Source of the DNA: Microbacterium sp. SL75
Lineage (GTDB): Bacteria; Actinomycetota; Actinomycetes; Actinomycetales; Microbacteriaceae
NCBI RefSeq assembly: GCF_026625865.1
Contig: NZ_CP113067.1
Coordinates: forward strand, 2,480,001-2,544,000
Direction of reading: 5' to 3'
DNA: 64,000 bases
Positions 1 to 64,000 of this stretch are shown here, piece after piece. A program made the translations under genes and the position numbers. The notes beneath the pieces are model-generated. The model ran no database searches. It was not told where the DNA came from and worked only from the letters and a program-made list of their open reading frames with translations. Each line of letters opens with the position of its first letter. Position 1 is the first letter of the stretch.

Positions 1-522
1 GAGCGAGACGTAACGCTGGGTCGTGGCATCCTGAACGGGTTCACCGTGGTCGAGGAATGCCCGAGCCTGGTCGACCTGCAGTCGCGCGAGAGGACGACCG
101 TCCGGGATGCCGCCCAGAACCGCGCGCTCCACGTGTTCGGGGGCGTCGACGGCGAGCTGCCAGCCGACCCGCCCGCCGAGGGAGTAGCCGAGGTAGCGCA
201 CCTGATCGAGGAGGTACGTGTCGAGCACGGCGACGAGGTCGCTGACGAGCGTGGGCATGGTGTACGACGCGGCGTCGTGCGGTTTCTCGCTGGCGCCGTG
301 ACCGCGCTGATCCACCGCGATCACGCGGTAACCGGCGCGGAGCAGGTCGCGCACCCACCCGGTGTTGACCCAGTTGTCGCGGGTGCTCGAACCGAAGCCG
401 TGGACGCACAGGACGGGATCTGCCTCGACGTCGCCCCACGAGTAGGTCGCGAGGCGCACGTTGTCGCCGACGATGACGAACTGCGCGGGAGGGACCTCGG
501 TCAGGGCGGGAACGGCATCCAT
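1..522 (-). CDS. alpha/beta-fold hydrolase (3' end beyond the window)
   Basis: The N-terminal 174 residues of an alpha/beta hydrolase; the gene runs off the left edge. The protein opens MDAVPALTEV and shows an HGFG oxyanion-hole motif at residues 41-44, a DQRGHG strand-turn at 71-76 and the nucleophile elbow GYSLGG at 112-117, so Ser114 is the predicted nucleophile. The catalytic Asp and His would lie in the missing part. The start at 522 is chosen because a strong ribosome-binding site (ggagga) lies directly upstream. It is divergent from the mug gene, with 57 bp between the starts. The substrate cannot be inferred; the family includes esterases, haloperoxidases and lactonases. Confidence 0.85.
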   Translation of the reverse strand, partial: MDAVPALTEVPPAQFVIVGDNVRLATYSWGDVEADPVLCVHGFGSSTRDNWVNTGWVRDLLRAGYRVIAVDQRGHGASEKPHDAASYTMPTLVSDLVAVLDTYLLDQVRYLGYSLGGRVGWQLAVDAPEHVERAVLGGIPDGRPLARLQVDQARAFLDHGEPVQDATTQRYVSL

Positions 523-579
523 TCCTCCGATCCTGGCAGAGCGCGCCGGCCCGCACCGCGTAGTGGTCATAGTGGTCTC

Positions 580-1146
580 ATGGGGTATACGCGCGCCGAA
601 CTCGAGTCCTATCGGGATGCCACGAGGCCCGACCTCGTCGAGCCGGGCGTGCGATTGCTGTTCGTCGGCATCAACCCGGGCCTCTGGACCGCGGCGACCG
701 GGACCCCGTTCGCACGCCCGGGCAACCGCTTCTGGCCGGCGCTGGTGAGGGCGGGGATCCTTCCGCGTCTGCCCGCCTACTCCGAGCCGCTCGGCGACGA
801 GGACCGCCGCATGATCTTCGACGCGGGAGTCGGCGTGTCGAACCTCGTCGCGCGAGCGACCGCGCGAGCCGATGAGCTGTCACGGGAGGAGCTCCGGGCG
901 GGTGCGGCGTCGCTCGTCGAGCGGGTCGCCGGGTGGCAGCCTCGGGCCGTCGCGGTCGTCGGGCTCACCGCCTACCGCCAGGGCTTCCAGCGGCCCCGCG
1001 CGGCCGCGGGGCGACAGGAGGAGTCGATCGCGGACGTCCCCACCTGGGTGCTGCCCAACCCCAGCGGGCTGAACGCCCACGACACCGTCGACTCGCTCGC
1101 TCGCGCGTACGCCGACCCGGCGCGGGCCGCGGGGGTCATCCGCTGA
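580..1146 (+). CDS. mug: G:T/U mismatch-specific DNA glycosylase (Mug family)
   Basis: A 188-residue uracil-DNA glycosylase superfamily protein of the Mug type, which removes uracil or thymine mispaired with guanine in base-excision repair. The two family signatures are visible: GINPG at residues 30-34 (active-site water coordination) and NPSGLN near 160-165 (minor-groove intercalation loop). Its length matches stand-alone Mug. The ATG at 580 is preceded at 6 nt by catagt (568-573), a fair -10 match, and by no obvious Shine-Dalgarno, so the message may be leaderless. It is divergent from the hydrolase on the left. Family assignment is firm; the exact lesion preference is not visible. Confidence 0.9.
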   Translation: MGYTRAELESYRDATRPDLVEPGVRLLFVGINPGLWTAATGTPFARPGNRFWPALVRAGILPRLPAYSEPLGDEDRRMIFDAGVGVSNLVARATARADELSREELRAGAASLVERVAGWQPRAVAVVGLTAYRQGFQRPRAAAGRQEESIADVPTWVLPNPSGLNAHDTVDSLARAYADPARAAGVIR

Positions 1147-1187
1147 CGCGCGTCTCACGCCGCGGCGGAAGGTGTCACGATGGCAGG

Positions 1188-1586
1188 ATGCCGCCCACTC
1201 GACGCCGCACGATAGCCCTGTTCGCACTGGCTGCGGTGGTCGCCGCCGGGCTCGTCGTCCACCTCGTGCTGCCCTCGAACACCGCGACCGATATCGCCGG
1301 CGACGCGCTCTACACGGTCGCGGTCTACGCCGCGCTCGTGATGGTGCTCCCGCGCCTGCGCCCGTTCGTCGTCGGCCTGATCGCCGGGGGATGGAGCGTG
1401 GCCGTGGAACTCTTCCAGGCCACGGGAATCCCCGTCGACCTGGCGGAACGGTTCCGTCCCATCGCGCTCGTGCTCGGCACCGGGTTCGACGCACGCGACA
1501 TCGTCGTCTACGTGTGCGCGGCGATCGTCGCCGTCGGCGCGGATGTCGCCGTCGGACGCTCGCCGAGGCGCGAACCGCAACGATGA
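1188..1586 (+). CDS. DUF2809 family membrane protein
   Basis: A predicted 132-residue integral membrane protein with about four hydrophobic segments, starting with a short Arg-rich cytoplasmic tail (MPPTRRR). The central part (LIAGGWSVAVELFQ, followed by a segment rich in R and F) matches my memory of the DUF2809 family, a small membrane family of unknown function that includes E. coli YjgA-unrelated hypothetical proteins. It follows mug by 41 bp on the same strand. The ATG at 1188 is preceded by ggcagg, which could serve as a weak ribosome-binding site. No catalytic residues are apparent and no function is proposed. Confidence 0.7.
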   Translation: MPPTRRRTIALFALAAVVAAGLVVHLVLPSNTATDIAGDALYTVAVYAALVMVLPRLRPFVVGLIAGGWSVAVELFQATGIPVDLAERFRPIALVLGTGFDARDIVVYVCAAIVAVGADVAVGRSPRREPQR

Positions 1587-1676
1587 GCGTCGACGTTCCT
1601 CCCCAGGGGATGACGCGGCCCGCCGTCAGCCGCTCACCGGTATCGTGACCACCTCGCACGACGGAGGGGAGCGGCG

Positions 1677-1973
1677 ATGAGAGTGCGGTTCGAGGGCGAC
1701 GTCTTCCGGTGGGAGGCGCGCAGCGACAGCGACTGGTACTTCGTCGCGCTGCCGCCCGAGCTCAGCGCGGAGATCCGTGAGACGCAGACGTATCGGCGCG
1801 GTTTCGGCGGGGTGCGGGTCGACGCCACGATCGGCGCCACGACCTTCCGTACCTCGATCTTCCCGCAGGCCGGGGGCGTCTACGTCCTGCCCCTCAAGCG
1901 TGCGGTGCGCGACGCCGAAGCCATCGACCCCGGGTCGTTCGTGCGCGTCGACCTCTTCGTGATCGACGCCTGA
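1677..1973 (+). CDS. DUF1905 domain-containing protein
   Basis: A 98-residue single-domain protein. The pattern of alternating hydrophobic beta strands (RVRFEGDVFRWE, WYFVALPP, FRTSIFPQAGGVYVLPLK, DLFVID) and the conserved W-Y-F-V-x-L-P segment near residues 20-27 match the DUF1905 barrel family, whose function is not established. A good Shine-Dalgarno (ggagggg) precedes the ATG. The next gene starts 3 bp after its stop, so the two are probably translated from one message. DUF1905 domains sometimes occur fused to YdeI/OmpD-associated domains, but here the domain stands alone. Confidence 0.75.
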   Translation: MRVRFEGDVFRWEARSDSDWYFVALPPELSAEIRETQTYRRGFGGVRVDATIGATTFRTSIFPQAGGVYVLPLKRAVRDAEAIDPGSFVRVDLFVIDA

Positions 1974-1976
1974 GCC

Positions 1977-2456
1977 GTGCCGATGCTGATCGCACTGGCC
2001 GCCGGAGTGTTCGCCGTGGCGGGCATCGCGCTCGCCGTGGTCGACGTCCGCACCCACCGGCTGCCCGATGCGGTTGTGCTTCCGGCGCTGCTCGTGGTCG
2101 CGGCGCTGCTGACGGCCGAAGCCCTGCGCACCGGTGAACCGGGGCGTGCGCTCGGCGTCGTCGGGGGGTCGGCGGCGGCGTTCGCCGTCGCTCTCGCGCT
2201 GCACCTGTCGCGTCCCGGTGCGTTCGGCGGAGGAGACGTCAAGCTCGCCGCCTTCGTCGGGGCGCCGCTGGGGTGGTACGGGCCCGAGGCCGTGGCATCC
2301 GGCCTGCTCTTCGCTGTTGTTCTCGGCGGCGTCGCCGCCACCGGTGTTCTGCTCGCGGGTGAGCGACGCACGCAGATCGCCTACGGCCCCTGGCTTCTCT
2401 CGGGCGCGTGGCTGCGTCTGGTGGGCGGGCCGGGAGAGGGGATGCCGTCGGGCTGA
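1977..2456 (+). CDS. prepilin peptidase catalytic domain protein (A24 family)
   Basis: A 159-residue polytopic membrane protein containing only the aspartyl peptidase domain of type IV prepilin peptidases. The first catalytic Asp lies in VVDVRTHRLPD (near residue 23) and the second in GGGDVKL (near residue 85), the usual GxGD-type context. The cysteine-rich N-methyltransferase domain of full-length PilD is absent, as is common in Gram-positive and TadV-type enzymes. It starts with GTG 3 bp after the DUF1905 gene; an ATG two codons in (1983) is an alternative. No pilin or Tad genes are visible nearby, so its substrate is unknown. Confidence 0.8.
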   Translation: MPMLIALAAGVFAVAGIALAVVDVRTHRLPDAVVLPALLVVAALLTAEALRTGEPGRALGVVGGSAAAFAVALALHLSRPGAFGGGDVKLAAFVGAPLGWYGPEAVASGLLFAVVLGGVAATGVLLAGERRTQIAYGPWLLSGAWLRLVGGPGEGMPSG

Positions 2457-2511
2457 CCTGTCGCTGCGCACCTCCGCGGTCAAGCCCGTGGGGCACGCCC
2501 CGCCGCGCCGA

Positions 2512-2517
2512 TACCCT
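2512..2517 (+). promoter_or_regulatory. -10 element for a leaderless BrkB-family transcript
   Basis: TACCCT lies exactly 6 nt before the ATG at 2524, placing transcription start on or next to the start codon. No Shine-Dalgarno is present in the intervening 6 nt. Confidence 0.5.
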
Positions 2518-2523
2518 GAGCGC

Positions 2524-3594
2524 ATGGCTGACCTCATACGTCGTGTCACGGCGTGGGCGCTGCGGCTCCGTCTCGTGCGCGCGTTCCTCGTCTATTCGGG
2601 GGCGCGCGGCCCCATGCTCGCCGACAGCGTGACCTATCGCACCCTGTTCAGCCTGTTCGCTGCGGTGCTCATCGGGTTCTCGTTCGCGGCGATCTGGCTG
2701 TCGGGGAACCCCGATGCGTTCTCGGCGCTCGAGCGAGCGGTCAACAACGTGGTGCCGGGTCTCGTCGGACCTGATGGTCTGCTCGACGTGAGCAAGCTCG
2801 ATGCCCCGCGGGAGTTCACCGTCGCGGGGGTGATCGGAACCATCGGTCTGCTCGGCGCAGCGATCGGCGCCATCGGCTCGCTGCGCTCGGCCCTTCGGCA
2901 GATCGCCGGCGTCGCCACCGACGACACGCTCCCCATCCTCGTCATCGTGCGCAACCTCGCCGTCGCGATCGGCATCGGCGTCGCTCTCGTCGGCGCGGCC
3001 GTCGTGACCTTCCTCGCCACCGCCGGGCTGACGTTCGTGCGGGAGCTGCTGGGCATCTCCGCCGACTCCTGGATCTCCGCGGTGTTGACCTGGCTGGTCT
3101 CGACGCTCGTCGTCCTGCTGCTCGACACGGCCGCCGTGGCCGTGGCCTTCGCCGCCCTCTCGGGCGTGAAGACGCGCCGCCCCACGCTCCTACGAGGTGC
3201 CCTTCTCGGCGGCGTGGGACTCGTCGTCCTGCAGCAGTTGTCGGGGTTGTTCGTCGGCGGAGCGGGCAACAACCCGCTGCTCGCGACGTTCGCCTCGCTC
3301 ATCGCTCTGCTGCTGTGGCTGAACCTCTCCAGCCAGGTCATCCTCATCGCGGGCGCGTACATCACCGTCGCCACCGAAGAGGACCACGACCGCGTCCGCG
3401 CGAAGTACGGCGCGTCGACCATGATCCAGTTCCGCGTCCGCCGAGCCGAGAAGGCGGTGCGCGCTGCGACCGGTGAGCTCGACGCCGCCCGCGCCGCAGA
3501 GACGAAGGAGCGCGAGAACCTCGCGACGAACGACCCTGCGGCGGCCGCTCGCGAGGACCGCGCCGAGGCTCGCGCGGGGTCCCCCGATGAGTGA
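2524..3594 (+). CDS. YihY/BrkB family membrane protein
   Basis: A 356-residue inner-membrane protein of the YihY/virulence factor BrkB family, once mis-assigned as RNase BN. It has about six transmembrane helices between residues 35 and 285, with the family's hydrophilic N-terminal signature (SGARGPMLADSVTYRTLFSLF) near residues 24-44 and the AYITVATEEDHDR segment closing the core. The last 60 residues form a charged Ala/Glu/Arg-rich tail, likely cytoplasmic. Transport or envelope roles have been suggested for the family but none is established. Its last 8 nt overlap the start of the following epimerase gene, suggesting translational coupling. Confidence 0.85.
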   Translation: MADLIRRVTAWALRLRLVRAFLVYSGARGPMLADSVTYRTLFSLFAAVLIGFSFAAIWLSGNPDAFSALERAVNNVVPGLVGPDGLLDVSKLDAPREFTVAGVIGTIGLLGAAIGAIGSLRSALRQIAGVATDDTLPILVIVRNLAVAIGIGVALVGAAVVTFLATAGLTFVRELLGISADSWISAVLTWLVSTLVVLLLDTAAVAVAFAALSGVKTRRPTLLRGALLGGVGLVVLQQLSGLFVGGAGNNPLLATFASLIALLLWLNLSSQVILIAGAYITVATEEDHDRVRAKYGASTMIQFRVRRAEKAVRAATGELDAARAAETKERENLATNDPAAAAREDRAEARAGSPDE

Positions 3595-4318
3595 GTCCGC
3601 GAGCGGGCTGCTGGCCTCGGGGGAACGCGTCGCCGCGTACAGCGCCGACGCCGTCCGTGCCGCCGAGAAGCCTCTGCTGGCGGAGGGGCGGCCGCTCATG
3701 CGCTGGGCCGCCGCGGCCCTGGCCGACATCGTCGCGCAGCAGCTCGTCGCGCGACCCGGAAGAGTTCTCGTCCTCGTGGGCGCGGGCGACAACGGGGGAG
3801 ACGCCCTGTACGCCGCGGCCGAGCTCGGCGCCGTCGCCGAGCGCGTCGATCTGGTGCTCGTGCGCGATCGCGTGCACCGGGCGGCGCTCGATGCCGCGGT
3901 CGCCGCGGGAGCGCGCGTGCGGTCGGCGTCGGAGGTCCGCGGTGAGCTGGCCGAGTACGCGCTCGTGCTCGACGGCATCCTCGGCATCGGTCGTCTGGCG
4001 GACCGGCGCCCGCGCGGGGGAGCGCGCGCTCTCGTCGAAGGCGTCCGCGGCCTTCGGGAGCAACCGTTCGTCGTCGCGGTCGACCTCCCCAGCGGCCTCG
4101 ATCCCGATGACGGGACGGCGGATGCCGCCGTGCTCGCCGCCGACGTCACGGTCACCTTCGGGGCCCTCAAGGCGGGCCTGGTCCGTGGACGGGGTCCGGA
4201 GCTGTCCGGACTCGTGCACCTGGTCGACCTGGGGCTCGAACCCTACCTCCGGCTCGCGCATCCCGCGGTGACCGCTCCCGTCCAGGTCGTGCGGGTGACT
4301 CCCCGCGACCGCTCCTGA
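3587..4318 (+). CDS. nnrE: NAD(P)H-hydrate epimerase (YjeF N-terminal domain)
   Basis: A 243-residue protein matching the YjeF_N domain, which epimerises R- and S-NAD(P)HX so that the damaged cofactor can be repaired by an ATP- or ADP-dependent dehydratase. Visible signatures are GAGDNGGD at 65-72 (nucleotide-binding glycine loop) and DLPSGLD at 166-172. In many bacteria the domain is fused to the C-terminal dehydratase; here the protein ends after the epimerase domain, so the dehydratase must be encoded elsewhere. The ATG at 3587 lies inside the end of the BrkB gene. It is convergent with the glutamine amidotransferase gene, with only 10 bp between the stops. Confidence 0.88.
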   Translation: MSESASGLLASGERVAAYSADAVRAAEKPLLAEGRPLMRWAAAALADIVAQQLVARPGRVLVLVGAGDNGGDALYAAAELGAVAERVDLVLVRDRVHRAALDAAVAAGARVRSASEVRGELAEYALVLDGILGIGRLADRRPRGGARALVEGVRGLREQPFVVAVDLPSGLDPDDGTADAAVLAADVTVTFGALKAGLVRGRGPELSGLVHLVDLGLEPYLRLAHPAVTAPVQVVRVTPRDRS

Positions 4319-4328
4319 CGAGAGGGGT

Positions 4329-5084
4329 TCAGCGGGCGTAGCGCTCGACGAAGGTCCGCAGCATGAGTGAGGGAGCCGTCACGGGCGCGCGGCGGACGGC
4401 GGCGAGGGTCAGGTCGAGTTCGTCCGCCGCGAAGTAGCCGTACGAGGCGTAGGCGTGGATGCGCGTGACGATGCCGTCGAGGTCGAGCTCGGGGTGGAAC
4501 TGCGTCGCGTACACGTTCTGCTTCACACGGAACATCTGCACGGGGCACGTCGGTGACGACGCGAGAAGGGTCGCCGAGGGCGGGAGCGCGCTGATGGCCT
4601 CTTTGTGCCCGACGAACGCGGGGAAGGTCGCGGGCAGTCCCTTTGCGAGAGGATCGTCGCGTCCCTCGGGGGTGAGGGAGATGTCGACGACGCTGATGGG
4701 CTCCGCGAACGTCCCGTCGATGGGTGCCCCCAGGTGCGTCCCTAGGGTGCCGACCCCGTAGCAGGCGCCGAGGAAGGGGACGTCCCGGGTGACGACCTCG
4801 TCCACCAGGGCGGCCATCTCGGCCTCGACGCGCCGTTGGACGGCGGATTTGCGCTCGGGCGGGTCGGACGCGTTGAAAGGACTGCCGCCGACGAGGATCC
4901 CCGACACCGCGTCGAGGTCGAAGGCGGGCATCGAGTCCCGCTCGAGCCGCACACGCAGCAGCCGCTCGGGAGGCAGCCGCGTGAATCGCAGGAACAGCGC
5001 GTACTCCTCGTCGGCCGGGCGGTCTTCGGCGCGCGTGGCGAGCAGCACGAAGGGGCGGTCGCCGGGGAGGTCGGTCGAGGTCAC
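4329..5084 (-). CDS. class I glutamine amidotransferase-like protein
   Basis: A 251-residue stand-alone class I (triad) glutamine amidotransferase domain, resembling GMP synthase glutaminase subunits. The catalytic Cys108 sits in FLGACYGVG and the His197-x-Glu199 pair in QFHPELD, so the triad is complete. Such lone domains either hydrolyse glutamine or gamma-glutamyl compounds (PuuD-like) or supply ammonia to a partner. The neighbours name no partner, so the substrate is open. The GTG start at 5084 is used because TACAAT lies 7 nt upstream (5092-5097 on the minus strand), giving a likely leaderless transcript. Confidence 0.85.
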   Translation of the reverse strand: MTSTDLPGDRPFVLLATRAEDRPADEEYALFLRFTRLPPERLLRVRLERDSMPAFDLDAVSGILVGGSPFNASDPPERKSAVQRRVEAEMAALVDEVVTRDVPFLGACYGVGTLGTHLGAPIDGTFAEPISVVDISLTPEGRDDPLAKGLPATFPAFVGHKEAISALPPSATLLASSPTCPVQMFRVKQNVYATQFHPELDLDGIVTRIHAYASYGYFAADELDLTLAAVRRAPVTAPSLMLRTFVERYAR

Positions 5085-5091
5085 TCCAGCG

Positions 5092-5146
5092 ATTGTAGGT
5101 GAGCGCTGTCAAGGCACCGGGCGGTGTCGGTGCCGCGGTCTACGCT
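5092..5146. promoter_or_regulatory. divergent leaderless promoters
   Basis: Two -10-like hexamers point outward in the 68 bp between divergent genes. On the minus strand TACAAT (5097-5092) lies 7 nt before the GTG at 5084. On the plus strand TACGCT (5141-5146) lies 6 nt before the ATG at 5153. The two promoters share about 45 bp and could be coregulated. Confidence 0.5.
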
Positions 5147-5152
5147 GGCGTC

Positions 5153-5380
5153 ATGGCTATTGCACGACTGACCGGAGGCCCGCTCGACGGGCAGGTGCTC
5201 CCGCTCGAGAACGAGTCCGACGACACGCTGATCATGCCCTACAGCGAGGGCCAGCTCGTCTACCGCCGCGATGGCGGCCTGGCGAACCAGGGCGAGTCCG
5301 ACGGGCCGACCGAGGCCGTCTTCGTCTTCTCGGAGGAGACCGAGGACATCAACCCCGACGCCGACGGCCGCGACGATTGA
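5153..5380 (+). CDS. small conserved hypothetical protein
   Basis: A 75-residue acidic protein beginning MAIARLTGGPLDGQVLPL. The TGGPLDGQ segment and the following LVYRR beta-strand pattern recur in small actinobacterial and phage proteins of unknown function. An in-frame GTG exists 54 nt upstream, but the ATG at 5153 is preferred because a TACGCT box lies 6 nt before it. The stop codon overlaps the TTG start of the CYTH gene (TTGA), so the two are probably cotranslated. The C-terminus is rich in Asp and Glu. No catalytic motif is visible. Confidence 0.7.
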   Translation: MAIARLTGGPLDGQVLPLENESDDTLIMPYSEGQLVYRRDGGLANQGESDGPTEAVFVFSEETEDINPDADGRDD

Positions 5381-6021
5381 GCGCAGCCCCGAGCGGGTCG
5401 TCGAACGTCGAGATCGAGTCGAAGTACGACGTCGACGATGAGACGCCTCTTCCCGACTGGGCGGCCCTCCCGGGCGTGACACGGGTCGGAGAGCCCGAGC
5501 CGCGTGACCTGGACGCACGCTACCTCGATACGGCCGACGCCGACCTCGCTCGCGCGGGGATCGCTGTCCGCCGCCGCACCGGAGGGCCCGACGAGGGCTG
5601 GCACATCAAGGGTCCCGTCGAGGGCGCTGGTCGCACCGAGAGGCAGTGGCCGCTCGAGGGGGACATCGACCCCGACGCCGATCCGGTGGTGCCCGAAGCG
5701 ATTCAGGATGCCGTCGCCTCGGTCGCCGCGCCTCCGTTCACCCCCCTCGCGCGGGTGCGCAACCATCGCACCGCCTACTCCTTGCTCGACGCGGTCGGGA
5801 ACGAGGTCGCCGAGTTCGTCGACGACCGCGTCCACGCCCGCGACGAGCGCCGCGGGGTAGAGTCCGTCTGGCGCGAGTGGGAGGTCGAACTCGGTCCTGC
5901 CGCGCCGACCGACGACGACGCGCGTGCGGCGTTCTTCGCCGCGGTCGACGCGGCGGTGTTCGCTGCGGGGGGCCGCCACGCGGCATCCGGGTCCAAGCTC
6001 GCTCGCGCGCTCGGGCACTGA
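5377..6021 (+). CDS. CYTH domain-containing protein
   Basis: A 214-residue protein of the CYTH (adenylate cyclase class IV/thiamine triphosphatase) superfamily, which binds triphosphates in a beta-barrel tunnel with divalent metal. The EIESKYDVD segment near residues 12-20 corresponds to the family's ExExK motif. Further family features are LDARYLDTAD near 48, VRRR near 65, HIKGP near 77 and the acidic WREWEVELG near 165. Most single-domain CYTH proteins of this size act on inorganic tripolyphosphate or thiamine triphosphate; the substrate here is not determined. It starts at TTG 5377, overlapping the preceding stop. A long hairpin follows (6137-6171). Confidence 0.82.
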   Translation: MSAAPSGSSNVEIESKYDVDDETPLPDWAALPGVTRVGEPEPRDLDARYLDTADADLARAGIAVRRRTGGPDEGWHIKGPVEGAGRTERQWPLEGDIDPDADPVVPEAIQDAVASVAAPPFTPLARVRNHRTAYSLLDAVGNEVAEFVDDRVHARDERRGVESVWREWEVELGPAAPTDDDARAAFFAAVDAAVFAAGGRHAASGSKLARALGH

Positions 6022-6044
6022 CCTCTCCGCCCGCGCGAAGAGAC

Positions 6045-6102
6045 ACGGCACTCCGCCGACGACACGGTCGCCACGTGCGACCGACCGTCGGCGGAGTGCC
6101 GT
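6045..6102. repeat. intergenic palindrome with 16-bp perfect arms
   Basis: The arm acggcactccgccgac (6045-6060) is matched exactly by gtcggcggagtgccgt (6087-6102), enclosing a 26-nt spacer. It lies between the convergent CYTH and lpdA genes, upstream of a separate, better terminator. Two other intergenic palindromes of comparable build occur at 39371-39436 and 55090-55145, so it may belong to a dispersed family. Confidence 0.7.
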
Positions 6103-6136
6103 TTCGCGTTCGCGCCGAGGTCGCCCGCGGGGACGA

Positions 6137-6171
6137 CGAAGGCCCGCCCGGTCGAACCGGGCGGGCCTTCG
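6137..6171. terminator. bidirectional terminator between CYTH gene and lpdA
   Basis: A perfect 16-bp GC-rich stem (6137-6152 with 6156-6171) and 3-nt loop, placed 12 bp from the lpdA stop and downstream of the CYTH gene. It can act for both convergent genes. There is no long T run on either side, as is usual in high-GC actinobacteria. Confidence 0.8.
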
Positions 6172-6183
6172 TGCGTCACGCGA

Positions 6184-7581
6184 TCAGAGGTTGATCATGT
6201 GTCCCGTCAGACCGTGGAAGGCCTCCTGCAGACCCTCCGACAGCGTCGGGTGGGTGTGCACGTTGCGGGCCGCCTCGAGGGCGGTGAGGTCCCACTTCTG
6301 GGCGAGGGTGAGTTCGGGCAGCAGCTCGGACACGTCGGGGCCGATGAGGTGACCGCCGATGAGCTCGAGCGTCTCGGCGTCGGCGACGAGCTTGACGAAG
6401 CCGACGGGCTCGCCCAGGCCGTTGGCCTTGCCGTTGGCCGAGAAGGGGAACTTCGCGACCTTGATGTCGTGACCGGCGTCGCGGGCCTGCTGCTCGGTGA
6501 GGCCGAACGAGGCGACCTGCGGGTTGCAGAAGGTGGCGCGCGGCATGTTGCGATAGTCGCCGAGGGTCTGGGTCTCGGCACCGGCGATGGTCTCGGCGGC
6601 CACGACGCCCTGCGCCTCGGCCACGTGGGCCAGCTGCAGCTTGGCGGTGACGTCGCCGATCGAGTAGATGTGCGGCACGTTGGTGCGCATGTGGTCGTCG
6701 ATGTCGATCGCACCGCGCTCGGTGAGCTTCACGCCGGTGTTCTCGAGACCGAAGCCGTCGACCTTGGGGGCGAAGCCGATCGACATGAGCACGCGGTCGG
6801 CGTCGATCGACCCGGTCGAGCCGTCCTTCGCGGTGTAGGCGACGGTGACCTTGTCTCCGTGGTCGGTGACGGAGTCGACCTTCGTGGAGGTGAGGATGTC
6901 GACGCCGTAGCCCTTGTACTGCTTCTGGATCTCTTTCGAGACCTCGGCGTCTTCGTTGGGCAGCGCACGGTCGAGGAACTCGATGATCGTGACCTTCACG
7001 CCGTAGTTCGTCATGACGTAGGCGAACTCCATGCCGATGGCCCCGGCGCCGACGATGACGATGGACTCGGGGAGCTCGCGGGTCAGGATCTGCTCCTCGT
7101 ACGTCACGACGTTCTCGGAGAGGCTGACGCCGGGGAGCAGGCGCACGGTGGAGCCGGTGGCGATGATGACGTTGTCGAAGGTGACCTGCTCCTTCGACCC
7201 GTCGGTCAGCGTCACGTCGAGGGTGTGGTCGTCGGCGAAGAAGCCGCGGCCTTCGTACTCGGTGACCTTGTTCTTCTTCATCAGGTAGTGGATGCCCTTG
7301 ACGTGGCCAGCGGCCACCGACCGCGAGCGGTCGAACGCCTTGCCGAAGTCGAAGGTGACGTCCCCCGAGATGCCGAACAGGTCGGCTTTCGCGTGGAAGG
7401 TGTGCGCGAGGTCGGCGTTGCGAAGCAGCGCCTTGGAGGGGATGCAGCCCACGTTGAGGCACACACCGCCCCAGTACTTCTCTTCGACGATCGCGACCGA
7501 CAGTCCGAGCTGTGCGCCGCGGACGGCGGCGACGTACCCGCCGGGACCCGCACCAAGAATGACCAGATCGTAATGAGGCAT
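6184..7581 (-). CDS. lpdA: dihydrolipoyl dehydrogenase (E3)
   Basis: A 465-residue flavoprotein disulfide reductase that reoxidises dihydrolipoamide in the pyruvate and 2-oxoglutarate dehydrogenase complexes, passing electrons via FAD to NAD+. The sequence shows the FAD-binding GAGPGGY at 10-16, the redox-active disulfide CLNVGC (Cys41 and Cys46), a second Rossmann motif [10 protein letters not shown] for NAD+ near residue 180, and the C-terminal His444-Glu449 pair in HTHPTLSE. Length is typical. TAGGCT lies 6 nt before the ATG, overlapping the stop of the upstream copC gene, suggesting a leaderless transcript. The nearby GarA-type protein regulates 2-oxoglutarate dehydrogenase in related organisms. 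Confidence 0.96.
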
Positions 7582-7587
7582 GGTTCC

Positions 7588-7593
7588 AGCCTA
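7588..7593 (-). promoter_or_regulatory. -10 element for leaderless lpdA, overlapping the copC stop
   Basis: Read on the minus strand, TAGGCT is followed by 6 nt and the lpdA ATG (7581). Its first three bases are the TAG stop codon of copC. Confidence 0.5.
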
Positions 7594-8232
7594 TCGCCCG
7601 GTGGTGTCGCCGCCGGCGGTCTTGCGGCCCGCGCGCGAGGCGAAGACGTAGACGAGGACGCCCGCCACGATCACGAGCAGGATCGCGAGCAGGATCCAGG
7701 GCAGGGGCGAGGCGCCGGAGCTGTCCTCGACGGGCAGGGGAATGGCCTCGGACGTCGCCGAGGGTGCGGCGCTCTCGGTCGCCGCGGGGCTCGCCGACGC
7801 GGTGGGGGTCGCGGTCGCGGTGGGGGTGGGAGCGGCCGCGGGGACCGCGAAGGCGAAGTCGCCGTCGATGGGGTGCCCGTCGCTCGAGACGACCCGCCAC
7901 TTCACGGTGACGGTCCCGGATGCCGGCCCCGCCAGGGCCTGCGTCACCTCGGTTCCCGAGACGGCCGGGGCGCCGTTGGCGAGGGAGGCTCCGGCGGAGT
8001 CGGTGACCTCGATCACGGTCGCTCCCGCGTCGGTCAGGATGTCGGCGCTGTACGACAAGGTGATCTGGGAGGGGAGCGACTCCAGCGTCGCGCCGGCCGC
8101 GGGGTCGGTCGAGACGAGTTCGTCGTGGGCCGCGGCCGGCAGTGCCGGCACGAGAAGTGCGGCGGCGGCCAGCAGGCCTGCGGCGAGGACAGCGGGAACA
8201 GTGCGGCGGCGAGGCGTCTCGGAGGAAGTCAT
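7591..8232 (-). CDS. CopC domain-containing, membrane-anchored copper-binding protein
   Basis: A 213-residue exported protein. A signal peptide (residues 1-35, ending PAAA) precedes a mature N-terminus beginning with His36. The CopC domain continues to SSDGHPIDGDFAF near 116-128, where Asp118 and His120 complete the His-Asp-His type Cu(II) site known from the family. A Pro/Thr/Ala-rich linker (about 131-175) and one C-terminal transmembrane helix (about 177-199) with an Arg/Lys tail anchor it outside the membrane, as in YcnJ/PcoC-like proteins of Gram-positives. No CopD or copper ATPase is adjacent. TAGGGT lies 6 nt before the ATG. Confidence 0.88.
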   Translation of the reverse strand: MTSSETPRRRTVPAVLAAGLLAAAALLVPALPAAAHDELVSTDPAAGATLESLPSQITLSYSADILTDAGATVIEVTDSAGASLANGAPAVSGTEVTQALAGPASGTVTVKWRVVSSDGHPIDGDFAFAVPAAAPTPTATATPTASASPAATESAAPSATSEAIPLPVEDSSGASPLPWILLAILLVIVAGVLVYVFASRAGRKTAGGDTTGR

Positions 8233-8238
8233 TCTCCG

Positions 8239-8244
8239 ACCCTA
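8239..8244 (-). promoter_or_regulatory. -10 element for leaderless copC
   Basis: TAGGGT on the minus strand ends 6 nt before the ATG at 8232. The intervening cggaga resembles a Shine-Dalgarno but touches the start codon, too close to be used as one. Confidence 0.45.
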
Positions 8245-8527
8245 ACCAGGGTGAAAGCGGCCGGACGGGGGGCATGCGCAGGGTCTCGGCGTCCTGCGTA
8301 GCGGTCCGGGGTGAAGACGGCGCGCCGACAGCGGGTGATGCGGACTCGACAGGGGTAGGTCCGGGTCGATAGGTTCGAGTGTCTCGTCGGCCGCCTCCGC
8401 ATCCCCCAAACCGCGGTGTCCCGGTTTCGGCGAATACAGACACATCACGCCTCACCATGACCCGCTCGAAGTCGGTCGACCCCGCCGTTGGCGACCGATC
8501 GGTTATGGTGAATATGAAGGAGAAGCC

Positions 8528-9016
8528 GTGGACGAGACCAGCCGATTCGAGCGAGACGAGATCCGGCGCGCGGCCGACGCCGCAGCGGCCGGCGCGTCGC
8601 ACGACACGACCCAGACCCACGACGCCGACCTGTCGTTCGTGCCCTTCGGTGCCGATCTCACCGAGGCCGAGCTCGAGGCGATCGAGGCCCTCCCCTCGGG
8701 GGCGGCCCTGCTCATCGTGCGCTCCGGTCCGACCACGGGCGCCCGGTACCTGCTCGACACCGACGTGACCACCGTCGGCCGTCACCCCGAGGCCGACCTC
8801 TTCTTCGACGACGTGACCGTGTCGCGCCGTCACGCCGAGATCCTGCGTTCCGGCAGTTCGTTCGAGATCGTCGACCAGCGTTCGCTGAACGGCAGCTACG
8901 TCAACGGCGAGCGGGTCGATCGCTCGGCTCTCGTCAACGGCGCCGAAGTGCGCATCGGCAAGTTCCGCTTGAACTTCTTCGGCTCGCCGGTCGACCTGCC
9001 CGCGGCAGAGCGCTGA
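8528..9016 (+). CDS. garA: FHA domain protein, GarA/OdhI type
   Basis: A 162-residue forkhead-associated protein close in length and layout to M. tuberculosis GarA and C. glutamicum OdhI. The FHA core spans about 77-150 and shows GRHP (84-87), SRRH (99-102) and NGSYVNG (121-127), the phosphothreonine-binding residues. A disordered acidic N-tail carries a Thr cluster (TTQT, 27-30) where GarA has its kinase-targeted threonine pair. In those species the unphosphorylated protein inhibits 2-oxoglutarate dehydrogenase and kinase phosphorylation relieves it. GTG start with a good ribosome-binding site (aaggag). It overlaps the next gene by 1 nt, the conserved garA-ftsR arrangement. Confidence 0.9.
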   Translation: MDETSRFERDEIRRAADAAAAGASHDTTQTHDADLSFVPFGADLTEAELEAIEALPSGAALLIVRSGPTTGARYLLDTDVTTVGRHPEADLFFDDVTVSRRHAEILRSGSSFEIVDQRSLNGSYVNGERVDRSALVNGAEVRIGKFRLNFFGSPVDLPAAER

Positions 9017-9702
9017 TGGCGGCAGCCCCCTCCCGTAGTCGACAGACGGCTGCGGGGCTGCTCAGCATCGGCCAGGTGCTCGCGCGTCTGACCCCCGACT
9101 TCCCCGCGCTCACCTCGAGCAAGCTCCGCTTTCTCGAGGTGCAGGGCATCGTGTCGCCGACCCGCACCGAGTCGGGGTACCGCAAGTTCTCGCCCGCCGA
9201 CCTCGAGCGCCTGCGCCTCGCGCTCACTCTGCAGCGCGATCACTACCTTCCGCTCGTCGTCATCCGCGATTACCTCGCCGACCTCGACGCGGGCCGCAAC
9301 CCGGCGCCGCCCACATCGATCCCGTCGATGACGAGCGCTCCGCGCCGCTATCGTCGCGAAGAACTCCTGTCCGCCGCAGGCGCGCGTCCCCAGCTGCTGA
9401 ACGACGCGGTCAGCACGGGGGTGATCGCCGGTGCCGATACGTATTCCGAGCAGGCCGTCACTCTGCTGCGGGCTCTCGTCGCGCTCGATCGCCACGGCAT
9501 CGAGCCGCGTCACATCCGCTCGCTCCGCCAGAGCGCCGAGCGCGAGGTCTCACTGGTGGAGTCCGCGTTGTCGGCTCTGCTGCGTCGTCCCGACGCGCCT
9601 TCTCGGGCTCGCGCGAGTGAGCTCGCACCCGAGCTCGCGGCCCGTCTCGACGAGGTGCGCACGATGTTCGTGCGAGACGCTCTCGAGCGAATCCTGTCCT
9701 GA
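9016..9702 (+). CDS. ftsR: MerR-family regulator, FtsR (Rv1828) type
   Basis: A 228-residue MerR-type regulator. The winged helix-turn-helix lies at about residues 13-80 (LLSIGQVLARL to LQRDHYLPL), with the family's SGYRKFSPADLERLRL dimer-side motif. A C-terminal effector or dimerisation region follows, with low-complexity residues near 95-110. Its position directly after the garA-type gene (1-nt overlap) is that of C. glutamicum cg1631, named FtsR and described as an activator of ftsZ, and of M. tuberculosis Rv1828. ftsZ itself is 32 kb downstream in this window, with inverted repeats in its leader. Orthology is inferred from synteny and domain layout. Confidence 0.85.
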   Translation: MAAAPSRSRQTAAGLLSIGQVLARLTPDFPALTSSKLRFLEVQGIVSPTRTESGYRKFSPADLERLRLALTLQRDHYLPLVVIRDYLADLDAGRNPAPPTSIPSMTSAPRRYRREELLSAAGARPQLLNDAVSTGVIAGADTYSEQAVTLLRALVALDRHGIEPRHIRSLRQSAEREVSLVESALSALLRRPDAPSRARASELAPELAARLDEVRTMFVRDALERILS

Positions 9703-9797
9703 TCGCGACACGCCGCAACCCTCGGAGCGGATGTCATTGCCGGGGGACCTCCGCTCATCTAGCGTGGAGGAAACGAACCGATGAGGAGGACGCGAGC

Positions 9798-10343
9798 ATG
9801 AACGCTGGCGACGCACTCGGTGAACCTCGGTTCGCCGCTGATCTCCTCTTCACCGACGGTCTGCCCGAGATGGACGACGACACCGGTTACCGCGGAGCCG
9901 TCGCGGCACGCGCCGCCGGCATCACCTATCGCCAGCTCGACTACTGGGCTCGGACCGAGCTCGTCGTTCCGACGGTTCGCGGAGCGAGCGGCTCGGGGTC
10001 CCAGCGCCTTTACGGTTTCCGCGACATCCTCGTCCTCAAGCTCGTGAAGCGCCTTCTCGACACGGGCATCTCGCTGCAGCAGATCCGCACGGCGGTCGAC
10101 CAGCTCCGCGCCGCGGGCATCCGCGACCTCGCCGGCACCACGCTCATGAGCGACGGGGCATCGGTGTATCTCTGCACTTCGAACGACGAGGTCATCGACC
10201 TGGTCAGCCGCGGACAGGGCGTTTTCGGCATCGCCGTGGGCAAGGTCCTCCGCGAGGTAGAGTCGACGCTGGTCGATTTCGAAAAGGCGACCCCCGAGGC
10301 CGTCGACGAACTCGCCGCGCGCCGCGCCGCCCGCACCGCGTAG
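9798..10343 (+). CDS. MerR-family regulator, Rv1830 (ResR/McdR) type
   Basis: A 181-residue MerR-type protein with its DNA-binding region at about residues 33-105 (GAVAARAAGITYRQLDYWART, then RLYGFRDILVLKLVKRLLDTGISLQQI). A short C-terminal region of mixed helices follows. In M. tuberculosis the second MerR gene of this locus, Rv1830, affects cell division and recovery from antibiotics; there it is separated from Rv1828 by a bifunctional-nuclease gene (Rv1829), which is missing here. A TAGCGT box at 9759-9764 and a Shine-Dalgarno (gaggagg) upstream give it a leadered transcript of its own. Orthology is inferred from synteny. Confidence 0.83.
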   Translation: MNAGDALGEPRFAADLLFTDGLPEMDDDTGYRGAVAARAAGITYRQLDYWARTELVVPTVRGASGSGSQRLYGFRDILVLKLVKRLLDTGISLQQIRTAVDQLRAAGIRDLAGTTLMSDGASVYLCTSNDEVIDLVSRGQGVFGIAVGKVLREVESTLVDFEKATPEAVDELAARRAARTA

Positions 10344-10510
10344 ACACGCCCGTTCTCGTCGGACGCCACGGCATCCGGCAATGCGTCGTGCTCCGGCTCC
10401 TCTTGGCCGACGACCAGCAGGGGAGCGGCGGGTGCGTCGACAACGCCGATGCCGGCACGGATCTCGGCCCCTCGATGTGCTCACCGGTCTCGCGGAGCGC
10501 CGTAATGACG

Positions 10511-10544
10511 GACGCCGCCCGACTGCGAGGCAGCGGGCGGCGTC
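10511..10544. terminator. terminator hairpin for the ParA-like gene
   Basis: Perfect 11-bp arms, gacgccgcccg (10511-10521) and cgggcggcgtc (10534-10544), lie 15 bp beyond the stop of the minus-strand ParA-like gene. It could also stop readthrough from the MerR gene. I see no gene in the 170 bp between the MerR stop and this hairpin. Confidence 0.7.
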
Positions 10545-10558
10545 GGACAGGACTGCGG

Positions 10559-11371
10559 TCAGGCCTGGGGTGCCTCGTTCTCGACGGGGATACGGCCGGT
10601 GCGCACGATCCGGTCGAGCAACGCATCGAAGTCGGCAGCGAGCTCCTGAGCGGAGTCGCCGGGCCACACGTGCAGCGGCTTGGCCGCGCCCTGCGCCTGC
10701 TGGAGCGAGGTGCGCTCGGGCAGCTGCGGGTTGAGGACCAGGGGGCCGAACATGTCGCGGAGTTCCTTGATGCGGAACTGGTGCTCGATCGACTGGGGGC
10801 GGACGCGGTTGACCACGACGCCGAGCGGCTGCAGGCGCGGCGAGAGTCCACGGCGGATCTCCTCGATCGCGCGCAGGGCACGGTCGGCTGCGGCGACGGA
10901 GAACAGGCCCGGCTCGGTGACCACGACGACGCGGTCGCTCGCGGCCCACGCGGTGCGCGTGAGGGCGTTCAGCGACGGCGCGCAGTCGATCAGCACCAGG
11001 TCGTAATCGGCCTCGATGGTCGCCAAAGCCTCTTCGAGCTTCCAGACGTCGCGGACACTGGGATGCGGACCGTCGAAGTTGATGGCCGAGGGGCTGCCGA
11101 TGAGCACGTCGATCGTGCCCGGATGAACCTTCGCCCACCCGCTGGAGGTGATCGCCTGTCGGACGACCTTCTCCTTGGGGTTGGCCAGGACATCGGCGAT
11201 GTTGAGCCGACCGGCGACTTGGATGTCCATCCCGGTCGACACGTCGGACTGAGGGTCGAGGTCGACGACGAGAGTGCGAACGCCACGTGCGAAGGCTGCG
11301 GAAGCCAGCCCGAGTGTCACGGTCGTCTTGCCGACCCCGCCTTTGAGAGAGCTGACGGAGAGTACGTGCAC
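10559..11371 (-). CDS. ParA/Soj-family ATPase
   Basis: A 270-residue P-loop ATPase with the deviant Walker A motif KGGVGKTT at residues 10-17, a Walker A' segment VVDLDPQSD near 40 and a Walker B-like LVLIDCAPS near 125. This is the full ParA/MinD fold. No parB or parS-like sequence is adjacent, so it is an orphan ParA; C. glutamicum has a comparable orphan, PldP, linked to division-site placement, but I cannot tell whether this is its ortholog. It lies between division-linked MerR genes and pyc. GTG start; TAACGT on the minus strand lies 8 nt upstream, so the message may be leaderless. Confidence 0.88.
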   Translation of the reverse strand: MHVLSVSSLKGGVGKTTVTLGLASAAFARGVRTLVVDLDPQSDVSTGMDIQVAGRLNIADVLANPKEKVVRQAITSSGWAKVHPGTIDVLIGSPSAINFDGPHPSVRDVWKLEEALATIEADYDLVLIDCAPSLNALTRTAWAASDRVVVVTEPGLFSVAAADRALRAIEEIRRGLSPRLQPLGVVVNRVRPQSIEHQFRIKELRDMFGPLVLNPQLPERTSLQQAQGAAKPLHVWPGDSAQELAADFDALLDRIVRTGRIPVENEAPQA

Positions 11372-11439
11372 GAGAGTCCACGTTACCGTCCTCTAGGCTG
11401 TGAGCACATTCAGCTCCGCCAGCTTGACGTGAGGTGCGC

Positions 11440-14400
11440 ATGTTCTCGAAGATCCTGGTCGCAAATCGCGGGGAGATTGCGATCCGCGCCTTCCGCGCGG
11501 CATATGAGGTCGGCGCCCGCACCGTCGCGGTCTATCCGTACGAAGATCGTGCCTCGCTCCACCGCCTGAAGGCCGACGAGGCCTACCAGATCGGTGAGCG
11601 CGGCCACCCGGTCCGCGCCTACCTCGACGTCGACGAGATCATCCGCGTCGCCCGCGAATGCGGGGCGGATGCCATCTACCCGGGCTACGGCTTCCTGTCC
11701 GAGAACCCGGAGCTCGCCGAGAAGGCGGCCGCTCACGGCATCACCTTCATCGGTCCTCCCGCCGAAGTGCTCGCGATGGCCGGCAACAAGGTCACGGCGA
11801 AGGAGCACGCGATCTCGGCGGGCGTTCCGGTGCTGCGCTCCACCCCGGCGTCGGACGACATCGACGAACTGCTCGCTCAGGCCGACGACATCGGGTTCCC
11901 CGTGTTCGCGAAGGCCGTCGCCGGCGGGGGCGGGCGCGGCATGCGCCGCGTGGAATCGAAGGGCGAGCTCGCCCCGGCCCTGGCCGAGGCCATGCGCGAG
12001 GCGCAGAGCGCTTTCGGCGACCCGCGCATGTTCCTCGAGCAGGCTGTCCAGCGTCCGCGTCACGTCGAGGTGCAGATCCTCGCGGATGCCGCGGGAGAGA
12101 CCGTGCACCTGTTCGAGCGCGACTGCTCGGTGCAGCGGCGCCACCAGAAGGTCATCGAGATCGCGCCCGCGCCGAACCTCGACCCGTCGGTCCGCGACGA
12201 CCTGCATCGCTACGCCGTCGCGTTCGCGCGCTCGATCGGCTATCAGAACGCGGGAACGGTGGAGTTCCTGCTGGAGACCGCGGGCCCGCGCACCGGCGAG
12301 GTCGTCTTCATCGAGATGAACCCGCGCATCCAGGTCGAGCACACGGTCACCGAAGAAGTGACCGACGTCGACCTCGTGCAGTCGCAGATGCGCATCGCTG
12401 CCGGAGCCACACTGTCCGACCTGCATCTCCAGCAAGAGGACATCCGCCTGCGCGGCGCGGCGTTGCAGTGCCGCATCACCACCGAGGACCCCACCCAGGG
12501 ATTCCGCCCCGACACCGGGAAGATCACGACCTACCGGTCGCCCGGTGGGGCCGGCATCCGTCTCGACGGAGGCACGACAGCGGCCGGTTCGCAGGTGAGC
12601 CCGCACTTCGACTCGATGCTGTCGAAGCTCACGTGTCGCGGCCGCGACTTCGAGGCCGCCGTGTCGCGCGCCCGTCGGGCCCTCGCCGAGTTCCGCATCC
12701 GAGGTGTCTCCACGAACATCCCGTTCCTGCAGGCCGTGCTCGACGACCCCGCCTTCGTCGCGGGCGACCTGAGCACCTCGTTCATCGACGAACGCCCCGA
12801 GCTGTTGAAGGGCCGCGAGTCGAAGGACCGCGGAACGAAGATCCTCTCGTGGCTGGTCGACACCACCGTCAACCGCCCCAACGGTGAGAACCCGCTCTCG
12901 ATCGATCCGGGCGCGAAGCTTCCCACGCTCGATCTGGCCGCCTCGGCCCCCGCCGGCTCGCGCCAGCGTTTGCGGGAGCTCGGACCCGCCGGCTTCGCGA
13001 AGGCGCTGCGCGAGCAGACCGCTCTCGCGGTCACCGAGACGACGTTCCGCGACGCGCACCAGTCGCTGCTAGCCACGCGCGTGCGTACCCGTGACCTCGC
13101 GCGCGTCGCCCCCTACGTCGCACGCCTGACGCCCGGACTCCTCTCCGTCGAAGCCTGGGGCGGGGCGACCTACGACGTCGCCCTTCGCTTCCTCGGCGAA
13201 GACCCGTGGGAGCGCCTCGACGCTCTCCGCGAGGCCCTGCCGAACGTCGCCATCCAGATGCTCCTGCGCGGCCGCAACACCGTCGGCTATACCCCGTACC
13301 CCACGGAGGTCACCGATGCGTTCGTGGCCGAGGCCGCGGCATCCGGTGTCGACATCTTCCGCATCTTCGATGCGCTCAACGACGTCTCTCAGATGCGCCC
13401 GGCGATCGACGCGGTTCTGCGCACCGGCACCGCCGTCGCCGAGGTGGCCGTCTGCTACACCGGCGACCTTCTCGATCCCGCCGAAGACCTCTACACGCTC
13501 GATTACTACCTTCGTCTGGCCGAGCAGATCGTCGATGCGGGCGCGCACGTGCTCGCGATCAAGGACATGGCGGGGCTGCTCCGCCCCACGGCCGCGGCCA
13601 AGCTCGTCTCGGCTCTGCGCGAGAGGTTCGACCTGCCGGTCCACGTGCACACCCACGACACCGCGGGCGGGCAGCTCGCGACCCTGTTGGCCGCGTCGGC
13701 TGCGGGAGCGGATGCCGTGGACGCGGCGTCGGCACCCATGGCGGGAACCACCAGCCAGCCGTCTCTGTCGGCCTTGGTCGCGGCCCTCGCGCACACCGAT
13801 CGCGACACCGGTCTCGACCTCGCGGCCGTGAGCGACCTCGAACCGTACTGGGAGGCGGTGCGTCACCTGTACCGTCCGTTCGAATCGGGACTGGCCGGTC
13901 CTACCGGACGCGTGTACCGGCACGAGATCCCGGGCGGGCAGCTGTCGAACCTGCGCCAGCAGGCGATCGCGCTCGGGCTCGCCGACGACTTCGAGCTCAT
14001 CGAGGACATGTACGCCGCGGCGAACCGCATCCTCGGCCGCGTGCCGAAGGTCACACCCTCTTCGAAGGTCGTGGGCGACCTCGCCCTGCACCTCGCCGCC
14101 GTCAGGGCCGACCCCGACGATTTCGAGCAGCACCCCGAGAAGTACGACGTGCCCGACTCGGTCGTCTCGTTCATGGCGGGCGAGCTCGGCGACCTGCCGG
14201 GCGGGTGGCCAGAGCCCCTCCGTTCGAAGGTTCTCGCCGGGCGGGATGCCAAGACCGGCACGACCCCGCTCACCGACGACGACCAGGCCGCCCTGGCGGG
14301 GGAGTCATCCGAGAGACGCGCGCGTCTGAACCGGCTGCTCTTCCCCGGCCCGACACGCACCTTCGAGCAGACCCGCGAGACGTACGGCGATCTCAGCGTG

Positions 14401-14847
14401 CTCGATACGGCCGATTATCTCTACGGTCTTCAGTCCGGCGGAGAGCACACCGTCGAGATCGAGCGGGGTGTGCAGTTGTTCGTGGGGCTCGAGGCCGTCG
14501 GCGAGGCCGACGACAAGGGCATGCGCACGGTGATGACGACGCTGAACGGCCAGCTGCGCCCGGTCTTCGTGCGCGATCGTTCGATCGACGTCGAAGCCCG
14601 CCAGGCCGAGAAGGCCGACACCTCGAAACCCGGGCAGATGGCAGCGCCGTTCTCGGGCGTCGTGACGATGAAGGTGACGGCGGGGGACCGCGTCTCGGCC
14701 GGTCAGGCGGTGGCCTCGATCGAGGCGATGAAGATGGAAGCGGCCATCACCGCGACCGTCGACGGCGTGGTCGAACGTGTCGCCATCGGTACCACACAAC
14801 AGGTGGAAGCAGGAGATCTTTTGCTGGTAATCCGCCAAGCGCAGTAA
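11440..14847 (+). CDS. pyc: pyruvate carboxylase
   Basis: A biotin-dependent enzyme of 1135 residues that carboxylates pyruvate to oxaloacetate (anaplerosis). Domains in order are biotin carboxylase (about 1-450, beginning KILVANRGEIAIRAF, with the ATP-grasp Gly-rich loop AGGGGRGMRRV near 165), carboxyltransferase TIM barrel (about 530-800, beginning TTFRDAHQSL), the allosteric region, and a C-terminal biotinyl domain with the AMKMEA motif, where Lys1098 carries biotin. This is the full-length single-chain form. The ATG at 11440 is preferred over the GTG at 11434 because it gives the usual N-terminus. A TAGGCT box at 11394-11399 is a plausible promoter shared divergently with the ParA-like gene. 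Confidence 0.97.
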   Translation: MFSKILVANRGEIAIRAFRAAYEVGARTVAVYPYEDRASLHRLKADEAYQIGERGHPVRAYLDVDEIIRVARECGADAIYPGYGFLSENPELAEKAAAHGITFIGPPAEVLAMAGNKVTAKEHAISAGVPVLRSTPASDDIDELLAQADDIGFPVFAKAVAGGGGRGMRRVESKGELAPALAEAMREAQSAFGDPRMFLEQAVQRPRHVEVQILADAAGETVHLFERDCSVQRRHQKVIEIAPAPNLDPSVRDDLHRYAVAFARSIGYQNAGTVEFLLETAGPRTGEVVFIEMNPRIQVEHTVTEEVTDVDLVQSQMRIAAGATLSDLHLQQEDIRLRGAALQCRITTEDPTQGFRPDTGKITTYRSPGGAGIRLDGGTTAAGSQVSPHFDSMLSKLTCRGRDFEAAVSRARRALAEFRIRGVSTNIPFLQAVLDDPAFVAGDLSTSFIDERPELLKGRESKDRGTKILSWLVDTTVNRPNGENPLSIDPGAKLPTLDLAASAPAGSRQRLRELGPAGFAKALREQTALAVTETTFRDAHQSLLATRVRTRDLARVAPYVARLTPGLLSVEAWGGATYDVALRFLGEDPWERLDALREALPNVAIQMLLRGRNTVGYTPYPTEVTDAFVAEAAASGVDIFRIFDALNDVSQMRPAIDAVLRTGTAVAEVAVCYTGDLLDPAEDLYTLDYYLRLAEQIVDAGAHVLAIKDMAGLLRPTAAAKLVSALRERFDLPVHVHTHDTAGGQLATLLAASAAGADAVDAASAPMAGTTSQPSLSALVAALAHTDRDTGLDLAAVSDLEPYWEAVRHLYRPFESGLAGPTGRVYRHEIPGGQLSNLRQQAIALGLADDFELIEDMYAAANRILGRVPKVTPSSKVVGDLALHLAAVRADPDDFEQHPEKYDVPDSVVSFMAGELGDLPGGWPEPLRSKVLAGRDAKTGTTPLTDDDQAALAGESSERRARLNRLLFPGPTRTFEQTRETYGDLSVLDTADYLYGLQSGGEHTVEIERGVQLFVGLEAVGEADDKGMRTVMTTLNGQLRPVFVRDRSIDVEARQAEKADTSKPGQMAAPFSGVVTMKVTAGDRVSAGQAVASIEAMKMEAAITATVDGVVERVAIGTTQQVEAGDLLLVIRQAQ

Positions 14848-14852
14848 CCTAG

Positions 14853-14876
14853 AAGGGGGCGCTTTCGCGCCCTCTT
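14853..14876 (+). terminator. hairpin after pyc
   Basis: A 10-bp stem with one G-U pair (14853-14862 with 14867-14876) around a tttc loop, followed by tcccg. It ends 18 nt before the next start codon, so it could be a pyc terminator or an attenuator for the downstream pair. Confidence 0.5.
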
Positions 14877-14893
14877 CCCGTTTGGAGACTGCA

Positions 14894-17370
<2,477 letters not shown>

Positions 17371-17374
<4 letters not shown>

Positions 17375-17862
17375 GCGTTCGCCCGATCCGCCTGTTCGGC
17401 GACCCCGTCCTGCGCGCGCCCAGTGCGCCCATCGAGCAGATCGACGACGGCATCCGTGCCCTCGTCCAAGACCTGATCGACACGGTCGAGCTGCCCGGGC
17501 GCGCGGGGGTCGCGGCGCCGCAGATCGGCGTGGGTCTGCGCGCTTTCAGCTACAACATCGATGGCGACATCGGCTACGTGCTCAACCCCGTGCTCGTCGA
17601 GACGCGCGGAGAGCCGGAGCCGGTGGGGGAGGGGTGCCTCTCGGTGCCGGGTCTCTGGCACGATGCGCTGCGTTATCCGTGGGCCAAGGTCGTCGGAATG
17701 GACCTCGACGGCAACGAGGTCGTGCTCGAGGGCGAGGGGCTGCTCGCCCAGGCCCTGCAGCACGAGACCGATCACCTCGACGGCATGCTGTACCTCTCGC
17801 GCCTGTCCGCCGAGACGCGTCGCGAGGCGATGCGCCAGGTGCGCGAGAGCGACTGGTTCTGA
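17371..17862 (+). CDS. def: peptide deformylase
   Basis: A 163-residue metalloenzyme that removes the formyl group from nascent proteins. All three family motifs are present: GVAAPQIG (46-53), EGCLSVPG with metal ligand Cys89 (87-94) and QHETDHLDG with ligands His131 and His135 and catalytic Glu132. It starts 4 nt before the end of the acidic ATPase gene (ATGA overlap), so its expression is tied to that gene. No methionyl-tRNA formyltransferase gene is adjacent. The gene is followed by the 106-bp repeat array rather than an immediate terminator. Confidence 0.96.
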
Positions 17863-17891
17863 TTCGGAGCCGGGTCACGCGCTTCCCCCGG

Positions 17892-18396
17892 GATTCGCGC
17901 AACCTCCGTCGTTCTCGGCCATGTCGAGCCGTAGTCGTGCGGATCGCCGAGGTTGTGCGAGTCGCTGAGGTGCGGCTGGCGTCGGCGTATCCTCGGCGAT
18001 TTGCGCAACTTCCGTGGGTTTCCGGTGCGGCGGGCTGAGGTTGTGCGGGTCGCTGAGGTTGTGCGGGTCGCCGAGGTGTGGCCGGCGTCGGCGTACGTTC
18101 GGCGATTTGCGTAACCTCCGTGGGTTTCCGGTGCGCCGGGCTGTGGTTGTGCGGATGGCTGAGGTTGTGCGGGTCGCTGGGGTGTGGCCGGTGTCGGCGT
18201 ACGTTCGGCGATTTGCGTAACCTCCGTGGGTTTCCGGTGCGCCGGGCTGTGGTTGTGCGGATCGCTGAGGTTGTGCTGGTCGCCGAGGTTGTGCGGGTCG
18301 CTGGGGTGTGGCCGGCGTCGGCGTACTCTCCGCGATTTGCGCAACTTCCGTGGGTTTGCTGTGTGCCGGGCTGAGGTTGTGCGGATCGCTGACGTA
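17892..18396. repeat. tandem array of 106-bp repeats in a convergent intergenic region
   Basis: The 597 bp between the convergent def and fadD genes hold no convincing gene. Instead the motif gatttgcgyaac starts at 17892 (diverged), 17998, 18104, 18210 and 18334. This gives three exact 106-bp spacings and one of 124 bp, the latter explained by an extra 18-bp sub-unit of the type gaggttgtgcgggtcgct. The fifth copy is cut short near 18396. Within each unit, gcgcaacctccg is roughly the reverse complement of the repeated gaggttgtgcgg, so transcripts could fold. A period of 106 is not a multiple of 3, and the frames that stay open shift by one in each copy, arguing against a repeat protein. Confidence 0.9.
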
Positions 18397-18412
18397 GTGA
18401 GAGGGGATACGC

Positions 18413-18445
18413 GACGGCCCGGCCCCTCGGGGGGACCGGGCCGTC
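18413..18445. terminator. terminator for the acyl-CoA synthetase gene
   Basis: Perfect 10-bp arms gacggcccgg (18413-18422) and ccgggccgtc (18436-18445), 13 bp beyond the fadD stop on the minus strand. It also separates fadD from the repeat array. Confidence 0.75.
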
Positions 18446-18458
18446 GTCGTCGCGCGTC

Positions 18459-20285
18459 TCAGGGGAGCGACACGTTGGTCGTGTTCACCGGCACGGCGTA
18501 GATGTCCTCGATGGCGTCGGCGAAGTCGGCGACGATGACGTTGCGCTTGATGCTCATCTTCGGCGTCAGGTGCCCGCTGGCCTCGGTCCACTCGGTGGGC
18601 AGGATCGTGAACTTGCGGATCGACTCCGCGCGCGAGACCCGCGTGTTGGCGCGGTCGATCGCGCCCTGCACCTCGGCGCGCACCTTGTCGTTCTCGGCCG
18701 CCTCGGCGAGCGGCATGTCGGCGGGCAGGCCGTTGTTGGCCAGCCAGGTCGGGAGCATCTCGGTGTCGAGCGTGACCAGGGCCGCGATGAACGGTTTGTG
18801 GTCGCCCACGACCACGACCTGACCGACGATCGGGTTCGCACGGATCGGGTCCTCGAGAGCGGCGGGAGCGACGTTCTTGCCGCCCGCGGTGACGATGATC
18901 TCTTTCTTGCGGCCCGTGATGGCGAGGAATCCGTCGCTGTCGAAGGCGCCGATGTCGCCGGTCTTGAACCACTCGCCGTCGAAGGCGTCGGCCGTCGCCT
19001 CGGGGTTCTGCCAGTACTCGCGGAACACGTTGATACCGCGCACCTGGATCTCGCCGTCATCGGCGAGACGGATGCCGACACCCGGCAGAACGGGACCGAC
19101 GGTGCCGATCTTCGACTTCGTGGCGAGGTTCACCGTGGCCGGGGCGGTGGTCTCGGTGAGGCCGTAGCCCTCGAGGATCACGACGCCGAGGCTGCGGAAG
19201 AAGTGACCCAGGCGGGGGCCGAGAGGGGCCGATCCCGACACCGCATAGACGATGTTGCCACCCATGGCATCCCGCAGCTTGGAGTAGACCAGCTTGTCGA
19301 AGAGCGCGAACTTGATCTTGAGCAGCAGGGGAATCGACTTTCCGTCCTGCAGGCGCTGGGAGTGCTCGATCGCGGCGTCGGCGGCGGCGCGGAAGATCCT
19401 GCCCTTGCCGCCGGCCTCGGCCTTCTGCTCGGCGGAGTTGTAGACCTTCTCGAACACGCGGGGGACCGCGAGGAGGAAGGTGGGGCGGAAGCTGCCGAGC
19501 GCCGGGAGGAGCTGCTTCGTATCGGGCTGATGTCCCGTCTTCACGCCCGCGTGCACGTTGAGCAGCGAGATGAAACGCGCGAACACGTGCGCCGTCGTGA
19601 TGAACAGCAGGGTCGAGGCGCCAGGGGTTTCGACGACCTCGTGCAGCGACTTGGCGGAGTTGCGCGCCAGCTCGACGAAGTTGCTGTGGACGAGCACGCA
19701 GCCCTTCGGACGGCCGGTGGAGCCCGAGGTGTAGATGAGGGTGGCGACGTCGGAGGCCTTCGCCAGGTGGCGGCGGCGCTCGATCTCTTCGTCGGTGATG
19801 TGCGTGCCGCCTGAGACGAGCGCGTCGAGGGCTCCCGAGTGCATCGCCCAGACCTCGCGGACGAGGGGGAGGTCGCTGCGGACCTCGTCGAGACGTTCGG
19901 CGTGTTCCGTGGACTCCAGGACCACGGCGATCGCACCGGAATCCGACAGGATCCACGAGATCTGCGACGGCGAGCTGGTCTCGTAGACCGGGACCATGAT
20001 GGCGCCGGCGTAGAACAGCGCGAAGTCGATCAGGGTCCAGTCGTAGGTGGTGCGGGCGATGAACCCCACCTTCTCGCCGGGCTGGATGCCGGCGGCGACG
20101 AAGCCTTTCGCGAGGGCGATGACCTGCCGTTCGAACTCGACGGCGGTGACGTCTCGCCATCCGTCTCGGTCGGGAACCGCGAACAGCGGCCGGTCGGGGG
20201 TAGCGCGGACGCGGTCGGCGAGCAGGTCGGACGCGTTGGCGTCGGGGTCTGCGGGGATGAGGGCGGGTTGATCGAACTGGATCAC
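18459..20285 (-). CDS. long-chain acyl-CoA synthetase (AMP-forming), FadD15 type
   Basis: A 608-residue ANL-superfamily enzyme that activates fatty acids to acyl-CoA via an acyl-adenylate. The P-loop TLIYTSGSTGRPKG lies near residues 183-195, GYGLTETTAP near 380, and the adenylate-binding and hinge region WFKTGDIGAFDSDGFLAITGRKKEIIVTAGG... near 430-465. The final Lys-containing segment (HLTPKMSIKRN) is near 580. Length and motifs match the bacterial long-chain (FadD15/FACL) group. A Shine-Dalgarno (ggag) precedes the GTG start, and TAGACT on the minus strand at 20328-20333 is a plausible -10 about 40 nt upstream. It is divergent from glk. The neighbourhood fadD-plsC-aroG recalls M. tuberculosis Rv2187-Rv2178c. 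Confidence 0.92.
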   Translation of the reverse strand: MIQFDQPALIPADPDANASDLLADRVRATPDRPLFAVPDRDGWRDVTAVEFERQVIALAKGFVAAGIQPGEKVGFIARTTYDWTLIDFALFYAGAIMVPVYETSSPSQISWILSDSGAIAVVLESTEHAERLDEVRSDLPLVREVWAMHSGALDALVSGGTHITDEEIERRRHLAKASDVATLIYTSGSTGRPKGCVLVHSNFVELARNSAKSLHEVVETPGASTLLFITTAHVFARFISLLNVHAGVKTGHQPDTKQLLPALGSFRPTFLLAVPRVFEKVYNSAEQKAEAGGKGRIFRAAADAAIEHSQRLQDGKSIPLLLKIKFALFDKLVYSKLRDAMGGNIVYAVSGSAPLGPRLGHFFRSLGVVILEGYGLTETTAPATVNLATKSKIGTVGPVLPGVGIRLADDGEIQVRGINVFREYWQNPEATADAFDGEWFKTGDIGAFDSDGFLAITGRKKEIIVTAGGKNVAPAALEDPIRANPIVGQVVVVGDHKPFIAALVTLDTEMLPTWLANNGLPADMPLAEAAENDKVRAEVQGAIDRANTRVSRAESIRKFTILPTEWTEASGHLTPKMSIKRNVIVADFADAIEDIYAVPVNTTNVSLP

Positions 20286-20441
20286 GGCAACTCCTTTGGC
20301 ACCGGAAGAACGTCGAGCTGTGGGACGAGTCTATCCGCATCGACGTGCTCGCCCCGGGGAGCGCACGGCATCATCGTCGGTTGCACCGGGTGGCTAGACT
20401 GCTCCGGGCCGAGCCGCACGGTGGGCCCGGAAGGGAGCGCG

Positions 20442-21377
20442 GTGCGCAACGTCGGCATCGACATCGGGGGAACGAAGATCGCGGGGGGCGTCGTCGACGA
20501 CGACGGCACCATCGTCGAGAAGCTTCGTGTCGACACTCCCATCGACCCCGCGGCCCTCGTGGACGCCGTGGTCGACATGGCCGATCATCTGCGCCGCGCC
20601 CACGAGATCCACGCGATCGGCGTGGCCGCCGCCGGCTTCATCAGCCGCGACCGCAGCACCGTCATCTACGCGCCGAACATCGACTGGCGGGACGAGCCCC
20701 TCCGCGCGCGTCTCGAGCAGCGTCTCGACGCCCCCGTCACGATCGAGAACGACGCGAACGCCGCGGGCTGGGGCGAGTACCGCTTCGGTGCGGGTCGGGG
20801 CGTGCGCGACATGGTCATGCTCACGATGGGCACTGGCGTCGGCGGTGCCGTCGTCACCGACGGGGAGCTCTTCCGCGGCGGGCACGGCATCGGCGCCGAA
20901 CTGGGCCACATGCGCTTCGTGCGCGGCGGTCACCCCTGCGGGTGCGGGCAGAACGGATGCCTCGAGCAGTACGCCTCGGGACGCGCGCTGCAGCGCGAGG
21001 CCAACGCCATCGCCGACGAGGGTGGCATCGGCGCGGCTCTTGCCGCCGTGCGCGAGGAGCGGGGCGCGATCCCCGGCCCCGCCGTCTCGCGCCTGGTCCT
21101 CGCCGGCGATCCGGGGGCGATCGAGGCCCTCCGCCGTGTCGCCACGGCCCTGGGCGAGGCGTGCGGCGGCTTCCAGGCGGTGCTCGACCCCGAGGTCTTC
21201 GTGATCGGCGGGGGAGTGGCCCAGCTCGGCGCCGACCTGCTCGAGCCCGTGAAGCTCGCGTACGAGACCTCGCTCCCGGGGTACGGTGAACGTCCGGTCG
21301 CCGAGTTCGCGATCGCACGTCTGGGCAACGACGCCGGTCTCATCGGGGTCGCGGACCTCGCCGGGAAGGAGCGCTGA
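20442..21377 (+). CDS. glk: ROK-family glucokinase
   Basis: A 311-residue ROK-family kinase, predicted to phosphorylate glucose with ATP (or polyphosphate). The phosphate-binding motif DIGGTKIAGG lies at 6-15, the catalytic Asp in IENDANAAGWGEY near 100, the ATP-binding MGTGVGGA near 130, and the ROK zinc motif HPCGCGQNGCLE near 164-175. Size and motifs match actinobacterial GlkA. The GTG at 20442 follows a good Shine-Dalgarno (agggag). TAGACT at 20395-20400 is a probable -10. plsC begins 2 bp after its stop. ROK glucokinases and N-acetylmannosamine kinases look alike, so the sugar is inferred. Confidence 0.88.
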   Translation: MRNVGIDIGGTKIAGGVVDDDGTIVEKLRVDTPIDPAALVDAVVDMADHLRRAHEIHAIGVAAAGFISRDRSTVIYAPNIDWRDEPLRARLEQRLDAPVTIENDANAAGWGEYRFGAGRGVRDMVMLTMGTGVGGAVVTDGELFRGGHGIGAELGHMRFVRGGHPCGCGQNGCLEQYASGRALQREANAIADEGGIGAALAAVREERGAIPGPAVSRLVLAGDPGAIEALRRVATALGEACGGFQAVLDPEVFVIGGGVAQLGADLLEPVKLAYETSLPGYGERPVAEFAIARLGNDAGLIGVADLAGKER

Positions 21378-21379
21378 CA

Positions 21380-22093
21380 ATGTTCTACTGGCTCATGAAG
21401 TACGTGGTGATCGGGCCGGTCATCAAGGCCGTGTTCCGCCCGTGGATGGTGGGCCGGCGCAACATCCCCGCCGACGGCGCGGCGATCCTGGCCAGCAACC
21501 ACCTGTCGTTCTCCGACTCGATCTTCCTGCCGCTCATGATCGACCGCCGGATGGCGTTCCTCGCCAAGAGCGACTACTTCACGGGCAAGGGTCTCAAGGG
21601 CTGGGCCACTCGCATGTTCTTCACCGCGACGGGCCAGCTGCCCATCGACCGGTCGGGCGGCAAGGCCTCCGAGGCCTCTCTCAACACGGGCCTGGGGGTG
21701 CTGGGGCGTGGCGAGCTGCTCGGCATCTACCCCGAGGGAACGCGCAGCCCGGATGGCACGTTGTACCGCGGGCGCACGGGTATCGCACGGATGGCTCTCG
21801 AGGCGCGCGTCCCGGTCGTGCCCGTGGTCATGGTCGACACCGGCGCCGTCATGCCGATCGGCCAGCGCCTGCCCCGCGTGGGGCGTGTCGGCATCGTGAT
21901 CGGCGAGCCCCTCGACTTCTCGCGCTTCGAGGGGATGGAGGGCGACCGCTACGTGCTGCGTTCCGTCACCGACGAGATCATGGTGGCGCTCCAGCGTCTC
22001 GGCGAGCAGCGGTACGAAGACGTCTACGCCTCGACCGTGAAGGACCGTCTCGCCACGTCACGGGCGGCGAAGGCGCCGGTCTCCCGCCACTAG
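21380..22093 (+). CDS. plsC: 1-acyl-sn-glycerol-3-phosphate acyltransferase (PlsC family)
   Basis: A 237-residue membrane-associated acyltransferase of phospholipid synthesis, transferring an acyl chain to lysophosphatidate or a related acceptor. The catalytic NHxxxxD motif is seen as NHLSFSD near residues 41-47 and the acceptor-binding PEGTRS near 117-122. It has an N-terminal hydrophobic segment. It follows glk by 2 bp and is probably cotranscribed; the upstream fadD can supply acyl-CoA. Its TAG stop codon forms the first half of the putative aroG -10 box. M. tuberculosis Rv2182c occupies the matching position near aroG. Confidence 0.9.
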   Translation: MFYWLMKYVVIGPVIKAVFRPWMVGRRNIPADGAAILASNHLSFSDSIFLPLMIDRRMAFLAKSDYFTGKGLKGWATRMFFTATGQLPIDRSGGKASEASLNTGLGVLGRGELLGIYPEGTRSPDGTLYRGRTGIARMALEARVPVVPVVMVDTGAVMPIGQRLPRVGRVGIVIGEPLDFSRFEGMEGDRYVLRSVTDEIMVALQRLGEQRYEDVYASTVKDRLATSRAAKAPVSRH

Positions 22094-22096
22094 ACT
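22091..22096 (+). promoter_or_regulatory. -10 element for leaderless aroG, overlapping the plsC stop
   Basis: TAGACT, whose first three bases are the plsC stop codon, lies exactly 6 nt before the aroG GTG at 22103. The 6 nt between (tcaggg) are too few for a normal ribosome-binding site. Confidence 0.5.
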
Positions 22097-22102
22097 TCAG
22101 GG

Positions 22103-23440
22103 GTGAATCAGCAGCTCCACGACCTCGACCACTGGCGAACCCTGCCCATCAAGCAGCAGCCGCAGTGGTATGACGAGGCCGCTGTGGCCGCGGCATCCGC
22201 AGAACTCTCGACCCTCCCGCCTCTGGTCTTCGCCGGTGAGGTCGACAACCTGCGCGAGCGCCTCGCTCGTGCCGCCGCCGGCCAGGCCTTCCTCCTGCAG
22301 GGCGGTGACTGCGCCGAGACCTTCGCCGGTGCCACCGCCGAGCAGATCCGCAACCGCATCAAGACGGTGCTCCAGATGGCCGTCGTCCTGACCTATGGCG
22401 CCTCTATGCCCGTGGTCAAGATGGGCCGCATGGCGGGTCAGTTCGCCAAGCCGCGCTCGAGCGATGTCGAGACGCGTGGTGACGTGACGCTGCCGGCCTA
22501 CCGCGGCGACATCGTGAACGGTTACGACTTCACCGAGGAGTCGCGCAAGGCCGACCCCGCGCGTCTGCTCAAGGGCTACCACACGGCCGTGTCGACCCTG
22601 AACCTCATCCGCGCCTTCACGCAGGGCGGCTTCGCCGACCTCCGTGAGGTGCACAGCTGGAACAAGGGTTTCGCGAGCACCCCGGCCAATCAGGCCTACG
22701 AGAGCATGGCGACCGAGATCGACCGGGCCATCAAGTTCATGGAGGCCGCCGGGGCGGACTTCGACGAGCTCACCCGTGTCGAGTTCTACACCGGCCACGA
22801 GGGCCTCCTCATGGACTACGAGCGCCCCATGACGCGCATCGACTCGCGCACGGGCCAGCCGTACAACACCTCGTCGCATTTCCAGTGGATCGGCGAGCGC
22901 ACCCGCGAGCTCGACGGCGCTCACGTCGACTACTTCTCGAAGATCCGCAACCCCATCGGTGTCAAGCTCGGCCCCACCACGACGACCGACACCGCGCTGG
23001 CGCTGATCGACAAGCTCGACCCCGAGCGCGAGCCGGGTCGCTTGACCTTCATCACCCGCATGGGGTCGGGCAAGATCCGCGACGCCCTGCCGCCGTTGCT
23101 CGAGGCCGTCCGCGACTCGGGCGCCACCCCGCTCTGGGTCACCGACCCGATGCACGGCAATGGCATCACCACCCCCACCGGCTACAAGACGCGCCGGTTC
23201 GACGACGTCGTGGACGAGGTGCGCGGCTTCTTCGAGGCGCACCGCTCGGTGGGCACGCACCCCGGCGGCATCCACGTCGAGCTCACCGGCGACGATGTCA
23301 CCGAGTGCCTGGGCGGCTCGGAGCAGATCGACGAGGCGACTCTCGCTACGCGTTACGAGAGCCTGTGCGACCCGCGTCTGAACCACCGCCAGAGCCTCGA
23401 GCTGGCCTTCCTCGTGGCCGAGGAGCTCGAGAAGCGCTGA
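22103..23440 (+). CDS. aroG: class II 3-deoxy-7-phosphoheptulonate synthase (DAHP synthase)
   Basis: A 445-residue plant-type (class II, AroA-II) enzyme joining phosphoenolpyruvate and erythrose 4-phosphate in the first step of the shikimate pathway. Family segments visible include FLLQGGDCAETF near residue 65, VVKMGRMAGQFAKPRS near 106, GDIVNGYDF near 135, EFYTGHEGLLMDYE near 229, and WVTDPMHGNG near 345. It lacks any chorismate mutase domain. In mycobacteria the class II enzyme is allosterically controlled and partners a separate chorismate mutase. It is convergent with the PknL-type kinase, with a shared terminator at 23457-23490, the same pairing as in M. tuberculosis. Confidence 0.95.
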   Translation: MNQQLHDLDHWRTLPIKQQPQWYDEAAVAAASAELSTLPPLVFAGEVDNLRERLARAAAGQAFLLQGGDCAETFAGATAEQIRNRIKTVLQMAVVLTYGASMPVVKMGRMAGQFAKPRSSDVETRGDVTLPAYRGDIVNGYDFTEESRKADPARLLKGYHTAVSTLNLIRAFTQGGFADLREVHSWNKGFASTPANQAYESMATEIDRAIKFMEAAGADFDELTRVEFYTGHEGLLMDYERPMTRIDSRTGQPYNTSSHFQWIGERTRELDGAHVDYFSKIRNPIGVKLGPTTTTDTALALIDKLDPEREPGRLTFITRMGSGKIRDALPPLLEAVRDSGATPLWVTDPMHGNGITTPTGYKTRRFDDVVDEVRGFFEAHRSVGTHPGGIHVELTGDDVTECLGGSEQIDEATLATRYESLCDPRLNHRQSLELAFLVAEELEKR

Positions 23441-23456
23441 CTCTCTCGTGAATCAG

Positions 23457-23490
23457 ACGACGCCCCCGGCCTTCAGGTCGGGGGCGTCGT
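23457..23490. terminator. terminator between aroG and the PASTA kinase gene
   Basis: Perfect 12-bp arms acgacgcccccg (23457-23468) and cgggggcgtcgt (23479-23490), followed by cgttcg. It is 17 bp after the aroG stop and on the 3' side of the convergent kinase gene. Confidence 0.85.
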
Positions 23491-23563
23491 CGTTCGTGAG
23501 GTCGCGGTCAGGACGCGAAGGTGATCGCAGCGAGCGGCTCGACGATCTCTTCGGCGGCGATGC

Positions 23564-25516
23564 CTACAGCGTCGGCGTCAGCGTGATCGTCGATCCCTGC
23601 GGAGCGGTCGTCCCGGCCTTGGGGTTCGTGGCGCGAACCTTGTAGATGTCCCAGTACTTGAAGCCGAGGGGCAGGGTGCCGTCGTCGATACCCGCGTTGA
23701 CCTGAAATCCGAGCGCTTCGAGGGTCTTCACGGCATCCCGGATCGACATCCCCACCACGTTGCCGGGGATCTCGACGGGCTTCGGCCCGATCGACACGCG
23801 CAGGGGGACCGTGTCACCGGGGCGCCAGTTGCCGCCGCCGTCGCGCTGGCCCATGGAGATGACGTTGCCGGATGCCACGGAGTTGCTGTAATCCTCGGTC
23901 ACCGAGGACTTCAGCCCGACGCCGTCGAGGGCGCGCTGGGCTTGCGAGCGCGAGTCTCCGGTGACGTCGGGGATCGGGCCGAGAGAGACGACGAGCGAGG
24001 CCGCGTCACCCTCGTAGACGGTGCATCCCTGCGTGCAGTCGATCGCGTCGCCGCCCGAGCGGGGGATGACCGAGGCGCCCAGGACCGTTCCGTCGGCGGG
24101 GTCGGCGAACTGGCGCTCGGGGTCGCCCGCGACGCCGACGAAGGCCTGCTCGAGGATCGCGCGCACCTCGTCCGCGCTCTTGCCGGCGAGGGCCGGGATC
24201 TGATGGGTCGCCGGTCCGATCGAGACGAAGACGGTGACGACGGTCTCTTTGTCGAGCCGTTCGCCGGGGGCGGGGTCGGACCCCACCGTCGTGCCGGAGG
24301 GGATCTCTCGATCCGTGACCTCTTGCGCCTGCGCCTGCAGCTGCTGCTGCGTCAACAGGGCTTGGGCGTCGGCGAAGCTCCGCCCCGAGACGTCGGGGAC
24401 GGCGACGAGCGAGCCCGGCCCCGACCCGAAGTACCAGCCGGTGAATCCGGCGCCGCCGGCGAGCAGCAGCACGAGCACGAGGAGCCAGGCCCCGCGCGCC
24501 GTGCGTCGACGCGTGCGGGTGCGCAGACGCGCGGCGTTGTCGGGTTCATCGATGGTGGCGGAGGGGAGGGATGCCGTCTGGGGAAGGACCTTGGTCAGCT
24601 CGCGGGACTCCGCTGCGGAGGCCGGGCCCGTCGTGCCCACCGACACGGCGCGAGCGACCTGGGGGGCGAGGCCGAGCTCTTTCTCGATCGCACGCAGCCG
24701 CTCGAGCATCGCACCGGCGTCGAGGGGGCGATCGCCCGGCTCGCGCTCGGTCGACCACAGCACGAGCTCGTCGAGTTGCTCCGGAACGCCGGGATTCTTG
24801 GCGCTGGGGCGCGGGACGGAGTCGGTGGCGTGCTGATAGGCGATCTGCATCGGCTGCTCGCCCTTGTAGGGCTGCTCGCCGACGAGCATCTCGTAGAGCA
24901 TGATTCCGAGCGAGTAGATGTCGCTGCGGGCGTCCGCGGTGCCGCGGGTGACGAGTTCGGGCGCCAGGTACGCGATCGTGCCCATGAGCTGGGCGCCGCT
25001 CGCGGTGTTCGCGGTCGTCGCGCGCGCCAGACCGAAGTCGCCGATCTTGATGCGGCCGTCCTCGGCGAGCAGCACGTTCTCGGGCTTGACGTCGCGGTGG
25101 ACGATCCCGGCCCGGTGCGCTGCCGCGAGCCCCGACAGGATGGCATCCATGATCGTGAGGGTCTGATCGATCGTGAGGCGCCGATGCTCGCGCAGCAGCT
25201 CGCGCAGGGTGATGCCCGGGAGGTATTCCATCACCAGGTAGGCCATCTCGCCGTCCTGGCCCTGGTCGAACACGTTCACGACGTGCGGGTCGCTCAGGCG
25301 GGCGGCCGAGCGGGCCTCCTGGATGAAGCGGCTCTGGAACACGGTGTCGTCGCTGAGGTGGCCGTGCATGACCTTCAGCGCGACGCGGCGCTCGAGGCGC
25401 AGGTCGGTCGCCACGTACACGGTCGCCATCCCGCCGCGCGCGATACGCGCGCGGACCCGGTATCGGCCGTCGACGAGACGGCCGATCAGCGGGTCTGCCT
25501 GCTGACTCGTGCTCAC
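23564..25516 (-). CDS. pknL: Ser/Thr protein kinase with PASTA domains, PknL type
   Basis: A 650-residue receptor-like kinase. The cytoplasmic kinase domain (about 18-280) has the glycine-loop region ARGGMATVY, ATP-site Lys48 in VALKVMHG, catalytic Asp142 in HRDVKPEN and DFG at 160-162. One transmembrane helix lies at about 343-363. The extracellular part holds about four PASTA repeats (371-650), which bind muropeptides or lipid II in related kinases. Synteny (aroG, kinase, Rv2175c-type gene, polyprenyl synthetase) identifies it as PknL rather than PknB. M. tuberculosis PknL lacks PASTA domains, so this resembles the longer corynebacterial form. TAGACT lies 6 nt before the GTG start. Confidence 0.93.
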   Translation of the reverse strand: MSTSQQADPLIGRLVDGRYRVRARIARGGMATVYVATDLRLERRVALKVMHGHLSDDTVFQSRFIQEARSAARLSDPHVVNVFDQGQDGEMAYLVMEYLPGITLRELLREHRRLTIDQTLTIMDAILSGLAAAHRAGIVHRDVKPENVLLAEDGRIKIGDFGLARATTANTASGAQLMGTIAYLAPELVTRGTADARSDIYSLGIMLYEMLVGEQPYKGEQPMQIAYQHATDSVPRPSAKNPGVPEQLDELVLWSTEREPGDRPLDAGAMLERLRAIEKELGLAPQVARAVSVGTTGPASAAESRELTKVLPQTASLPSATIDEPDNAARLRTRTRRRTARGAWLLVLVLLLAGGAGFTGWYFGSGPGSLVAVPDVSGRSFADAQALLTQQQLQAQAQEVTDREIPSGTTVGSDPAPGERLDKETVVTVFVSIGPATHQIPALAGKSADEVRAILEQAFVGVAGDPERQFADPADGTVLGASVIPRSGGDAIDCTQGCTVYEGDAASLVVSLGPIPDVTGDSRSQAQRALDGVGLKSSVTEDYSNSVASGNVISMGQRDGGGNWRPGDTVPLRVSIGPKPVEIPGNVVGMSIRDAVKTLEALGFQVNAGIDDGTLPLGFKYWDIYKVRATNPKAGTTAPQGSTITLTPTL

Positions 25517-25522
25517 AGGTCG

Positions 25523-25528
25523 AGTCTA
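25523..25528 (-). promoter_or_regulatory. -10 element for leaderless pknL
   Basis: TAGACT on the minus strand is followed by cgacct and the GTG at 25516, the same hexamer and spacing as before aroG and dnaE. Confidence 0.5.
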
Positions 25529-25583
25529 CGGAGCGCCCCCTGTGAGGCCGGGGAGCGGCTCACCCTCACCTCGGACGAGAAGA

Positions 25584-26570
25584 TCAGCCGAGAACGGAGA
25601 GCCACGTGGTGGCGGGTTGCTCCCACTGCGCGTACCGGTCCGGGTAGGCCGAGATCTGCACGGCCTGAGCGGCGTCGGCGTACGACAGCTGGTCCCACCC
25701 GGGGATGTCGAGCAGGCCGCGGGTCGCGGAGCCGTTGGGGTCGGCCGCTCCGCCGTAGAACACGCGGGTGGACCGCTCTCGGTCGAGGATCTGATCCGGG
25801 GTGCCCCAGCCGGTGCTGGGGCGCTGCTGGAACAGGCCGAGCGAGTCGCGGTCGCCCCAATCGAGGTTGCGCAGCCACGACTCCTGCATCGCGGTGCCCA
25901 GGGCGATGAGTATTCCGCGATCCGAGACGCCGAGTTCTCGTCCGATGCGGATGATCAGGCGTGCGTTCTCGGACTGCTCGGCATCCAGCCCGGGGGCGGT
26001 GGCGGGGGCCACGGCCGCGGGTGCGGGTGCGGGGGATCCCGACGGGATCTGCAATACGTCGCCCGGGTAGATGATCGAGGCGCGCGTGAGGGCGTTCGCG
26101 CTGAGCACGGCGTCGAGCGAGACGCCGTTGGCGCGGGCGATGGCCGAGACGGTGTCGCCCGGGCGGACCTCGTGCGACCGGGGCGCGGCTTCGGGAGCGG
26201 CGGGAGCCGGGGGAGCGGGCGTCGCCGCGGGGGTGAGTGCGAGAACCTGGCCGGGTCGGATGAGGCTGTCGGGTGTCAGGCCGTTGGCCGCCAGGACCGC
26301 CGCGGTGTCGAGACCATGAGCCCGAGCGATGCCCCACACCGTGTCGCCTGACTTGACGGTGTAGGTGGTGGGGGCGGTGACGCCCGCGATTGCCTGCACC
26401 CCGATACCGCGGGGGGCGGGAGGCAGGACCGTGAGGGCAGGCTCGGGGGGCGCGGCGTGAGCGGCGTGCTCGGCGGCGAGGGTCAGGGCGATCGAGCCGG
26501 CCACAGCGGCCGGCCAGATGGCGACCGCGCGGCGTCGCGAGGGCAGGGGGGACAGCGTGAGTCGTCGCAT
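25584..26570 (-). CDS. secreted LysM protein with transglycosylase-like C-terminal domain
   Basis: A 328-residue exported cell-wall protein. A signal peptide (about 1-40, ending AAHA) precedes two LysM modules (TYTVKSGDTVWGIA near 63-107 and HEVRPGDTVSAIA near 130-172), which bind peptidoglycan glycans. After an Ala/Pro linker, the C-terminal 130 residues (starting ARLIIRIGRELGV) resemble a lysozyme-like or SLT fold, with the candidate catalytic Glu in AMQESWLRN and a GLFQQRPS motif. Probable role: peptidoglycan remodelling. The ATG at 26570 is chosen because it directly begins the signal peptide; no strong Shine-Dalgarno is seen. Three GTCAC repeats lie upstream. Confidence 0.85.
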   Translation of the reverse strand: MRRLTLSPLPSRRRAVAIWPAAVAGSIALTLAAEHAAHAAPPEPALTVLPPAPRGIGVQAIAGVTAPTTYTVKSGDTVWGIARAHGLDTAAVLAANGLTPDSLIRPGQVLALTPAATPAPPAPAAPEAAPRSHEVRPGDTVSAIARANGVSLDAVLSANALTRASIIYPGDVLQIPSGSPAPAPAAVAPATAPGLDAEQSENARLIIRIGRELGVSDRGILIALGTAMQESWLRNLDWGDRDSLGLFQQRPSTGWGTPDQILDRERSTRVFYGGAADPNGSATRGLLDIPGWDQLSYADAAQAVQISAYPDRYAQWEQPATTWLSVLG

Positions 26571-26603
26571 GGTGGGGGGATTCCGTTCGTTCGACTGCCC
26601 GAC

Positions 26604-26660
26604 ACGCTGGCATGCCTCGGGGCTGATGTCAACGAAAGTGACGGTTGTGACGCATGTGAC
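26604..26660 (-). promoter_or_regulatory. LysM gene promoter with three MtrA-like GTCAC repeats
   Basis: On the minus strand, toward the LysM gene, three 9-bp direct repeats run head to tail: GTCACATGC (26660-26652), GTCACAACC (26651-26643) and GTCACTTTC (26642-26634). Two bases later comes a perfect -35, TTGACA (26632-26627), and after 17 bp a weak -10, CAGCGT (26609-26604). Two adjacent GTCACA-type 9-mers are the described binding pattern of the response regulator MtrA, which controls cell-wall hydrolases in actinobacteria. Placement just upstream of -35 suggests activation. MtrA itself is not in this window. Confidence 0.6.
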
Positions 26661-26717
26661 TCGTGTGCAGATGGACCGCGGGGCGGTCCGGGGCGGCGGA
26701 AATGAGAGGATGGGCGA

Positions 26718-27062
26718 GTGAGTGAGACTTCCCGTTACGAGACCGCGTGGCTGACCATTCCCGACCTGGTCGAGATGCTCGACGAGTCGCTCGGCCGCGT
26801 CCGCCGCCTGTTCGACGAGCATTACCTCGTCGGCTCGCGCCGCGAAGGCGTGTTCAAGGTGCCGGCGGTCTTCATCGTGGACGGGCGCCCGCTGGCGTCG
26901 CTGCGCGGCACGATCATCGTTCTGCACGATGCCGGGTTCGACGCCGACGAGACCATCGATTGGCTCCTGACTCCGGAAGAGAGCATCGGCATGGCACCCA
27001 TCGAGGCTCTGCTCGCCGGGCGCAAGAGCGAGGTCCGCCGAGTCGCCGCGACCCTCGCCTGA
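26718..27062 (+). CDS. Rv2175c-family DNA-binding protein
   Basis: A 114-residue protein. A helix-turn-helix occupies the first half (WLTIPDLVEMLDESLGRVRRLFDEHYL), followed by a beta-wing (GSRREGVFKVPAVFI) and a C-terminal helix pair (DADETIDWLLTPEESIG). This matches M. tuberculosis Rv2175c, a DNA-binding substrate of the kinase PknL; phosphorylation there weakens DNA binding. The kinase gene is two genes away here too, which supports a conserved kinase-substrate pair. The TSEVT-like Thr-rich N-tail of Rv2175c corresponds to MSETSRYET. GTG start. It is convergent with the polyprenyl synthetase gene, 12 bp apart. Confidence 0.85.
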   Translation: MSETSRYETAWLTIPDLVEMLDESLGRVRRLFDEHYLVGSRREGVFKVPAVFIVDGRPLASLRGTIIVLHDAGFDADETIDWLLTPEESIGMAPIEALLAGRKSEVRRVAATLA

Positions 27063-27074
27063 GACGTTCCGGCC

Positions 27075-28166
27075 TCAGGCCGTTCGTTCGGTGGCGGCAC
27101 GCGCGAGAGCGCGGAGGTCCTCGAGTGCGGCCGTGTCGACCTCGGCGTCGGCGAGAGCGAGATCGGCTCGCCGCGAGTAGTCGGCGATCAGGTCCTCCGT
27201 GCGTTCGAGCGCTCCCGTGTCGAGGATCGTCTGCTGCAGCGCCGCGATCTGCGCCCCATCCAGAGCGGGGTCGCCGAGGAGGGCGTCGAAGCCCTCGCGT
27301 CGCTGAGGTGACAGACTCTCACGGGCGTAGGCGACCAGCACCGTGCGCTTTCCCTCGCGCAGGTCGTCACCGACCGGCTTTCCGGTGACCGCGCTGTCGC
27401 CGAAGACCCCCAGCACGTCGTCGCGCAGCTGGAACGCCATGCCGACGTCGTGACCGAAGCGCCCGAGGGCGTCGAGCTGCGCCTCGTCGGCGCCGGCGAG
27501 AGCCGCGCCGATCTGGAGGGGCTGCTGGATGCTGTAGCGCGCCGACTTGTACGAGGCGATGCGCAGCGCCCGCTCCGCATGGGCGTCGTCGGGGTAGACG
27601 GTGTAGGCGGACTCCTCGGCGACGTCGAGGAACTGGCCGATCGTCACGTCGCGGCGCATCCGCGCGTAGGCGCGACGGGTCGGGGCGGCATGGCGGTGGC
27701 CCTTCAGACCCTCCTCGAGCAGATCGTCGCTCCACGCGACCAGCAGGTCGCCGAGGAGAATCGCTCCGGATCGGCCGAACGCGTCGGAGTCGCCGGCCCA
27801 GTCGGCATCCTGATGCGCTTTCTGCAACGCGCGGTGGGCCGCGGGCTGACCTCGGCGCGTGTCGCTGTTGTCGACGAGGTCGTCGTGGACGAGGGCGGCG
27901 GCATGGAAGATCTCGAGGGAGGTGGCCACGGCCAGAGCCGACTCGTCGAAGGCGGAGGAGGGCGGGGCGTCGAGCGCGCGAACCGCACTCCACCCGGCGA
28001 GGCAGAAGCGGGCCCGCAGACGCTTTCCTCCCTGGAGGGCGGAAGCCCCCGATCGGGTGAACGCCTCCGCCTCCGGGCCCAGTGCAGAGGCGTACGATAG
28101 CTGTTCGGAGAGGAACTTGTCGAGTCGCTGGGAAACAGCTTCGATCGGTTCCGGGGAGGTCGCCAC
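27075..28166 (-). CDS. polyprenyl (geranylgeranyl-type) diphosphate synthase
   Basis: A 363-residue trans-prenyltransferase that condenses isopentenyl diphosphate onto allylic diphosphates. The first Asp-rich motif is HDDLVDNSDTRRG near residues 93-105 and the second is QLRDDVLGVFGD near 237-248; GGKRLRARF near 47 binds isopentenyl diphosphate. The product length (C15-C20 or longer) cannot be read reliably from sequence. Position next to the Rv2175c-type gene matches M. tuberculosis idsA2. Products may feed menaquinone, carotenoid or polyprenyl-phosphate synthesis. TAGGCT lies 6 nt before the GTG start. Confidence 0.92.
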   Translation of the reverse strand: MATSPEPIEAVSQRLDKFLSEQLSYASALGPEAEAFTRSGASALQGGKRLRARFCLAGWSAVRALDAPPSSAFDESALAVATSLEIFHAAALVHDDLVDNSDTRRGQPAAHRALQKAHQDADWAGDSDAFGRSGAILLGDLLVAWSDDLLEEGLKGHRHAAPTRRAYARMRRDVTIGQFLDVAEESAYTVYPDDAHAERALRIASYKSARYSIQQPLQIGAALAGADEAQLDALGRFGHDVGMAFQLRDDVLGVFGDSAVTGKPVGDDLREGKRTVLVAYARESLSPQRREGFDALLGDPALDGAQIAALQQTILDTGALERTEDLIADYSRRADLALADAEVDTAALEDLRALARAATERTA

Positions 28167-28172
28167 GGGCCT

Positions 28173-28178
28173 AGCCTA
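28173..28178 (-). promoter_or_regulatory. -10 element for leaderless polyprenyl synthetase gene
   Basis: TAGGCT on the minus strand is followed by aggccc and the GTG at 28166. Confidence 0.5.
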
Positions 28179-28230
28179 GTGATCCACGCCGCGCGTAGAA
28201 TCGTCCACAACGAACAACAAAGGGGGATGC

Positions 28231-28608
28231 ATGCCACTGTCAGAGCAGGAGCAGCGTCTACTGGACGAGATGGAGCGCCATCTCATGAGCAACGACACCG
28301 ATGTGGTGTCTGCCCCCAGTCGTGCCCTCAGCTACCGCAACATCGTCCTCGGTTCCATCCTCGTGCTGGCCGGTCTCGGCGCTCTCGTCGCGGGCGTGTC
28401 GATAGGGTTCAACACCGGTTTCGTCGGCATCGCCGTGGGCGTCGTCGGATTCCTCCTCATGGTCGGCGGGGTCGTCTTCGCCGTCACCCCGACGCGCGGC
28501 GCCGCTCAGGCCGCACCCGCCGCGAAGCCCCGACCGGCTCGCGCCTCCGGTTCGTCGTTCATGGATCGCATGAACGAACGCTGGGACCGCCGCCACGACG
28601 GACCCTAA
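28231..28608 (+). CDS. DUF3040 membrane protein
   Basis: A 125-residue protein of the DUF3040 family. The N-terminus carries the family signature PLSEQEQRLLDEMERHL (2-18), two transmembrane helices follow (about 38-58 and 64-84), and the C-terminus is a charged, Ala/Pro-rich tail ending DRRHDGP. Function is unknown, but the gene commonly sits just upstream of mraZ in actinobacteria (M. tuberculosis Rv2169c), so a link to envelope growth is plausible. A Shine-Dalgarno (aaaggggg) precedes the ATG, and a strong terminator follows, so it is separate from the mraZ operon. Confidence 0.85.
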   Translation: MPLSEQEQRLLDEMERHLMSNDTDVVSAPSRALSYRNIVLGSILVLAGLGALVAGVSIGFNTGFVGIAVGVVGFLLMVGGVVFAVTPTRGAAQAAPAAKPRPARASGSSFMDRMNERWDRRHDGP

Positions 28609-28627
28609 GCCCGACACCCACTTCTTC

Positions 28628-28657
28628 AGCACCGGCTCTTCGGAGCCGGTGCTTTTT
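28628..28657 (+). terminator. intrinsic terminator after the DUF3040 gene
   Basis: A perfect 11-bp stem (28628-28638 with 28643-28653), UUCG tetraloop and a run of T residues (28653-28657). It is the most classical rho-independent terminator in the window. Confidence 0.92.
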
Positions 28658-28846
28658 CGTGCGCCCGGGGGCCTGTCCGCGACGGAATAGCGCCGTGGAG
28701 GGGAAGAGGGGCGAGATAAGGCCTCGAATCGCTCCCTTTTCCTCCACTCGAGCTGTCTTCGGGGGTGATTGTCGCGGTTCGGTGGCGGAAACACGCGGAG
28801 TCCGACGCGATCCGTCGGGGCGGTCGATCACTGTACACGGCTGTGC

Positions 28847-28905
28847 TTGCGCACAGAAGCCCCGGAATTTGATAGCAAAGTGGAGGGCGGTGGAGTAAAG
28901 TGGGG
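28847..28905 (+). promoter_or_regulatory. mraZ promoter and MraZ-type operator boxes
   Basis: TGGAG occurs at 28881 and 28891 and TGGGG at 28901, three direct repeats with an exact 10-bp period. MraZ is known to bind TGGG(A/G)-type repeats spaced at 10 bp upstream of its own operon, so this is a likely autoregulatory operator. A weak promoter overlaps it: TTGCGC (28847-28852), 18 bp, GATAGC (28871-28876). The 336 bp between DUF3040 and mraZ hold this and the DUF3040 terminator; nothing else is evident, apart from another TGGAGGGG near 28696. Confidence 0.7.
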
Positions 28906-28943
28906 GAAACTTCGCAGGCCGGACGAAGGGGGTGGACGCCCGA

Positions 28944-29375
28944 ATGCTGCTCGGAACGCACACACCCAAGCTCGACGACAAGGGTCGGGTCATCCTGCCG
29001 GCGAAGTTCCGTGACGATCTCGGCGCCGGAGTGGTGATCACGCGCGGGCAGGACCGCTGCCTCTACGTGTTCAGCACCGAGGAGTTCGAGCGCGTGCACG
29101 AGCGGATCCGCGAGGCCCCGCTCAGCAACAAGCAGGCCCGCGACTTCCTGCGCATGTTCCTCTCGGGGGCCAGCGCCGAGAAGCCCGACAGTCAGAACCG
29201 CATCACCGTCCCGCCCGCCTTGCGTACCTACGCGGGGCTCGGTCGCGAACTCGTCGTCACCGGCGTCGGAGCACACGCCGAGATCTGGGACGCCGAGGCG
29301 TGGAACTCCTACGCGGAGAGCAACGAAGAAACGTACGCCGAGATGGAACAGGAGGTGATCCCGGGACTCTTCTGA
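28944..29375 (+). CDS. mraZ: transcriptional regulator MraZ
   Basis: A 143-residue SpoVT/AbrB-like DNA-binding protein and first gene of the division and cell-wall cluster. It contains the two tandem half-domains of the family: [21 protein letters not shown] (residues 4-24) and the second [13 protein letters not shown] near 84-96. MraZ represses its own operon in E. coli. The ATG at 28944 gives the canonical N-terminus and is 12 bp from a Shine-Dalgarno (gaaggggg). The GTG at 28932 would abut that site, so it is not chosen. Probable target boxes lie at 28881-28905. Confidence 0.95.
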
Positions 29376-29475
29376 CCCTTCGGCTGTGATGCCCAGCCGC
29401 TCGCCCTGACGCACTTCCCCGGCGCCAGGTCGACGCGGATGGGGATCAGAGTTCGAAGGTTCCGCCCGACACATC

Positions 29476-30429
29476 ATGGACATCCGCGACATCCACACCC
29501 CCGTCCTGCTCGAGCGCTGCGCCGAGCTGCTGGGCCCTGCGCTCCACAAGCCCGGCTCGGTGTTCGTCGACGGAACGCTCGGTATGGGCGGCCACTCCGA
29601 GGCGTTCCTCGAACGCTTCCCCGAGACCCGTCTCATCGGCCTCGACCGCGACACCGACGCCCTTCGCATCGCGGGGGAGCGTCTCGCGCGTTTCGGCGAC
29701 CGCGTGACCCTCGTGCACACCGTCTACGACGGGATCGCCGAGGCCGTGGCCTCTGCCGGTGTCGCCCAGGTCGACGGCATCCTGTTCGACCTCGGGGTGT
29801 CGTCGCTCCAGCTCGACGTCGCCGACCGCGGCTTCGCCTACGCCCAGGACGCGCCGCTCGACATGCGCATGGACCAGACCACCGGCGTGACGGCCGCGGA
29901 GGTGCTGGCGACCTACGGCGAGGGCGATCTGCGCCGCATCTTCGAGCGCTACGGCGAAGAGAAGCTCGCCGGTCGCTACGCCCGCGCGATCATCGCCGCC
30001 CGCGCCGAGGCGCCGCTCGAGCGCTCCGGCCAGCTGGTCGACGTCCTGCAGGCGGCCACTCCCGCCGCGGTGCTGCGCGAGCGTCACCCGGCCAAACGCG
30101 TCTTCCAGGCCCTGCGCATCGAGGTCAACGCCGAACTGTCGGTGCTCGAGCGAACGATCCCGGCCGCGCTGAGCGTGCTCGGTGTCGGCGGGCGCATCGT
30201 CGTGCTGTCGTATCAGTCGCTCGAGGACCGGTTGGTCAAGCGCGTCTTCGCCGACGCGTCGACGTCCACGGCTCCGCGCGGACTGCCCGTGGAGCTGCCC
30301 GAGCACGCGCCGAAGTTCCGGCTCCTCGTTCGCGGCGCGGAGCTGGCGGGCGACGAAGAGCGCGCTTTCAATCCCCGTGCCACCCCCGTGCGTCTGCGCG
30401 CGGCCGAGAGAATCCAGGAGGACGCATGA
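29476..30429 (+). CDS. rsmH: 16S rRNA (cytosine1402-N4)-methyltransferase
   Basis: A 317-residue SAM-dependent methyltransferase (MraW) that modifies C1402 in the ribosomal decoding site. The SAM-binding motif [11 protein letters not shown] lies near residues 33-43, with [19 protein letters not shown] near 105-123 and the MRMDQ segment near 131. Length is normal. Exactly 100 bp separate it from the mraZ stop, more than usual inside this operon. Its stop overlaps the start of the next gene (ATGA), so translation of the FtsL-like protein is coupled. Confidence 0.95.
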
Positions 30430-31049
30430 GTGCACCCCAGGCCATCGATGCGGCCTTCCTGCCCGACTTCCCGACGCCCGTTCGCGAGCGCCGGCTCACC
30501 GTCGTGCCCGCGACCGCGCGTCGTCGGGCCCCGCGGCGCCTGTTCGGCGTCATCGCCGTGCTCGGCGCGCTGGCGATCGTGCTGGTGCAGATGGGGCTCG
30601 GCATCCTGACGACCCAGAGCTCCTTCGAGATCTCGTCGCTCACCCAGCAGCAGCGCGATCTGACCTACCAGAAGCAGATCCTCTCCGACGAGAGCGCGGG
30701 ACTCAGCTCGCCGCAGTACCTCGCGGCCAACGCCGCGGCGCTCGGCATGGTCATCGACGAGTCGCCGACGTACCTGCGCCTCAGCGACGGTGCCGTGATC
30801 GGCTCCGACAAGCCCGCAGACACCGCCTCCTCGGTGGACGCCAAGGGCCGCGGCTCGGTCGGCAACGCCCTGATCTCGGGTGTCCCGCTGGTGACCGACC
30901 CGGCGGCATCCACCACCGAGAACGGCACGGCCACTCCCGCGCCCGCGGCACCCGGGTCGCCCTCGCCGACCGAGGCCGCCGCCCCGACCGCCCAATCCGC
31001 GACACCCCCGCCGATCAGCGACGGTCTGCCGACTCCCGCGACACGATGA
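30426..31049 (+). CDS. ftsL: FtsL-like septum-formation protein
   Basis: A 207-residue bitopic membrane protein with one transmembrane helix (about 40-61). A short coiled-coil-like segment ([20 protein letters not shown]) and the remainder lie outside. This is the layout and genome position of FtsL (Rv2164c type), which with FtsB and FtsQ activates FtsWI at the septum. FtsL sequences diverge strongly, so the name rests mainly on position between rsmH and ftsI. An Ala/Pro/Thr/Ser-rich tail (about 155-207) makes it longer than typical FtsL. It overlaps rsmH and ftsI by 4 nt each. Confidence 0.8.
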
Positions 31050-32848
31050 GAGCCATGACGACGACAACCTCCCGTTCCCCGCGGCGTCGCACCGTCGTCG
31101 CCCTCGCGGTCGTCCTGATCGTGATCATCGCCTTCGTCGTCCGCCTGGTCGACATCCAGGTCGTCAACGCCCGAGACCACGTGGACGACTCGCTCTCGAT
31201 GGGGCTGCAGAACTCCCGCATCGAGTACGCCTCGCGCGGATCGATCGTCGACGACAACGGGGTGCCCCTGGCCACCAGCGTCAATCGCTACGACGTGCAG
31301 ATCGACCCGATGCTCGCCGCGAAGGGCGTGACCACGCGCGACGACGACGGCAACGAGACCACGACGGCCTGGCCCGACCTGGCGGCCCAGATCGCCGGTG
31401 TCACCGGCCAGGACGCCGCCGACGTGCAGAAGATCGTCCAGGGTGCCGTGGCCGACAACCCCGAGTCGCGTTACGCGATGATCGCGAAGAACGTCTCGAC
31501 CGAGCAGTACCGAGCCCTCGTGGCCCTGGGGCTGCCGTTCCTCAGCTTCCCGCCGCAGGCCGGTCGTATGTATCCCGACGGGGCGGTGGCGGGGAACCTG
31601 CTGGGCTTCGTCGGCAGCGACGGTCAGGCCCTCGCCGGCCTCGAGGCGGCCGACAACGATTGCCTCGCCTCGACCAACGGCAAGGTCGTCTTCCAGCAGA
31701 GCCGCGACGGCGTGGTGCTCCCGGGCACCGAGGTCGTCACTCAGCCCGCCGTCGACGGCGGCACCCTCAAGCTCACGATCGACCGCGACCTGCAGTGGTA
31801 CCTGCAACAGCTCATCGCCGAGCAGGTGCAGAACACCGGGTCGTTGCGCGGCACCATCACCGTGGTCGAGGCCAAGACGGGCAAGATCCGGGCCCTCGCC
31901 GAGTACCCGACGGTCGACCCCAACGACCCCACGGCCACGGCCCCCGAGGACCGCGGCAGTCGTGCGTTCTCGAGCCCGTTCGAGCCCGGCTCGACGTTCA
32001 AGGCCCTCACGACGGCGATCGGCCTGGACAGCGGTTCGTACACGCCGCAGACGACGGTCACGGCCTCGGGGCGCGAGGTGCTGGACGGCGACGCGCGCGT
32101 CTCCGACGCGTTCTCGCACGGCCCGAACGTCTACACCCCCACCGGCGTCCTCATCGACTCCTCGAACGTGGGTATCTCCAAGTTCGCCGAGATGATCCCC
32201 GCGCAGACGCGCTTCGACTACCTGCAGAAGTTCGGCATGGGAACGACGAGCGCGATCGACTTCCCGGGTGAGTCGGGCGGCATTCTGCACCCGGTCCAGG
32301 ACTGGGACAAGCAGACCTTCTTCAACACGGCTTTCGGTCAGGGCCTGTCGGTCACCGTGCCCCAGCTCGTGGGCGCGTACCAGACCATCGCCAACGGCGG
32401 CGTGAAGAAGCCGCTGTCGATCGTCGAGGGCTGCACCGCGGCCGACGGCACCGTCACCGACGTCCCCTCGACCGAGGGCACCCAGGTCATCTCGACCGAC
32501 ACGGCGAAGGAGGTCTCGCTCATGCTCGAGAACGTCGCCACGCAGGGCGAGCTCGCCTCGAAGATCGCCATTCCCGGCTACCGCATCGCGATCAAGACCG
32601 GTACGGGTGAGAAAGTCGACGAGAACACGGGTGCCTACAAGCCCGACGCGTACTTCACCACGATGATCGGTTTCGCCCCCGCCGACGACCCGCAGTACGT
32701 CGTCGCGGTCAACCTGGACGAGCCGCGGACGGTAAAATCGTCGGCGGCCACCGCCCCCGCGTTCCAGAAGGCCCTCACCCAGGTTCTCAAGTCGTACCGG
32801 GTGATCCCGTCCGGAACCACGACCCCCGAACTGCCCAAGTTCGGCTGA
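31046..32848 (+). CDS. ftsI: peptidoglycan transpeptidase FtsI (penicillin-binding protein 3)
   Basis: A 600-residue class B penicillin-binding protein that crosslinks septal peptidoglycan. A short Arg-rich cytoplasmic tail and one transmembrane helix (about 14-34) precede the pedestal domain. The transpeptidase motifs are all present: SxxK as STFK with nucleophile Ser316, SxN as SSN near 372, and KTG at about 517-519. The ATG at 31046 overlaps the FtsL stop; a second ATG at 31055 is possible. No PASTA domain is present. murE would normally follow but does not. Confidence 0.95.
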   Translation: MRAMTTTTSRSPRRRTVVALAVVLIVIIAFVVRLVDIQVVNARDHVDDSLSMGLQNSRIEYASRGSIVDDNGVPLATSVNRYDVQIDPMLAAKGVTTRDDDGNETTTAWPDLAAQIAGVTGQDAADVQKIVQGAVADNPESRYAMIAKNVSTEQYRALVALGLPFLSFPPQAGRMYPDGAVAGNLLGFVGSDGQALAGLEAADNDCLASTNGKVVFQQSRDGVVLPGTEVVTQPAVDGGTLKLTIDRDLQWYLQQLIAEQVQNTGSLRGTITVVEAKTGKIRALAEYPTVDPNDPTATAPEDRGSRAFSSPFEPGSTFKALTTAIGLDSGSYTPQTTVTASGREVLDGDARVSDAFSHGPNVYTPTGVLIDSSNVGISKFAEMIPAQTRFDYLQKFGMGTTSAIDFPGESGGILHPVQDWDKQTFFNTAFGQGLSVTVPQLVGAYQTIANGGVKKPLSIVEGCTAADGTVTDVPSTEGTQVISTDTAKEVSLMLENVATQGELASKIAIPGYRIAIKTGTGEKVDENTGAYKPDAYFTTMIGFAPADDPQYVVAVNLDEPRTVKSSAATAPAFQKALTQVLKSYRVIPSGTTTPELPKFG

Positions 32849-32910
32849 GAAAGGGCCCACGTCGGTCTCGTCTCGGTAACGAATGCGACCGGAAAGGGCG
32901 TCCCACAGCA

Positions 32911-34323
32911 ATGATCTCCCTCAGCCTCTCCCACCTCGCCGACGTGCTCGGCGGGCGCCTCGTCGTCCGCGGCGACGACACTGCCGACACCCTCGTCTCG
33001 GGGCTCGTCGACACCGACTCGCGCCTGATCGAGCCCGGCGGCATCTTCGTCGCCAAGCCCGGTGAGACCACCGACGGCCACCTCTTCGTCGGCACGGCCG
33101 TCGAGCGGGGCGCGGCCCTCGCGATCGTCGAACGCGAGCTCGACGACGCGGTGAGCCAGATCGTCGTCCCGGATGCCGTGGCCGCCCTCGGCGACCTGGC
33201 TCGGGACGTGGTGGCTCGAGTCCGCGAGACGGGCGCGCTCAAGATCGTCGGCATCACGGGGTCGAATGGCAAGACGACCACGAAGAACCTCCTCGCCTGC
33301 ATCCTCGAGGACGAGGGAGAGACGGTGTCACCGCGCGCCTCGTTCAACAACGAGGTCGGCGCCCCGCTGACGATGCTGCGCGTCACCGAGAACACGCGCT
33401 ACCTCGTGAGCGAGTTCGGAGCCAGTGCCCCGGGCGCCATCGCGCACCTCGCGGGTCTGGTCACCCCCGACATCGGAGTCGTGCTGATGGTCGGCATGGC
33501 GCACGCCGGCGGGTTCGGCGGCATCGAGTCGACGTTCCATGCCAAGAGCGAGTTGGTGAAGGCCACCCGCGAAGGCGGCCTCGCCGTCCTCAATGCCGAC
33601 GATCCGCGCGTGGCCGCGATGGAGCCGATCGCGCGCGAGCGCGGGCAGGACGTACGGTGGTTCGGCCGGGGCGAGCGGGCCGAGGTGCGCGCCGTCGACG
33701 TGGAGGTCTCGGCATCCGGGACCCGCGCCGATCTGGTGATCGACGGAGAACCCTTCACCCTCACCCTGCGCGTGCTCGGTGAGCACCACGTGATGAACGC
33801 TCTCGCGGCCCTCGCCGCCGCCACCGCGCTCGGCGTGCCCGCAGCCCACGCGATCGCCCGTCTCGAGACCGTCGAGATCGCCGAGCGCTGGCGGATGCAG
33901 CCGCTGGGTTCCGATCGCGTGCGCATCATCAACGACGCGTACAACGCCAGCCCCGACTCCATGGCCGCCGCCCTTCGCACCCTCGCCCAGATCACCGGTC
34001 CCGAGGAGCGAACGGTCGCCGTCCTGGGCGCGATGAGCGAGCTGGGCGAGTACGCCGACGAGGAGCACGACCGTGTGGGACTGCTGGCCGTGCGCCTGCG
34101 CATTCAGCGGATCGTCGTGATCGGACCCGAGGCGCGCCGCATGTACCTCGAGGCCATCGCCCAGGGCTCCTGGGACGGCGAGGCCGTCTTCTTCGCCGAC
34201 GCCGATGCGGCCTACGACTACCTCTCGACCGAACTGCGCGACGGTGATCGCGTGCTGGTGAAGTCGTCGAACTCGGCGGGGCTCCGGCACCTCGGCGACC
34301 GTCTGGGAGACTTGTTCGCGTGA
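32911..34323 (+). CDS. murF: UDP-MurNAc-tripeptide--D-Ala-D-Ala ligase
   Basis: A 470-residue Mur ligase. The N-terminal UDP-binding domain (HLADVLGGRL onward) is of the MurF/MurE type, the ATP-binding loop GITGSNGKTTTK spans residues 114-125, and the C-terminal domain includes INDAYNASPDSM near 334-345, a MurF signature. It adds D-Ala-D-Ala to UDP-MurNAc-tripeptide. The DAYNASP motif and absence of a MurE-type diamino-acid selectivity loop separate it from MurE. It follows ftsI by 62 bp, where murE normally sits. Its stop overlaps the mraY GTG start. Confidence 0.93.
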   Translation: MISLSLSHLADVLGGRLVVRGDDTADTLVSGLVDTDSRLIEPGGIFVAKPGETTDGHLFVGTAVERGAALAIVERELDDAVSQIVVPDAVAALGDLARDVVARVRETGALKIVGITGSNGKTTTKNLLACILEDEGETVSPRASFNNEVGAPLTMLRVTENTRYLVSEFGASAPGAIAHLAGLVTPDIGVVLMVGMAHAGGFGGIESTFHAKSELVKATREGGLAVLNADDPRVAAMEPIARERGQDVRWFGRGERAEVRAVDVEVSASGTRADLVIDGEPFTLTLRVLGEHHVMNALAALAAATALGVPAAHAIARLETVEIAERWRMQPLGSDRVRIINDAYNASPDSMAAALRTLAQITGPEERTVAVLGAMSELGEYADEEHDRVGLLAVRLRIQRIVVIGPEARRMYLEAIAQGSWDGEAVFFADADAAYDYLSTELRDGDRVLVKSSNSAGLRHLGDRLGDLFA

Positions 34324-35426
34324 GATCACTTCTGACGTCGGCTGCGATCTCGCTCGCCTTCACCCTCTTCCTCACCCCGGTCTTCCTCCGGTGGTTCCGC
34401 AAGTGGGGCTGGGGCCAGGTCATCCGCACCCCCGAGAACGTGCACAACCCCTCGCACGGGGCCAAGCGCGGCACTCCCACCATGGGTGGCACGATCTTCA
34501 TCCTCGGGACGATGGTCGGGTACTTCATCGGTTCGTACGCCGGTAACAACCCGCCCACGGTCTCGGGCCTGCTCGTGCTGTGGCTCATGCTCGGCTTCGG
34601 TGTGGTCGGCTTCATCGACGACTACATGAAGATCCGCCAGCAGCGCAGCCTCGGACTCTCCGGCTGGCGCAAGATCGCCGGTCAGGTGATCGTGGTCGTG
34701 CCCTTCGCGATCGTGGCGTTGAACTTCCCGAACACGGTCGGACAGACCGCCGCCTCGGGCTACGTCTCCGTGTTCCGCGACATCCAGCTGCTGTCGTTCT
34801 TCGCGCTCGGGCCGATCCTCGGATGGCTGCTCTACCTCGCGTGGATCTCGCTCATCGGAACCGCGACCTCCAACTCGGTCAACGTCGCCGACGGTCTCGA
34901 CGGCCTCGCCGCGGGCTCGGGCATCTTCGTGGTCGGCGCGTACAGCCTCATGGCCTTCTGGCAGAACAAGCAGGTCTGCGCCGACGTGCTCGACCCCACC
35001 GTGCAGGCCGGGTGTTACGCCGTACGCGACCCCTTCGACCTCGCCATCGTCGGTGCCTCGTTCGTGGGAGCCCTCGTCGGCTTCCTCTGGTGGAACGCGC
35101 CCAAGGCGAAGGTCTTCATGGGGGACTGCGGCTCGATGGCGATCGGCGGCGTGATCGCCGCCCTGGCGATCTTCACCCGCACCGAGCTCCTGCTCATCCT
35201 CATCGCGGGCGTCTACGTGATCGCGTCGGGCTCGGTCATCCTGCAGCGGGCCTACTTCAAGATCACCCGGGGCAAGCGCCTCTTCCTCATGAGCCCGCTG
35301 CACCACCACCTCGAGATGCGCGGGTGGCCCGAGGTCACCATCGTCGTGCGCATGTGGATCATCGCCGGGCTCCTAGCCGTCTCGGGCATCGGATTCTTCT
35401 ACGTCGAATGGCTGTCACGCGTATGA
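34320..35426 (+). CDS. mraY: phospho-MurNAc-pentapeptide transferase
   Basis: A 368-residue polytopic membrane enzyme (about ten helices) that attaches phospho-MurNAc-pentapeptide to undecaprenyl phosphate, making lipid I. The Asp-rich motif FIDDYMK lies near residues 98-104, NVADGLDGLAAGSG near 189-202 and the MGDCGSMAIGG motif near 267-277. It starts with GTG inside the murF stop and ends by overlapping the murD start (ATGA), so murF-mraY-murD are translationally coupled. Confidence 0.96.
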   Translation: MRSLLTSAAISLAFTLFLTPVFLRWFRKWGWGQVIRTPENVHNPSHGAKRGTPTMGGTIFILGTMVGYFIGSYAGNNPPTVSGLLVLWLMLGFGVVGFIDDYMKIRQQRSLGLSGWRKIAGQVIVVVPFAIVALNFPNTVGQTAASGYVSVFRDIQLLSFFALGPILGWLLYLAWISLIGTATSNSVNVADGLDGLAAGSGIFVVGAYSLMAFWQNKQVCADVLDPTVQAGCYAVRDPFDLAIVGASFVGALVGFLWWNAPKAKVFMGDCGSMAIGGVIAALAIFTRTELLLILIAGVYVIASGSVILQRAYFKITRGKRLFLMSPLHHHLEMRGWPEVTIVVRMWIIAGLLAVSGIGFFYVEWLSRV

Positions 35427-36940
35427 CCGACCTCTCCACCCTCACCAGCTGGCACGCCGACTGGAAGGGACTGCGCGTCGTCGTCCTCGGTCTCTCGGTG
35501 ACCGGTTTCTCCGTCGCCGACACCCTCGCCGAGCTCGGCGCCGAGGTGCTCGTGGTGACCGAGCGGGCGGATGCCGAGTACTCCCGCCTCCTCCCGGTGC
35601 TGGGCGTGAATCTGCACGAGGGCCCGCTCGAGACCGTGCCCGCCGAGATGGCCGACTTCGCACCCGAGGTGGTCGTGGCATCCCCGGGCTTCCCCCCGCA
35701 CCACCCCGTGATCGCGTGGACGCAGGAGCGGGGCATCGCGCTGTGGGGCGACGTCGAACTCGCGTGGCGCGTGCGCGACAAGGTCGTGCGGGCCGACGGG
35801 CGCCCCGCCGACTGGGTGCTGATCACCGGCACGAACGGCAAGACCACCACGACGCGCCTGACCGCCGAGATGCTCATGACCGCGGGTCAGCGGGCGGTTC
35901 CGGTGGGCAACATCGGAACCCCCGTGCTCGACGCGGTGCGCGACCCGAGCGGCTTCGACGTCTTCGTCGTCGAGCTCTCGAGCCACCAGCTCTGGTACTT
36001 GAACCTGCAGACCGGCTCCGACGCGCTGTCGCCGCACTCCTCGGTGTGCCTCAACCTCGCGGACGACCACCTCGAGTGGCACGGCGGTGCTGACGCGTAC
36101 CGGTCGGCGAAAGCCGGCGTCTACGCTCGTACGCGGGTGGCCTGCATCTACAACAAGGCGGACGTCGCCACCCGCGAGATGGTCGAGGACGCCGAGGTGA
36201 TCGAGGGCGCTCGCGCCATCGGCTTCGACCTCGGTGTCCCCGGCCCCAGCGACCTGGGCGTGGTCGACGGCATCCTCGTCGATCGGGCGTTCCTCGAGGA
36301 ACGTGCCACCTCCGCTCTCGAACTCACGACGGTGGCCGACCTCGCCGAGCGGGGGCTCGCGGCCCCCCACATGGTCGCCAACATCCTCGCCGCCTCGGCG
36401 CTCGCGCGCTCCCTCGGCGCGAGCCCCGCGCACATCCACGACACGCTCGAGCGCTTCCGCCTCGACCCGCACCGCATCCAGGTCGTCGGAGTCCACCGGG
36501 GGGTGACCTGGGTCGACGATTCCAAGGCGACGAACCCCCACGCGGCGGCCTCGTCGCTCGCGGCCTATCCCGGCGCCGTCTGGGTGGTCGGGGGGCTCCT
36601 CAAGGGCGTCGACCTCGGCGACCTCGTCCGTGCTCGTGGCGCGTCGGTGCGAGCGGTCGTCGTGATCGGCACCGAGCGCGACGAGATCGTGACGGCGTTC
36701 GAGCGACACGCCCCGGCGGTGCCGCTGTTCGAGGTCGACCACGCCGAGACTGAAGACGTCATGGCCCGGGTCGTCGAACTGGCGGCGGGTGTGGCCCGGG
36801 ATGGAGACACCGTTCTCCTGGCTCCCGCGGCGGCATCCTTCGATCAGTTCGCGTCCTACTCCGACCGCGGCGACCGTTTCGCCGAAGCGGTGCAGGTGTG
36901 GATCGCGGGCCACGACGGAGATTCTCGACCGCACGACTGA
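35423..36940 (+). CDS. murD: UDP-N-acetylmuramoyl-L-alanine--D-glutamate ligase
   Basis: A 505-residue Mur ligase that adds D-glutamate to UDP-MurNAc-L-Ala. A Rossmann-like N-domain (VVVLGLSVTGFSVADTL) binds UDP-MurNAc-Ala, the P-loop ITGTNGKTTTT lies near residues 133-143, and the C-terminal WVDDSKATNPHA near 365-376 is the MurD signature. The ATG at 35423 overlaps the mraY stop as ATGA; an in-frame ATG at 35408 would add five residues. ftsW starts 10 bp downstream. Confidence 0.95.
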   Translation: MTDLSTLTSWHADWKGLRVVVLGLSVTGFSVADTLAELGAEVLVVTERADAEYSRLLPVLGVNLHEGPLETVPAEMADFAPEVVVASPGFPPHHPVIAWTQERGIALWGDVELAWRVRDKVVRADGRPADWVLITGTNGKTTTTRLTAEMLMTAGQRAVPVGNIGTPVLDAVRDPSGFDVFVVELSSHQLWYLNLQTGSDALSPHSSVCLNLADDHLEWHGGADAYRSAKAGVYARTRVACIYNKADVATREMVEDAEVIEGARAIGFDLGVPGPSDLGVVDGILVDRAFLEERATSALELTTVADLAERGLAAPHMVANILAASALARSLGASPAHIHDTLERFRLDPHRIQVVGVHRGVTWVDDSKATNPHAAASSLAAYPGAVWVVGGLLKGVDLGDLVRARGASVRAVVVIGTERDEIVTAFERHAPAVPLFEVDHAETEDVMARVVELAAGVARDGDTVLLAPAAASFDQFASYSDRGDRFAEAVQVWIAGHDGDSRPHD

Positions 36941-36950
36941 GGGGACTCGC

Positions 36951-38204
36951 GTGACCACGACGGCACCTCCTCCGCGGCGCACATCCGGCGAACCCGAACG
37001 CACCGGGCTCGCCGCCCGTGTCTCCCTGGGCCGGGCGTTCCGGCCCGTGCCCAGCGAGTTCCTGCTCATCACCTCCGCCGCGCTCCTGCTGACCGGTTTC
37101 GGTCTCGTGATGGTGCTGTCGGCGACCTCGGCTCTCGACGGCGCGCAGAACCCCTTCGAGCACGTGATCAAGCAGGGCGTCTTCGCCGTCATCGGCGTCC
37201 CGCTGATGTTCGTCCTCAGCCGAGCACCCCTGCGCTTCTGGAAGCGCATGGCGTGGCCCGCGCTGATCCTCGCGACCCTGTTCCAGCTGCTGGTGTTCAC
37301 CCCCCTGGGCATCTCGGCGAACGGCAACCGCAACTGGATCAATCTCGCGGGCATCCAGGCTCAGCCGGCGGAGTTCCTCAAGCTGGCTCTCGCGCTCTGG
37401 CTCGGCTACGTGCTGTACCGCAAGCAGACGCTGCTGGGGGACTGGCGGCACGTGTTCATCCCGATCGTTCCGGTCTTCGCTCTCGTCGTGGCCACCGTCA
37501 TGGGCGGCAAGGACCTGGGGACGACGATGATCCTCGTGCTCGTCCTGCTGGGGGCTCTGTTCTTCTCGGGCGTGAAGCTGCGCATCTTCGTGCTGCCGGC
37601 CCTCGCGGCCGTCGGCGCCATCGCCCTGTTCGCCATCACGAGCGCCGACCGCATGCGCCGCATCATGAGCTTCCTCGATCAGGACTGCATCGCCAACTAC
37701 CTCGGCGACTGCTATCAGCCGCTGCACGGGATCTGGGGTCTCGCCGCCGGCGGGATCTTCGGTGTCGGCCTCGGCAACTCCGCCGAGAAGTACGACTGGC
37801 TTCCGGCCGCGGCGAACGACTACATCTTCGCGATCGTGGGCGAGGAACTCGGACTCATCGGCTGCGTCGTGGTCCTCCTCCTCTTCGGCCTCTTCGCCGT
37901 CGGCGCTTTCCACATCATCCGCCGCACCGACGACCCCTTCGTGCGCATCGTCGCGGGCGGCATCACGATCTGGATCGTCGGCCAGGCCATGATCAACGTC
38001 GCGGTGGTGCTGCGCGTGTTCCCCGTGCTGGGTGTGCCGCTGCCGTTCATGTCCCAGGGGGGGACGTCGCTGCTGTCGGTGCTGATCGGGTGCGGCGTGT
38101 TGCTGTCCTGCGCACGGACGCTGCCGGATCGCCGCGCGGTGAGCGAGGCGCCCCCGCGCACGGCGCGCCGGGCCGCGGCATCCGCCCGCCGTCCGCGCGG
38201 CTGA
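36951..38204 (+). CDS. ftsW: septal peptidoglycan polymerase FtsW
   Basis: A 417-residue SEDS-family glycosyltransferase with ten predicted transmembrane helices, working with FtsI to polymerise lipid II at the septum. Family segments include GNRNWINLAGIQAQPAEFLK near 125-144, MGGKDLGTTM near 184, the catalytic-region NSAEKYDWLPAAANDYIFAI near 280, and the C-terminal GVPLPFMSQGGTS near 361-373. The GTG start follows a Shine-Dalgarno (gagggga). A basic Arg/Ala tail ends the protein. No separate RodA is in the window. Confidence 0.95.
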   Translation: MTTTAPPPRRTSGEPERTGLAARVSLGRAFRPVPSEFLLITSAALLLTGFGLVMVLSATSALDGAQNPFEHVIKQGVFAVIGVPLMFVLSRAPLRFWKRMAWPALILATLFQLLVFTPLGISANGNRNWINLAGIQAQPAEFLKLALALWLGYVLYRKQTLLGDWRHVFIPIVPVFALVVATVMGGKDLGTTMILVLVLLGALFFSGVKLRIFVLPALAAVGAIALFAITSADRMRRIMSFLDQDCIANYLGDCYQPLHGIWGLAAGGIFGVGLGNSAEKYDWLPAAANDYIFAIVGEELGLIGCVVVLLLFGLFAVGAFHIIRRTDDPFVRIVAGGITIWIVGQAMINVAVVLRVFPVLGVPLPFMSQGGTSLLSVLIGCGVLLSCARTLPDRRAVSEAPPRTARRAAASARRPRG

Positions 38205-38239
38205 GCGCGCGCTCGCCTTTCGGCCGCGCTCGACGTGGT

Positions 38240-38245
38240 TAGGGT
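38240..38245 (+). promoter_or_regulatory. -10 element for leaderless murG, internal to the dcw cluster
   Basis: TAGGGT is followed by cgaaca and the murG GTG at 38252. It suggests an extra promoter inside the cluster, separating murG-murC-ftsQ from the upstream genes. Confidence 0.5.
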
Positions 38246-38251
38246 CGAACA

Positions 38252-39325
38252 GTGACGACTTACCTCCTCGCCGGCGGCGGCACCGCCGGACACGTGAACC
38301 CCCTGCTCGCGGTCGCCGACGGCCTTCGTGCGCGCGACGGCGCCGCCGATGTCCTCGTCCTCGGTACGCGCGAGGGCCTCGAGTCCCGTCTGGTCCCGCT
38401 GCGCGGCTACGAGTTGCTCACCGTCGCCAAGGTCCCCTTCCCGCGCCGACCGAACGGGGCAGCCGCGGCGTTCCCCGTGCGGTTCCTGCGCGCGGTCGCC
38501 CACGTTCGCCGCTTCATCCGCTCGCGCGGAGTGGACGTCGTCGTCGGGTTCGGCGGGTACGCCGCTGCGCCTGCCTACGTGGCGGCTCGGCGCGAACGCG
38601 TGCCGTTCGTCGTGCACGAGGCCAACGCCCGGCCCGGCCTGGCCAACGTGCTGGGCGCCCGTGGCGCGGCGGGCGTCGGTGTGGCCTTCGAGGGCACGCC
38701 GCTACGCGGAGCGCGCGAGGTCGGGATGCCGTTGCGCCGAGAGATCGTCGAGCTCGACGCCCCATCACGCCGTGCCGAGGCGGCTGTGCATTTCGGGCTC
38801 GACGCCGCGCGCCCCACGCTCCTGGTCTTCGGCGGGTCGCTCGGCGCCCTGCGCCTGAACACCGCATTCGGCGGAGCGTGGCGCGACGTCCTCGACGCGG
38901 GCTGGCAGCTGCTTCACGTCACGGGGCAGAACTCCGATCTGCCCGACCCGGGTGTCGCCGGCTACGCCGTCGTCCGCTACGTCGACCGCATGGATCTCGC
39001 CTTCGCCCTCGCCGATCTCGTCGTCTCCCGTTCTGGCGCCGCAACGGTCAGCGAGATCAATGCCCTCGGCATCCCGGCGGTGTACGTGCCCTACGCGGTC
39101 GGCAACGGCGAGCAGAGCCTCAACGCCGGCGCCTCCGTCCGCGCGGGCGCCGCACTGCTCATCCCCGACGCCGACTTCTCGCCCGAGCGCGTGCGCGCCG
39201 ACATCGTGCCGCTGCTGCGCGACGAGGATCGCCGCACCGCGATGCGCGACGCCGCCGCGCGCACCGGCATCCGCACGGGAACCGAGAACGTCATCGCCCT
39301 CATCGATGAGGCGCTCGGCGGCTGA
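38252..39325 (+). CDS. murG: UDP-GlcNAc transferase MurG
   Basis: A 357-residue GT-B glycosyltransferase that converts lipid I to lipid II at the inner membrane. The N-terminal glycine-rich loop AGGGTAGHVNP lies at 6-16 and the second loop in VVGFGGYAAAPAYVA near 93-107. The UDP-GlcNAc-binding region VSRSGAATVSEINALGIPAVYVPYA is near 255-280. GTG start with no clear Shine-Dalgarno but a TAGGGT box 6 nt upstream. A 247-bp gap with an inverted repeat separates it from murC. Confidence 0.95.
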   Translation: MTTYLLAGGGTAGHVNPLLAVADGLRARDGAADVLVLGTREGLESRLVPLRGYELLTVAKVPFPRRPNGAAAAFPVRFLRAVAHVRRFIRSRGVDVVVGFGGYAAAPAYVAARRERVPFVVHEANARPGLANVLGARGAAGVGVAFEGTPLRGAREVGMPLRREIVELDAPSRRAEAAVHFGLDAARPTLLVFGGSLGALRLNTAFGGAWRDVLDAGWQLLHVTGQNSDLPDPGVAGYAVVRYVDRMDLAFALADLVVSRSGAATVSEINALGIPAVYVPYAVGNGEQSLNAGASVRAGAALLIPDADFSPERVRADIVPLLRDEDRRTAMRDAAARTGIRTGTENVIALIDEALGG

Positions 39326-39370
39326 ACCCTCCGACCCGCCGCCGGCGTCACTCTCCGCCTGTGCCGTCGC

Positions 39371-39436
39371 GCGGAGTTCGTCGGCGACATGCCGGTTCGG
39401 GGTGTGTGCGGTCGGTGAGTCGTCCGAGAACTCCGC
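39371..39436. repeat. intergenic inverted repeat between murG and murC
   Basis: Arms gcggagttc (39371-39379) and gaactccgc (39428-39436) enclose 48 bp. The 247-bp murG-murC gap holds this element and no gene that I can support. Its build (outer arms, cggcgaca-type core) recalls the palindrome at 6045-6102. A TAAACT box at 39557-39562, 10 nt before the murC ATG, may be the murC promoter. Confidence 0.5.
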
Positions 39437-39572
39437 CTGACGGCCCGCCGCGGGCATCCGGCCCGCCCGGGTCTGCCCGACGGTCCGCCGCCGACGTCCG
39501 GCCTCGACCGCCCCGCCTCCCCAGCGCGCCGAGACCTTCGCTCAGGATCGGCGACGTAAACTCGCAAGCGCC

Positions 39573-40979
39573 ATGATCAGACCCGACCTGAGCCTCCCCA
39601 TCCCCGAGACGATCTCCTCCGCCCACTTCATCGGAGTGGGCGGTTCGGGCATGTCGGGACTCGCGCGCATGTTCCTCGACCGCGGGATCCGGGTCTCCGG
39701 CTCCGACCGCTCCGACAGTGCCGCTCTGCGGGATCTCGCCGCACGCGGTGCGGTCGTCCACGTCGGTCACGACGCCGCGCACCTGGGGGACGCCGACACG
39801 GTCGTGCACACCGGAGCGATCTGGCCCGAGAACCCCGAGTTCGTCACGGCCAAGGAACGCGGGCTGCACGTCATCCACCGCTCCCAGGCATTGCACTGGC
39901 TCATCGGCGGGCGCCGCCTGGTCTCGGTGGCCGGTGCTCACGGCAAGACCACCTCGACGGGCATGATCGTCACGGCCCTGCGCGCCCTCGACGTCGACCC
40001 CACGTTCGTCAACGGCGGCGTGATCGCCGACCTCGGAGCCTCGAGCGGCACGGGGAGCGACGACCTCGTCGTCATCGAGGCCGACGAGTCCGACGGCACC
40101 TTCGAGCTGTACGACACCTCCGTCGCCCTCATCACCAACGTCGACCCCGACCACCTCGACCATTACGGCTCGCGCGACGCCTTCGACGCGGCCTTCGCCC
40201 GGTTCGCGGATGCCGCGCGTGAGGCCGTGGTGATCTCGTCCGACGACGCCGGCGCTCGCTCCGTGCGCGAGCGCATCACGCACGCGAACGTCGTGACCTT
40301 CGGCGAGGATGCGGCGGCAGACGTGCGACTCAGCGGCATCCGGACCGACGGTCCCGTCGCTTTCACGCTCACCGCCGACGGCGAGAGCGTCGAGGTGCGC
40401 TTGCGCGTCCCCGGGGCCCACAACGCCGTCAACGCCGCCGGTGCGGTCGCCGTGCTCCGCGTGCTCGGCCACTCTCTCGTCGAGGCCGCGCGCGCCGTCG
40501 AGGGTTTCGGCGGCACGGTCCGCCGTTTCGAGCTGCACGGCGTGCAGCAGGGTGTCAGCGTCTACGACGACTACGCGCATCACCCCACCGAGGTCGCCGC
40601 CGCGCTCTCGGCCGCGCGCACGGTCGTCGGCGAGGGACGCATCATCGCGATCCAGCAGCCGCACACCTACTCGCGCACGCAGGAGATGTATCGCGAATTC
40701 GCCGAGGTGCTCGAGACCCACGCCGACCACACGGTCATGCTCGACGTCTACGGCGCGCGCGAAGACCCGGTGCCCGGCGTGACCGGCGAGCTGGTCAGCG
40801 GTGCCTTCGCCGATCCGACCCACGTGCACTACGTGCCCGACTGGCAGGCGGCAGCCGACTACACGGCCGGGATCGCCCGCCCCGGCGACTACGTCATCAC
40901 CCTGGGCTGCGGCAACGTGTACCAGATCATCCCGCAGGTGCTCGAGGCGCTGTCCCGCACCGAGGCCGCGGCGGTCTGA
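39573..40979 (+). CDS. murC: UDP-N-acetylmuramate--L-alanine ligase
   Basis: A 468-residue Mur ligase that attaches L-alanine to UDP-MurNAc, starting the stem peptide. The N-terminal nucleotide motif [15 protein letters not shown] lies near 18-32, the P-loop [11 protein letters not shown] near 112-122, EADESDGTF near 170 and the C-terminal [10 protein letters not shown] near 331-340, a MurC signature. The ATG is preceded by no strong Shine-Dalgarno. ftsQ starts 2 bp after its stop. Confidence 0.96.
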
Positions 40980-40981
40980 GC

Positions 40982-41914
40982 GTGAAGCGGCCCTCGCCCC
41001 TGCCGTCGACGTCGGAGTCCGCGCGCCGCCCCACGCCTCAGCGCTCCGCGGCGACGCGGCGTCCGGCCTCGGTCGACGACACCACGGCCCTCACGCCTCT
41101 GGATCGGTCGCGCGATGCCGGCTCGGGTGCGGGGGAGTCGGATGCCCAGGGAGCGGGTCTGCGCGACGTGTGGCGCGCCTCCCGGGCCCGGCGCCGGGCG
41201 CTCTCGGCCGAGGTGCGCCGGTTCACCGTGCGCCAGCGGCGTCGGAGGCGCGTGTGGATCGGGGCGATCTCGGCGTTCCTCGTCATGGCGCTCGGCACGG
41301 CGGGTGTGGCGTACAGCCCTCTGTTCTCGGTCGAGAAGGTCGACGTGGTCGGAACCTCGCAGCTCGACCCGGCAGCCGTCTCCGCCGCCCTGGGCGATCA
41401 GCTGGGTGTTCCCCTGGCGATGGTCGACGACAGCGCCGTCAAGGCGGCCCTGGTGCGCTTCCCCCTCGTGGAGTCGTACACGCTCGAGGCGCGTCCGCCG
41501 CACGATCTCGTCGTGCGCATCGTGGAGCGCACCCCGATCGGCGCGATGCAGTCCGCGGCGGGTTTCACGGTGGTGGATGCCGCCGGCGTCGCGCTATCGA
41601 CCACCCCCGACGCGCCCGCCGGTCAGCCCGTGCTCGACATCACCGGTGGCACCGCCTCGGCCGCCTTCCGGGCCGCAGGACGCGTGGTGCGCTCCCTTCC
41701 GGATGCCGTGCGGTCGCCGGTCACCGCGGTGTCGGCCTCGACGCCCGACGACGTGACGCTGACGCTCGGGGCGTCGGGGTCGAAGGTCGTGTGGGGCAGC
41801 GCCGACCGCTCCGCCGAGAAGGCCGTCGTCCTCGACCGTCTCATGCAGAAGAGCCCTCCGGATCGGGCGAAGGAATACGACGTGACCTCGCCCGAGGCGG
41901 GCGTCGTCCGCTGA
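40982..41914 (+). CDS. ftsQ: cell division protein FtsQ
   Basis: A 310-residue bitopic division protein. A long basic, disordered cytoplasmic N-tail (about 1-92, ending VRQRRRRR) leads into one transmembrane helix (about 93-115). A POTRA domain follows (FSVEKVDVVGTSQLDPAAV near 118-136 and RPPHDLVVRIVERTPIG near 170), then the FtsQ/DivIB beta domain. It bridges FtsL/FtsB to the septal enzymes. GTG start 2 bp after murC. The next gene is ftsZ; ftsA is absent, as usual in actinobacteria. Confidence 0.92.
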   Translation: MKRPSPLPSTSESARRPTPQRSAATRRPASVDDTTALTPLDRSRDAGSGAGESDAQGAGLRDVWRASRARRRALSAEVRRFTVRQRRRRRVWIGAISAFLVMALGTAGVAYSPLFSVEKVDVVGTSQLDPAAVSAALGDQLGVPLAMVDDSAVKAALVRFPLVESYTLEARPPHDLVVRIVERTPIGAMQSAAGFTVVDAAGVALSTTPDAPAGQPVLDITGGTASAAFRAAGRVVRSLPDAVRSPVTAVSASTPDDVTLTLGASGSKVVWGSADRSAEKAVVLDRLMQKSPPDRAKEYDVTSPEAGVVR

Positions 41915-41930
41915 TCTTCGAGGCGATAAT

Positions 41931-41949
41931 CCGACACGCCGCGTGTCGG
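41931..41949 (+). other. short hairpin after ftsQ
   Basis: An 8-bp perfect stem, ccgacacg (41931-41938) with cgtgtcgg (41942-41949), 16 bp beyond the ftsQ stop. It could partially terminate transcription entering ftsZ, consistent with ftsZ having its own promoters. Confidence 0.5.
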
Positions 41950-41985
41950 GCGGGCGGGGTCTCATCCGCCGCCTACGTTCGAGCT

Positions 41986-42033
41986 AAGGAATTGCATACC
42001 GGGCAATTCTTTAACCCTCAACATGAGGTTTAA
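41986..42033 (+). promoter_or_regulatory. two stacked inverted repeats upstream of ftsZ
   Basis: First, aaggaattgc (41986-41995) and gcaattcttt (42003-42012), 9 of 10 paired around a 7-bp centre. Second, ttaaccctca (42011-42020) and tgaggtttaa (42024-42033), 9 of 10 paired around aca. They share two bases and end 32 bp before the ftsZ ATG. The AT content is much higher than in the surroundings. A regulator site is likely; the FtsR-type MerR at 9016-9702 is a candidate ligand. A TAAAGT hexamer at 42030-42035 may be a -10. Confidence 0.65.
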
Positions 42034-42065
42034 AGTTTCGGGTTCGGGGACAAACGGAGGCCGGC

Positions 42066-43253
42066 ATGAGCCACAACCAGAACTACCTCGCCGTGATCAA
42101 GGTCGTCGGTGTGGGCGGGGGCGGCGTCAACGCCGTCAACCGCATGATCGAGCTCGGCCTTCGTGGCGTGGAGTTCATCGCGATCAACACCGACGCCCAG
42201 GCGCTGCTGATGAGCGACGCCGACGTCAAGCTCGACGTCGGTCGTGAGCTGACGCGCGGCCTCGGTGCCGGCGCCGACCCCGAGGTGGGGCGACGCGCCG
42301 CCGAGGACCACGCCGAGGAGATCGAAGAGGCGCTGCGCGGCGCCGACATGGTGTTCGTCACCGCGGGCGAGGGCGGCGGCACGGGCACCGGTGGTGCTCC
42401 CGTGGTCGCGAAGATCGCGAAGTCGATCGGCGCACTGACCATCGGTGTCGTGACCAAGCCCTTCTCGTTCGAAGGCCGCCGCCGTCAGAGCCAGGCCGAG
42501 GGCGGTGTGCAGCGCCTGAAAGAAGAGGTCGACACCCTCATCGTCGTCCCCAACGATCGCCTGCTCGAGATCAGCGACCGCGGCATCTCGATGATCGAGG
42601 CGTTCGCGACCGCCGACCAGGTGCTGCTCGCCGGTGTGCAGGGCATCACCGACCTGATCACGACCCCGGGTCTCATCAACCTCGACTTCGCCGACGTGAA
42701 GTCGGTCATGCAGGGAGCCGGCTCCGCCCTCATGGGCATCGGCTCCTCCCGCGGCGCCGACCGCGCCATCAAGGCCGCGGAGCTCGCCGTCGAATCGCCC
42801 CTGCTCGAGGCCTCGATCGAGGGCGCTCACGGTGTGCTGCTGTCGATCCAGGGTGGTTCGAACCTCGGCATCTTCGAGATCAACGACGCCGCCCAGCTGG
42901 TGAAAGAGGCCGCGCACCCCGAGGCCAACATCATCTTCGGAACCGTCATCGACGACACGCTCGGCGACGAGGTGCGCGTCACTGTCATCGCTGCCGGCTT
43001 CGACGGCGGCGAGCCGTCGCTGCGCATCGACGCGGTCGGCGCCCAGCGTCCCGTCTCGGCGCCCGTCGTGCCCGTCATCCCGGCCGACGACGTCGCTCGC
43101 GACCTCGACGCGGCCGAAGAGCAGAAGGCGGCGACGGAGCGCGCTCCCGAGCGTCGCCCTGAGCCTGCGCCGGTGACCGCCCGCGTGCCCGAGACCTCGT
43201 ACGACGGCGGCTACGCCGACGACGATCTCGACGTGCCCGACTTCCTGAAGTAA
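42066..43253 (+). CDS. ftsZ: cell division protein FtsZ
   Basis: A 395-residue tubulin-like GTPase forming the division ring. The N-terminal nucleotide segment [16 protein letters not shown] lies at about 12-27 and the tubulin signature [10 protein letters not shown] at about 103-112. The T7 synergy loop region is in [11 protein letters not shown] near 205-215. An acidic linker (about 320-385) ends in the conserved C-terminal peptide [10 protein letters not shown], the docking site for SepF, which is encoded two genes downstream. Strong Shine-Dalgarno (cggagg). A hairpin follows 11 bp after the stop, and paired inverted repeats lie upstream. No YfiH-type gene follows. Confidence 0.98.
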
Positions 43254-43264
43254 GAGCGAACGGT

Positions 43265-43306
43265 ACGACGAGCGGGTCCGGTCTCCACCGGGCCCGCTCT
43301 CGTCGT
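43265..43306 (+). terminator. imperfect terminator after ftsZ
   Basis: The segment beginning acgacgagcggg (43265) pairs imperfectly with one ending gctctcgtcgt (43306), giving a long GC-rich stem. It ends only 12 bp before the YggS start, so readthrough probably occurs. Confidence 0.6.
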
Positions 43307-43318
43307 CGAAGGAGCAGC

Positions 43319-44005
43319 ATGGACACCGCCCTGGCCGACCGCCTCGCCGCCGTCGACGAGCGCATCCGCGAAGCCGCCGAGGCCGCGAACCGCGACCCCG
43401 CCGAGATCACCCGCATCGTGGTGACCAAGTTCCACCCGGCATCCCTCGTCTCCGACCTGCACGCCCTCGGCGTGCGGCACGTCGGCGAGAACCGGCAGCA
43501 GGAGCTCACTGCCAAGCGCGCCGAGCTCGACGGCATCCCGGATCTCGTCTGGCACTTCATCGGCCAGGCGCAGACGAACAAGGCTCGGGCGGTGCGAGCG
43601 GGGGCGGATGCCGTGCACTCCGTCGACCGATCGCGGATCGCCGACGCGCTGCACGCCGCCGGTGCCGCGGGTGAGCTCCTCGACGTCCTCGTGCAGGTCA
43701 ACCTCACCGACGACCCGGGTCGCGGGGGAGTCGCTCCCGAGAGCGTGGAGGAACTCGCAGCGCACGTCGCGGGGCTGTCGACGCTGCGCCTTCGCGGTGT
43801 CATGGCCGTCGCCCCGCTCGACGAAGAACCCGCCCGCGCCTTCGAGCGACTGCACCGCTGCGCCGACGCGGTGCGCTCGGTCGTCGCCGACGCGCGGTGG
43901 ATCTCGGCCGGGATGACCGGAGATTTCCCCGAAGCGATCGCAATGGGCGCGACACACCTGCGGATCGGCTCCGCAATCACGGGCCCGAGGCCCCCGCGCG
44001 ACTAG
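43319..44005 (+). CDS. YggS-family pyridoxal phosphate homeostasis protein
   Basis: A 228-residue single-domain PLP-binding protein of the YggS/PROSC (COG0325) family, with the fold of alanine racemase's N-terminal barrel. The PLP Lys is in [12 protein letters not shown] near residue 36, and the family motifs [10 protein letters not shown] near 57-66, [11 protein letters not shown] near 79-89 and [22 protein letters not shown] near 197-218 are visible. It controls PLP and amino-acid balance in other bacteria. Its place between ftsZ and sepF is conserved across actinobacteria. Shine-Dalgarno ggagcag. Confidence 0.93.
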
Positions 44006-44036
44006 CCTCGGACCAGACGAGCGAACGGAGGATGCG

Positions 44037-44507
44037 ATGTCGAACCCCCTCAAGAAGACGATGGTGTACCTGGGCCTCGCCGACGAGGAAGAGACCTACG
44101 AGGAGACCGCGCCGCAGCCCATGGCGCGCAAGCAGCCCACCGCTGCCGCTCCCCTCGAGAAGTCCGCGCCGGTGACCCCCCTGCACCGTCCCGCCGTGGT
44201 GCGCCAGCCCGCGGCCGGACCCGTGAGCGAGATCCTCACGGTGCACCCCAAGCAGTACCGCGATGCGCAGACGATCGCCGAGAACTTCCGCGAGGGAATC
44301 CCGGTCATCATCAACCTGTCGCAGATGAGCGACGCCGACGCGCGCCGCCTGATCGACTTCGCGAGCGGTCTCTCGCTCGGGCTGTACGGTCGCATCGAGC
44401 GGGTCACGAGCAAGGTCTTCCTGCTCTCGCCCGAGAACATCGCCGTGTCCGGCGATGGTGCGATCGCGCAGGCCGACCCTGAAGCTGCGCCCTTCGCGTC
44501 CCAGTAA
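44037..44507 (+). CDS. sepF: cell division protein SepF
   Basis: A 156-residue FtsZ-membrane tether. The amphipathic N-terminal helix [14 protein letters not shown] (1-14) is the membrane anchor. A disordered Ala/Pro linker follows, then the SepF core (about 65-145), with [28 protein letters not shown] near 72-98 and [20 protein letters not shown] near 104-123. In actinobacteria lacking FtsA and ZipA, SepF is the main anchor for FtsZ through its C-terminal peptide. Shine-Dalgarno cggagg; yggT follows after 2 bp. Confidence 0.95.
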
Positions 44508-44509
44508 CA

Positions 44510-44812
44510 GTGGCCGTTCTGAGCCTCGTCGGCTCCATTCTCAGCGCGATCCTGTTCATCTTCATCGTGCTCCTGCTCGCGCGCCTCGTGCTCGAGTACA
44601 TCCCGATGTTCAACCGTGAATGGCGTCCACGCGGCGTCACGCTGGTGTTGGCAGAGATCGTTTACACCGTGACGGACCCGCCCATCAAGCTGATCCGTCG
44701 CTTCATCCCACCCCTGCGCATCGGGGGGATCGCGATCGATTTCGGTTTCGCGATCGTGATGTTCGTCTGCTTCATGCTTCTGAGTGTGACGCGGTCCCTC
44801 GCGGCCGTGTGA
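44510..44812 (+). CDS. YggT family membrane protein
   Basis: A 100-residue membrane protein with two hydrophobic segments (about 1-25 and 72-98) and a central TVTDPPIKLIRRFIPPLRIGGIAIDFG motif region near 44-72, the YggT signature. Function is not firmly established; links to division and to membrane stress have been proposed. The GTG start lies 2 bp after sepF, the usual sepF-yggT-divIVA order. Confidence 0.9.
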   Translation: MAVLSLVGSILSAILFIFIVLLLARLVLEYIPMFNREWRPRGVTLVLAEIVYTVTDPPIKLIRRFIPPLRIGGIAIDFGFAIVMFVCFMLLSVTRSLAAV

Positions 44813-44831
44813 CTCTTCGCCGCCGCTTCTT

Positions 44832-44873
44832 CACCGGTGATCTTCGACACCGGTGGAGGGCGGCGGCTATGCT
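44832..44873 (+). promoter_or_regulatory. hairpin and divIVA promoter region
   Basis: The self-complementary octamer caccggtg occurs twice (44832-44839 and 44848-44855) and can pair with itself, a possible yggT terminator. Overlapping it are a candidate -35, TTCGAC (44843-44848), and -10, TATGCT (44868-44873), 19 bp apart. This gives a leader of about 65 nt before divIVA. Confidence 0.45.
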
Positions 44874-44945
44874 GTTCCGAAGCGGTACGCCCCGGTGCGA
44901 CACCCCCACAGTTCCGACATCAGAGCTCTCGAAAGAGGAAACACC

Positions 44946-45566
44946 ATGGCACTGACCCCCGATGACGTCGTCACCAAGCAGTTCCAGCACGTCCGCTTCA
45001 AGGAGGGCTTCGACCCCGATGAGGTCGACGACTTCCTCGACGAGATCGTCGTCGAATGGCGCAAGACGATCGCCGAGAACGAAGAGCTGAAGACCAAGCT
45101 CGCGGCGTACGAGTCCGGCGAGGCCACCCCGGCCGCCGCCGAAGCCCCCGCCGAGGCCCCCAAGGTCGAAGAGCCGGTCGTCGCCGAGACGCCCGCTCCG
45201 GCCCCCGTCGCCTCCGCGCCGTCGAACGACGTCGAGCCCGCCGCCCAGAGCGCCGGCATCATCGAGCTGGCGCAGCGCCTGCACGACGAGCACGTCGCCG
45301 AGGGCAAGGCCCAGCGCGACCAGCTCATCGGTGAGGCGCAGGCTCAGGCGGCGTCCATCGTCGCCGAGGCCGAGCAGAAGGGCCGCGAAGAGCGCGCCCG
45401 TCTCGAGAAGGAGCGCACCACGCTCGAGGGTCGCATCACCGAGCTGCGCAACTTCGAGCGCGACTACCGCTCGCAGCTGCGCTCGTACATCGAGGGTCAG
45501 CTCCGCGACCTCGACACCACCGCGACGTCCTCGGGCTCGACGCCGGTGTCGGCGATCGGTCTGTAG
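44946..45566 (+). CDS. divIVA: DivIVA-family polar growth protein (Wag31)
   Basis: A 206-residue coiled-coil protein that marks poles and recruits wall-synthesis machinery in actinobacteria. The membrane-binding N-domain, MALTPDDVVTKQFQHVRF and KEGFDPDEVDDFLDEIV, lies at 1-36. A first coiled coil reaches about residue 57, an Ala/Pro/Glu-rich linker spans about 58-105, and a long C-terminal coiled coil (about 108-190) contains Gln/Ala/Glu heptads. The ATG at 44946 is favoured over upstream in-frame codons by the Shine-Dalgarno (aaagagg) and the canonical N-terminus. Confidence 0.95.
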   Translation: MALTPDDVVTKQFQHVRFKEGFDPDEVDDFLDEIVVEWRKTIAENEELKTKLAAYESGEATPAAAEAPAEAPKVEEPVVAETPAPAPVASAPSNDVEPAAQSAGIIELAQRLHDEHVAEGKAQRDQLIGEAQAQAASIVAEAEQKGREERARLEKERTTLEGRITELRNFERDYRSQLRSYIEGQLRDLDTTATSSGSTPVSAIGL

Positions 45567-45575
45567 GCCGACTCT

Positions 45576-46160
45576 TTGCGCAGTCGACCTCCTCTGCGTA
45601 CGGCGGCGGCCGGCATCATCATCGCGATTCTCGCGGTGCTGGTGCTGGCCGCCGACCAGTTTGCGAAGAACGCCGCGATCGCCAGCCTCCCTTCGGAGCG
45701 CGTGGTCCCGATCATCGGCGACTTCCTGCAGTTCTATCTCGTCCGTAACCCCGGTGCGGCGTTCTCGCTCGGCGAAAGCGTCACATGGATCTTCACGATC
45801 GCCCTGGCGGTGGTCGCGTGCGTGATCGTCTATCTGGGCGTTCGTCGTGTCCGTTCCCGTCTCTGGGCCATCGTGCTGGGACTGCTGCTGGGCGGTGTGC
45901 TCGGTAACCTCACCGACCGCTTGGTGCGAGAGCCCGGGTTCCCCGTGGGTCACGTCGTCGACTTCATTTCGACGCCCTGGATGATGCCCGCGATCTACAA
46001 CGTCGCCGACATGTTCATCGTCACGATGATGATCTCGGTGGCCGTCCTCGTGCTCTTCGGCCTAAAGCTCGACGGGACCCGCGAGACCAAGGCCTCGAGC
46101 ACGACGGCGGACGCCGCCGAGGGCGACGTCGAAGCCCCCGCCGATCCGGGCGCTCGCTGA
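45576..46160 (+). CDS. lspA: lipoprotein signal peptidase
   Basis: A 194-residue four-helix membrane aspartyl peptidase that cleaves signal peptides from diacylated prolipoproteins. Motifs: ADQFAKN near 26-32, [11 protein letters not shown] near 56-66, GNLTDRL with catalytic Asp114 and NVADMFI with catalytic Asp145. A disordered acidic tail follows residue 165. TTG at 45576 is the only start that preserves the N-terminal helix. The gene lies 9 bp after divIVA and 1 bp before rluD. A likely client, the CtaC lipoprotein, is encoded at 57837-58718. Confidence 0.93.
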
Positions 46161-46161
46161 C

Positions 46162-47085
46162 ATGGAGTCGCGGAGCCTGCCCGTCCCCGATGGGCTCGAC
46201 GGGACGCGCATCGACCAGGGCCTGGCGAAGATGCTCGGCTTCTCGCGCACGTTCGCGGCCGAGGTGGCCGACGCCGGTGGCGTGAGCGTCGACGGCCGGG
46301 TGGCCGGCCGTTCCGACCGCCTGCGCGCCGGCACCTGGCTGAGCGTCGAGTGGGAGCCCAGGCGAGAACCCGAGATCGTGCCGGTCGAGGTCCCCGACCT
46401 TGGCATCGTGCATGACGACGACGACATCGTCGTGGTCGACAAGCCCGCCGGCGTCGCAGCCCACCCCTCCGTGGGGTGGGACGGACCGACCGTGCTCGGC
46501 GCCCTCGCCGCGGCGGGCTTCCGCATCGCCACGAGCGGACCGGCCGAGCGGCGCGGTGTCGTACACCGCCTCGACGCCGGCACGAGCGGACTCATGGTGG
46601 TCGCCAAGACCGAGCGCGCCTACACGCTGCTCAAGAGCGCTTTCAAGGAGCGCGAGGTCGACAAGATCTACCACGCGGTCGTGCAGGGCCACCCCGACCC
46701 GCTCTCCGGCACCATCGACGCGCCGATCGGCCGGCATCCGAATCATTCGTGGAAGTTCGCCGTGACGCCGGACGGCAAAGACTCCGTGACGCACTACGAG
46801 ACGATCGAGGCGTTCCCGCGCGCTTCCCTCCTCGAGATCCATCTCGAGACCGGACGCACGCACCAGATCCGCGTCCACATGGCGGCCCACCGCCACCCTT
46901 GCGCCGGCGACCCCCTGTACGGCGCCGACCCCACGCTGTCGGCCCGCCTCGGTCTTACGCGCCAGTGGCTGCACGCGCATCGACTTGCCTTCACGCACCC
47001 CGGCTCGGGGGAGCGGGTGGAGTTCGAGTCTCCGTACCCCGCGGATCTCGCGCACGCCCTCGAGCTGCTCGGCGACGGGGCCTGA
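46162..47085 (+). CDS. rluD: RluD-family 23S rRNA pseudouridine synthase
   Basis: A 307-residue pseudouridine synthase. An S4 RNA-binding domain (about 1-75, containing [20 protein letters not shown]) precedes the catalytic domain with [18 protein letters not shown], in which Asp138 is the nucleophile. [19 protein letters not shown] near 231-249 is the second family motif. RluA/C/D subtypes are hard to separate by eye; the S4 domain and the lspA-rluD pairing favour RluD. The ATG directly follows the lspA stop, with no own Shine-Dalgarno. Confidence 0.92.
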
Positions 47086-47215
47086 CCGACGATTGGCACG
47101 CTCCCTGGGCGCAGACGGACGGACCGAATGCCGGGAACCCGGCGACGCGCCCGGGGGAGCGCGTCGAACTGAGCGCCGGCTGCGAACTTCCGTGATCGAT
47201 GTCGGGGGCCGAACG

Positions 47216-47221
47216 TAGACT
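47216..47221 (+). promoter_or_regulatory. -10 element for leaderless dnaE
   Basis: TAGACT is followed by cgaccc and the GTG at 47228. The 142 bp between rluD and dnaE hold no other clear feature. Confidence 0.5.
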
Positions 47222-47227
47222 CGACCC

Positions 47228-50740
<3,513 letters not shown>

Positions 50741-50767
50741 TCGACGCGCCTCCGTAAAGAGTTGCAA

Positions 50768-50785
50768 CCCCAGCGGATGCTGGGG
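50768..50785 (+). terminator. short hairpin after dnaE
   Basis: A 7-bp stem, ccccagc (50768-50774) with gctgggg (50779-50785), loop ggat. It lies 27 bp after the dnaE stop and just before a TAGGAT box (50796-50801) serving the next gene. Confidence 0.5.
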
Positions 50786-50835
50786 ACCCCCTGGTTAGGA
50801 TGACCGGGCGCTTGCCGCCCTCCGAAAGGACCACC

Positions 50836-52116
50836 GTGACCGATCCGACCCCCCACGACGGCTTCACGCCCACCGACCCCGACGCACTCGACCCATCCCA
50901 CACCGAGGATGCGCCCTACCAGCCGACCGGCGCTCGTCGACGGGGCTCCGATGACGACGTCGCAGATCTGACCGACACGGGAGGCCACGACACCGGCGCT
51001 CTCGACGCCGGATCCCGCGGCGCGTCCGTACCCGCCGCGGCGCACGCGAACGCCCGCACCGGCACTCACTCGCAGGTCGACGGACATGCCGACCGCCCCA
51101 ACTACGGCGTCGGTCCGTTCTCCGTTCGCGAGGTCGCGCTCCTCGGCATCTGGGTCGTGGCGTTCTTCGTCTCGTTCTTCCGCACCAACATCCTCGAATC
51201 GGGCTCCGGTGTCCTCGTCGGTGGTGCCAACGTCTGGCTCTCGGGTCTGTGGTGGATCCCGTCCATCGCCCTTCCCACCGTCGCGGTCGGCCTCATCGTG
51301 CTCCGGCGCCTGTCGCCCCAGGGCATCCGGCGCGTCGGCTCGCTCGGCATCGACCAGTTCGCCTCCGTCGCCTTCGCCGTCGCGGCCCTGGTGTGGATCG
51401 CGTGGGTGTGGGACACGGTCGCGGTCTTCGATTCGAACGGAGTCTGGACGCGCTCCTGGGTGATCTGGGTCGAGGCCGTCCTCCTGCTGGCGGGCGTCGT
51501 CCTCACCGTGTTCGCGCCGCTGATCCCGCCCTTCTCGGCCGATTTCCGTGGTCGAGAAGAGATCCCGGCTCACCGCAACGCGCGTCCGATCCGTCCGGTC
51601 GTGGCGCGCCCGCGTACCCCGCGTACCCCGAAGGCGGCGGAGCAGACGGCGACCCCCGTGGCGGCCGCCGACTCGGGCGCCGAGGCCGGGGCGGACGTCC
51701 CCGTCCCGGGCAGCTACACCGGCTCGACCGATCTCTCGCACGACCCGGCACCGGCGACCAGCGTGTTCCCCGCCCATGCCGACGCCAACGACACCGATGT
51801 GTTCGCTCCGCTGCGGACCGATGACGACGATCGCGCGAACGACCGCGAGGATCACTCGCGCTGGGAGGCCCCCTCGGGCGACGAGCCCACCTCCCAGCAG
51901 CGCACCGCTCACGAAGACCACCCGCACGCGCAGGCGTTCTGGGCGCTTGCTCCCGAGCAGCGCGAGATCGTAGACGACTACGGCACACCGATCTTCCACA
52001 TCGGTCCCACGGCGTGGGCGCTCGTGATCGAGGACCGCGGCGAGACCTTCGTCGTCCGCCACGACGACGGCCGCATCGGCTACCTGCACGACGTCTCCGG
52101 CGTCACACGCGGCTGA
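50836..52116 (+). CDS. hypothetical four-helix membrane protein
   Basis: A 426-residue protein I do not recognise. A disordered acidic N-terminus (about 1-95) leads to four hydrophobic segments between about 98 and 230 (VREVALLGIWVVAFFVSFF, WWIPSIALPTVAVGLIVL, FAVAALVWIAWVWD, WVEAVLLLAGVVLTVF). A long Pro/Ala/Asp-rich cytoplasmic stretch follows, ending in a compact 60-residue module (WALAPEQREIVDDYGTPIF...ALVIEDRGETFVV) that looks like a small beta fold. The GTG start has a Shine-Dalgarno (gaaagga). It is flanked by dnaE and hisD and by hairpins on both sides, so it is probably monocistronic. Confidence 0.75.
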   Translation: MTDPTPHDGFTPTDPDALDPSHTEDAPYQPTGARRRGSDDDVADLTDTGGHDTGALDAGSRGASVPAAAHANARTGTHSQVDGHADRPNYGVGPFSVREVALLGIWVVAFFVSFFRTNILESGSGVLVGGANVWLSGLWWIPSIALPTVAVGLIVLRRLSPQGIRRVGSLGIDQFASVAFAVAALVWIAWVWDTVAVFDSNGVWTRSWVIWVEAVLLLAGVVLTVFAPLIPPFSADFRGREEIPAHRNARPIRPVVARPRTPRTPKAAEQTATPVAAADSGAEAGADVPVPGSYTGSTDLSHDPAPATSVFPAHADANDTDVFAPLRTDDDDRANDREDHSRWEAPSGDEPTSQQRTAHEDHPHAQAFWALAPEQREIVDDYGTPIFHIGPTAWALVIEDRGETFVVRHDDGRIGYLHDVSGVTRG

Positions 52117-52122
52117 ACAGAG

Positions 52123-52160
52123 CCTGCGAGCCGCCCGCCCCGCGCGAGGCGGCTCGCAGG
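52123..52160 (+). terminator. terminator before hisD
   Basis: Perfect 13-bp arms, cctgcgagccgcc (52123-52135) and ggcggctcgcagg (52148-52160), start 7 bp after the membrane-protein stop. Confidence 0.85.
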
Positions 52161-52166
52161 CGCCGG

Positions 52167-52172
52167 TAGCCT
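52167..52172 (+). promoter_or_regulatory. -10 element for leaderless hisD
   Basis: TAGCCT lies 7 nt before the hisD ATG at 52180, immediately beyond the preceding terminator. Confidence 0.5.
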
Positions 52173-52179
52173 GGAACAC

Positions 52180-53481
52180 ATGCTTCGCACGATCGATCTC
52201 CGCGGCCGCGTGCTCTCGCCGGCCGAGCTTCTCGCCGTCGTCCCGCGAGCCGACGCCGCCCGCGACGAGGCCCTCGCCACCGCCGCCCGGCTGGTCGACG
52301 ACGTCGCCCGGCGCGGCGAAGAAGCTCTTCGCGAGCAGGCCGCGCGTTTCGACCGGGTGAGCGATCACGCCCTGCGCGTGCCAGCCGACCACCTCGACGA
52401 AGCCCTGCGCGATCTGGATCCCGGCATCCGTGCCGCTCTCGACGAGGCCATCGCGCGCGTGCGCACCGCGTCCGCGGCCCAGGTGCCTGCCCCCGTCGTC
52501 ACCGAGCTCGGCGAGGGTGCACGCGTGACCCAGCGGTGGCAGCCGGTGCGCCGCGTGGGTCTGTACGTCCCGGGTGGCAAGGCCGTCTATCCTTCGAGCG
52601 TCGTGATGAACGTCGTTCCCGCACAGGTGGCGGGAGTGCGCGAGGTGGCCCTTGCCTCTCCGCCGCAGGCCGCGTTCGGCGGACGCGTGCACCCGGTCAT
52701 CCTCGCCGCCGCCAAGCTTCTAGGCGTCACCGAGGTCTACGCCATGGGCGGCGCGGGAGCGATCGGCGCCTTCGCCCACGGCGTCGGCGAGATCGGGCTC
52801 GACCCGGTCGATGTGGTGACCGGCCCCGGCAACAACTTCGTGGCGTCCGCCAAGCGCGCCGTCGCGGGTCGGGTCGGAACGGACTCCGAGGCCGGAGCGA
52901 CCGAGATCCTCGTGGTCGCCGACGACAGCGCCGTCCCCTCCCTCGTCGCCGCCGACCTGGTCAGCCAGGCCGAGCACGACGAGCAGGCCTCCGCCGTGCT
53001 GGTCACCGCCTCCGCCGACCTGGCCGAGGCCGTGCTCGCGGCTCTGCCTGGCCGCGTCGCCGCGACCCCCCACAGCGAGCGCGTCACCGCGGCCTTCCAC
53101 GGCCCGCAGTCGGCCGTCGTGCTGGTCGACGACCTCGCCCAGGCCACCGCGTTCAGCAATGCCTACGCGCCCGAGCATCTCGAGCTGCACCTCTCCGACC
53201 CGCGGCCCGAGGACTTCGTCAACGCGGGCGCCGTGTTCGTCGGCCCCTACACCCCGGTCAGCCTCGGCGACTATCTCGCGGGCAGTAACCACGTGCTGCC
53301 CACCGGGGGACAGGCACGCTACGGCGCCGGTCTGTCGGCGGCGACCTTCCTGCGGCCCCAGCAGGTCGTCGAGTACGACCGCGACGCCCTCGCGCGGGTG
53401 CGCGATGCCATCGTGACCCTCGCCGACGCCGAGGCGCTGCCCGCGCACGGCGAGGCCGTGACCGCGCGCTTCGACGCGTAG
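52180..53481 (+). CDS. hisD: histidinol dehydrogenase
   Basis: A 433-residue zinc enzyme performing the last two oxidations of histidine synthesis, histidinol to histidine, with two NAD+. Signatures include VGLYVPGGKAVYPSSVVMN near 126-144, GGAGAIGAFAHG near 190-201, DSEAGATEILVVADD near 236-250, SQAEHDEQA near 265-273 (zinc ligands) and the C-terminal GSNHVLPTGG near 368-377. It lies outside any his operon in the window; the remaining his genes are not seen. nrdR follows after 12 bp, with a TAGTCT box (53479-53484) 9 nt before its ATG. Confidence 0.96.
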   Translation: MLRTIDLRGRVLSPAELLAVVPRADAARDEALATAARLVDDVARRGEEALREQAARFDRVSDHALRVPADHLDEALRDLDPGIRAALDEAIARVRTASAAQVPAPVVTELGEGARVTQRWQPVRRVGLYVPGGKAVYPSSVVMNVVPAQVAGVREVALASPPQAAFGGRVHPVILAAAKLLGVTEVYAMGGAGAIGAFAHGVGEIGLDPVDVVTGPGNNFVASAKRAVAGRVGTDSEAGATEILVVADDSAVPSLVAADLVSQAEHDEQASAVLVTASADLAEAVLAALPGRVAATPHSERVTAAFHGPQSAVVLVDDLAQATAFSNAYAPEHLELHLSDPRPEDFVNAGAVFVGPYTPVSLGDYLAGSNHVLPTGGQARYGAGLSAATFLRPQQVVEYDRDALARVRDAIVTLADAEALPAHGEAVTARFDA

Positions 53482-53493
53482 TCTGGCGGCGTC

Positions 53494-53985
53494 ATGCACT
53501 GCCCCTTCTGCCGGAACCCGGACTCTCGCGTCATCGACTCGCGCACGAGCGACGATGGCCTCAGCATCCGTCGACGTCGCCAGTGTCCCAAGTGCGGCGG
53601 GCGTTTCTCGACGGTGGAAACCGCCAGCCTCAACGTCATCAAGCGCTCCGGTGTCGTGGAGCCCTTCAGCCGGGAGAAGGTCATGTCGGGCGTCCGCAAG
53701 GCGTGCCAGGGGCGGCCGGTGACCGATGCCGACCTGGCGGTGCTCGCCCAGCAGGTCGAAGAGAACATCCGTCAGACCGGGTCGTCGCAGATCGAGGCGA
53801 ACGAGATCGGTCTGTCGATCCTCGGTCCGCTGCGCGAGCTCGACGAGGTCGCCTACTTGCGCTTCGCGAGCGTCTATCAGGCGTTCGACTCGCTCGACGA
53901 CTTCGACGTCGCGATCGCTCAGCTCCGGGCCGACCACGCCGAGCGCTCGACGGCACGGATCGGCGAGGACGACCCGGTCCAGTAA
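53494..53985 (+). CDS. nrdR: transcriptional repressor NrdR
   Basis: A 163-residue repressor of ribonucleotide reductase genes. The zinc ribbon has Cys3, Cys6, Cys31 and Cys34, and the ATP-cone (about 46-136) starts [24 protein letters not shown]. It senses ATP and dATP and binds NrdR boxes. No nrd genes are in the window, so its targets lie elsewhere. The C-terminal tail overlaps the putative pyrD -10 box. Confidence 0.96.
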
Positions 53986-53988
53986 CCT
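53983..53988 (+). promoter_or_regulatory. -10 element for leaderless pyrD, overlapping the nrdR stop
   Basis: TAACCT, beginning with the nrdR TAA stop codon, lies 7 nt before the pyrD ATG at 53996. Confidence 0.5.
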
Positions 53989-53995
53989 GGCGGGG

Positions 53996-55021
53996 ATGTA
54001 TCCCCTTCTCTTCCGTACGGTCCTCACCCGCCTCGACCCCGAGTTCGCTCACCATCTCGGCGCGGTCGTGATCCGTGCTGCGGGGGCGGGGCCGGTGGCA
54101 TCCCTCGTCCGTCGCTTCACCGCGCCCGTGCCCGCACAGAAGGTCGAGGCGCTTGGCCTCGTATTCGACTCGCCTTTCGGTGTCGCCGCGGGCTTCGACA
54201 AGAACGTCACGATGGTCAGTGGCCTCGGAGCCCTCGGGTTCGGACACGTCGAGGTGGGGACCATCACCGCGCTCCCGCAGCCGGGCAACCCGAAACCCCG
54301 TCTGTTCCGCCTGGTCGCCGACCGCGCGGTCATCAACCGCATGGGGTTCAACAACGACGGTGCGGCCGCGGCCGCGGCGAAACTGCGCCGCGTGCGTCGT
54401 TCGCGTCGGCGCCCGATCATCGGCGTCAACATCGGCAAGAGCCGCGTGGTCGCCGTCGAGGACGCCACGACCGACTACGTCCGCAGCGCGCGACTGCTCG
54501 CCCCTCTCGCCGACTACCTCGTCGTCAACGTCTCCTCTCCCAACACTCCCGGTCTGCGGGGTCTGCAGGCCGTCGAGACGCTGCGTCCGCTCCTGACCGA
54601 GGTGCGGGATGCCGCGGGCGATACGCCCCTGCTCGTGAAGATCGCCCCGGATCTCGACGACGCGGAGGTGCAGGACATCGCGCGCCTCGCCGTCGATTCG
54701 GGGCTCGCCGGCATCATCGCCACGAACACGACGATCGCGCGAACCGGTCTGAGCACGGATGCCGCGAGGGTGGAGGCGATGGGCGCCGGTGGGCTGTCGG
54801 GCGCGCCGTTGAAGAAGCGTGCCGTCGACGTGCTCCGGCTCGTCCGCGAGGTCGTCCCGGCGGAGTTCGTCGTGATCTCGGCTGGGGGAGTGGAGACCGC
54901 TGCCGACGTGCGCGAGCGCCTCGACGCCGGTGCGACCCTCGTGCAGGGGTACACCGGATTCCTCTATCGCGGCCCGCTGTGGGCCCGCCAGATCAACCGC
55001 GGTCTCGCCCGCACCCGCTGA
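53996..55021 (+). CDS. pyrD: quinone-dependent dihydroorotate dehydrogenase (class 2)
   Basis: A 341-residue FMN enzyme oxidising dihydroorotate to orotate in pyrimidine synthesis, with electrons going to quinone. The N-terminal helical extension (about 1-40) that docks class 2 enzymes to the membrane is present. Core motifs are GVAAGFDKN near 61-69, NRMGFNNDG near 113-121, VVNVSSPNTPGLRGLQ near 176-191 with the class 2 catalytic Ser, and the FMN phosphate site SAGGVETAADV. Other pyr genes are absent here. Confidence 0.95.
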   Translation: MYPLLFRTVLTRLDPEFAHHLGAVVIRAAGAGPVASLVRRFTAPVPAQKVEALGLVFDSPFGVAAGFDKNVTMVSGLGALGFGHVEVGTITALPQPGNPKPRLFRLVADRAVINRMGFNNDGAAAAAAKLRRVRRSRRRPIIGVNIGKSRVVAVEDATTDYVRSARLLAPLADYLVVNVSSPNTPGLRGLQAVETLRPLLTEVRDAAGDTPLLVKIAPDLDDAEVQDIARLAVDSGLAGIIATNTTIARTGLSTDAARVEAMGAGGLSGAPLKKRAVDVLRLVREVVPAEFVVISAGGVETAADVRERLDAGATLVQGYTGFLYRGPLWARQINRGLARTR

Positions 55022-55089
55022 CCCGCGCACGCGTCTCTCACTCCCGCGACCCGGCGCGGACCCCGCCCGCAGGCGCCGGCACGCGTGTC

Positions 55090-55145
55090 GAGTGTCCAGA
55101 ACACGCCGTGCCCAGACGTTCTCGAGCGGCGTGTCTTGGACACTC
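55090..55145. repeat. intergenic palindrome with 19-bp arms
   Basis: Arm gagtgtccagaacacgccg (55090-55108) pairs with cggcgtgtcttggacactc (55127-55145), 17 of 19, around an 18-bp centre. It lies in the convergent gap between pyrD and the DUF3043 gene, beside a separate terminator. Confidence 0.7.
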
Positions 55146-55178
55146 AACGCCGAAACGGGGTGATGGGCCCGCAACGCA

Positions 55179-55208
55179 GAAACGGCGCGCCCGAAGGCGC
55201 GCCGTTTC
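55179..55208. terminator. bidirectional terminator between pyrD and the DUF3043 gene
   Basis: A perfect 13-bp stem, gaaacggcgcgcc (55179-55191) with ggcgcgccgtttc (55196-55208), and a CGAA tetraloop. It is flanked by A and T residues on the stem ends, so it suits both directions. Confidence 0.88.
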
Positions 55209-55221
55209 GTGGAACCCGGGG

Positions 55222-55794
55222 TCAGACGGGGTACTGACCGCGCTTCACCTGCGCCTTGGGGAGGCGCATGAAGCGCATCTGGACGGTGCGCATCGCGGCG
55301 TACCAGCCGAGGCCCTTCTCGAGCCGGCTCTCGCCGAACTTCTCCTTGGCGGCCTTCTTGATGCGGATCGACGTGATGATCATGTCGCCGACGACGAAGA
55401 GGATGAAGATCCACAGCGCCACGAACGACCAGTACTGGAAGAACGAGACGGGGATCAGGGTCGCCACGATCACGAGGATCATGAAGGGCATGACGCCCTC
55501 ACCGAGGTGCCACCCGGCGTCGACGAAATCGCGGGCGAAGCGACGCTGCGGACCGCGGTCGCGCACGGGGAGGTATTTCTCCTCACCGGCGGCCATTCCG
55601 ATGCGCGCCTTCTCGCGCTGAGCGGCGAGCTCGGCGCGGGCGCGGGCCTTGGCCTCTTTGGTGTCGGGCACGAGCGGACGCTTGCGGGCGGCCTCCTGCT
55701 CGGCGCGCGACGGCGTCGCGCGGCCCTTGCCCGAACCGAGCTCCGTCGGCTCGACGGGAGTGTCGTTGGGGGCGGGTGCGGGGGACTTGGCCAC
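55222..55794 (-). CDS. DUF3043 membrane protein
   Basis: A 190-residue protein of the actinobacterial DUF3043 family. A basic N-terminus rich in Pro, Ala and Arg (about 1-75) includes KGRATPSRAEQEAARKRPL, typical of the family. Two transmembrane helices near 105-150 (GVMPFMILVIVATLIPV and FVALWIFILFVVGDM) follow, and the C-terminus is basic (RIKKAAKEKFG). Function is unknown. The GTG at 55794 has a nearby cgagg and gives the family's VAKSPAP-type start. Longer in-frame starts would run into the divergent dipeptidase gene. Confidence 0.82.
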   Translation of the reverse strand: MAKSPAPAPNDTPVEPTELGSGKGRATPSRAEQEAARKRPLVPDTKEAKARARAELAAQREKARIGMAAGEEKYLPVRDRGPQRRFARDFVDAGWHLGEGVMPFMILVIVATLIPVSFFQYWSFVALWIFILFVVGDMIITSIRIKKAAKEKFGESRLEKGLGWYAAMRTVQMRFMRLPKAQVKRGQYPV

Positions 55795-55827
55795 GGGAAA
55801 CCTCGGTGCTTCGCTGATCGGGAGATT

Positions 55828-55833
55828 TAAGAT
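55828..55833 (+). promoter_or_regulatory. -10 element for leaderless dipeptidase gene
   Basis: TAAGAT, the best -10 match in this group, lies 7 nt before the ATG at 55841. No ribosome-binding site is present between. Confidence 0.55.
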
Positions 55834-55840
55834 TACCCGC

Positions 55841-57235
55841 ATGACCCTCGACCTGTCCCGGCAGGACGCTGTGCAAAAAGCAGCGGACGCCGGCATCCCC
55901 TCCGCCCTCGCCGATCTCGGCTCCCTCGTACGCATCCCCTCGATCGCATGGCCGGCCTTCGACCAGTCAGCGCTCGTGAAGAGCGCAGACGCCGTGGCCG
56001 CCCTCCTCGAGGGCACCGGCGTCTTCGATTCCGTCGAGGTGAAACGCGCCGCGATCCCCGGAACCGAGGAGTTCGGTCAGCCCGCCGTTCTCGCCACGCG
56101 CGCGGCCCGAAACGGTCGCCCCACGGTGCTGCTCTACGCCCACCACGACGTGCAGCCCCCCGGAGACGAGGCGCTCTGGGATTCGCCGCCGTTCGAGCCC
56201 ACCGTCCGCGACGGGCGACTCTACGGTCGCGGCGCTGCCGACGACAAGGCCGGTGTCATGGCCCACGTCGGCGCCATCCGGGCCGTCTCCGAGGTTCTCG
56301 GCGACGACCTCGACCTCGGCATCGCCGTCTTCATCGAGGGCGAGGAGGAGTACGGCTCGCGCTCCTTCGGGCAGTTCCTCGCCGACAACGCCGACGTCCT
56401 CCGCTCCGACGTGATCGTCGTCGCCGACTCCGGCAACTGGGACGAGCGCACCCCCGGTCTGACCGTCTCCCTGCGCGGCAACGCCCGCTTCACCCTGACC
56501 GTGCGCACTCTCGAACACGCGTCGCACTCCGGGATGATGGGCGGGGCGGTTCCGGATGCCATGCTCGCCGCGGTCAAGCTGCTCGCGACCCTGTGGGACG
56601 ACGACGGCGCCGTCGCGGTCGACGGCCTCGCCGTGCGCGACGCCGAGACGCCCGCCTACGACGAGTCCGCGCTCCGCGCCGAATCCGGCCTGCTCGAAGG
56701 GGTGAGCCCGATCGGACGCGATTCGATCCTCAGCCGCATCTGGAACAAGCCGTCGATCACGATCACCGGTTGGGATGCCACCCCGGTCGAGGCGGCATCC
56801 AACACCCTCTCTCCGCAGACGAGTGTGGTCATCAGCGCGCGCGTGGCCCCCGGGCAGGACGCCCGAGAGGCCTTCGCCGCGGTCGAGGCGCATCTGCGCG
56901 CCCACGCCCCGTTCGGAGCGCAGTTGGAATTCAGCGACGTCGACTGCGGTGACTCGTTCCTCGTCGACACGAGCGGGTGGGCCGTGGAAGAGGCACGAGC
57001 GTCGTTCGCCGACGGATACGGGGTCGACTCCGTCGACGTCGGCATCGGCGGGTCGATCCCGTTCATCTCCGACCTCGTCCGCGAGTTCCCGGAGGCGCAG
57101 ATCCTCGTGACGGGCGTGGAAGATCCCCACGCCCGGGCGCACAGTCCGAACGAGTCGCTGCACCTCGAGACCTTCCGCAACGCGTTGGTCTCCGAGGCGC
57201 TGTTGCTCGCGCGTCTGAACGCGCGCTCGCACTGA
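55841..57235 (+). CDS. M20-family dipeptidase
   Basis: A 464-residue metallopeptidase of the M20 (PepV/carnosinase-like) family. The first metal-binding motif LLYAHHDVQPPG lies near residues 102-113 with His106 and Asp108. GRGAADDKAGVMAHV near 129-143 supplies the bridging Asp, EGEEEYGS near 166-173 the catalytic Glu, and a terminal His lies in PHARAHSPNE near 431-440. The lid domain is about 205-310. It probably hydrolyses di- or short peptides; specificity is unclear. It starts 46 bp from the divergent DUF3043 gene. Confidence 0.92.
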   Translation: MTLDLSRQDAVQKAADAGIPSALADLGSLVRIPSIAWPAFDQSALVKSADAVAALLEGTGVFDSVEVKRAAIPGTEEFGQPAVLATRAARNGRPTVLLYAHHDVQPPGDEALWDSPPFEPTVRDGRLYGRGAADDKAGVMAHVGAIRAVSEVLGDDLDLGIAVFIEGEEEYGSRSFGQFLADNADVLRSDVIVVADSGNWDERTPGLTVSLRGNARFTLTVRTLEHASHSGMMGGAVPDAMLAAVKLLATLWDDDGAVAVDGLAVRDAETPAYDESALRAESGLLEGVSPIGRDSILSRIWNKPSITITGWDATPVEAASNTLSPQTSVVISARVAPGQDAREAFAAVEAHLRAHAPFGAQLEFSDVDCGDSFLVDTSGWAVEEARASFADGYGVDSVDVGIGGSIPFISDLVREFPEAQILVTGVEDPHARAHSPNESLHLETFRNALVSEALLLARLNARSH

Positions 57236-57306
57236 TCGAGGCCGCGCGGGCGGGACGGGCGTAGACTCGTCCCGTCCCCGCGACCGAACAACCGAAGGGC
57301 ATCGCC

Positions 57307-57672
57307 ATGACCGACACCACACTGTCGTCCTCCGCCGACACCCGCGAGCACGGCGTCGGCCTGACCGCGGCCGCTTCCGACAAGGTGAAGAGCCTGCTCT
57401 CGCAGGAGGGCCGCGACGACCTGCGCCTGCGCGTCGCCGTCCAGCCCGGCGGCTGCTCCGGCCTCATCTACCAGCTGTACTTCGACGAGCGTTACCTCGA
57501 CGGAGACAAGGTCGTCGATTTCGACGGCGTCGAGGTCATCGTCGACGACATGAGCGTTCCGTACCTCGACGGCGCCAACATCGACTTCAAGGACACGATC
57601 TCGGAGCAGGGCTTCACGATCGACAACCCCAACGCGCAGGGTTCCTGCGCCTGTGGAGACAGTTTCCACTGA
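57307..57672 (+). CDS. erpA: iron-sulfur cluster insertion protein, A-type
   Basis: A 121-residue HesB/IscA-type carrier that hands Fe-S clusters to apoproteins. The three conserved cysteines are Cys50 in QPGGCSG and Cys114 and Cys116 in GSCACGDSFH. A TAGACT box at 57261-57266 gives a leader of about 35 nt containing a Shine-Dalgarno (gaaggg). Its place just before the cytochrome oxidase and bc1 genes is common in actinobacteria and fits the need to mature the Rieske and other Fe-S proteins. Confidence 0.93.
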   Translation: MTDTTLSSSADTREHGVGLTAAASDKVKSLLSQEGRDDLRLRVAVQPGGCSGLIYQLYFDERYLDGDKVVDFDGVEVIVDDMSVPYLDGANIDFKDTISEQGFTIDNPNAQGSCACGDSFH

Positions 57673-57697
57673 CCCCGACGTCGGTCTCCGGCGCCGA

Positions 57698-57750
57698 ATC
57701 GAGAGCCCCCGGAATCCCGGATCACACCGCGGAAACCGGGGGCTCTCGAT
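57698..57750 (+). terminator. long hairpin after erpA
   Basis: Perfect 15-bp arms, atcgagagcccccgg (57698-57712) and ccgggggctctcgat (57736-57750), around a 23-nt loop, starting 25 bp after the erpA stop. Confidence 0.8.
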
Positions 57751-57787
57751 GTCTCGGCACTGGACGAATGGCCTGAGAACGGTGAGA

Positions 57788-57811
57788 GGTTGCTCTAGAC
57801 TGTCAGAGCAA
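57788..57811 (+). promoter_or_regulatory. palindrome over the ctaC -10 region
   Basis: gttgctct (57788-57795) and agagcaac (57804-57811) are perfect 8-bp arms around agactgtc. A -10-like TAGACT (57795-57800) lies within, 37 nt before the ctaC GTG. A repressor bound here would block the oxidase operon promoter. The regulator is unknown. Confidence 0.55.
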
Positions 57812-57836
57812 CATCCACGACCCGGAAAGGTGCATT

Positions 57837-58718
57837 GTGCCCTCCAAACGTCGCCTTCGCTGGGCAGCGCTTCCCCTCGGAATCGCATCCGTCGCGGCCC
57901 TCTCCGGCTGCACCACCACCCAGCTCCACGGCTTCCTGCCCGGCTTCGTCGATGACGGCCCGGCCGCCACGAACCGCACCGACATGGTCGCAGGGCTCTG
58001 GGTCAACTCGTGGATTGTCCTCCTCGCCGTGGGTGTGATCACCTGGGGCCTCATGCTGTGGTCGGTCATCGCGTACCGCCGTCGCAAGGGTCAGTCCGGT
58101 CTGCCGGTGCAGCTGCGCTACAACATGCCGGTCGAGATCTTCTACACGGTCGTGCCGCTCATTCTGGTGGTGGGCTTCTTCGCCTTCACGGCGCGCGACC
58201 AGAACACGCTCGAGACGCAGTACGAGAACCCCGACGTCTCGATCACCGCCTACGGCAAGCAGTGGGCGTGGGACTTCCAGTACAACGGCACGAAGGAAGA
58301 CAACTCCGACGCCGTGTACTCCATGGGCGTCCAGGCCAAGGCCACGTCCGACGGGTACGACCTCCAGGACGTCCCGACGCTGTACCTGCCGGTGAACAAG
58401 ACCGTGAAGATCGACCTCCGCTCGCGCGACGTCATCCACTCGTTCTGGATCATCGACTTCCTCTACAAGAAAGACATGTACATCGGTCGCGACAACGAGT
58501 GGTCGTTCACGCCCACCCGTGAAGGCACGTACGAGGGCAAGTGCGCGGAGCTCTGCGGTGAGTACCACTCCGCCATGCTCTTCAACGTCAAGGTCGTCAG
58601 CGAAGACGAGTACAACACCTACCTCGACTCGCTGCGCCGTGCCGGCGACGTGGGCGACATCAGCGACCTGTCGCGTCTGCAGAACCTGACGACGGCCGGT
58701 ACCGAAGGGAACGAGTGA
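57837..58718 (+). CDS. ctaC: cytochrome c oxidase subunit II
   Basis: A 293-residue lipoprotein subunit of the aa3 oxidase. The signal peptide ends in a lipobox (LSGC), with Cys25 as the lipidation site. Two transmembrane helices lie near 49-72 and 96-118. The external CuA domain has its ligands in HSFWIIDF (His near 201) and [12 protein letters not shown] (Cys near 236 and 240, His near 244). No fused cytochrome c domain is present, so electrons should come from the diheme QcrC of a bc1-aa3 supercomplex. GTG start with Shine-Dalgarno (ggaaagg). Confidence 0.95.
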
Positions 58719-58720
58719 TC

Positions 58721-60484
58721 ATGGCCACGACGCTTCCGCTCCAGGGGACGGGCCCCTCGCGGCCGACGACTCTCCCGCCGCGTCAAGCCGCACTGCTCAG
58801 CACCACGCGTGTCGAGCAGAAGGGCAACCTGGTCGTCAAGTGGATCACGTCCACCGACCACAAGACCATCGGGTACATGTACCTGATCGCCTCCGTCATG
58901 TTCTTCATGCTCGGTGGTGTCATGGCGCTGATCATCCGCGCCGAGCTGTTCGAGCCGGGCATGCAGATCATCCCGACCAAAGAGCAGTACAACCAGCTCT
59001 TCACCATGCACGGCACGATCATGCTGCTCATGTTCGCGACGCCGTTGTTCGCGGGCTTCGCGAACGCGCTGCTGCCGTTGCAGATCGGCGCCCCCGACGT
59101 GGCGTTCCCCCGTCTGAACGCGTTCGCGTTCTGGCTGTTCCTGTTCGGGTCGACCATCGCCGTCTCCGGCTTCCTCACCCCGCAGGGCGCGGCCGGCTTC
59201 GGCTGGTTCGCCTACCAGCCACTCGCCAACGCCAGCTTCTCGCCGGGCGTCGGCGGCAACCTCTGGATGCTCGGTCTCGGCATCAGCGGTTTCGGCACGA
59301 TCCTCGGTGCGGTCAACTTCATCACCACCGTGCTCACGATGCGTGCCCCCGGTATGACGATGTGGCGCATGCCGATCTTCTCGTGGAACACGCTGATCAC
59401 CAGCATCCTGATCCTGCTTGCGTTCCCCGTGCTGGCCGCGGCCATCTTCGCCGCCGCCGCCGACCGCGTGCTCGGCGCCCACATCTACAGCCCCGAGAAC
59501 GGCGGAGTGCTCCTCTGGCAGCACCTCTTCTGGTTCTTCGGACACCCCGAGGTGTACATCATCGCGCTGCCGTTCTTCGGCATCGTTTCCGAGATCTTCC
59601 CGGTCTTCAGCCGCAAGCCGATCTTCGGGTACAAGACCCTCGTGTACGCGACCATCGCGATCGCGGCCCTGTCTGTCGCGGTGTGGGCGCACCACATGTA
59701 CGTCACCGGCGGTGTGCTGCTGCCGTTCTTCGCCCTCATGACGATGCTGATCGCGGTCCCGACCGGCGTGAAGATCTTCAACTGGATCGGAACGCTCTGG
59801 CGCGGCTCGGTCACCTTCGAGACGCCCATGGTCTTCGCCCTCGGCTTCCTCGTGTCGTTCGTCTTCGGTGGTCTGACCGGCGTCATCCTCGCGTCGCCCC
59901 CGCTCGACTTCCACCTGTCCGACTCGTACTTCGTGGTGGCCCACTTCCACTACGTCGTGTTCGGCACCGTGGTGTTCGCGATGTTCGCCGGCTTCTACTT
60001 CTGGTGGCCGAAGTGGACGGGCAAGATGCTCAACGAGCGTCTGGGCATGGTTCACTTCTGGATGCTGTTCATCGGCTTCCACATGACCTTCCTCATCCAG
60101 CACTGGCTGGGTGTCGACGGCATGGTCCGTCGCTACGCCGACTACGCGGCCGCTGATGGATGGACCTGGGAGAACCAACTCTCGACCGTCGGCTCGATGA
60201 TCCTCGGCGCGTCGATGATCCCGTTCCTCCTGAACGTCTGGATCACCGCCCGCAAGGCGCCGCGCGTGACGGTCGACGACCCGTGGGGCTACGGTGCCTC
60301 GCTCGAGTGGGCCACCTCGTGCCCCCCGCCGCGTCACAACTTCACCTCGATCCCGCGTATCCGCAGTGAGCGTCCCGCCTTCGATCTGAACCACCCCGAG
60401 GCCGGTATCCCGGTCGGCGTGGGCCCCGCGAAGGACGCGCCCGAGGCGCCCGTGGTCGACTCTGCGGCTGGAGAGGTCAAGTAA
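58721..60484 (+). CDS. ctaD: cytochrome c oxidase subunit I
   Basis: A 587-residue heme-copper oxidase catalytic subunit with twelve transmembrane helices. Heme and copper ligands are visible in [10 protein letters not shown] near 101 (heme a His), HPEVYI near 277-282 (the CuB His-Tyr crosslink motif) and [12 protein letters not shown] near 406-417 (heme a and a3 His pair). It pumps protons while reducing oxygen to water. ATG at 58721 is chosen; the GTG at 58715 overlapping the ctaC stop would add two residues and sits at a more standard distance from gaaggga. Confidence 0.96.
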
Positions 60485-60486
60485 GA

Positions 60487-60903
60487 ATGCGTACCAACGT
60501 TGGACTCTGGTGGCTCCTGGCCGTCTTCGGCTTCCTGATCGCCGCCGTCTACACCGTCTGGAGTCTTCTCCAGCACGGTGGAGTCGAGTGGGTGGGCAGC
60601 GTCGCGCTCGTCTTCCTCGGACTGATGTCGTCGATGATCGCTTTCTACATCTCGCGCGTCATGAAGGCGCAGCGCGGTGATCTTCCCGAGGACACCCTCA
60701 CGGCGGACATCGACGACGGTGACCCCGAGATGGGCGAGTTCAGCCCGTGGTCGTGGTGGCCCATCGTTCTCGCTGCCTCCGCGGCGATCGCGGTGATCGG
60801 TCTTGCCGTCGGAAGCTGGCTCGTCCCCGTCGGATTCGCGATCTTCGTCATCGCCATCGTCGGCTGGGTGTACGAGTACTACCGCGGGTACTTCGCGCGC
60901 TGA
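60487..60903 (+). CDS. ctaF: actinobacterial cytochrome c oxidase subunit IV
   Basis: A 138-residue membrane subunit specific to actinobacterial aa3 oxidases. It has four hydrophobic segments: GLWWLLAVFGFLIAAVYTVW, VALVFLGLMSSMIAFYI, WWPIVLAASAAIAVIGLAVG and VGFAIFVIAIVGWVYEYY. A polar loop (about 60-85) includes DPEMGEFSPWSWWP, a family hallmark. It starts 2 bp after ctaD and the phosphatase gene begins 4 bp after it, so all belong to one operon. Confidence 0.93.
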   Translation: MRTNVGLWWLLAVFGFLIAAVYTVWSLLQHGGVEWVGSVALVFLGLMSSMIAFYISRVMKAQRGDLPEDTLTADIDDGDPEMGEFSPWSWWPIVLAASAAIAVIGLAVGSWLVPVGFAIFVIAIVGWVYEYYRGYFAR

Positions 60904-60907
60904 TCCC

Positions 60908-61699
60908 GTGCCCATTCGGCTGAATGCGGCCGCCGTCTCCGACGCCGGCTCCCACCGTCCCACCAACCAGGACGCCGCTTTCTCGGCGTCCTGGGGTGCG
61001 GCGGTGGCAGATGGCGTCGGAGGAGGGCCTTCTGGAGACCTCGCGTCTGCTGCGCTCCTTCATCGCCTCGTCGCCACGCGCGGCGGCGGGATGGATGCCG
61101 ACGGCTTGCTCGTGCGCATCCGCGAAGCGAACTGGGACATCCGCGCCCACGTCGAGCGTGACCCTGCGCTGCAGGGCATGGCGACGACGTTCACGGGTAT
61201 CTTCCTCAGTGTGAGCGGCGAGCTGCTGCTCGCGCACACCGGCGACTCGCGGGCGTACCTGCTCCGCGACGGCGAGTTCACGCGCGAGACGCGTGATGAT
61301 TCGTATGTTCAGGCGCTCGTCGACCACGGGATCATCCCTCCCGAGGCCGCGCAGGCGCACCCGCGGCGCAACATCATCACCGCTTCGCTCGGCGGTGCCG
61401 AGGGAGACGTCGTCTCCGTCGCCGAGCGTCCGCCGGTGGCCGGCGACAGATGGGTGCTCTGCAGCGACGGCCTGACCGACTACGTCCCCGAGGCGGATGT
61501 CGCCCGCCTCGTCGGCGAGGCGGCGGACCCGCGATCTGCCGCGGCCGCAGCTGTGGCGCTCGCGCTCGAGGCCGGCACGCGCGATAACGTGACCGTCGTC
61601 GTCTGCGATGTCGTCGACGACGATCAGACGGTGGGCGGCGACCCGGTGTTCTGCGGTTCTGCGGCGCGTTGGTTCGCCGAGGACGTCGAAACAGCCTGA
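60908..61699 (+). CDS. PP2C-family Ser/Thr protein phosphatase
   Basis: A 263-residue PPM phosphatase of the PstP type but lacking a transmembrane or external domain, so cytosolic. Metal-binding acidic motifs are RPTNQDAAF near 17-25, VADGVGGG near 34-41, HTGDSRAYLL near 111-120, CSDGLTDY near 183-190 and the final DNVTVVVCDV near 226-235. It presumably reverses Ser/Thr kinase phosphorylation. Joining the oxidase operon (4 bp after ctaF) is notable, but no target is visible. GTG start. Confidence 0.9.
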   Translation: MPIRLNAAAVSDAGSHRPTNQDAAFSASWGAAVADGVGGGPSGDLASAALLHRLVATRGGGMDADGLLVRIREANWDIRAHVERDPALQGMATTFTGIFLSVSGELLLAHTGDSRAYLLRDGEFTRETRDDSYVQALVDHGIIPPEAAQAHPRRNIITASLGGAEGDVVSVAERPPVAGDRWVLCSDGLTDYVPEADVARLVGEAADPRSAAAAAVALALEAGTRDNVTVVVCDVVDDDQTVGGDPVFCGSAARWFAEDVETA

Positions 61700-61749
61700 C
61701 GCGTCCGGCAACGAAGAGTCCGGTCAGGCTCGGTCTCGTCGATCGGCGT

Positions 61750-62700
61750 TCATCGCGATGCCCGGGCGAACGCGTCCATCGCTTCTTGAGAGAGTTCCGC
61801 GCTCCGCGGTCCACCGTGGCCGTCCTCTTCGACGATCTCGAGGCGGGATCCTGGCCAGGCGCGGTGCAGTCTCCACGCCGTCAATGCCGGCCCGCTGATG
61901 TCACGCCGTCCGTGGACGAGGACCCCGGGGATGCCGGCGAGCTGTTCTGCACGGGCGAGGATGGCCGCGTCACCGGTGAGGAAGCAGTCGCGCGCCCAGT
62001 AGTGCGAGACCAGGGTGGCGAAGTTTCGTCTGTGCCGCTCGTCGTCGTGCAGCGGACCCGGGGTGGAGAGCGGGCCCAGGGACATGTGGGTGGCCTCCCA
62101 CTCGTCCCACTGGTCGGCGGCCACTTGGCGCATGTGCGGATCGCCCTGGGTCAAGAGCCGTGCGTAGCCCTCGATCGTGCGCTCATCCGCGCGCAGGAGC
62201 GAACGGAGGCGCTCATATGCCTCGGGGAACACCGGAGCGATGCCGTCGGTGATCCAATCGATCTCCCATCGCCCTCCGGTCGTGACGGCGAAGTTGACGA
62301 TCTCCGTGACGCGATCGGGATGCTCGAGGGCGTACGCGAGCGCCAGGGTGGATCCCCACGACACTCCGTGCCAGAGCCAGCGGTCGATGCCGAGACGCAC
62401 CCGCACCGCCTCGATATCGGCGAGGAGGTCGTCCATGGTCTGATGCTGCAGGCTGGAGAGGTCGTCCATCGCCCAGGGCTCGCTCCGCCCGCAACCGCGC
62501 TGATCGATCCCGACGATCAGATGAAGGGCGGGGTCGAACCGGCGTCGGTACCCGCCCTTGCCGAGATTCCCTCCGGGTCCGCCATGCAGATAGAGCGCTG
62601 GTCGCCCTCGCGGATTACCGGAGGTCTCCCAATACAGCCGGGCGCCGTCCGGCCTTTCCACGAACCCGGAGTCGAACGGTTCCAGAGGGGGATGCTGCAT
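61750..62700 (-). CDS. pip: proline iminopeptidase
   Basis: A 316-residue alpha/beta hydrolase of peptidase family S33, releasing N-terminal proline from peptides. The family oxyanion motif LHGGPGG lies at 39-44 and GIDQRGCGRSEP at 64-75. The nucleophile elbow GVSWGSTLALAYA gives Ser114, and the catalytic His is in EEDGHGG near residue 295. Length and HGGPGG are classical for Pip. TAGGCT lies 6 nt before the ATG on the minus strand. It is convergent with the phosphatase gene, 50 bp apart without a clear hairpin. Confidence 0.93.
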   Translation of the reverse strand: MQHPPLEPFDSGFVERPDGARLYWETSGNPRGRPALYLHGGPGGNLGKGGYRRRFDPALHLIVGIDQRGCGRSEPWAMDDLSSLQHQTMDDLLADIEAVRVRLGIDRWLWHGVSWGSTLALAYALEHPDRVTEIVNFAVTTGGRWEIDWITDGIAPVFPEAYERLRSLLRADERTIEGYARLLTQGDPHMRQVAADQWDEWEATHMSLGPLSTPGPLHDDERHRRNFATLVSHYWARDCFLTGDAAILARAEQLAGIPGVLVHGRRDISGPALTAWRLHRAWPGSRLEIVEEDGHGGPRSAELSQEAMDAFARASR

Positions 62701-62706
62701 CTCGGC

Positions 62707-62712
62707 AGCCTA
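62707..62712 (-). promoter_or_regulatory. -10 element for leaderless pip
   Basis: TAGGCT on the minus strand is followed by gccgag and the ATG at 62700. Confidence 0.5.
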
Positions 62713-62737
62713 ACGGCATCCCGTGTCGTGTTCGAGG

Positions 62738-63145
62738 TTAGGAGCGGACGACCATGACCGTCGGGTCGAAGACCCGCTCGCAGGGACCCTGGTCGTTCTC
62801 GAAGGGCTGGCCCTCACGTACCCAGTACTCGTAGCCGCCGATCATCTCGCGGACCTCGTAGCCGAGGCGGGCGAAGGCGAGGGCGCCCTTCTGCCCGGCG
62901 TTGCAGCCGGGGCTCCAGCAGTACACCACGACGGGGGTATCGAGCGCGATCTCGAGAGGTGCGCGATCGTCGATGTCTCGATACGGCATGTGAACGGCGC
63001 CCGTGATGCGTCCCTGCGCCCAGGCCTCGTTGCCGCGCACGTCGACGAGCACAAAGCGGTCGCCGTTCTTCTGGGCCGCGTACACGTCGCTGGGGTCGGT
63101 CTCGAAGGCGAGGCGGCGCGAGAAGTAATCCTGAGCGTCGGTCAT
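62738..63145 (-). CDS. rhodanese-like domain protein
   Basis: A 135-residue single-domain rhodanese. FVLVDVRGNEAWAQGRITGAVHMPYRDI (31-58) is the domain's first signature, and the active-site loop is VVYCWSPGCNAGQKGA (74-89), where Cys76 or Cys81 is the sulfur acceptor. The longer loop is unlike the classical CRxGxR. The role may be sulfurtransfer or cyanide/sulfide detoxification. The ATG at 63145 is chosen over upstream in-frame codons because TAACGT lies 7 nt before it and the family's N-terminus fits. Confidence 0.88.
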   Translation of the reverse strand: MTDAQDYFSRRLAFETDPSDVYAAQKNGDRFVLVDVRGNEAWAQGRITGAVHMPYRDIDDRAPLEIALDTPVVVYCWSPGCNAGQKGALAFARLGYEVREMIGGYEYWVREGQPFENDQGPCERVFDPTVMVVRS

Positions 63146-63152
63146 GTCTCCC

Positions 63153-63158
63153 ACGTTA
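63153..63158 (-). promoter_or_regulatory. -10 element for leaderless rhodanese gene
   Basis: TAACGT on the minus strand lies 7 nt before the ATG at 63145. The intervening gggagac contains a Shine-Dalgarno-like string adjacent to the start. Confidence 0.45.
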
Positions 63159-63293
63159 GGGGAGCGCGTCACGCCGGGGGAGGAGCACGGATGCCATTCC
63201 GCGGTGCCTGCCTGCCAGACCCTCTCCGCGTGGATGGAGGTGTGGCTCGGGCTACGTGTCTCTCGCGGACGTGAGGCACGGCGGGGAGAACGC

Positions 63294-63325
63294 AAGAACC
63301 CCGGTGCCGAAGCACCGGGGTTCTT
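63294..63325 (-). terminator. terminator after qcrB
   Basis: A perfect 14-bp stem, aagaaccccggtgc (63294-63307) with gcaccggggttctt (63312-63325), and CGAA tetraloop, 11 bp beyond the qcrB stop on the minus strand. Confidence 0.92.
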
Positions 63326-63336
63326 GGGGGAGGCGA

Positions 63337-64000
63337 TCACTCGCTCTTGTCGCCCTCCGGGCGGTTGCGCTCTTCGAGACCCTTGGGAGCCGGGATCTCG
63401 ACCTCGGTACGCTCACCCACCGCGTTACGGGGGCGACCATCCTCGTCGGCACGAGCGTTGGCGCCCGCGATCTCGTCGGCCTCTTCGTGATCGATGTGGT
63501 CGAGTTCGTGGTGCTGGTGAGCCACCGCGGCGTCGAGCTCGGCCTGCGTGAGGGGAGCGAGACGATCCTCGAAGAACCAGCGCGACACGGAACCGCGGAC
63601 GTTCTCGTACCAGGGGATCTCACCCTTGGCGTTGGGACGCACGACCAGCGGCTCGTAGGTCTCGTTGTCGATCAGCTTCCAGCGCTCGTACTCGTCGACG
63701 GGCTGGTGGACCTCGATGTACTCGCCACCGGGGAGACGGACGATGCGACCGGACTCATAGCCGTGCAGCGCGATCTCGCGGTCCTTCTTCTGCAGCGCGA
63801 TGCAGACGCGCTTCGCGATGAAGTAGGCGAGGATCGGACCCAGGATCAGCAGGGCCTGCAGGACGTGGATGACACCTTCCATCGTGAGGTGGAAGTGCGT
63901 CGCGATGATGTCGGACGACGCAGCCGCCCACATCACGGCGTAGAACGTCACGCCGGCGGCGCCGATCGCGGTGCGCGTCGCGGCGTTGCGCGGACGCTGG
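63337..64000 (-). CDS. qcrB: cytochrome bc1 complex cytochrome b subunit, C-terminal part
   Basis: The last 220 or so residues of QcrB; the N-terminal heme-binding helices lie beyond the right edge. Two hydrophobic segments (ARTAIG-type GAAGVTFYAVMWAAAS and GVIHVLQALLILGPILAYFIAKRVC) are followed by a long hydrophilic tail with LHGYESGRIVRLPGGEYIEVHQPVDEYERW, an actinobacterial QcrB feature, then a charged His/Glu/Asp-rich end. The gene encodes the quinol-oxidising subunit of the bc1-aa3 supercomplex. The internal GTG at 63951 is not the start, since the frame stays open and homologous to the edge. qcrA and qcrC should lie further right. Confidence 0.93.
   Translation of the reverse strand, partial: QRPRNAATRTAIGAAGVTFYAVMWAAASSDIIATHFHLTMEGVIHVLQALLILGPILAYFIAKRVCIALQKKDREIALHGYESGRIVRLPGGEYIEVHQPVDEYERWKLIDNETYEPLVVRPNAKGEIPWYENVRGSVSRWFFEDRLAPLTQAELDAAVAHQHHELDHIDHEEADEIAGANARADEDGRPRNAVGERTEVEIPAPKGLEERNRPEGDKSE

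What the first reader, a model, noticed from the sequence alone, without database searches (positions are those of the whole stretch)
17892..18396. Five-copy 106-bp tandem repeat array in a convergent intergenic region
Repeat starts at 17892, 17998, 18104, 18210 and 18334 give exact 106-bp periods, plus one copy enlarged by an 18-bp sub-repeat. Each unit pairs a gcgcaacctccg motif with two or three near-inverse gaggttgtgcgg motifs. The period breaks any reading frame, no CRISPR-like repeat/spacer structure exists, and no mobile element flanks it. It lies at the 3' ends of def and fadD, so it would be in both 3' untranslated regions. The copies are conserved but not identical, implying expansion followed by divergence. 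I know of no named element of this type.
Basis: seen in the sequence. Interest (0 to 1): 0.7.

Follow-up and report, generated by a model that had tools for sequence, protein, structure and literature searches.

The report
Nuclease-linked palindromic repeats in Microbacterium
The tandem array is one of many copies of a 66-base paired DNA site scattered between genes, and in related bacteria the same sites sit on both sides of a gene for a probable DNA-cutting protein, which points to a self-spreading repeat system built on a different enzyme from the best-known example.

Summary
The array is real: five units, period 106 bp, one step of 124 (106+18). It is one locus of a dispersed family (44 units at 15 places in this genome). 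The unit is a doublet: two inverted 23-bp arms around a spacer of about 20 bp whose length is kept and sequence is free; extra arm motifs follow in 18-bp steps. In 8 of the 17 genomes of its clade (Microbacterium testaceum group) a gene lies between copies of this very repeat. It encodes an AbiEi-antitoxin fold joined to a Vsr/homing-endonuclease-type nuclease (DUF559). Homologues elsewhere in the genus have their own, different doublets: flanking repeats at 50 of 70 loci against 3 of 233 control genes, and repeat sequence follows nuclease identity. A pattern search bore this out. RAYT transposases are absent from the 25 carrier genomes. Best reading: a REPIN-like repeat population whose partner is a nuclease. 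This genome lacks the cognate nuclease, so its arrays look like orphans. Binding, cutting and spreading are inferred, not shown.

The parts
17371..17862 (+). def, peptide deformylase; convergent neighbour
   Evidence: Pfam PF01327 E 8.5e-37; ORF
17886..17951 (+). doublet 1 (left arm 23, spacer 20, right arm 23), further right-arm motif at 17949
   Evidence: CM match 58.9 bits; unit scan; motif
17992..18057 (+). doublet 2, further right-arm motif 18 bp on (18055)
   Evidence: CM match 74.4 bits; motif
18098..18163 (+). doublet 3, further right-arm motif at 18161
   Evidence: CM match 66.2 bits; motif
18204..18269 (+). doublet 4, further right-arm motifs at 18267 and 18285 (the 18-bp enlargement)
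   Evidence: CM match 71.6 bits; motif
18328..18393 (+). doublet 5
   Evidence: CM match 73.8 bits
18414..18444 (.). GC-rich hairpin, terminator-like, between array and fadD stop; a similar one in 12 of 17 clade genomes, own included, by eye
   Evidence: read from sequence; termination not tested
18459..20285 (-). fadD, AMP-binding acyl-CoA synthetase; convergent neighbour
   Evidence: Pfam PF00501 E 2.2e-64

Best explanation
Each 66-bp doublet is a double-stranded binding site: two 23-bp arms in inverted orientation, each read by the AbiEi-like part of an AbiEi-DUF559 protein, so that two nuclease domains meet over the 20-bp spacer. Spacer length is kept and its sequence is not, as expected if cutting or nicking there needs no sequence of its own. 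Repair of such breaks would expand and contract tandem arrays and now and then copy a doublet to a new intergenic place. The nuclease gene has one close copy per carrier genome, beside valS, and is itself bracketed by its doublets. The result is a REPIN-like population of repeats that follows its enzyme. Shown by comparison: the family, the geometry, the gene-repeat association, its specificity and its generality in the genus. Inferred: binding, cleavage, repair-driven copying, and that the arrays in this genome are orphans of a nuclease that was lost or never arrived.
Against: No biochemical evidence. 20 of 70 homologue loci lack clear flanking repeats; the two Tsukamurella homologues that I read lack them. 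Flanking repeats of the nuclease could be mere operators. Inverted 23-mers of >=18/23 near non-R1 nucleases exceed controls only modestly (30 of 62 against 46 of 209). I saw no clean insertion or target-site duplication, but looked only at the def-fadD spacer and eight orthologous groups by eye.
Confidence: 0.72

Rival explanations
1. The doublets are operators. The AbiEi-DUF559 protein represses its own gene as AbiEi antitoxins do, and the dispersed copies are a regulon; the nuclease domain serves defence or repair.
For: AbiEi proteins bind 23-bp inverted repeats in their own promoters (PMC7319586 passages). AbiEi fold found here. Arms conserved at orthologous loci.
Against: Copies lie on both sides of the gene. 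Of 94 R1 loci 35 are convergent and only 12 divergent, a poor place for operators. Tandem copy number varies 1-8 at the same place between species. Repeat sequence changes wholesale with the nuclease.
Confidence: 0.15
2. Functional RNA hairpins or terminators: the repeats act in 3' untranslated RNA.
For: Inverted arms, G-U compatible on one strand; many loci at gene ends; in co-directional spacers 29 of 42 lie in the sense orientation.
Against: No covariation: 83.6% of cells paired against 84.7% in shuffles; GU and AC counts equal to column independence (299 against 305; 100 against 106). Variable positions lose pairing. Separate terminator-like hairpins are present in the def-fadD spacer (by eye).
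Confidence: 0.05
3. Ordinary REP/REPIN elements mobilised by a RAYT (Y1 tyrosine) transposase.
For: Same layout: extragenic inverted doublets with a variable spacer (PMC3116915 and PMC8049555, passages).
Against: Y1_Tnp found in 1 of 99 genus genomes, one without R1, so in 0 of 25 carriers; the partner found instead is an unrelated nuclease.
Confidence: 0.02
4. The repeats belong to the host, for example chromosome-organisation sites, and the nuclease gene merely settled among them and uses them as homology.
For: Arms kept at orthologous loci; nine of 17 carriers lack the close nuclease yet keep repeats.
Against: Repeat sequence tracks nuclease sequence across the genus and is shared only by close nucleases; genomes without R1 have other families beside their own nucleases.
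Confidence: 0.06

Closest known systems
REPIN-RAYT (REP doublets and REP-associated tyrosine transposase)
   Same: Extragenic inverted doublets with diverse spacer; enzyme gene single copy, at a conserved place, next to its own repeats; repeat type tracks enzyme type; genomes without the enzyme still hold repeats (RAYT facts from passages of PMC3116915 and PMC8049555).
   Different: Enzyme is AbiEi fold + Vsr-type nuclease, not an HUH/Y1 transposase; arms 23 bp with 18-19-bp period, spacer length fixed near 20 bp; no covariation for a hairpin; tandem arrays in half of the loci examined (47 of 94).
AbiEi type IV antitoxins (6Y8Q, Rv2827c)
   Different: C-terminal nuclease added; neighbours are valS and a peptide-binding-protein gene; repeats on both sides and dispersed; spacing about 20 bp instead of 3 or 13.
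EDxHD / Vsr-type homing endonucleases (I-Bth0305I)
   Different: Free-standing bacterial chromosomal gene between complete repeat copies, no intron or intein seen; the supposed target is a repeat family.
MIRU/VNTR and BOX-type tandem intergenic repeats (recalled)
   Same: Intergenic tandem arrays of about 100 bp with variable copy number.
   Different: Those have no nuclease partner that I know of (recalled); here geometry and partner are defined.

Membership tests
REPIN-RAYT | RAYT (Y1_Tnp, PF01797) encoded in carrier genomes | tested here: not met
   1 of 99 genomes has Y1_Tnp, and it has no R1 match; 0 of 25 carriers; named control genomes ring in 5 of 14
REPIN-RAYT | inverted doublet with short, highly diverse spacer, extragenic | tested here: met
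   offset peak at 39 in the open scan; 89 of 94 loci outside called ORFs (own gene caller); spacer 46% identical between unrelated places
REPIN-RAYT | single-copy enzyme gene flanked by its own repeats | tested here: met
   8 of 8 close nucleases, one close copy per genome, but the enzyme is not a RAYT
REPIN-RAYT | GTAG or CGTC tag at the palindrome | tested here: inconclusive
   arm consensus has neither; sequence outside the arms not tested
AbiE type IV toxin-antitoxin | AbiEi antitoxin fold | tested here: met
AbiE type IV toxin-antitoxin | DUF1814 toxin gene next door | tested here: inconclusive
   7 of 8 R1 nucleases have valS and a peptide-binding-protein gene on either side within 1.5 kb; the toxin family itself was not searched
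Homing endonuclease (EDxHD) | Vsr/EDxHD catalytic fold with conserved acidic residues | tested here: met
   E185, D211, D223, D235 invariant in 37 of 37
Homing endonuclease (EDxHD) | gene interrupts its own target site or lies in an intron/intein | tested here: inconclusive
   gene lies between complete doublets; the place is empty in 7 of 9 clade genomes without the gene, the other two not covered or not matched on one side
Homing endonuclease (EDxHD) | cleaves its target | not testable with these tools
   needs protein
Structured RNA / terminator | covarying base pairs | tested here: not met
Rfam families | match above gathering score | tested here: not met
   only mraW at 29371-29469 in the window

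The most novel reading that the evidence does not exclude
A second, independently evolved class of intragenomic repeat population in bacteria: natural TALEN/ZFN-like proteins (AbiEi DNA-reader fused to a Vsr-type nuclease) that bind inverted 23-bp arms, cut the free 20-bp spacer between them, and thereby maintain, expand and spread their own target doublets through the chromosome while changing arm specificity from lineage to lineage.
Probability: 0.5. Interest if true: 0.93.

Novelty: categorically new. Interest (0 to 1): 0.85.

Why it matters
REPIN-RAYT is the best-described case I know of a vertically kept enzyme with a lasting population of tiny repeats. A second case with unrelated parts would show that this way of life evolved more than once, give a function to AbiEi-DUF559 proteins (84 of 99 genus genomes), explain families of otherwise unexplained intergenic arrays in Microbacterium and perhaps beyond, and supply a set of naturally retargeted site-specific nucleases with a matched target for each.

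Tried and rejected
RNA function: covariance model R1 was useful for searching, but pair counts are no better than shuffles or column independence, so the hairpin reading was set low. RAYT partner: searched and absent from carriers. Coding reading: period 106 is not a multiple of 3; long minus-strand ORFs through the array were taken as GC-rich chance ORFs and not tested by homology. Phage or plasmid origin: no match of the array in 50,697 phage records; nuclease homologues in three Tsukamurella plasmid records only, at 34% identity or less; two of the three were read and lack flanking repeats. NCBIfam: no match for two nucleases; PADLOC: weak AbiEi and homing-endonuclease matches.

Faulty or weak steps: the first flank control was useless because flanks of syntenic loci align to each other; replaced. 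The first co-divergence run translated minus-strand genes in the wrong orientation; only its direct-period counts (38 of 44 at 18/19; other lag pairs 14/15: 11, 16/17: 5, 20/21: 2, 22/23: 9, 24/25: 3) are quoted, which do not use the proteins; the proteins were redone. The def frame was off by one; redone. A scan for 23-bp inverted pairs at >=15/23 did not separate targets from controls and at >=18/23 did so only modestly. The first unit finder was far too loose and was dropped. Copy number with against without nuclease: p 0.10.

Biases: the 94 R1 loci were chosen mostly from the best-scoring matches, and units by arm score and offset 38-40, so arm identity between unrelated places (78%) is inflated; offsets count each pair on both strands; loci of related genomes, and pairs, are not independent; the 17 genomes are the nearest by FadD identity (no tree was built), so R1 across them may be one origin. 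Control genes come from R1 loci and the window. Outside the genus 7 genomes gave one weak match each (30-35 bits), taken as chance. In the genus 8 of 82 genomes outside the clade had 1-4 matches; not followed. At order level 10 of 198 genomes have a homologue at E 1e-30 or better, 7 of them in the same genus. Foldseek's own list ('pdb') was not obtained; pdb_via was.

Literature: 10 searches of the held library. No paper holds both DUF559 and 'inverted repeats' or two of MTES_1575, DUF559, AbiEi; the 14 papers with DUF559 were seen as a listing with abstract starts only. Most subscription papers are not in that library.

Full report
1. The five starts and the 106/106/106/124 steps are exact, TRF reports period 106 with 18-bp sub-arrays, and the array lies between the converging def and fadD stops.

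2. It is a dispersed family. BLAST of two units and a motif scan of the window's own genome (3,436,786 bp, one contig) found the same unit at other places. From 34 units I built covariance model R1. It finds 44 distinct units at 15 places in this genome at E 0.1 or better (my count of the rows, both strands merged; 150 of 5978 candidates were scored, so a lower bound). One unit is a left arm CTCAGcGATTCGCGCAACCTCAG, a 20-bp spacer and a right arm CTGAGGTTGTGCGGATCGCTGAG (consensus of 193 units).

3. Spread. In 99 genomes of the genus 25 have R1 matches. Ranked by FadD identity, the 17 genomes at 87% or more (own included) are all positive (4 to 49 matches, both strands counted and capped at 49); 8 of the other 82 have 1-4 matches. 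Outside the genus 7 genomes gave one weak match each. Named records with an exact arm pattern are mostly Microbacterium, among them M. testaceum StLB037, with three MAGs labelled otherwise; some contig lengths of the G handles equal those of these records, which is why I write Microbacterium.

4. Geometry. In the unit scan limited to offsets 38-40, 174 of 193 units have a 20-bp spacer, 10 have 19 and 9 have 21.

5. Probably not RNA. Pairing is no better than shuffled and GU/AC counts equal independence. The same positions are nearly invariant in both arms (pattern CnGA-N6-GC-N2-ATCnCnGA, my reading), while the variable positions lose their pairing. That is the mark of a protein-read inverted site.

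6. Placement and age. Of 94 loci, 35 are convergent, 42 co-directional, 12 divergent, 5 overlap a called ORF (own gene caller). Twenty-six groups of loci share both flanking genes between species, with 1-8 units at the same place. At orthologous places arms stay while spacer and flanks drift (eight groups seen by eye): arms 79%, spacer 57% over 82 locus pairs; unrelated places 78% and 46%; within arrays 88% and 81% (arm values inflated by selection). Three clear pairs of units at different places in one genome are alike over about 74-86 bp and stop just outside the arms (by eye), so single doublets seem to have been copied. In the def-fadD spacer the neighbours are syntenic in all 17 genomes but R1 is present in only three (five, two, and one degenerate unit); several of the others carry a different palindromic family, GAGAACAGG (by eye).

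7. The nuclease. At one place in three genomes R1 blocks bracket a gene. The protein is DUF559 (E 1.1e-8). In the genus 84 of 99 genomes have a homologue at E 1e-30 or better; eight clade genomes have a close one (67-100%); outside the clade the highest identity listed is 65%, over part of the protein (the list is cut but sorted by E-value). All eight close genes have R1 on both sides; seven lie between valS and a peptide-binding-protein gene (sbp), the eighth next to valS at least. AlphaFold of the G073 protein gives pLDDT 92; residues 4-180 match AbiEi antitoxin and 181-279 match Vsr-type nucleases including homing endonuclease I-Bth0305I. E185, D211, D223 and D235 are invariant in 37 of 37.

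8. It is general in the genus. Six of six non-R1 homologue loci that I inspected for repeats have other repeats of similar build on both sides. Over 70 loci, 50 have upstream/downstream repeats scoring above 30 (6 of 8 R1, 44 of 62 others), against 3 of 233 control genes. Of the 44, 38 have an 18- or 19-bp period; other lag pairs are rarer (14/15: 11, 16/17: 5, 20/21: 2, 22/23: 9). Among those 50 loci, nuclease pairs at 70% identity or more share repeats in 26 of 26 cases; below 60% in 2 of 1104. This genome's own nuclease (C1:2343248-2344051, 38% identical) is flanked by the GAGAACAGG family, the family seen in the def-fadD spacer of relatives.

9. A prediction that could have failed. One repeat family seen beside nucleases of four genomes was searched as a pattern in 30 genomes: 21, 31, 35 and 12 hits in those four, 25 and 4 in two others, 0 in 24; reversed control 1 hit in total. 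The two unpredicted genomes each have a nuclease bracketed by those hits (G065:C2:195092-195913 and G012:C1:622443-623258, coordinates). The 15 plus/minus arm pairs of G049 are all 44 bp apart and the 12 of G065 all 43 (from the rows). Among 30 distinct doublets from the loci returned, 24 have 44 and 6 have 43, none overlaps a called gene, and arms are 83% but spacers 44% identical.

10. Mechanism. AbiEi proteins bind paired 23-bp inverted repeats, 3 or 13 bp apart (PMC7319586, passages). Here the arms are 23 bp and the gap about 20 bp. A nuclease carried behind each AbiEi part could meet its partner over the spacer, whose length is kept and sequence free. I infer cutting or nicking there, with array change and copying as repair outcomes. 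The life style matches REPINs (passages of PMC8049555 and PMC3116915), with an unrelated enzyme; Y1_Tnp is absent from all 25 R1 carriers searched.

11. The focal genome. It has no close nuclease. In 7 of the 9 clade genomes without it (own included) valS and sbp are neighbours with 179-318 bp between the matches and no nuclease match; in the other two the sbp side ran off the contig or was not matched. One of the nine (G070) keeps a single R1 unit of 48.5 bits at that place; the own genome has none there. The array of the finding is therefore best seen as an orphan array of an old repeat population; loss and absence from the start cannot be told apart here.

12. Limits. All evidence is comparative. 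Twenty of 70 homologue loci lack flanking repeats, two Tsukamurella homologues lack them, copy number does not differ significantly with nuclease presence (p 0.10), inverted 23-mers near other nucleases exceed controls only modestly, and no clean insertion site was found.

Noticed in passing
L285, about 1228-1306, 1373-1456 and 2437-2520 (G000:C1 around 2343248-2344051): The window genome's own AbiEi-DUF559 gene is bracketed by a second palindromic family (GAGAACAGG, 19-bp period), also seen in the def-fadD spacer of several relatives.
   Followed up: partly
L053:3144-3548 (G000:C1 about 2708643-2709047): A 184-bp tandem array with GCATAAACGCTC / GAGCGTTTATGC inverted motifs: perhaps a third family of the same build; no partner gene sought.
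   Followed up: no
L052:2595-2751 (G000:C1 about 3350094-3350250): 18-bp tandem repeat GCGGATCCCGGGGTGCCG directly beside R1 units.
   Followed up: no
L053:3707-3763: 16-bp tandem repeat TCGCGCCTCAGGCGTG, 3.6 copies.
   Followed up: no
window 15970-16041: CGACGC hexamer run inside the long acidic ORF upstream of def (14882-17374).
   Followed up: no
window 29371-29469: mraW RNA motif (RF01746), the only Rfam match above gathering score in the window.
   Followed up: no
L261, L286, L290, L291, L298, L313 flanks: DUF559 homologues with flanking repeats but no 18/19-bp period found: perhaps a different repeat type or regulatory sites.
   Followed up: no
G051, G071, G086: Genomes outside the clade with 2-4 R1 matches at E down to 4e-14: possible transfer of the system; not examined.
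   Followed up: no
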